Of a DNA stretch of 34,425 nucleotides, positions 1 through 34,425 are shown piece by piece. Numbering within the stretch: position 1 is the stretch's first letter; each line of letters opens with the position of its first letter. Position numbers and translations under genes: made by a program. A model generated the notes under the pieces. That model was not told where the DNA came from. It made no database searches and saw nothing but the letters and a program-made list of their open reading frames with translations. Origin of the DNA: Sistotremastrum niveocremeum HHB9708 (Eukaryota > Basidiomycota > Agaricomycetes > Sistotremastrales > Sistotremastraceae); assembly GCA_001630475.1 (NCBI GenBank), contig KV419446.1:149378-183802 (forward strand), read 5' to 3'.

Positions 1-75
1 GGTCTGGTCATTGTGGTCAGGTTCCAGTCAAGTTACGGTCTTTGAGCGGTCGCGTGACCTGACTTTCAAACACTA
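1..75. mobile_element. Right end of a hAT-like non-autonomous element (partial)
   Basis: The first 75 bases are dense in short GGTCA/CCAGTC-type motifs and end at position 75. Read on the minus strand, the end is TAGTGTTTGAAAGTC, which fits the hAT terminal pattern (Y-A-R-N-G) and closely resembles the right terminus of the element ending at 2827. The left end lies outside the window, so size and target duplication cannot be seen. Assignment rests on terminal similarity only. Confidence 0.45.
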
Positions 76-573
76 AGCACCAGGATCTGAATCCGAATCC
101 GAACTGACACCAACCCCAACACCAGCGCCGACACGTCTCACTTGGTGGCGTAAAGCAGCTACGGCGGTAGTCTTTGCAATGAAACGCCATGTTTTGCGCC
201 GCTAAATATTGTCTATATCAATTACGCCCTATCTTTCTCGCAGCTCTCATTTCCCTATTTTATATGGAAACCTATGTACTTATGTGTTATATTGAACTTC
301 CACTACGGAAGTGAGGAGCAGGTTACTGGATTGGGGCAGTGATGTAATTGGTAGAATAGGTCGGGCTAGGTAGAAGGGAATATAATGCGATTTTTATTGA
401 CTTTATTGAATTTTATGGTGCGATCTGATGAGAAATGCTTGGGCGCTGTATGATAGTTCGATGAGGATAATCCTAGCGCAGCTGTGTGCGGAATATGAAG
501 GCAAGCGATGTAGAATTGACTGAATGCGATTGATATTTTGATATTCTTATGATTTTAGGAGTTCGGACTTGGT
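76..573. other. Gene-free stretch, no recognised content
   Basis: About 500 bases lie between the partial element at the window edge and the target duplication of the next transposon. No reading frame with a recognisable product, no RNA gene and no clear repeat is visible apart from a trivial GAATCC doublet near 90. Confidence 0.5.
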
Positions 574-940
574 AATGGAATTAGTGTTGTAAAATGCAAT
601 CTAATCAGATATTTTACCCAAATTTTGAAATATCGATATCATGATCGATATCGCAATTTCCAAAATCTCAAAATATCTGATCGATATCGCGATATCAATA
701 TTTTTTTCCCCAAACTGTGATATCAATATCAATTTAAATCAGTTTAGATCGCTTTTGCGATAAAAATCGATTTATATTGCAGTTTTTTCTCAAATCCTTC
801 TGTAATCTATTTCCAACCAGTGATATATCATGTTTTTATGCTTCTGTGTTGGTATATCACCTCTTACATGGTGTAGGCAGTGATATGAGTGGCTGGATGA
901 TGCCCTCCTGGGAAGCATGAGCATCTGGGTGACCTGTGAC

Positions 941-1236
941 TAAGGATGAACACGAGTATATACCTGCCCCACCTGAGTATCCACTCATGAGTATTTCAGA
1001 GGAAATTCTAGCCAACCATACCCACTCACTTCCCAAAAGACGGGTACCTACCCAAGTAATACCTGAGTAAAATGGCCTTTTTACCCAGGTACCCCAGGTA
1101 TGGATACCTGTTTTTGACAGTTTTTCTGGGAAAACCCGGGCCAATACCCAGTACCTGTAGAAAGTGAAAAAGGCAGGTACCTACTCAGGTTTATCCATGG
1201 GTACCAGTTTTTTTCCTATACTCGTGTTCATCCTTA
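941..1236. mobile_element. hAT-like MITE, 296 bp, with 8-bp target duplication
   Basis: A perfect 20-bp terminal inverted repeat starts TAAGGATGAACACGAG at 941 and is mirrored at 1217-1236. It is directly flanked by the 8-bp direct repeat CCTGTGAC at 933-940 and 1237-1244. TAAGG fits the hAT terminal consensus. Inside, many copies of ACCTGAGTA, ACCCAGGTA and GGTACCTAC occur in both orientations, as expected of subterminal binding repeats. There is no coding capacity. The perfect repeats and duplication point to a fairly recent insertion. Confidence 0.85.
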
Positions 1237-1330
1237 CCTGTGACTGAGAGTAACATGGGTGACAACTGGCCCCCTGAGGGTGAGAATATGCCTATATATG
1301 AGATATAAGGAGTGAAAACACTGTGATATA

Positions 1331-1882
1331 CAGTCGACTCCCTCTTATCCCATGGCCTTCCGTGGACATCCAATCCTATGGGTTAGTGGAGAGTATGGCT
1401 TACAAGAATAAAATGAATATATATAATATTTTTAAAATGATTTAAATATTATATTTCACGACTTTCTTCACAGGAGATACTGATTACCAGCATTAGTCTG
1501 TCTATCAAGATGTCATTACCGTGCCTCTCGCCTCGTGTTCGGCCATCAATTGGTTTCTCGGGTCAAGATGAGTCGCTAAGGGACGCTAAAAGCTCCGAAA
1601 TGGAATAAAATATTGATTTATATATTGATTTATGGGTTATGGACCTTCAAACAGCGTTCAAAAATCCTATGGGCTACGGGGTATGGCGGGAATATGGGTT
1701 ATCAATTAGGAACCCATAGCGTTCCACCCACAAGCCATGGGATAAGGCGGGTTATGGGTTGTGAGAGCCATGGGAAAGGAGGGAGTCCTTCAGAAAAAAA
1801 TAGACCAGCTAATTCGACTCCTGAGTACTCCTGAGTGCTCAGGAGTCGAATTAGCTGGTCTATTTTTTTCTGAAGTCGACTG
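1331..1882. mobile_element. pogo/mariner-like MITE in a TA target, interrupted by a hairpin
   Basis: The left end is CAGTCGACTCCCTCTTATCC from 1331. The right end read inward is CAGTCGACT followed, after removal of the 88-nt hairpin at 1788-1875, by CCCTCCTTTCCCATGG. The reconstructed 25-bp terminal repeats differ at two positions. TA dinucleotides flank both ends (1329-1330 and 1883-1884), as for Tc1/mariner/pogo elements, whose ends often start CAGT. Internal sequence (about 464 bp without the hairpin) holds more CCCATGG and ATGGGTTAT motifs but no transposase. Confidence 0.7.
1788..1875. repeat. Perfect 38-bp inverted repeat (fold-back element)
   Basis: Arms 1788-1825 and 1838-1875 are exact reverse complements separated by a 12-nt loop. 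The sequence begins CTTCAGAAAAAAATAGACC. It splits the right terminal repeat of the surrounding MITE between GAGTC and TCGACTG, so the dinucleotide TC would be the only duplicated target base pair. It could be a very small fold-back transposon or the product of a rearrangement. The transcript would form a long stable hairpin. Confidence 0.8.
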
Positions 1883-2322
1883 TAGTACAATAGAGGATAT
1901 ATGGGTATTAACAAATGATATATACTGCTATTATGAGCTCCAGATACCCCAAATATCACCTGAAATTGACCCCAGGTTCACCCAAAATCACATCAGTTTT
2001 TATCAGTTTAAATCGATATTTTGCGATATTTTGAAATCTGGAAAGGGCAATAATATCTGATCATGATCACCTCCAAAGTCAGGATATTTGATCGCAAATC
2101 TGATCGCAAAGTGATATGATGTAATCTGATTTGCGATATATTGCGATATTTTATATCTGATCGTTACAACACTAAATGGAATGGCTAATGTATTTCTTAT
2201 ACGGATGGGGCGAGGCTACAGAGGGAATCAAACCGTCTCTGCGACTGGTTCAATGGCTCTGAGAATCTGAGATCACTCAAAATGGGGGAGAAACCGTGCA
2301 CTGGCTGTATTCTGGGGAGTAC

Positions 2323-2827
2323 TAGGGTTTTAAGGTCCAGTCCATGTGACTGCAGGCAACCGCAGGTCGTGGTGGGGTCGTGACTGGACTGCAGTTGCTG
2401 GTCATCTAGATTTCTGAAAATCAGGCAACCGGCAACTGCAGTCATGACCAGTCGCAACTGTGGTCGCAACCGAGGACTCTTAAGGGCCCTCAGACAGGGT
2501 ATTTTGGGTGTCAAGTGACCATTTATGGCCATGTATTCATCAAATATGGTACCATATAGTGTTCCTATGTGTTAATACACACTATATGACCACTAATAAG
2601 ACTCAAAAACAATATATAAATGAATAAAATAATGGTTTATGCCAGTTATGACCTCAGTTGCTGGCCATGACTGGTCAGGCAATTGGTCTTTTTGTGACTG
2701 GTTGCCAGACCCTGCAACCGGTCGCAGTTGCCAGTCATGCAAAATTTTGACAGGCAACCGGACCGGCAGTTACCAGTCACGGGCAAAAAGTGAAAAAGTC
2801 CAGTCGCAACCGGACTTTCAAACTCTA
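2323..2827. mobile_element. Possible hAT-like element with CAGTC/GCAACCG repeats
   Basis: The left end TAGGGTTTTAAGGTCC (2323) and the right end read inward TAGAGTTTGAAAGTCC (2827) are imperfect inverted repeats that fit the hAT terminal pattern. Both flanks of the body (2340-2475, 2640-2810) are crowded with CCAGTC, GCAACCGG and CTGCAGTTGC motifs in both orientations. A 10-bp inverted repeat (2553-2562/2579-2588) lies in the AT-rich centre. The adjacent 8-mers do not match, so no target duplication supports the boundaries; the copy may be old or chimeric. Confidence 0.45.
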
Positions 2828-2965
2828 CTTGACTCAGGCACGATACGCTAGCTTATCAAGCCTGCAAACGGGCATAGAGCGCCATGAATTTCTCAATCAA
2901 TACACTATTATCTCAGAGGTACAAAAGAGAGGTGTTACAAGCATAAAAAGTGTTCAGTCTAAAAT

Positions 2966-4743
2966 CTACCCGTGCACACCAAGGCGTTTCGCTGACTGAA
3001 ACCATTTCCGTAGCCGGTTTGAGTGAACGGCTGCCGAGTGATTCTCTGTGAGCATGCTCCGCTCGTCGCTCTGTTTAGTATACTCCACTTCTGTTTCTGG
3101 ATCAGCATAATTTACTCTGAACATTCCCTTGTCAATACTATTTTCCATCTTTGCCTCCATGAGAATGATGCCCCGTGATTCGTCGTATGTCAATTCCGTA
3201 AAATCCTCTACTCCCGCAATATCTGGACAGCGGAAAGTCCGAGATTCAAGTCGCGTGTTGTCGTAGTTCAAGAAAGATAATGTGAATTCTTCTCCGGGTT
3301 TGAGACGGCCGCTGCCAGCGTACTGTATTGCTCCGGGGGCCTTACGGAGATAGTCGGTATTCATTCCTGTACAGTCGACCGAACGAATCTGATAGGACTT
3401 AAGCTCGTTAGTTGGAAGGAGATAAAGGGAGTTCAAGTGTAAGACTTCGGTGGGAGGCCAGGCTCCCTTGGGAGAACTCGGGTACCTTGTCGTAAGGGTG
3501 TACTCCAAGAATGTCGCTCCAACGGGAGGCGATGTAAGATCGAGCTCAACGTTGGGATCCATATCTCTGTGAATGAATGTATCAGTGCTGAAGATCTCCA
3601 CATAAACATCCTTGTGTGTCAAGATCCCATCGGGTTGATCCAAGAAAGAAGTCTCGTCTCCCTCAAATAAGAAATTGGGAAGATGTGCAACATGATGCAT
3701 CACAACTATCTCGCTCCGGGAATCCATGCATATGGATTTTTTCCACGTGACGACAAGACGTAGAGATACATGTAGGCGCATTCCGTAGGAAATCTGAAGA
3801 ACATGCGATGCGTCAAGATTCGCTGTAATGTTGAGATATTAATAATCATACTCTCGTTATTCCTTCGTCCTTCTCCTCCCATAAATCTCTCGGAAATATG
3901 AGTCTTGCACAACGAAGGGTCTTGACATTGACCACCTGCCATGCTACGCCGTCATCGAGCACGGAACTGTTGCTCACGACAAAATGTTCGACAAATTTGA
4001 CGTATCGAGCAGCAGCAGGGAGCTTCACAAGTGTGGATGATTCGAGCTTGGGGGCGGTGGGTGGTCCGTTCTCGTTGGGAAATTGAACTTCCATGAGTCT
4101 GAGGTGGCTGAAACGAAAATTGGAAAACGTTTCCAGACATGCCAGCACCACCCTGCCACCTCCCAAAGTACAGCCCGGCCCTTCCATCGAAACATATCGC
4201 GCATCAGGGCTGAGGTCCAATTCACATGATATATGCTCCCAGCCAGGCTTGGCTCTTCCGATGAGCGCCTTGCCTGTGAAATCAAGAGATATTCTGTTCA
4301 TGAGATACCAGGAATCGCCAGAAAGTTGTGCGTATTGGTAGGGTCCTTCCAGTGACGATTCTTCTGTCGTATCTGTATCGGCTCTGGTGGGACCATACGC
4401 AGTATAGCCTCTGGGAATACAGAGCTTGTTGTCTCGAATTTGTTCACCGCACTTGACGGTTCGCGCAACGAGCTGCACGAGAAGTTTCAGATGAATCTCG
4501 GACGAAATATACCCGATTGGCAAGGCCAATATATCGAAGTCCGAGGCACCTAGCCAGTACGGTCGACACGTATGGGCCAGATGATAGAAAAAACGACAAG
4601 TCTAGGAGTTAATGAGCGAGCCGTTCAGTCGAGGGAAAGGATCAGGTACGTGCATTCGAGAGATTGTATAAGTCGTGTAGTGACTCGTTCTCCATGATAT
4701 GGATGACGAGCTCGGTTGGGAAAGTGAGAAATGTGGTGGGCAT
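2966..4743 (-). CDS. F-box family protein, 555 aa
   Basis: Exons on the minus strand are 4654-4743, 3852-4601 and 2966-3793, giving about 555 residues. The first 48 residues form an F-box (LTFPTELVIHIM, then TCRFFYHLAHTCRPYW), the motif that binds Skp1 in SCF ubiquitin ligases. The body shares motifs with the F-box paralogs at 28-32 kb, such as a NSWY/DSWYL segment and GPPTAP. The first intron sits exactly where the paralogs have theirs (phase 0, just before the TC of the second F-box helix), but here it needs a GC donor (AAT|GCACGT). A GT-AG alternative (donor GTACCT, acceptor at CTGGCTAG) also keeps frame but deletes half the F-box. Intron 2 is 58 nt. The substrate is unknown. Confidence 0.72.
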
Positions 4744-5442
4744 GAGGAGGGTTTGGAATCGGTGATCTGGTAGGTGAAGTCACGAGAAAGGAGGTCTCCT
4801 TCTATTTAAGGCGATTGTCAGTCTGCTGAGACAAGGCAGATGCAAATGCCACTTTACCTGTTGTCTGCTCAATTATGCTCTATCCTCTCAACGCTGCTTT
4901 CGGAACAAAAGGCTTATTGTTGAACGAACAACCATGACTAACGCGTCGTCACCGAACAAGAATAAGAATAAAAACAAGAGCGGTGCGCATGCTGCGTAGG
5001 ATGCATTCACTGTGGCGTTCGCGGTGCAGCCGGGTCTGGCAGCTAACGCTGCGTTTCATTTCGAAAACAGATACGGCTGACTCTCTTATTCCAACTGGCA
5101 CGCAAGTTCCGCTAGAATGCGAGGGAGTGCGTGTGGTGCAATAGGTTCACTGGCGGCCTGTTGTTTGGATATATTTGCAACACTTTTTACTGGAAACTGC
5201 CCTCAACTACGCAGGATCGGGGCTCGTCGAGAATAAATATATGGAGCTAGGTAGCAAGACTAAGTACGTATACGTGCAAATATCAACAGTGACAACAAGA
5301 GTGAGAGTGAGCGAATTATATGTCCGAAAGTCCGAGAACTCCGATGTATCATTCAGAGGAGGAATGAAAGTAGATAAGGAAAGAATGACTATGCACAATG
5401 ATTGTTTCTTGCATCGAGTGATGCATTTTGATTGGAGGGTGA
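4744..5442. other. Intergenic region upstream of the F-box gene
   Basis: About 700 bases lie between the F-box start and the stop of the fucosyltransferase-like gene. Apart from the short broken frame at 4934-5080, nothing recognisable is seen. An open + strand frame across about 5175-5504 overlaps the end of the opposite gene and has no family resemblance, so I treat it as chance. Confidence 0.5.
4934..5080 (+). other. Short reading frame with one in-frame stop, possible remnant
   Basis: An ATG in good context (ACCATGAC) opens a frame encoding an Asn/Lys-rich start (SPNKNKNKNKSG). It meets TAG at 4997-4999 and then stays open to TGA at 5078-5080, reading an Ala/Phe-rich stretch. The composition on both sides of the stop looks protein-like, but there is no family I recognise. 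It may be a degraded gene start, a tiny gene of 21 codons, or chance. Confidence 0.2.
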
Positions 5443-7178
5443 TCATGATTGAGGGAGAAAATGAGTTGAGTTTGATCCTGAGTGAGGATCGTTTTCAGGG
5501 ATAGTGCGCCGCCAGAATCGATTCGTTGCAGGATCAAGGCCTTCTTCCATCCGTAACGTCACCGCATTCGACGTCAGCGATGAGAACTGACATATCGTGA
5601 GCTATCTTCAAACAGAATTAAATAGAAGGACGTACCCCGTTGCCGACGAACACCTCCGCCCGCTGAACAATCGACATATCCACCGCCATACTAACATATT
5701 TAGCATGACTATCCAACTCCAGATCCAACGAAGACTTAACACCCTCCCACCCATCCTCAATCAACATCCTCCTCAACTCTTCCACGAACCCCCGTCCACC
5801 GTTCGTCAGTACGAACACCCACTTCAACTCCCCTCCACTCTTCGCTTTCCATTCCTTCCGCACCGTATTCAATTTGGACACGATCTGAACGAGAGAAGGC
5901 CAACAGTGATCTTGGAAATAATCGTGTCGGGAGTGGAACGATGTATATGGCGGAACGACGAATTTATCGGGTAATGAGTCGAATTGATTGAAGCCCATGT
6001 ATGTGGCGCCCCAATTTGCGAGTCGTGGACAATGGCCTTTGTAATCTCCTCGTCGGATGTGAGCTGCTACGAGCCCTGGGATGACGGATGATGATGAGGC
6101 TTCTATTGAGGGTGATGGGATGATGTTGTGGATATTCCGAGAGACGGTGTACCGGACTAATGGGGACCAAGAGAAGAGGGACATTATAGGTGATGATTGG
6201 AGGGAATGCCAGAGAGAAATTATACGGTGTGAGTTGAACAAACTATCAAGTCAGTTTCGTTAGTAATCACGCGCTTTAGGCGGGAGTACGGAGGAGACGT
6301 ACAATATATCAAATAAGGGAGGTTGATGTTCATCGATCTCGATGCACGACTCTGTCATGCCCCCGAGGACTTCTATCCATCTTTTCATAATGACACTGGC
6401 TTCTTCGCCACGAATATCTCCCATGACGCTCTCGACATCTACGAACGTCCTTCTCTCCGGCGGACACACAACTTCCCACCATTCCGAACTGATAGCACGA
6501 GGAGCATTAGATGATGAAGGGAGAGGACCACCCGCGCTCGGACCTGAGATGAACGCGTTCAGAGGCAGTCGGGCAGGTCTGAGGGCAAAGTCGTATATTG
6601 TGTAAGGAAAGGGTGTATGTGACCATGTATAGGTCTCAAAGACGTATCCGCGACGCGACGCGTAAGCAAGATGTGAGAGAGCAAGTGTCTCTTGAAGAAT
6701 GTTATTCAGGCCATGGCCTGTTACTCGATTCGTAAACCTGTACCTGTCGATTAACATGATACTAGGACGGAGTCGAATGAGCTGACCTGACGAATCGTCC
6801 GTTCTTGCCCTCCGGAAATGGCAATGAAAGATTGTGTTGAGCCAATGATTTCTCCAACTCATAATACTCGGAGAACAAAGGTGGGACACCTCCGTTCCAA
6901 AGAACGCCAAACGCAAGAAATGCGAACACGGCACCAAGGATAGCAGGCAGTTTCCTCAAAGTCCACCAAATCAACGCCCTCGTCCCTGATCCAGCTAACG
7001 ATCCAGCGCGTCGCCTGCGAGCACTACTGATAGCACCGCCATGATTTGGATATTCCAATGGATATTCGCCGAGCTCTGCGTCATCGTGTCCGTGACCGTT
7101 GGAGACCACGAGTTCGTATTGATCCTTTTGACGGACTCGAAGTAAGAGATTTGATATTCTGCTTCGCCATGCAAGCAT
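5443..7178 (-). CDS. Type II membrane glycosyltransferase resembling GDP-fucose O-fucosyltransferases, 527 aa
   Basis: Four exons (6787-7178, 6303-6743, 5636-6242, 5443-5586) join in frame to 527 residues. Residues 1-75 are a basic cytoplasmic tail, about 77-96 a single membrane anchor (LPAILGAVFAFLAFGVLW), then a luminal catalytic part. Family marks are GHGLNNILQETLALSHLAYASRR near the start of the domain, HIRRGD at 339-344 (the sugar-nucleotide binding signature of fucosyltransferase folds), and VGNGFSSLTSNAVTLR near the C-terminus. The last junction places NG|FSSLTS across a 49-nt intron. The protein likely sits in ER or Golgi. Donor sugar and acceptor are not shown; annotation as O-fucosyltransferase-like is by motif only. 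The tail after the conserved block (about 35 residues) is unusual and may be partly spurious. Confidence 0.72.
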
Positions 7179-7496
7179 GAAGCACTAGAAACGATGAATA
7201 GCTACAGCTAAAGCTGAGAAAGAGAGCGAAATGAAGATTGGGACTCAGACGAAAAGATGACCGCAGTCGCTGCGGCGCCGGCATCGATTTGACGCAGTCG
7301 ACTTCGGCTTTCGGGGCCGAGCCGGCTTACGCTTAGCAACGTGCGATCTCGATTCAGGCACGCCATCCACGCCGTAATCAAAATTTGAGGCTGTTTGAAG
7401 CTGGAACAACGAATGAACAGGATGCACGTTCAACGACGTCTCGTGAATAATAACCGAATACAAAAATATGAGCTTTCGCTATAGTAAATATACGAT
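7179..7496. other. Intergenic, no feature recognised
   Basis: About 320 bases between the fucosyltransferase-like start and the stop of the first CDH gene. It must contain the promoter of the former (minus strand) and the 3' end of the latter. No conserved motif stands out. Confidence 0.5.
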
Positions 7497-14630
<7,134 letters not shown>

Positions 14631-16357
14631 GGTCGATCCTTCCAATTGATGGGGGTGTTGAAGGAGGACTGAAGACGTGCCCCTGCCCAATGCTTGGCAT
14701 TTTAAAGTTTTTTGACTTGACCTGAATATTGTAGCAATTGCATTCAACCACAAGGCCCTTTGCTCACGGGCTCGATCATGGTGGGCGAGAATAGACCGGC
14801 GACGGAGAAGAGCTGCGGAGTTCGTCTGAGTTTGAAAAATTGGCTATTTTGAGTGTGGGTCAATTCCATTTCCAGCTTGACGGAAACAGTTCGGACAGGA
14901 CACTCTGGCGTGACTTCAGATCCTATTTGAAATCAACCCGAAGTTCAATCGTACGACGCTACGCTTTCTGGAGTCTCTTCCAGTCAGAAGTCTCTGATGA
15001 CAACGTCGCATCTGCGTCGCACCGAGCTTTGACCCTCGTTCGCCCGTCGCGTTTGCTCATGATCGAGTACAGCGATCAAGCTGGGGCAGGAACGCTCATT
15101 CAGACGCTTCGGCTTCTTTGTCAAGTAAATGCCAATCAGCGTCACCAAATTCGTCATTCAATGTGTACAATCTGCGCCCCAGTCTCGACCTGCGCAGCGT
15201 TCCATCGCCATGGATAGCAATCTTCCTGAGTTACCTCGTATTAAACGGATCTCGCAGTGTCCAAGACCTTCCGAGGTTCAAGGATTGCATCAAAGGCTTC
15301 CGCATGGCGTGCCATGCCCGCTGCTACAGTATGATGCGGGCCAATCGGCCAACACCCATTGCCTTACCCGCATGACCATTGCGGTTCCGAAGTTATGTCT
15401 CAACGATCTTCCAAACGCATCTCTGGCAATCTCTTGTTCATGATCCTAGGCCACGTCGACAATCCTTTTTTTCGATCACGCACCCGGAAGCTACACTACC
15501 TCATCAGGGGAACCTAACCGAGCCAATCGGGGACCGTGCCTTACACATCATCACCCGACCGCTACCGAGACGGTGCGCAAGCTCCAAACGTCTATTTCTT
15601 ATCGATACTCTTCTCTCACTTTACTTCACTTCTATGTCCACGTTCATGTTATTTTAGGAGAATCTCCTGATAAATCACAATCTGTGCAGATCTAAGTGAC
15701 TTCTTTTTTGGCCTGGCAACCACTCAATCTTTGGGCTCGCACGATCTCAACACGGAATTTCTTTGGTGGTGCGCTATGTATGCCGACGGCCCGCTATCTG
15801 CATCATTTCCAACTCATCCGACGGCATAGCAAACGTTCTTGTCCTTTGCTCGGTTGTTTGTGGTACCTTTCCGGCACCGTCGGCATAGAGAAGCTCAAAA
15901 ATAGTCACAAGATACGAATTGAGAACTTTCGGATAAAGCTGGCCTCTGATCGTGGCTTGGTCCCGAGATGCAGATGCCGTTCTCCGCTATCCTCGGCTTC
16001 TGTTCATGCAGACCGTGAAGCTCCTTTTGTCTACCCGACGTTCCTTGCTACGTTTCGACGACTCGTCATACTCTCAGGCAGCGATCGGATTCTAAGCTGT
16101 CGTGATAATTACCAAATACTTCTGGACGACGATCCACTGGAGCCTATCGTCGGTTTCCCTTCGAAATAGTAATGTACAGCCTGCAGGTGGACTTGAATGT
16201 GAGACGATTGTAGAAACAGAGAGTACAGTCTCGGATTCGAATTTTCCAAACGGCAGGGGCTAGTGACCAAGACTTGCTAGTCTCAATTTAGTCAGAGACA
16301 AATGACCGGGAATCTACACTAGTACAGGGAGAAGCTTTGGCTAGCTCAATGACTCGT
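14631..16357. other. Long stretch without a recognised gene
   Basis: About 1.7 kb between the CDH copy 2 start and the stop of the DUF6533-like gene. The + strand has several overlapping open frames of 80-157 codons (for example about 15129-15443 and 15696-16169), many lacking an ATG, without family motifs or a consistent splice model. The minus strand has none of note. It holds the CDH copy 2 promoter at its left edge. A divergent or species-specific gene cannot be excluded. Confidence 0.4.
14700..14706 (-). promoter_or_regulatory. TATA-like box of CDH copy 2
   Basis: TTTAAAA on the minus strand lies about 70 nt before the ATG at 14630, a usual distance for a fungal TATA box. No clear SYGGRG site was found close by. 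Confidence 0.35.
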
Positions 16358-18269
16358 TTATACACCCGTCGCATCAGTCTCATCTCGATCGAGAACACTG
16401 CGATATCGGGCCATCTCTCCCATTTCCATAGACGTTCCAACGTCTTGATTCTGGACAGCCCCGTATCCCGCCCACGGCTCAATCGAGTTGTCCTGACCGT
16501 CCTGAGTCACTTCCCCCTCCAGAACCTTGTCATGATCTTCTCGATGGACTCCAAAGTCAACTTCTTCGTTAACCGCATCCAGGGCTGAAATTGGCCATGC
16601 TTCGAGCTCCATTTCCGTCGTGATAGTATCCACTTTGCGGAAGGCCATGGGCTGAGAGATTTCTTGGGTGCTTTCATGCCGCCGTCTTCGTCTCCGATGC
16701 TGCGGCCCCCTACTATCTTCTCCCACTTCCGACGCGACCTTCGATCTGAAGAAGGTGCTGTCCAGAGTTCCCCTGACTTTCCGATCATCAGCTTCTCTCA
16801 AGAGGAAGACTATACGTGTGCCGATGAAAGAGAACGCAGCTCCAGAGAAACCGCCCATGTAGGTCGACGCCATGAGTCCGAAACGCATAATCAGACAGGT
16901 TGCCAGATTAATGACAAATGCGCTATGTATTGAATATTTTAGTGAGAAGGTTCATGACACGCTATAATGGCATCACGCACCATGAGAAATACCACATGGT
17001 ATCTCGAATGATGACCTCCATAAGGGTCATCGTTCTTCGTCTCTCTCTGAAAAAATCGCGAAGCCGGATATTTTCGTCCTTCATGACCGAGCGCAGTCGT
17101 AACATGCAGAAAACGAATAAAAGAGCGTCAAACCCGATGGCTGGGATCCTGGCAGGAATATTCTCATTTCCTAAATTCCGTTATATATGATAAAGAGACT
17201 TACCAATATATCCACATCGTATCTAGATGTCCTGTTCCAAGGCGGAAACTACACATTTTGAACGACTTGTCCGGCCAGAATGGATAGACGATCGCTAATG
17301 ATAGACAATTCAGCCGCACAGGAAATGAGGACTCAAGAATCCGAACGGCTACATTTTGGAAATGACAGGACTGTCATATAGGTTTGGAAACCTATTTGGA
17401 TCAAAAATGCCAGCCAGACGACAACCATGGGACGGCTGTTGAAATATAACGATCGGACGATCTGGCAGAGAACGGCCTGTGAATCCAGTTGAGAAATAAT
17501 ATTTCTCGTATGTAAAATTTGAACGTTACTTGAACCGTCCAATGTTGAAACATTGCCCCAAACGTCTGCCATCGGAAGCCGATCTCACCTATTCAAAGGT
17601 AAGGAATGAAGCCAAGATAAATATGTCGATTTACATCTGTCAAGAAACGATGAGTCTCCTAATGCTATGACAAAGACGAGGGGGCAACGCTCACAGCTAA
17701 CAATACATCCGTCAGCGAGGGACAATGCTAAACAAAATATCTTACCAGAACCGAAGATGGATTGAAATATACTGTCATGAGATATTAAATTCGTCGAGGA
17801 GGTTGGCGAAAGAAGAGGAAAATATTACCATAGAGATTAAAGATGTGCACTATGAAACCAATATATCTCATCTGTCAAAGGCATCACAAGTAAGAACCTT
17901 CCGAATCAACCATGGACTCGAAATTACCCACCAAGAAATAAAGAACCTTGTGAAGCGACCATCCCTTCCTCCAAAAATGTTTGACCTGTATGAAATCGTT
18001 TGCTGGAATCGTTACTTGCACGGCTGTGACGCACCTCGTCTTCAAGCGTGGATACTATGAGAATTTTGACATATGGATACAGTCTGTTTAGAACACGACG
18101 AAAGTGAGTGCTTACTGATATCGTGAACCATTACAACCATTGCTGAAAGAGCACAGGCACGCATCTTGTAGCGCACAGTATAAAGGAAGACCACCACATA
18201 GGCTGGCACTTCCGTCGATGCCAGGTTGGCCAAAGCTATGCCTGCGTCGCTCGGATTCCCATTGATCAT
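16358..18269 (-). CDS. DUF6533-like seven-helix membrane protein
   Basis: Eleven candidate exons: 18116-18269, 18035-18054, 17932-17985, 17829-17871, 17746-17771, 17635-17696, 17530-17588, 17353-17476, 17204-17294, 16981-17148, 16358-16922. The start reads ISTLEDE|VKHFWRKGWSLHKVLYFL|MRY, the acidic/Trp/RY signature of DUF6533. More helices follow (VVVWLAFLIQIGFQ, GFDALLFVFCML, AFVINLATCLIM, GGFSGAAFSFIGTRIVFLL) and then a long polar, Arg-rich and acidic C-terminal tail. ISTLEDE is encoded by a 20-nt microexon. All junctions keep frame except that between 17746-17771 and 17635-17696, which I could not close with GT-AG sites: a real frame break or a missed exon. Such proteins are membrane-embedded; their function is unknown. 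Confidence 0.68.
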
Positions 18270-19621
18270 CTATAGTTTGCCAGGAGCGAATTGAACGGAG
18301 ACGCAACTTGGTTGACAAGGCGGGAGAGAAAGAGACGTGGGAGTCCTGGCTCTGTTTGCTTTAAACCAGTGACCCCCGAGCTAGCATTCACTCGAGACAG
18401 CGCCGGCATGAGCTTCTAGTGTGTGGAGGATGCCGTTGGGCGGCGAGTGAATGGGCAAATTTCGCCTCAACGTTCTCAGTAATTGGCGAACTCGGGTCCT
18501 CGGAGGAAGTCAAGGCCCAGAGTTCTCATTCCGTAGCTTGAATTTCAGCCCCCTTCCATTCGGTCATATAGCATGCAGTTCGCGGCAGGTAAAGTGGAGA
18601 GCCAAAATCTCTTCAACAGTACGTCGAACAGTCTCTAAAATCGACCGCTGATGAGCTCTCCCCAGTATTTCATTTTACTGCCAAGGAGGCCATAACGTAG
18701 GCCTAGACCGAATGGACGTCACAGGAATTACGGGAGCAAAGCCCCTTCACAACCCTGCTTTTCCAGTTCCGTGCTTCCAGATTCAGATCTCGATCTCGAG
18801 ATGCAGTGCTCATTGCAGGGTCGGATGCGACGGCCTGATTCAAAGTGTTGCTAATATTCAAGGATTTTTCAAGAGCGCGTTGCAGATCGCCAGCGGTGAC
18901 ACCGAAGCTAAGTATACGATGTTCTGGTCTGACGTCCCTTTCGCGAGGTGAACTCGCGTCCTTCAATTTTATTTGCATAGAAATGATCGGATGCGGTTGT
19001 TATTGAAGGAACTCTCGGCATTCGCCAACGGAGGAGAAAAGTGCTATTTTGAGAATAACGGAGCCGAAGGAGCCCTGACCGGCCTGACCCCGAATGTTGG
19101 TGTTTTGTCGCCCGGATACGAATACCGCGAGAAACTGAATCTCATATTATACATTGCTGGACAGCTGCAACGGAAGCCAACTTACAGGAAACTGCTTTTG
19201 CGCATATCACTACGTCGTGAGGAAACATTCTCAATCAAGACTCATCGGCAAACGAGCGCTTATGAGCTGCGGAGCATTCTTTCAACTTTACAACCGAAAC
19301 TTTGCAGTCTTCCAGATTCACACGAACTTGCTCAGAACACTGAATCTCAGATCGTCTACGTCGCGTTGGGCGGTTCCACGATGCCGTGCCTTCTTCACCT
19401 TTCAGTATTATAACATAATGTAATACAACAGACTCAGGCACAGGGTAATGACGTTCACAATAGCAGTCAGGGGATCAAAGGGCGTCGAAATGATCATGTG
19501 AGAAAGTTATTATTGATGGTGAGTTATTTTTATGACCGGAAAGTCATGACGGTGTACATTATGGGCAAGACAATTATACAAGATAGGAAGACCATGGCCT
19601 CAATAGAAAGAAATGATGAGA
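18270..19621. other. Gene-poor stretch
   Basis: About 1.35 kb between the two membrane-protein genes. Open frames exist on both strands (about 18703-18978 minus, 18973-19413 plus), but they overlap, lack family motifs, and the longer one begins without an ATG. I see no supported gene. The left end must carry the promoter of the DUF6533-like gene. Confidence 0.45.
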
Positions 19622-20708
19622 TCATCTAGCAGGCAGGACGGAAGTATACTGCTGCCCTGTGACTAGTCCGGTATATTGTTGACGTCCATCATATTGTGGT
19701 AGAGTATACTGCTGTCCGGCGTACGGCTGTCCGTATGCCTGAAAGGGTATCTGTTCTTCGAGTATTTGTTCTTTGTCTGAGTCGATGTCGGTGGGAATGC
19801 TGATGCCGACGACGACGTAGATGAAGATTGCAATAAACTCCATCGCAACCGACATGGCGACATATAGGACAATACTGCCGTTGATGGGAGAGAAATTGGA
19901 GGTGAAGGATTGCAGCGATCCAATGAGGGTGTACGCCACTCGCACGCCGACGAAGGGAACGGCACAAGAAAGTCCGAGCAATAGCTGTATAAAAATGGTT
20001 TAGTGATATGTTATTTAGAATTGGAACGCGAGAGCTGACCTTGCGTCGATGATAAAGGACCTGAGATTTATTCATCCAGCAAAACAGATGGAGAGCTACC
20101 AAGATCAGGTAGGCTCCTGTGAATATGAAGCCCGCGATTTTGCGGAAATTATTGGCCTGGGATATATCACTGGAGGTGGACGATGATGATGTTAACTTGG
20201 TGGCGGAGACGACAGAAAGAATAAGTCCGGCCGTGATAGCAAGATGCAGAAGGCGATAGAAGATGGATTTGCTACGGATCATATGCAGACTGGGGGAACG
20301 TTGGGCACTAAATGAGACAAGTGATGAGTTTATGCCACGATATATTACCGGAGTGTAATCACGTACACTATTGTCAAGAAGCCCATGACCGCGAAGAGAA
20401 GTGGAGTCAAGCCAATGCTGACGACGATGGATGATGCGGTAACCAGGTTTGAGCTTGGACTCGACTCATTCTCAAGGATGAGGATTAGTGCGGCACCGAC
20501 TATACGGACTGAAGATAGGAAAATATCGGTAAGCCAGAACAGAAATAAGTCGATGTTGAGACTCACTCAGAGAAAAGATAGCTAAGAATATCCAGCCTGA
20601 CTCTCGACTAAATCCATGACGAAATACCAGGACCAAAGCGAGTGCAATGAGGGGGAGATAGACTACTATCTGGACGATAGATACTATCCCACGAGTTGTG
20701 ATGTGCAT
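19622..20708 (-). CDS. DUF7702-like multi-pass membrane protein, 304 aa
   Basis: Four exons (20567-20708, 20367-20508, 20040-20307, 19622-19984) join in frame to 304 residues. Seven hydrophobic segments can be counted: IVVYLPLIALALVLVF, GWIFLAIFSLIRIVGAALIL, VVSIGLTPLLFAVMGFL, LHLAITAGLILSVVSA, IAGFIFTGAYLILVALHLFCW, LLGLSCAVPFVGVRVAYTLIG and VAMEFIAIFIYVVVGISI. RHGFSRESGWIFL...FSLIRIVGA is the hallmark region of fungal DUF7702 proteins. The C-terminal tail is hydrophilic, with three QQYT repeats. Function is unknown. It is on the same strand as its membrane-protein neighbour but of a different family. Confidence 0.75.
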
Positions 20709-21446
20709 AATGATTCAGAGATGAGGAAGAATATAATCGTCGAGCTCTTCGATCCATGCTTTTATAATAGTAACTTGGGTCGCTTAGTGGAGACATCCTC
20801 CAGGTTGCAAGTAATCGGCAAGAAATTTGCCCCGAGGTGCTTTCCCTGAAGTTGCTGCGTAGAAGTTAAAATGCATAGCAGTTTTGGCTCTTGTTGGAAC
20901 GCGTCTAACGAGGGCGGCCGTCGAAACACAGCGAACGCTCGGGTTTCGGGCTGACAAATCAAGATGCCCGGGCTCGAAGCGAGTGAAATTTCCAAATTGG
21001 GAAAGAAGCATGACCGAGAAGGATGCCCGAGCTCTCGTCCGAGCTGTCTTCAACACGACTTTAGCACGAGTATTGCATCCTCAGGATCTTGGCTCCCAGT
21101 CAATCTAATCCAGCGAAATCTGTAAACGATATATTTCTCTTAATCTCGCCTCGCACTCTAAAAGAAATCAGTCGGTCTTACTAGTAACTGATCTAGCAAA
21201 CCCTTCAGGTTGCTTATCGTGGTGTAAGTGCTGTCGTGAAGCACTGAATAGTTGAGCCGCCGCAGCATCTTCTTAGCTTTAGCGCGCCAGAAGAAGGAGA
21301 TTCACGGTGAGCACCATGTCCGAAGTCTTCGACGTGGTTCACGCATTTGTGGCAAGCGAGTCGACGATGGAAACATGACTCAGATGATGATGAAAACATA
21401 GAATCTTTATAACATTCATGCTTCATGAGACGAAATTTTCTGCAGT
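20709..21446. other. Intergenic, no feature recognised
   Basis: About 740 bases with only short overlapping frames on both strands and no family motif. It should include the promoter of the DUF7702-like gene and the 3' end of the first SDR gene. Confidence 0.45.
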
Positions 21447-22609
21447 TCAAACTCCTGCACCCCAACCTCCGTCTATCAATACTACAAAATGATCGAAAAT
21501 CAGGTGAGCAGGCGGGAGATTATACGAAACTAGAAATAGACACACCTGTCTCGCCATTTATGTACGAGCTGAGGGGAGAACAAAGGAACAGAGCAAGATT
21601 GGCTGCTTCCTGCGCATGCCCAACCCTCTTCATGGGATTGGCAGAAGACAACAATTCAACACCCGGAATATCCTGAGTCATCGCCGTCTCAATGGCACTA
21701 ACATCAGAATCAGCAATCATAGAATACGTGAAGAGACGGACGGGATAGATGGAGAAGACTGTATCATATAATGTTTACGTACCCTGGAGCGATTGCATTT
21801 GTTCGAATGCCTTGAGGTCCAAAACCGGTAGCCATGACTTTCGTCAACCCGATAATACCATGTTTGGCAATGGAATATGAAGCGACTCCCGGAAAGCTCC
21901 TATACCCTGCTATAGAGCTGAAGTTTACGATGGCGCCTTTGAAGGAAGGACTATCGGGTGCTTTGTATTTGACTTGCGAATCGGGTTGTGAAGTGAAGGC
22001 TTCCAACGGCTCTTTGGGTTGAAGCATGGCTCTTACTTGGGCACGGTTGAACATTATCTGCGCGCGTAAATTGATGTCGAGAATGGCATCCAAATTTTGA
22101 ACCGATTCGTCCAGAATGGTGGATGACTGTGTGCCCGCTATACCCGCAGCATTGCTGTTAATTTAAGTACGAGATTAGAACAGTGCCATAGGCATTACGA
22201 GTGGACAAGGGAACGTACACCGCAAAATCCAATCGCCCAAACTTGTTAGGAATTGTCTTCGTGAGGAGGTCTTCGATTGCAGTATCGTCGCGAATGTCGA
22301 ATGCCGCAACCAGTGACTTTGATGGATCGATATCGTACTCTTTGATAGTCTTGTCGATACCAACAGCATCTCGGTCGACCAGCACAACTCGACAGCCGGC
22401 CTTGGCGAAGGTCTGTGGCACATAATTAATCACTGATGACCTTGGTAAAAGGATGAAACTAAATGCGCACTTGTGCAGTAGCTCGACCCATTCCACTCGC
22501 AGCTCCTGCATTCTATGGATCAATATCGACTCCTCCATTGAGGTCTTGAAAGTGACACACCTGTAATCAAAGCTACACCTCCCAGGCGTGAAATGATGGC
22601 GTGTGCCAT
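21447..22609 (-). CDS. Classical short-chain dehydrogenase/reductase, copy 1, 278 aa
   Basis: Six exons (22561-22609, 22471-22505, 22219-22412, 21783-22154, 21546-21697, 21447-21481) join in frame to 278 residues. The Rossmann motif TGAASGMG is at 16-23, the structural NAAG at 94-97, catalytic Ser172/173, Tyr186 and Lys190 (YSIAK), then APG before the C-terminal part and a final IDGGWGAG. Asp41 at the end of strand 2 (VLVDRD) suggests NAD(H) over NADP(H). There is no signal peptide, so it is cytosolic. The substrate is not inferable. Exon lengths match the second SDR except for one codon in exon 5. It is divergently paired with an F-box gene. Confidence 0.9.
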
Positions 22610-23234
22610 GGTGCGAGTGGAAGGGGATGCGACGCTGTCTTCTGCCTTATATATAGAGACAACCTTCACATGTGGAGGGTTCGGCACGCTCGCCGTTCAG
22701 GGAAAGCTGCATGACCGCCGTGAGTAGCTTTATTGAGTACACTGCGAGCGCCTCCCAAGAAGTTGGGACATACGGAGCAGTGAGGTCGTCTCTATCTCAA
22801 GTCCACGACCACTTGTTGAGATCATCATATCGCAGGGTCCTTAGACACTCTTTCATCCGGTTTGAAACTTGATTTCAGCCGCTTCCGGCCGCGAAGCCCC
22901 ATATCAATTGAGACGTCTGGATTGGTGTACAGCGTCAGTTATTTTTTGAATTCAACGGAGACAGAGACTCACCTGATTAATGTGGATTTTCTGGAAGTAT
23001 GAAACTCTTGCTTCCCGATTTGCGCGTCATGGGTCGCTGGGTGTTGTTGCAGTTACCCTTGGGACTGGAAAGCTCTCTTGAAAGCTCTTGCTGGCGGGCG
23101 GCAGCTCCGGCGGCTTGAGCAAACGTAAGCGAACCATTTTCGGAACTCCGGGTCGGACATTGAACTTCTCTCTCTCAACCTTTGTTCTTGCTTTGTTCGT
23201 TGGCTGTACTGTATTCTGCTCTTTGACCTACGAA
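22610..23234. promoter_or_regulatory. Divergent intergenic region between SDR copy 1 and an F-box gene
   Basis: About 625 bases between two start codons facing away from each other. It must hold both promoters. A TATA-like TTATATATAGAG lies about 40 nt upstream of the SDR ATG (complement strand reads CTCTATATATAA near 22644-22655). No gene was recognised inside. Confidence 0.45.
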
Positions 23235-24926
23235 ATGGGCCAACTTCACGACCTAGCAGTAGAGATTTTATCAATCATCATGGTCAATGTAGGTCTTAAT
23301 CAAATGATAGACCTGGCACAAGTGAGTGTTTTGTATTCTGTGCACCTTTCGTCTTTAGATAATTGAAATGTCGCACTAGACGTGCTTACATTTCAGAAAT
23401 CTAGTTATCCAATCACGCATGCTGGGCCTTGCTTGCGACAAACATAGGATCATACTGCCGAACGACGTAGCAATGCAAGATCTTGATCAGATAGGCCTTT
23501 ACAAAGCAGCTCTCAAGGCGGTCGGTCTGGAGAGACGGATCCTGGCATCGGATTGTTTAAATCCTGATCTGAACAAAACACGTTTCCTGCCTTTCCGTCG
23601 ACAATACCGGTTACCTAGTCATCTGCCGGGACATTGCGACGACTGCTTCATCGTCAAACATCAAGATGACATCGAGCTTATCCGGGTGTTGCCCGACAAC
23701 ACGTTGACCTGGATCCTAGTTAGAGCCGGAGGCAGACCTAACGACTCTTCTTTTGTAGTTGATTGTCAGAAACAGAACGAAGATAACTCCATCGTGATTA
23801 CCTATCTCGTTCACGAGGATGCTCCCAAGGCGACGGATGACAACGGCTCAGGCAACGAACTCGCAGGTTTCTCGAAGCAAATGGGACAGATATTCGGAGT
23901 GATGACTCTGAAGGTCATCGAACTCAAGTTTCTTCCTAATCATAATGCCCTTTGCACGCGTCATGTGGACCAACCTCTTCCCGGCATACCTCCCTATGAT
24001 TTCTCGCCTCATGTCGTAGTACGAGGTGACCATGTCTGCGTATTCGGAGGAGCATTCAAAGACCCCATCATCGTGTGTAATTGGCGGCTCAATACAGGCA
24101 GATTTTTGAAGATCACATGTCCGGATGGCCGTAAAATAGCGGTACGTCTTCTTATAACGATCGCCGGAATGCGTCAACGTATCTGAATATTTCCCCTGGG
24201 TTGTAGAATTATCTTGCATGGGGTGAATTCCATCCGTACAAGGACTCGATCATATTCCGCTACTTCTACCATGATAATGAAGAAGAAAATATCATGCTCA
24301 TTGAAGTCGATATCCCCGACGAGCTTGACATGCGCCCATTGTCTTCGGATGCATCATTCTCGGACCCCATGCACCTCTATCTCAATCCGGTGATCATAAC
24401 GGCGCCAGAAGGTCATCTCCCCAAACTGCATCGCGAAGAGCGAGTGCTCAACGCCACTGAAAACGGCGGATGTTCCATCGACTTCTTCGGCTCCATACAA
24501 AGGCCTGGACGCCTTGCAGAGGTTCTTCGGAGAGTGACGGTGGAGCTTCCACCTTCTAAGCCTCACTCTATCATTCGTCCCTTTTACTCCCCACCCGTTT
24601 CTCTTGACTTTGACGTCTCTCGTTATGGTCTGCATCCTGGTTCAGCGATAACACAGTTGCATCCTAATCGACTTGTTCACAATAACGCTGAGAGCAGACG
24701 CATGCCTTTTATGTTGTGCATTCCGAACCAAAGTGTGCGGACTGACGACCCTGACGTCATGCCACATTGGGTCCGATTGCACATACCTCAAGCCATCGTT
24801 GAGGAGATGCACTCTCCGACTTGTCCTCACATACCATGGAAGGAGGATTCGCGATACTACTTCGATTTGAAACGGGCAAGACTCCTTTTTATTTTCACAA
24901 CGGGGATATATTGTATTCAATATTGA
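23235..24926 (+). CDS. F-box family protein, divergent copy, 522 aa
   Basis: Three exons (23235-23321, 23380-24141, 24207-24926) give 522 residues. Exon 1 ends ...GLNQMIDLAQ and exon 2 opens TCLHFRNLVIQSRML, the same phase-0 break in the F-box as the other family members (DLVHLAQ|TCSRIWNLSLTSRQYW). This choice of acceptor (CACTAG, 23379) is preferred over the one 22 nt later, which leads to a stop. The rest is rich in beta-strand-like segments (HVVVRGDHVCVFGGAFKDPIIVCNWRL) common in Agaricomycete F-box proteins. It would act as an SCF substrate adaptor; the target is unknown. Its stop lies 80 nt from the stop of the converging SDR copy 2. Confidence 0.65.
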
Positions 24927-25006
24927 TTTCATGACCCAATCATTTTCCTATCAAGCTGTCCCTCGGGTATTGATCACGTTTTCTGGAGCAAATTTCCCGA
25001 GAGTAT

Positions 25007-26115
25007 TCACGCTCCGGCTGCCCATCCTCCGTCTATGACGACTGAGCAAAATATCGTGAGCCCTATCACACTCGGCCATCCAAGCAGTTCATACCTGTCT
25101 CGCCATTCACGTAAGAGCTCCAAGGACTGCAAAGGAACATGACGAGGTTTGCCACTTCCTGTGGATGTGCTACCCTCCTGGCCGGGACATAAGAAGCTAG
25201 AGTTTCCATTCCAGGATATTCTTTGAGCATTGGGGTATCGACCGCACTAAGATCAATAACACGTTAGTCGTGTCTCAGCTGCACACGATATGTACTTGAG
25301 CGTACCCAGGAGCGACTGCGTTCGTACGGATTCCTTTAGGTCCAAATCCGGTTGCCATAACTTTCGTAAGCCCGATTACGCCATGTTTCGAGATCGAGTA
25401 CGAAGCGAAATTCGGAGCGGTCCTGAATCCTGCTAGAGAGCTGAAATTGATGATAGCACCACGGAACGGAGGACAGTCCGAGGCTTTGTAAGTCACTTGT
25501 GAATCCGGTTGCGACGTGAAAGCGTCAAGGGGGTCTTTGGGCAGGAGCATGACGCGGGCTTGAGCGCGGTTAAACATTATTTGAGATCGGAGGTTGATGG
25601 AAAGGACATTGTCGATGTTCTCAACTGATTCGTCGGCGATGGTGAGCCCTCCTTTTCCAGTTATCCCGGCGGCGTTTCTATGACGTAGGTCGAAGTTAGT
25701 CAGTGATAAGCTCGACACGAAATGGCAACGTACACAGCAAAGTCCAATCGACCAAATTTGTCGGGGATGATCTTGGTGACAAGCTCTTCCACAGCTGTGT
25801 CATCCCGAACATCAATCGTCGCCACAATTGATTGCTTCCTATCGATTCCGTATTCCGTGATAGTCTTTTCAAGGCCCGTAGGATCACGGTCAACTAGCAC
25901 AATTTGAGATCCTGCTTTAGCAAAAGTCTTTCATAATCATTGAGTGAACGCGGATGTATAAGGAACGGAGTACATACTTGAGCAACGGCTCGACCCATTC
26001 CACTAGCAGCCCCTATATCGGACCAGGTTTGAATATGTGCTTTGAGAAATCGATGGAGAAACGAACCTGTAATCAAAGCCACCCCTCCGAGGCGCGAAAT
26101 GATGGGATATGCCAT
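25007..26115 (-). CDS. Classical short-chain dehydrogenase/reductase, copy 2, 279 aa
   Basis: Six exons (26067-26115, 25978-26012, 25734-25927, 25306-25677, 25094-25248, 25007-25041) join in frame to 279 residues. TGAASGMG at 16-23, Asp41 in VLVDRD (NAD type), NAAG 94-97, Tyr186 and Lys190 in YSISK, closing IDGGWAAG. Exon sizes and phases are the same as copy 1 apart from one extra codon in exon 5, so the two arose by duplication. Differences cluster after NAAG (TGKGGLTIAD against AGTQSSTILD) and in exon 5, so substrate or partner may differ. It converges with the F-box gene ending at 24926 and diverges from the F-box array to its right. Confidence 0.9.
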
Positions 26116-26626
26116 GGTGAGAGTTGACTTGGAAATGCAGGGGATCAAAGTTCAACGATAGTCTACCCGCATGAAAGCTCGGGTGGTGAATCATTACAGA
26201 GGGTGACGGTGGTCTCGGAGCGAATAGAAGGCTGAAGGAGCATAAAGGAGCGCCGTGAGTGATAAATGTAAGGGACTGGATCATGGGAAACGTACTGAGC
26301 GCTCTCTGAGCTGCGGGAATGGCAATTCCGGTATTGAACCCGTGTTTCGCAGCCAATGTACACATCAACTCCTTGAAGGCTTTGTATCCTTCCCTATGCT
26401 ACTCGTTGGATGGCCTCGTAAAGATTCTGAAGGAGCATCACCATTGGGAGAGCGGCCTGACAGGAGAAGACAGCAAAACTCACCGATGAACCTCAGCACT
26501 GAATGCAATCTCTGCTCATCATCTACTGCTAGGATTCAGACTTGATCTTGTCTGTGCTTTGAACGTCGCGGGTATGCCATAGTGCAGAGCCTCCACTGCG
26601 CTGAGCCTTGGTGTCTGGAAAGTGTC
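26116..26626. other. Intergenic upstream of SDR copy 2 and of the truncated F-box copy
   Basis: About 510 bases. The right part (about 26540-26626) resembles the spacers upstream of the intact F-box copies (TTGATCTTGTCTGTGCTTTGAA against TTGATTGTGCTTGAA), so it is part of the tandem unit. No gene was recognised in the rest. Confidence 0.45.
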
Positions 26627-27533
26627 TTCGGCAACCGGATATTCGTCTTGATTCTGAGGCTCCAACTGCACCATCTGTCGAAGAGAAGATACAAATCGAA
26701 CTCCCTCTCTTTCCAGCCGTCAAAAGCGTGCAAGTGAATGACACAATGTTTTTTGTTCGGTCCTGCCATTACCACTCCGTTCAGCTGGTGGATCGCACCA
26801 GCAACTCGGGATTGATACTTGGCCTGTCGGACAGCATGAAGAACTGGGCGTCTGTGAGCAGCCTACTCTTACGTTGCATCCTCGAGATAAACTTTGCATA
26901 TAGGAGATATCAAAGTCCTCCTTCTTTTTCAACATGAAGTCAAAAAAGCTCGTCGTAGAGCTAACCAGTACGGACGGAGAAACCGGTTGGACTCGGCACA
27001 AATATTATATTGCCAACATTCCCGAAAACAACATTGCCGTTTCAACTTCTACTACTCCTACATCTTCGGGCATCACGTGGCGAAATGATGTCTTGGATGT
27101 CACTCATTCTTATGAGCTGCCGGACGATGCATCCCAATTCCCCCGGTTGCCTCCAAAACTTCCACAAGGGATGGTCCGCATTGGTATCTTCAAATACGGA
27201 ACTTTCTACCAACACAATAATCAACTCCTTGTGTACAAGACGGACGAAAATATTTTTCGCGAAGAGGTCGACCATTTCAGACGACACAGTTACGTCAGTA
27301 CATACGCAAACAATCATCAATTGAGTGGACCCAACCAACCTACCACCATCACCGCAATGAACTTTGATCATAATGACTTTCATTATTATCGCTTAGCTCC
27401 TCCCACTGGTATTCCGAAGGATTACGAATACCGAGTCGACGCTTTCGACGACTACAATCTGACAGCCTTTGTCTCCATCATTTGCCGACGTGGTGGAAGA
27501 CAAATCCAACAACTTCATAAAGTCCAATACTAA
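26627..27533 (+). pseudogene. F-box array copy A, 5'-deleted
   Basis: The coding parts 26656-26853 and 26904-27533 match the third and fourth exons of copies B and C: APTAPSVEEKIQIELPLFP, then SSGITWRNDVLDVTHSYELP, FYQHNNQLLVYKTDEN and YEYRVDAFDDYNLTAF. The F-box, exon 2 and the start of exon 3 are absent. Positions 26627-26651 instead match the promoter spacer of copy B (27783-27807) at 22 of 25 bases, so a roughly 0.93 kb segment has been lost and the spacer joined to mid-exon 3. No ATG precedes the conserved part in frame. The remaining exons are uninterrupted. Confidence 0.7.
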
Positions 27534-28050
27534 AGACGGACGAACTGTGCAATGGGCATCGACCAGCCTATATAGACGAGCGCATATATCATGATTTCAA
27601 CCCCTGTATCTCTGTTTCAGAGAATTTATTGGATATTTAGCTTTGATTTATTATCTGAGAACCTGTCAATAAATGATGGCCACGACCATTTGAGCGCCCT
27701 CGTCTCCTTGTCTTGTAAGAAGACACTAGTATCTCGATTGTGCTTGAAGCCGGCGTCCTGGGTGAAGCGCTTGGGCTGCGGGTTCGGCAATCGGATATCC
27801 ATCTTGAAAAAAGCGTCGCTCTCAGAGTTCTGGCACTGGATCCATATCGTCTGCTGGCGTACTCATGACGGAGTCAAAAGCTCAAGGATTACTCTAAATA
27901 CCGCTGTTACCTTTCGCAAACTTCAGGACCTATCGAGGGTCGTAAGTCGAAATAATGCCTGAGATTTTTCAAGAGGTCATCCTGACGCTCGCTATTGCAG
28001 AATTCGTACATTATCTATCCGAAATCTTCGCAGCTGCCTCAGATAACGGA
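27534..28050. repeat. Spacer/promoter of F-box copy B, repeated before copy C
   Basis: About 520 bases without a gene. Blocks recur in the spacer before copy C: ATTGTGCTTGAAG then GCGTCCTG (about 27738-27760 against 29815-29833), TTCGGCAATCGGATAT (27783-27798 against about 29900) and GTAAGTCGAAAT through TCATCCTGACGCTC (27941-27990 against 30087-30136). The last block is 60-110 nt upstream of both start codons and is the best candidate for a shared promoter element. Confidence 0.55.
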
Positions 28051-29622
28051 ATGACCGGTCAATTCGTAACCTTGCCTCTCGACGTCTTTGCGGAAATCGC
28101 GGCATGGCTAGTAGGTTTAGGGGATCTGGTTCATCTGGCCCAGGTACGCACCATCATAGCGATTAATCTCATGGTGGCTACTAACGCATGAAAACAGACG
28201 TGTAGTCGCATATGGAATCTCTCCCTTACTTCGCGCCAATACTGGAGTGAAACACCCGAGATCGTCGCTATCGCTCTACCGACCGGCCATCCCCTAAGCA
28301 CTGTTCCTGTCGACCAAATATACGCGCTTGCTGCGAGAGCGACGAGCCTTCAAAGTACGCCACTACAAGAACTCATGATACCTAAGCGGCAGTCATGCTA
28401 TGAGCCCAATGGCGTGGGGCATAATGTCGAGTTCCTCCACAGTCCGGCGAATTCATGGTATCTAGATCATTGCGGCAACACCGTGACTATTAGACGAGCT
28501 GAAAAGGGCTGGGATGACATATTCTGTGATACTGGTTTCCCATCAAACCATCATTCATTTATTGGCCCGGCTGCTGGTCAGGGGATGCTTTGGGTGGGTT
28601 TTATTCAAAAACGGCTGGTAGAGGGTCCGTCTCCGGAATCTCCTTTGTTTTGGTCAGTACACACTTGTTAAGCCTTCAGCCCTCATATTTACACAAGGTA
28701 GGGAATTCACCGGCTTCAAATTAAGATTTCCGAATGAAAGAGGGCCTCCGACTGCACCGACTGTTGAAGAGAAGATACGAATCGAACTGCCCAAGTTTCC
28801 AGCCATCCACAATATCCAATTGAATGACTCGATGTTCTTTGCCTTGTCCCAAGATCGCCATTCTATTCAGCTAGTGGATCTCACCAACAGATCGGGAGTC
28901 AATCTGCGCCTGAGGAAATATATGACCAACTGGGCACTGGTACGCGTTTTGTGATCTCTACGTCTCAGTCCTGACATCAAGCTTGTATATAGGTAGGGCG
29001 AGACTCGCCGATCTCTTTCACGATCGTCATTGAGTCAGCAAGATTCTTCATATACATCTCTGGAACAGACAGAGAAACATTAGACTTTCGATCCCAATAT
29101 TATATCGCAAATTTCCCTGCTAACGGCAAGACCGATTCGAATTGCAACGCTCTGACATCTTCCGGCATCACCTGGCGGAACGATGTCCTCGATGTCACCC
29201 ACTCTTATGAGCTTCCCGAACACCCACAGCAATTACCCCCTTTACCTCCAATACTTCCAGAAGGCGCAGTTCGTCTCAGCATCCTCCGATCTGGATCGTT
29301 CTACCTGCACGAAGACCGGATCCTCGCGTTCGAGACCGACGAAAATGATCTCCAGAGGATCAAAGATTTTCCGTGCTTTTTCGGAGGCCCGTCTGAGACA
29401 GGCGATTTCTTGTGCAGACCCAATCAAATTTCCCTCGCCGGCCCACGAAACTCTATTCATAAAGGGGTCCGACTGTATCGCTTTGCTCCTCCCGACGATA
29501 TTCCAGATGATCACAAGTACTCAGTCGACGCTTTCGACCATCACAACTTGATGGCCTTCATCGCCGTTATTGGCCGACGAGGTGGGGAACAAAGTCGTAA
29601 ACTTTATAAAGTCATATACTAA
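28051..29622 (+). CDS. F-box family protein, array copy B, 471 aa
   Basis: Four exons (28051-28143, 28198-28652, 28702-28939, 28993-29622) join in frame to 471 residues. The F-box spans about 5-47 (VTLPLDVFAEIAAWLVGLGDL, then TCSRIWNLSLTSRQYW) and would bind Skp1. Downstream are NSWYLDH...TVTIRRAEKGW, FTGFKLRFPNERGPPTAP, SSGITWRNDVLDVTHSYELP and YSVDAFDHHNLMAF, which define this local family. The C-terminal half looks beta-rich and is probably the target-binding part; no known repeat (LRR, WD40, kelch) is visible. Start and intron 1 are supported by the identical arrangement in copy C. Confidence 0.72.
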
Positions 29623-30196
29623 AAATTGAAGCACTACGCATCAAAGAGCTTATAAATGAGTGTCTGTGTTATCGTAGTTCAGCCATCGATCCCTGTGTTT
29701 TTTTGTTCTGAAAAGTTCACTGAATATTCAGCTTTAATCTCTCATTCCGTCAATATGTCCGCAAGCTTTTGAATGCTCTCATCACGTTGACGTATAACGG
29801 GATGCTGATATCTTGATTGTGCTTGAAGGCGTCCTGAGTGTAGTGCTAGGGCAGGATGAAGCGTTGGTGCGACGGCGACGGGAGATCGGGTTCGGCATTC
29901 GGATATAGGTCTCCGCACTTGACCAAGACTTCAAACCGAGACATCCCTCGTTGCGAACGTCTCTCTGAAAGTCAATTCAGAATCCACAATACCTTCCTTC
30001 GAATAATTATTTACGAAGTTTGAGCCTCAAGAGCTATTTTCTCATCGCTGCTATTGCGCTTGTCGATTTTCGGACCCATCCAAGATTGTAGGTCGAAATG
30101 ACCCCTGAAAATTTTCCAGAGCTCATCCTGACGCTCTGAATCCGAGGATCATATACTTGACAACTAGAAAACTCGAAGCTGCCTTGATAAGACGGC
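29623..30196. repeat. Spacer/promoter of F-box copy C
   Basis: About 575 bases with the same blocks as the spacer of copy B, in the same order but with small indels. No gene is seen. Similarity of this non-coding DNA shows that the duplicated unit includes the promoter and 3' region. Confidence 0.55.
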
Positions 30197-31828
30197 ATGA
30201 GTGTTCAATTCGTAACTCTGCCCCTCGATATCGTTGCAGAGATCACAGTATGGCTAGTTGGTCTAGGGGACCTCATTCATCTGGCACAGGTACGCACAAC
30301 CATCTCGACTGATCTCACAGCTAAATTACCTGGACATAGACTTGCAGCCGAATGTGGAATCATGCTCTTACTTCACGGCAATACTGGATCAGAACACCCG
30401 AGATCTCCGACATCGCTCTACCCACCGGACATACCTTCAAAACTACCCCTGTCGATCACTTCTATGCCCTTGCTGTCCGAGCGACGAGCTTTAAAAGGGA
30501 ACCACGGAAGGGAATCATGACGCCCAGACGGCAATTATCCTTCGAGGGCGGTGAACGCACGGACCGCCTTGATTTCTTCCGTTGTCCTGCCAATTCATGG
30601 TATATCGATCACGGCCAAGATACTGTCACTATCAGACGAGCAGAAAAGGGATGGGAAGAAGTATCTTGTGACCTTGGATACCCAACCGGTCACGATTCAT
30701 TCAGGGGTCCAGCTGCTGGTGAGGGGACGATCTGGGTGGGCTTTGTACCTCGATTTCCGGTAGAAGGATTAGGAACGAGCTCGTCCTACCACTGGTTAGT
30801 GTTATATCTATGTCCGCTTCAGTCCCCACGGCTGATTATGCAAGTCAGGGAATTCTCCGGCTTCAAATTAAAATTTCAGAATGAACGAGGTCCTCCAACT
30901 GCGCCATCTGTTGAAGACACCATAAAAATTCTACTCCCTAGTTTCCCCGCTCTCAGAAGCGTGAAAGTAAATCACACAACGTTCTACATTAGATCCAACC
31001 ACGGTCGTTCCGTGCAAGTGGTCGATCGCACCCGCAATGCGGGGGTCGTACTTGGGCTACCGGACAAGATGACTGGCTGGGCATTGGTGAGCATTTCGCA
31101 GTATTTCGTCCTATCTCCAACGCAATCATTTCGTACAATAGAAGACATATAGGTGCACGTTTGACTTTGACATGCAGTCAAAGATCTTCGTGGTAGGCAT
31201 ATCAGGTGTCGACGCCGAAACAGGGCAACATCGACACAAATATCATCTCGCAAATATTCCTGAAAACAGGACCCCTGATCTGACCTCCGATGCCTCTACA
31301 TCTTCTGAGATCACGTGGAGAAACGTTGTCTTTGAGGTCACTCATTCTTATGAGCCTCCCTCTTCTTCATTGGAATTGATCACACTTCCGTTGAAATATC
31401 CAAAAGGCGCGCTATATTTCGGCACTTTTGAGATCTGCTCGCAACCTGCAACAACATATCCCCGGCGCCCGATCACACATTATGGCTCTCTATTTCTACA
31501 CGAGAATCAACTCCTCATGTCCAATGTCTTCGAAACTGAAAATGACTCCGAGGATGCTGGCAATCACTTCCCACGACGGGCATCAGGCTCAAAGGTGAAG
31601 CCTCAGGGAATGAGCAAATATGGGAACATGTACCACCAATTTGCCACCATCGAGTCTATGAGCTTCATCGACAGGCCGATCCAAACCTATCACCTTATTC
31701 CTCCCGTTGACTTTTCAAACGATTACGAATGGAGAGTTGACGCTTTTGACAACAACAACCTCTCGGCCATCTTCACTGTAAGTTGCCCACGAGAAAGGAC
31801 ATACAAATTCTACAGGGTCTTATACTAG
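30197..31828 (+). CDS. F-box family protein, array copy C, 489 aa
   Basis: Four exons (30197-30289, 30340-30794, 30849-31086, 31145-31828) give 489 residues. The first three exons have exactly the lengths of copy B (93, 455, 238). F-box: VTLPLDIVAEITVWLVGLGDL plus TCSRMWNHALTSRQYW. Family segments PANSWYIDH, RRAEKGW, FSGFKLKFQNERGPPTAP, SSEITWRNVVFEVTHSYEPP and YEWRVDAFDNNNLSAIF follow. The acceptor equivalent to that of copies A and B (TATAG, 31152) would give a stop within four codons. An AAG acceptor 8 nt upstream (31144) restores the frame, adding TYRCTFDFD before the conserved QSKIFVV. Putative SCF adaptor of unknown target. Confidence 0.7.
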
Positions 31829-32078
31829 ACATGAAGGCACTGTGTATTGTCCAGTGCGTCTAGACGGCCACATGTATAATGATAGCTCTGGGATTGATCT
31901 TTGTATTCATATTCGACCTGATAGATGTTCGCGTGGCGTTTCATTGCTTCGTAGTGTACATAGTCACAACCACATATCTTACACAAATCCATACTCGGCA
32001 CAGCAAGCATCAGAACGCGCGACCCGTTGGAAGGTAGCTGACAAGACTGCAACGCTCGGAAACCGATAAATCCATCCG

Positions 32079-33070
32079 CTATTTCCACTTCAGACCAACA
32101 GGAGCCGTAACCTCCCACGACAACTGAACGTCTTGGCTGACTCCAGGAGGGATATTGCACGCCCACAAGATAGTCCCTTCAACATCATCTTCGACATTAT
32201 CATCAACCACAGCCGTACGATCGCCGGCGATCGCCGCCCATCGGGCAACAACGCCCGAACTGACCCGAACCTCTTTTGCTCCAGTTACCTTCGAAGATCC
32301 AGCTTTATCGTTAGGATCCTGCAGGCCTTTAGGTTGTAAGAGGTTGACTTTGATGCGGGAGTCGCTTGAGACGGGAACGTTGTCTTTGATCGTGAGGTTC
32401 GATAGAGTCATTCGTCGGTTATTCTTGACGGATATGGCTTGGACGTAGGAGGTCGTGATTGTCTTGGAGTTGAAGATGCCGCCGGTTTTGCTTGTCACTT
32501 TGCGGATGGGATGATATGTTGCTTTTACTTCAGGATCGATGCCGAGGGAGAATGAGAAAGTCTCTTGAGGACTGACGAGCTAAAATGATATAATAAGCAT
32601 CGAGAATTGGCAGATGAGAACGTGTACTGACTGAAAGGTCGGACTTGGATATGAAGCTGTTGTCCATGAAGATCGATGCGGATCCCGGCAACAAGAGATA
32701 GTTTGAGGCATTCTTGACTTTACACTGAGCCACATTCTTAGAAATCTCGCACCAATCCAGCAATCGAATCACTCACTCTCAAAAAGACGCTAGGAAGGAC
32801 TTTGGGGACCGTAACCCATTCCAATTGAATATCCTCAAACTTCAAGACAGCGATGGTCACTTTATGACTCTCGTACTGTTCGATGGTGCTGCTCGGTACG
32901 GTAGCCAAAGCTTCGACTTCGAAGGTGGCACTGATCATGCCCTCTTGGGCTGTAGCTTGTGGAATGATCGGTATGGTTACGATTATGGTACATGTTCGGA
33001 ATTTCGGAACTTTTGCAACTCCGCATTCCGGCACACCCAGCCGCGAAGGCGGCATCACGGCTGCGCACAT
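32079..33070 (-). pseudogene. DUF4139-domain protein, N-terminally truncated, about 299 aa
   Basis: Exons 32777-33070 (upper limit uncertain), 32632-32736 and 32079-32579 join in frame. They encode a DUF4139 beta-sheet domain: ATFEVEALATVPSSTIEQYESHKVTIAVL, FLRNVAQCKVKNASNYLLLPGSASIFMDNSF, VSPQETFSFSLGIDPEVKAT, then VTSKTGGIFNSKTITTS and a C-terminal VSQDVQLSWEVTAPVGLKW. Fungal members normally carry a DUF4140 head and coiled coil before this. Here the frame is closed by TAA shortly upstream (near 33115), and no such region is visible in the remaining 1.3 kb on either strand. It is either a 5'-truncated relic or a gene with a distant first exon. Function of the family is poorly known. Confidence 0.65.
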
Positions 33071-34425
33071 GCGCCCCTTGACCCCGTCCACCCTCCGGCG
33101 AGATCGATGGCTTTATGCTTCGGGCTGCCTGCTGGCATAGATGAAAGTCGACCTATTCATCTGTCCTGCCGTGCTCGACAGTCGTCGGTCCGCGGGTGAC
33201 CGAGATAGTCCGCCAGCGATGCTCATTTGAGTCCTTGCCGGATGGCATGACGCACCAATGTATCCGGCTTCGGGTTCAGCTTGTCGCTCATAGCGCAACG
33301 AGTGATTGCTGAATCGAGCAACAGTCTTGCCGCGACCCCGACTTCACCGCCTGTCCTCCGCCGACTTTTTCTTCGCCTCCTGTCGTAGTGCGCACATGCA
33401 CACGTCAGTGGACGACTTACTCTTTTCTTCTCCTCGCGGTGCGATTTGATTTAGCCAGCCACCAGCCAGAGCTGTTCTCATTTGATGCCTTCGCCCAACG
33501 ACGCCCGGTTGTCTCGGTATCCATATCTGGATCCTCTTTGTCATCATGATTATGGGGCCGGCATGCCGATAACCGATTACCTGCCCACGAACACGTGGCC
33601 AGCTGCCTCCGCAAAGGGAGACTTTCTCTTCACGATATACCGTCTTGCGGTCGCTATCATCCTCGCCTGGCAAAGCGAACCAGAAATGATGGCGTCACCA
33701 CTGCATGATATTGCTCGTCACTCCCCGCCATTCACGAAAATGTGGGCTCAGCTGGAACCTCTACGAATGCTCGCAACGTTGACTTTGCGGTTAGCAATAT
33801 TCATACGAATCAACGGCGGCTTAGAACTGCTCTCGTCGTCTAAGGACTGTACTGCTATCAGTCAGCGAATCCGGGGGATATCCTCCTCCCCCAGGCCCAC
33901 TCCCTCGCCTACCTCCCTAATCGCTATCTCACATATCGTGCGAGGGTCCCTATATTCGTCTGAAAGAGCGTTGAAGGACACGCGCAGGTTGAGCGTCATA
34001 GGAATGTGCCTGGGTTGGACATGGTGTCGCCTGATCCTGGAGGTCGAAGGAGGTTGCGTATCTTGCGTTTGAGAGGATTGCGTAGTGTTGCGGTATTCGC
34101 GGACGCGGAGTCGTCAGGGCTATTGGTGCGTTGCCCTGCATTTTCCGTTATACCTACCATTAAGGGTGCAGCTTTCTTAGGGGTCGCCAAAGCGTCAGGT
34201 GAAGAACTGTTGCCCCAATCCTGCAGTGAATACACCTCCACAAGCCTGCCTGAGAGGGTTCAATGGCGTGGCCCTGTTCTTGATATTTGACAGCTTGCGC
34301 GCAATCGGCTACTCCATCGTTCATCCAGCAACGGTGTTCGGATCCTTCAAGCATCGTCGGCTGGCCCCTTCACTTATGCAAGTTGTTCCGTCGCAAGTTG
34401 TTCCGTCTGAACTCATGGACACCGT
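33071..34425. other. Stretch without a recognised gene
   Basis: About 1.35 kb to the window end. There is one ATG-started + frame of 195 codons (listed separately) and minus-strand frames such as about 33996-34241 with a Ser/Ala/basic composition. None shows a family motif or a convincing splice model. A gene continuing past the window edge is possible. Confidence 0.4.
33485..34072 (+). CDS. Unrecognised open reading frame, 195 codons
   Basis: An ATG at 33485 follows a pyrimidine-rich leader (about 33340-33440), as many fungal promoters have, and the frame stays open to a TGA at 34070-34072. The protein would start MPSPNDARLSRYPYLDPL and contain one hydrophobic segment (FLFTIYRLAVAIILAW) but no domain I recognise. 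A frame of this length can occur by chance in GC-moderate DNA, and a minus-strand frame overlaps its end. Low support. Confidence 0.2.
   Translation: MPSPNDARLSRYPYLDPLCHHDYGAGMPITDYLPTNTWPAASAKGDFLFTIYRLAVAIILAWQSEPEMMASPLHDIARHSPPFTKMWAQLEPLRMLATLTLRLAIFIRINGGLELLSSSKDCTAISQRIRGISSSPRPTPSPTSLIAISHIVRGSLYSSERALKDTRRLSVIGMCLGWTWCRLILEVEGGCVSCV

Follow-up and report, generated by a model that had tools for sequence, protein, structure and literature searches.

A four-level nest of DNA transposons in Sistotremastrum niveocremeum and the probable Plavaka affinity of its innermost hairpin

How do several transposons come to lie one inside another in a short stretch of fungal DNA, and which enzymes would have placed them there? 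The question is raised by a locus of the basidiomycete Sistotremastrum niveocremeum HHB9708. The window, i.e., the whole stretch of DNA that was analysed, comprises 34,425 nucleotides of contig KV419446.1 (assembly GCA_001630475.1), and the nest occupies its positions 574-2182. Nested MITEs are in themselves common and ordinary. A first-pass annotation, made from the letters of this DNA, had described an outer hAT-like element that holds two MITEs, one of them split by a perfect hairpin, and had concluded that at least two kinds of transposase, hAT and pogo/mariner, must have been active in the lineage. The nest was followed up in the host assembly (34.7 Mb, 111 contigs), where at least 86 matches to the nest as a whole were obtained, with 40 of the 111 candidates scored. 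The nest consists of four levels, each with its own boundaries and with other copies in the same genome. As all the levels recur, and the copies that lack the inner insertions have the expected empty sites, the four-level nest is real.

Boundaries of the levels and their order

The outermost level is a hAT-type MITE at 582-2174, which measures 1593 bp with its inserts and is delimited by its terminal inverted repeats (TIRs) and target site duplication (TSD). The TIR is the 11-bp TAGTGTTGTAA, present at 582-592 and 2164-2174, and the TSD AATGGAAT is found at 574-581 on the left and at 2175-2182 on the right; these features, like all others of the nest, are given without a strand. The genome search yielded four younger copies (L003-L006), made up of pieces that are 92-95% identical (one piece in L003 has 91%), together with many older ones whose identity is about 70-80%. 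The 8-bp TSD of the hAT type is present in the window, in L004, L005 and L006, where its sequence differs from copy to copy, and in L074, where two tandem copies have GTGAGATG as a common TSD. In L003, the similarity fades in the right part and the right end is lost. No second copy of the flanks of the outer element was found among the loci collected. It was also observed that older copies adjoin matches to the Plavaka domain on the same strand (C9:268048-270503 and C19:477004-478450), which is perhaps another recurrent nest.

Inside this element, at 941-1236, lies a 296-bp hAT-type MITE, whose TIR TAAGGATGAACACGAGTATA matches over 20/20 bp and whose TSD CCTGTGAC is located at 933-940 and 1237-1244. 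Loci L075-L090 hold 16 complete copies, the window included, and exact 8-bp TSDs flank all but three of them (13/16; L076, L080 and L086 are without). Compared with the majority of the other 15, the window copy differs at 11 of 290 positions and in 6 indel columns, while the others differ at 0-7. Two members of this family, L076 and L080 (C4:829598-829887 and C4:830148-830437), are inverted neighbours; the unmatched flanks of one correspond, when inverted, to those of the other, which is expected if recombination inverted the DNA between them.

The second insert in the outer element is a TA-flanked MITE at 1331-1882, with ends of the type CAGTCGACTCCCTC and a length of 552 bp, including the hairpin. 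The dinucleotide TA stands on its left (1329-1330) and on its right (1883-1884), and it also stands on both sides of the three other copies. The closest of these is on contig C8 (L002; 442/460 aligned positions identical), and two are diverged, namely those on C14 (270/446 aligned positions against the window) and C26. When the end pattern was sought with up to 3 mismatches, 8 sites were obtained in the genome, which correspond to seven ends of the four copies and a stray site at C42:223674.

The hairpin that breaks this MITE is an 88-bp element at 1788-1875 with CTTCAG..CTGAAG ends, putatively of Plavaka type. It is bounded by a 2-bp duplication, TC, at 1786-1787 and 1876-1877, which was absent from the first-pass annotation. 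Its arms of 43 nt are 98% complementary; the hairpin does split the MITE, but it is nearly, not exactly, the perfect one that had been described. Folded as DNA, it reaches -46.3 kcal/mol, whereas the 200 shuffles average -7.3 and none of them is as stable. An Rfam scan of positions 500-2300 gave no match. Among nine open reading frames of the window and one Plavaka C-terminal piece, Pfam returned only two weak matches, O-FucT (below the cut-off) and DUF7702.

The order of the insertions is recorded in the copies that escaped them. The younger outer copies (L003-L006) all have a single CCTGTGAC site, without the 296-bp MITE; likewise, the site of the TA-flanked MITE has a single TA in 4/4 and reads GATATAGTAC or GACATAGTAC. 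The C8 copy of the TA-flanked MITE, on the other hand, retains an uninterrupted right end, GAGTCGACTG-TA, at the position where the window has its hairpin. The nesting proposed from the window alone, with the outer element first, the two MITEs next and the hairpin after the MITE that it breaks, was thus borne out: the TSDs, TIRs and TA flanks are located where they had been placed, further copies were found for each of the levels, the target is single at the empty sites, and the elements were rightly judged to be non-autonomous. The mutual order of the two MITEs cannot be read because neither breaks the other.

Candidate enzymes for the hAT-type and TA-flanked levels

The terminal inverted repeats of hAT transposons are short and start with TA or CA, and those of both the outer element and the 296-bp MITE fit this type of start. 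As the ends of the two elements differ, two hAT sources may be needed. The nest elements resemble hAT MITEs such as the non-autonomous MarorhAT families of Marasmius oreades, so described in the available part of PMC9674265, in their 8-bp TSDs, short TIRs starting with TA, lack of a gene and many copies. In the loci and end-pattern listings searched, the ends of neither element were found at a locus coding for a hAT transposase. The ends of the hAT-type MITEs were sought in 20 of the 21 PF05699 loci, with 1.5-kb flanks where the contig allows, and gave no convincing match; only weak ones were seen, such as those in L037 (2 mismatches in 16) and L047 (3 in 18). The end-pattern listings, inspected by eye, contained no pair of ends bracketing any PF05699 match, and, with 2 mismatches allowed, the outer-end pattern suffers from noise, with 40 and 34 sites as compared to 22 and 21 for the control. 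A 12-kb hAT element enclosing the PF05699 match at C39:43375, with C39:33877 and C39:45960 as its ends, was considered and rejected, since these sites belong to two different end pairs, each with its own spacing of 631 bp.

Pairs of this kind were seen elsewhere too. With 1-2 mismatches, the ends of the 296-bp MITE also pair at about 631 and 651 bp on C10, C13, C19, C21, C23, C24, C38, C87 and others, which points to larger relatives. To the right of the nest, the window carries another hAT-type repeat (2323-2827) with the ends TAGGGTTTTAAGGTCC and GGACTTTCAAACTCTA and with no matching 8-bp TSD. An end like its right one, GGACTTTAAAACCCTA, is present about 1 kb downstream of PF05699 in L033 (C66:67248), and this locus is a possible autonomous partner of the repeat.

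As for the TA-flanked MITE, it had been attributed to pogo/mariner. The TA duplications agree with this label, but the ends of the MITE were not found in the flanks of six DDE_1 loci, and neither these flanks nor the end-pattern search of the genome gave a transposase locus that carries them. Moreover, the fungal transposons PHISTA and ESTA also duplicate TA, according to the part of PMC12730594 that treats them. The MITE is like pogo/Tc1-mariner, PHISTA and ESTA in its TA flanks and inverted ends; it differs in having no link to a transposase in the searches made. Its pogo/mariner identity, therefore, is unproven.

The hairpin family and its probable link to Plavaka

The hairpin of the window belongs to a large family. 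The genome has 99 forward and 91 reverse sites that fit its end pattern when up to 2 mismatches are allowed, as compared to 0 and 0 for the control. From the loci collected, 34 distinct hairpins of 78-98 bp were assembled; that of the window was included, and each set of flanks was counted once. Of the 34, 29 are flanked by an exact 2-bp TSD, when 3.1 are expected by re-pairing the flanks, and five have no matching one. The counts for other lengths of duplication are 1 bp in 7/34 (8.5 expected), 3 bp in 1/34 (0.35) and 4 bp in 0/34 (0.12). The duplicated dinucleotides are of 12 kinds.

Empty sites were sought in the collected sequence by joining the flanks minus one duplicate, and were found for five of the 34 hairpins (L010, L011, L015, L056 and L117); a sixth match, L057_2363, aligns inside an array and is excluded from the count. 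The L117 hairpin sits in an old copy of the outer-MITE family, and its empty site is in such a copy in L086. That of L011 is found in L016, in a duplicated region where 118/118 flanking bases are identical. Of the blocks shared by these two loci, the three longest have 963 bases (99.0% identity), 575 bases (98.8%) and 302 bases (97.7%); two more stretches of L011, of about 494 and 461 bases, have no match in L016. Judged from the identity of flanks and blocks, the L011 insertion is probably recent. The hairpin is, thus, itself a mobile element that has been transposed.

Two further arrangements were observed in this family. At 2313-2440 of L057 (C44), a 78-bp hairpin with the TSD GA lies close to the end of another hairpin, so that a hairpin within a hairpin is seen and, like that of the window, the inserted one is close to the end of its host element. 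Also, one hairpin with the same flanks occurs at seven places (L105, L106, L109, L112, L113, L114 and L116), where the distance to a contig end is about 1.8-2.1 kb, as part of a subtelomeric repeat.

Which transposase would recognise such ends? A related family with unequal ends has the same outer bases, CTTCAGAAAAAAWTAG, as the hairpins. Of 60 end sites listed, 56 pair to give 20 elements of 128 bp, six of 129 bp, one of 120 bp and one of 645 bp. A 2-bp TSD was present in five of the seven elements of 128-129 bp that were read (the other two are without), and GG stands on either side of the 645-bp element. The remaining four end sites are unpaired; one of them, C44:2440, is an end of the 78-bp hairpin. 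It was the unpaired ends that pointed to larger elements on C8, C54 and C40.

The C8 element spans 6515 bp (C8:707362-713876) and is bounded by the same outer bases, with a CTTCAG left end, a right end TTTTTTCTGAAG (CTGAAG) at C8:713876 and TA on both sides. On the same strand, it contains matches to PF18759, the Plavaka domain (711053-712050; E 8.2e-17 and 2.8e-72), and its left end lies 3.7 kb upstream of them. Its complete end is shared with the window hairpin over 12 bp only, and its own two ends agree with each other over the first 15 bp only. The end at C54:17772 equals the window hairpin for 20 bp; PF18759 follows it after 3.5 kb, on the same strand, and further on the sequence runs into N. 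At C40:86346, a CTTCAG end is followed by PF18759 after 5.9 kb, again on the same strand. Among the three, both ends are seen only in the C8 element. In the whole genome, PF18759 has 38 matches at about 23 places after merging, of which these three are tied to CTTCAG ends among the end sites listed. Two other CTTCAG ends (C76:59090 and C5:1207028) lack an intact partner end, and their contigs have no PF18759 match; C76:58328 and C76:60488 are, by appearance, damaged or cut hairpins. On C40, two parts of the Plavaka domain (92212-97215) are separated by 4 kb that include a hAT dimerisation match (C40:96431), which may reflect the insertion of a hAT element in a Plavaka gene.

The assignment to Plavaka was made here by PF18759, the same domain by which autonomous Plavaka elements are defined in the relevant portion of PMC8290104. 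In the available portion of PMC12730594, Plavaka is grouped with CACTA/EnSpm, Mirage, Chapaev and Transib; PlavakaA is given 2-bp TSDs and TGT..ACA ends, and PlavakaB 2- or 3-bp TSDs and CATCA..TGATG ends. The hairpins are like Plavaka in their 2-bp TSD, and an element with their terminal bases, that on C8, carries the Plavaka domain. They differ in being gene-free and only 78-98 bp long, and their CTTCAG..CTGAAG ends are neither of the termini published in that portion; they were filed under neither PlavakaA nor PlavakaB. In the literature text searched, Plavaka was not found together with CTTCAG, nor the hairpin end with "transposable element"; figures, supplements and Repbase may record such ends. 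The CTTCAG-ended Plavaka and the palindromic MITEs look new as compared to the published Plavaka forms. Of the autonomous relatives with the same ends for which the first-pass annotation had proposed to look, the C8 element is a candidate in the case of the hairpin, and none was found for the hAT-type and TA-flanked MITEs in the searches made.

Other accounts of the hairpin have to be set against this. Template switching or misassembly can yield near-perfect palindromes, and the hairpin of the window does lie within a small palindrome, AGTC|GACT, as would suit a local product of fold-back repair, or an assembly artefact, inside the TA-flanked MITE with no transposon involved. Such an origin is hardly credible here, given that the same ends recur at the 190 forward and reverse sites counted above and that the distinct hairpins have different flanks, mostly with 2-bp TSDs, and five empty sites; as a general account of the hairpins it is ruled out by this dispersed, TSD-flanked family. 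The original description could also be kept as it was, with hAT and pogo/mariner MITEs and a hairpin that is merely a hairpin. The 8-bp TSDs at two levels and the TA at a third agree with it, yet the TSD of the hairpin, its family and its ends, which match those of an autonomous-type element, rule out that it is only a hairpin, and the pogo/mariner identity was not found in the searches made; in its unchanged form, this description is extremely unlikely.

It is improbable, though less so than these two, that a different transposase with a 2-bp TSD, for example, a CACTA/Mirage-like one, moves the hairpins, and that the Plavaka loci merely share terminal bases or carry inserted hairpin-like ends. 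The published Plavaka termini that differ (in the portion of PMC12730594 referred to above), the majority of PF18759 places not tied to CTTCAG ends among the end sites listed, and the two CTTCAG ends without an intact partner or a Plavaka match on their contig would all fit such an enzyme. What speaks against it is the C8 element, with both ends, a TA duplication and the Plavaka domain between them, together with the two unpaired left ends located 3.5 and 5.9 kb upstream of same-strand Plavaka domains. From these shared ends, we infer that a Plavaka transposase moves the hairpins.

The nest is, with good probability, an assembly of four non-autonomous DNA transposons that were placed stepwise by at least three kinds of transposase, the hairpin by that of Plavaka. 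A hAT-type transposase would have inserted the outer MITE with an 8-bp TSD; a hAT-type transposase of other end specificity would have placed the 296-bp MITE in it, again with an 8-bp TSD; a TA-specific transposase would have added the third MITE; and a Plavaka transposase would then have put the 88-bp palindrome into the TA-flanked MITE, at a distance of 7 bp from its right end, duplicating TC. The view that several kinds of enzyme are needed holds, but their count is to be raised: a transposed hairpin with a 2-bp TSD and Plavaka-type ends implies a third kind, and at least three are implied by the nest, not two, with pogo/mariner unproven among them.

A possible origin of the palindromes from a doubled end

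How would a Plavaka end have become a hairpin? The arms of the 78-98 bp hairpins match far further inward than do the ends of the C8 element (15 bp), and the 88-bp palindrome would be, in effect, one Plavaka end present twice, head to head. The pairing of the arms was analysed over the outer 32 positions in 33 hairpins (the 78-bp one was left out). Of these positions, 12 vary, and 9 have two or more different Watson-Crick pairs. Paired cells number 1013/1056, whereas 500 shuffles, which ignore relatedness, averaged 917 and reached 937 at most; mismatches between the arms are mainly at positions 28-30. The simplest reading of these sequences is that one transposon end was doubled by fold-back copying and that the palindrome then spread. 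Continued copying from arm to arm is possible but not needed, because an origin from several palindromic founders would account for the pairing counts equally well. A fuller version, in which the hairpins are end-doubled Plavaka elements that are still moved by the transposase, with arms kept matched by arm-to-arm copying and with CTTCAG as a third terminus class, is proposed only tentatively and is rather less likely to be right than wrong.

An anonymous-looking family of palindromes is now tied to Plavaka, a group that is seldom named in the literature searched. The filled and empty pair L011/L016 points to recent movement of the hairpins. With 88 bp, known ends and a 2-bp TSD, the hairpin is a very small transposon substrate that can be tested, and it suggests that near-perfect hairpin MITEs can come from the doubling of one transposon end.
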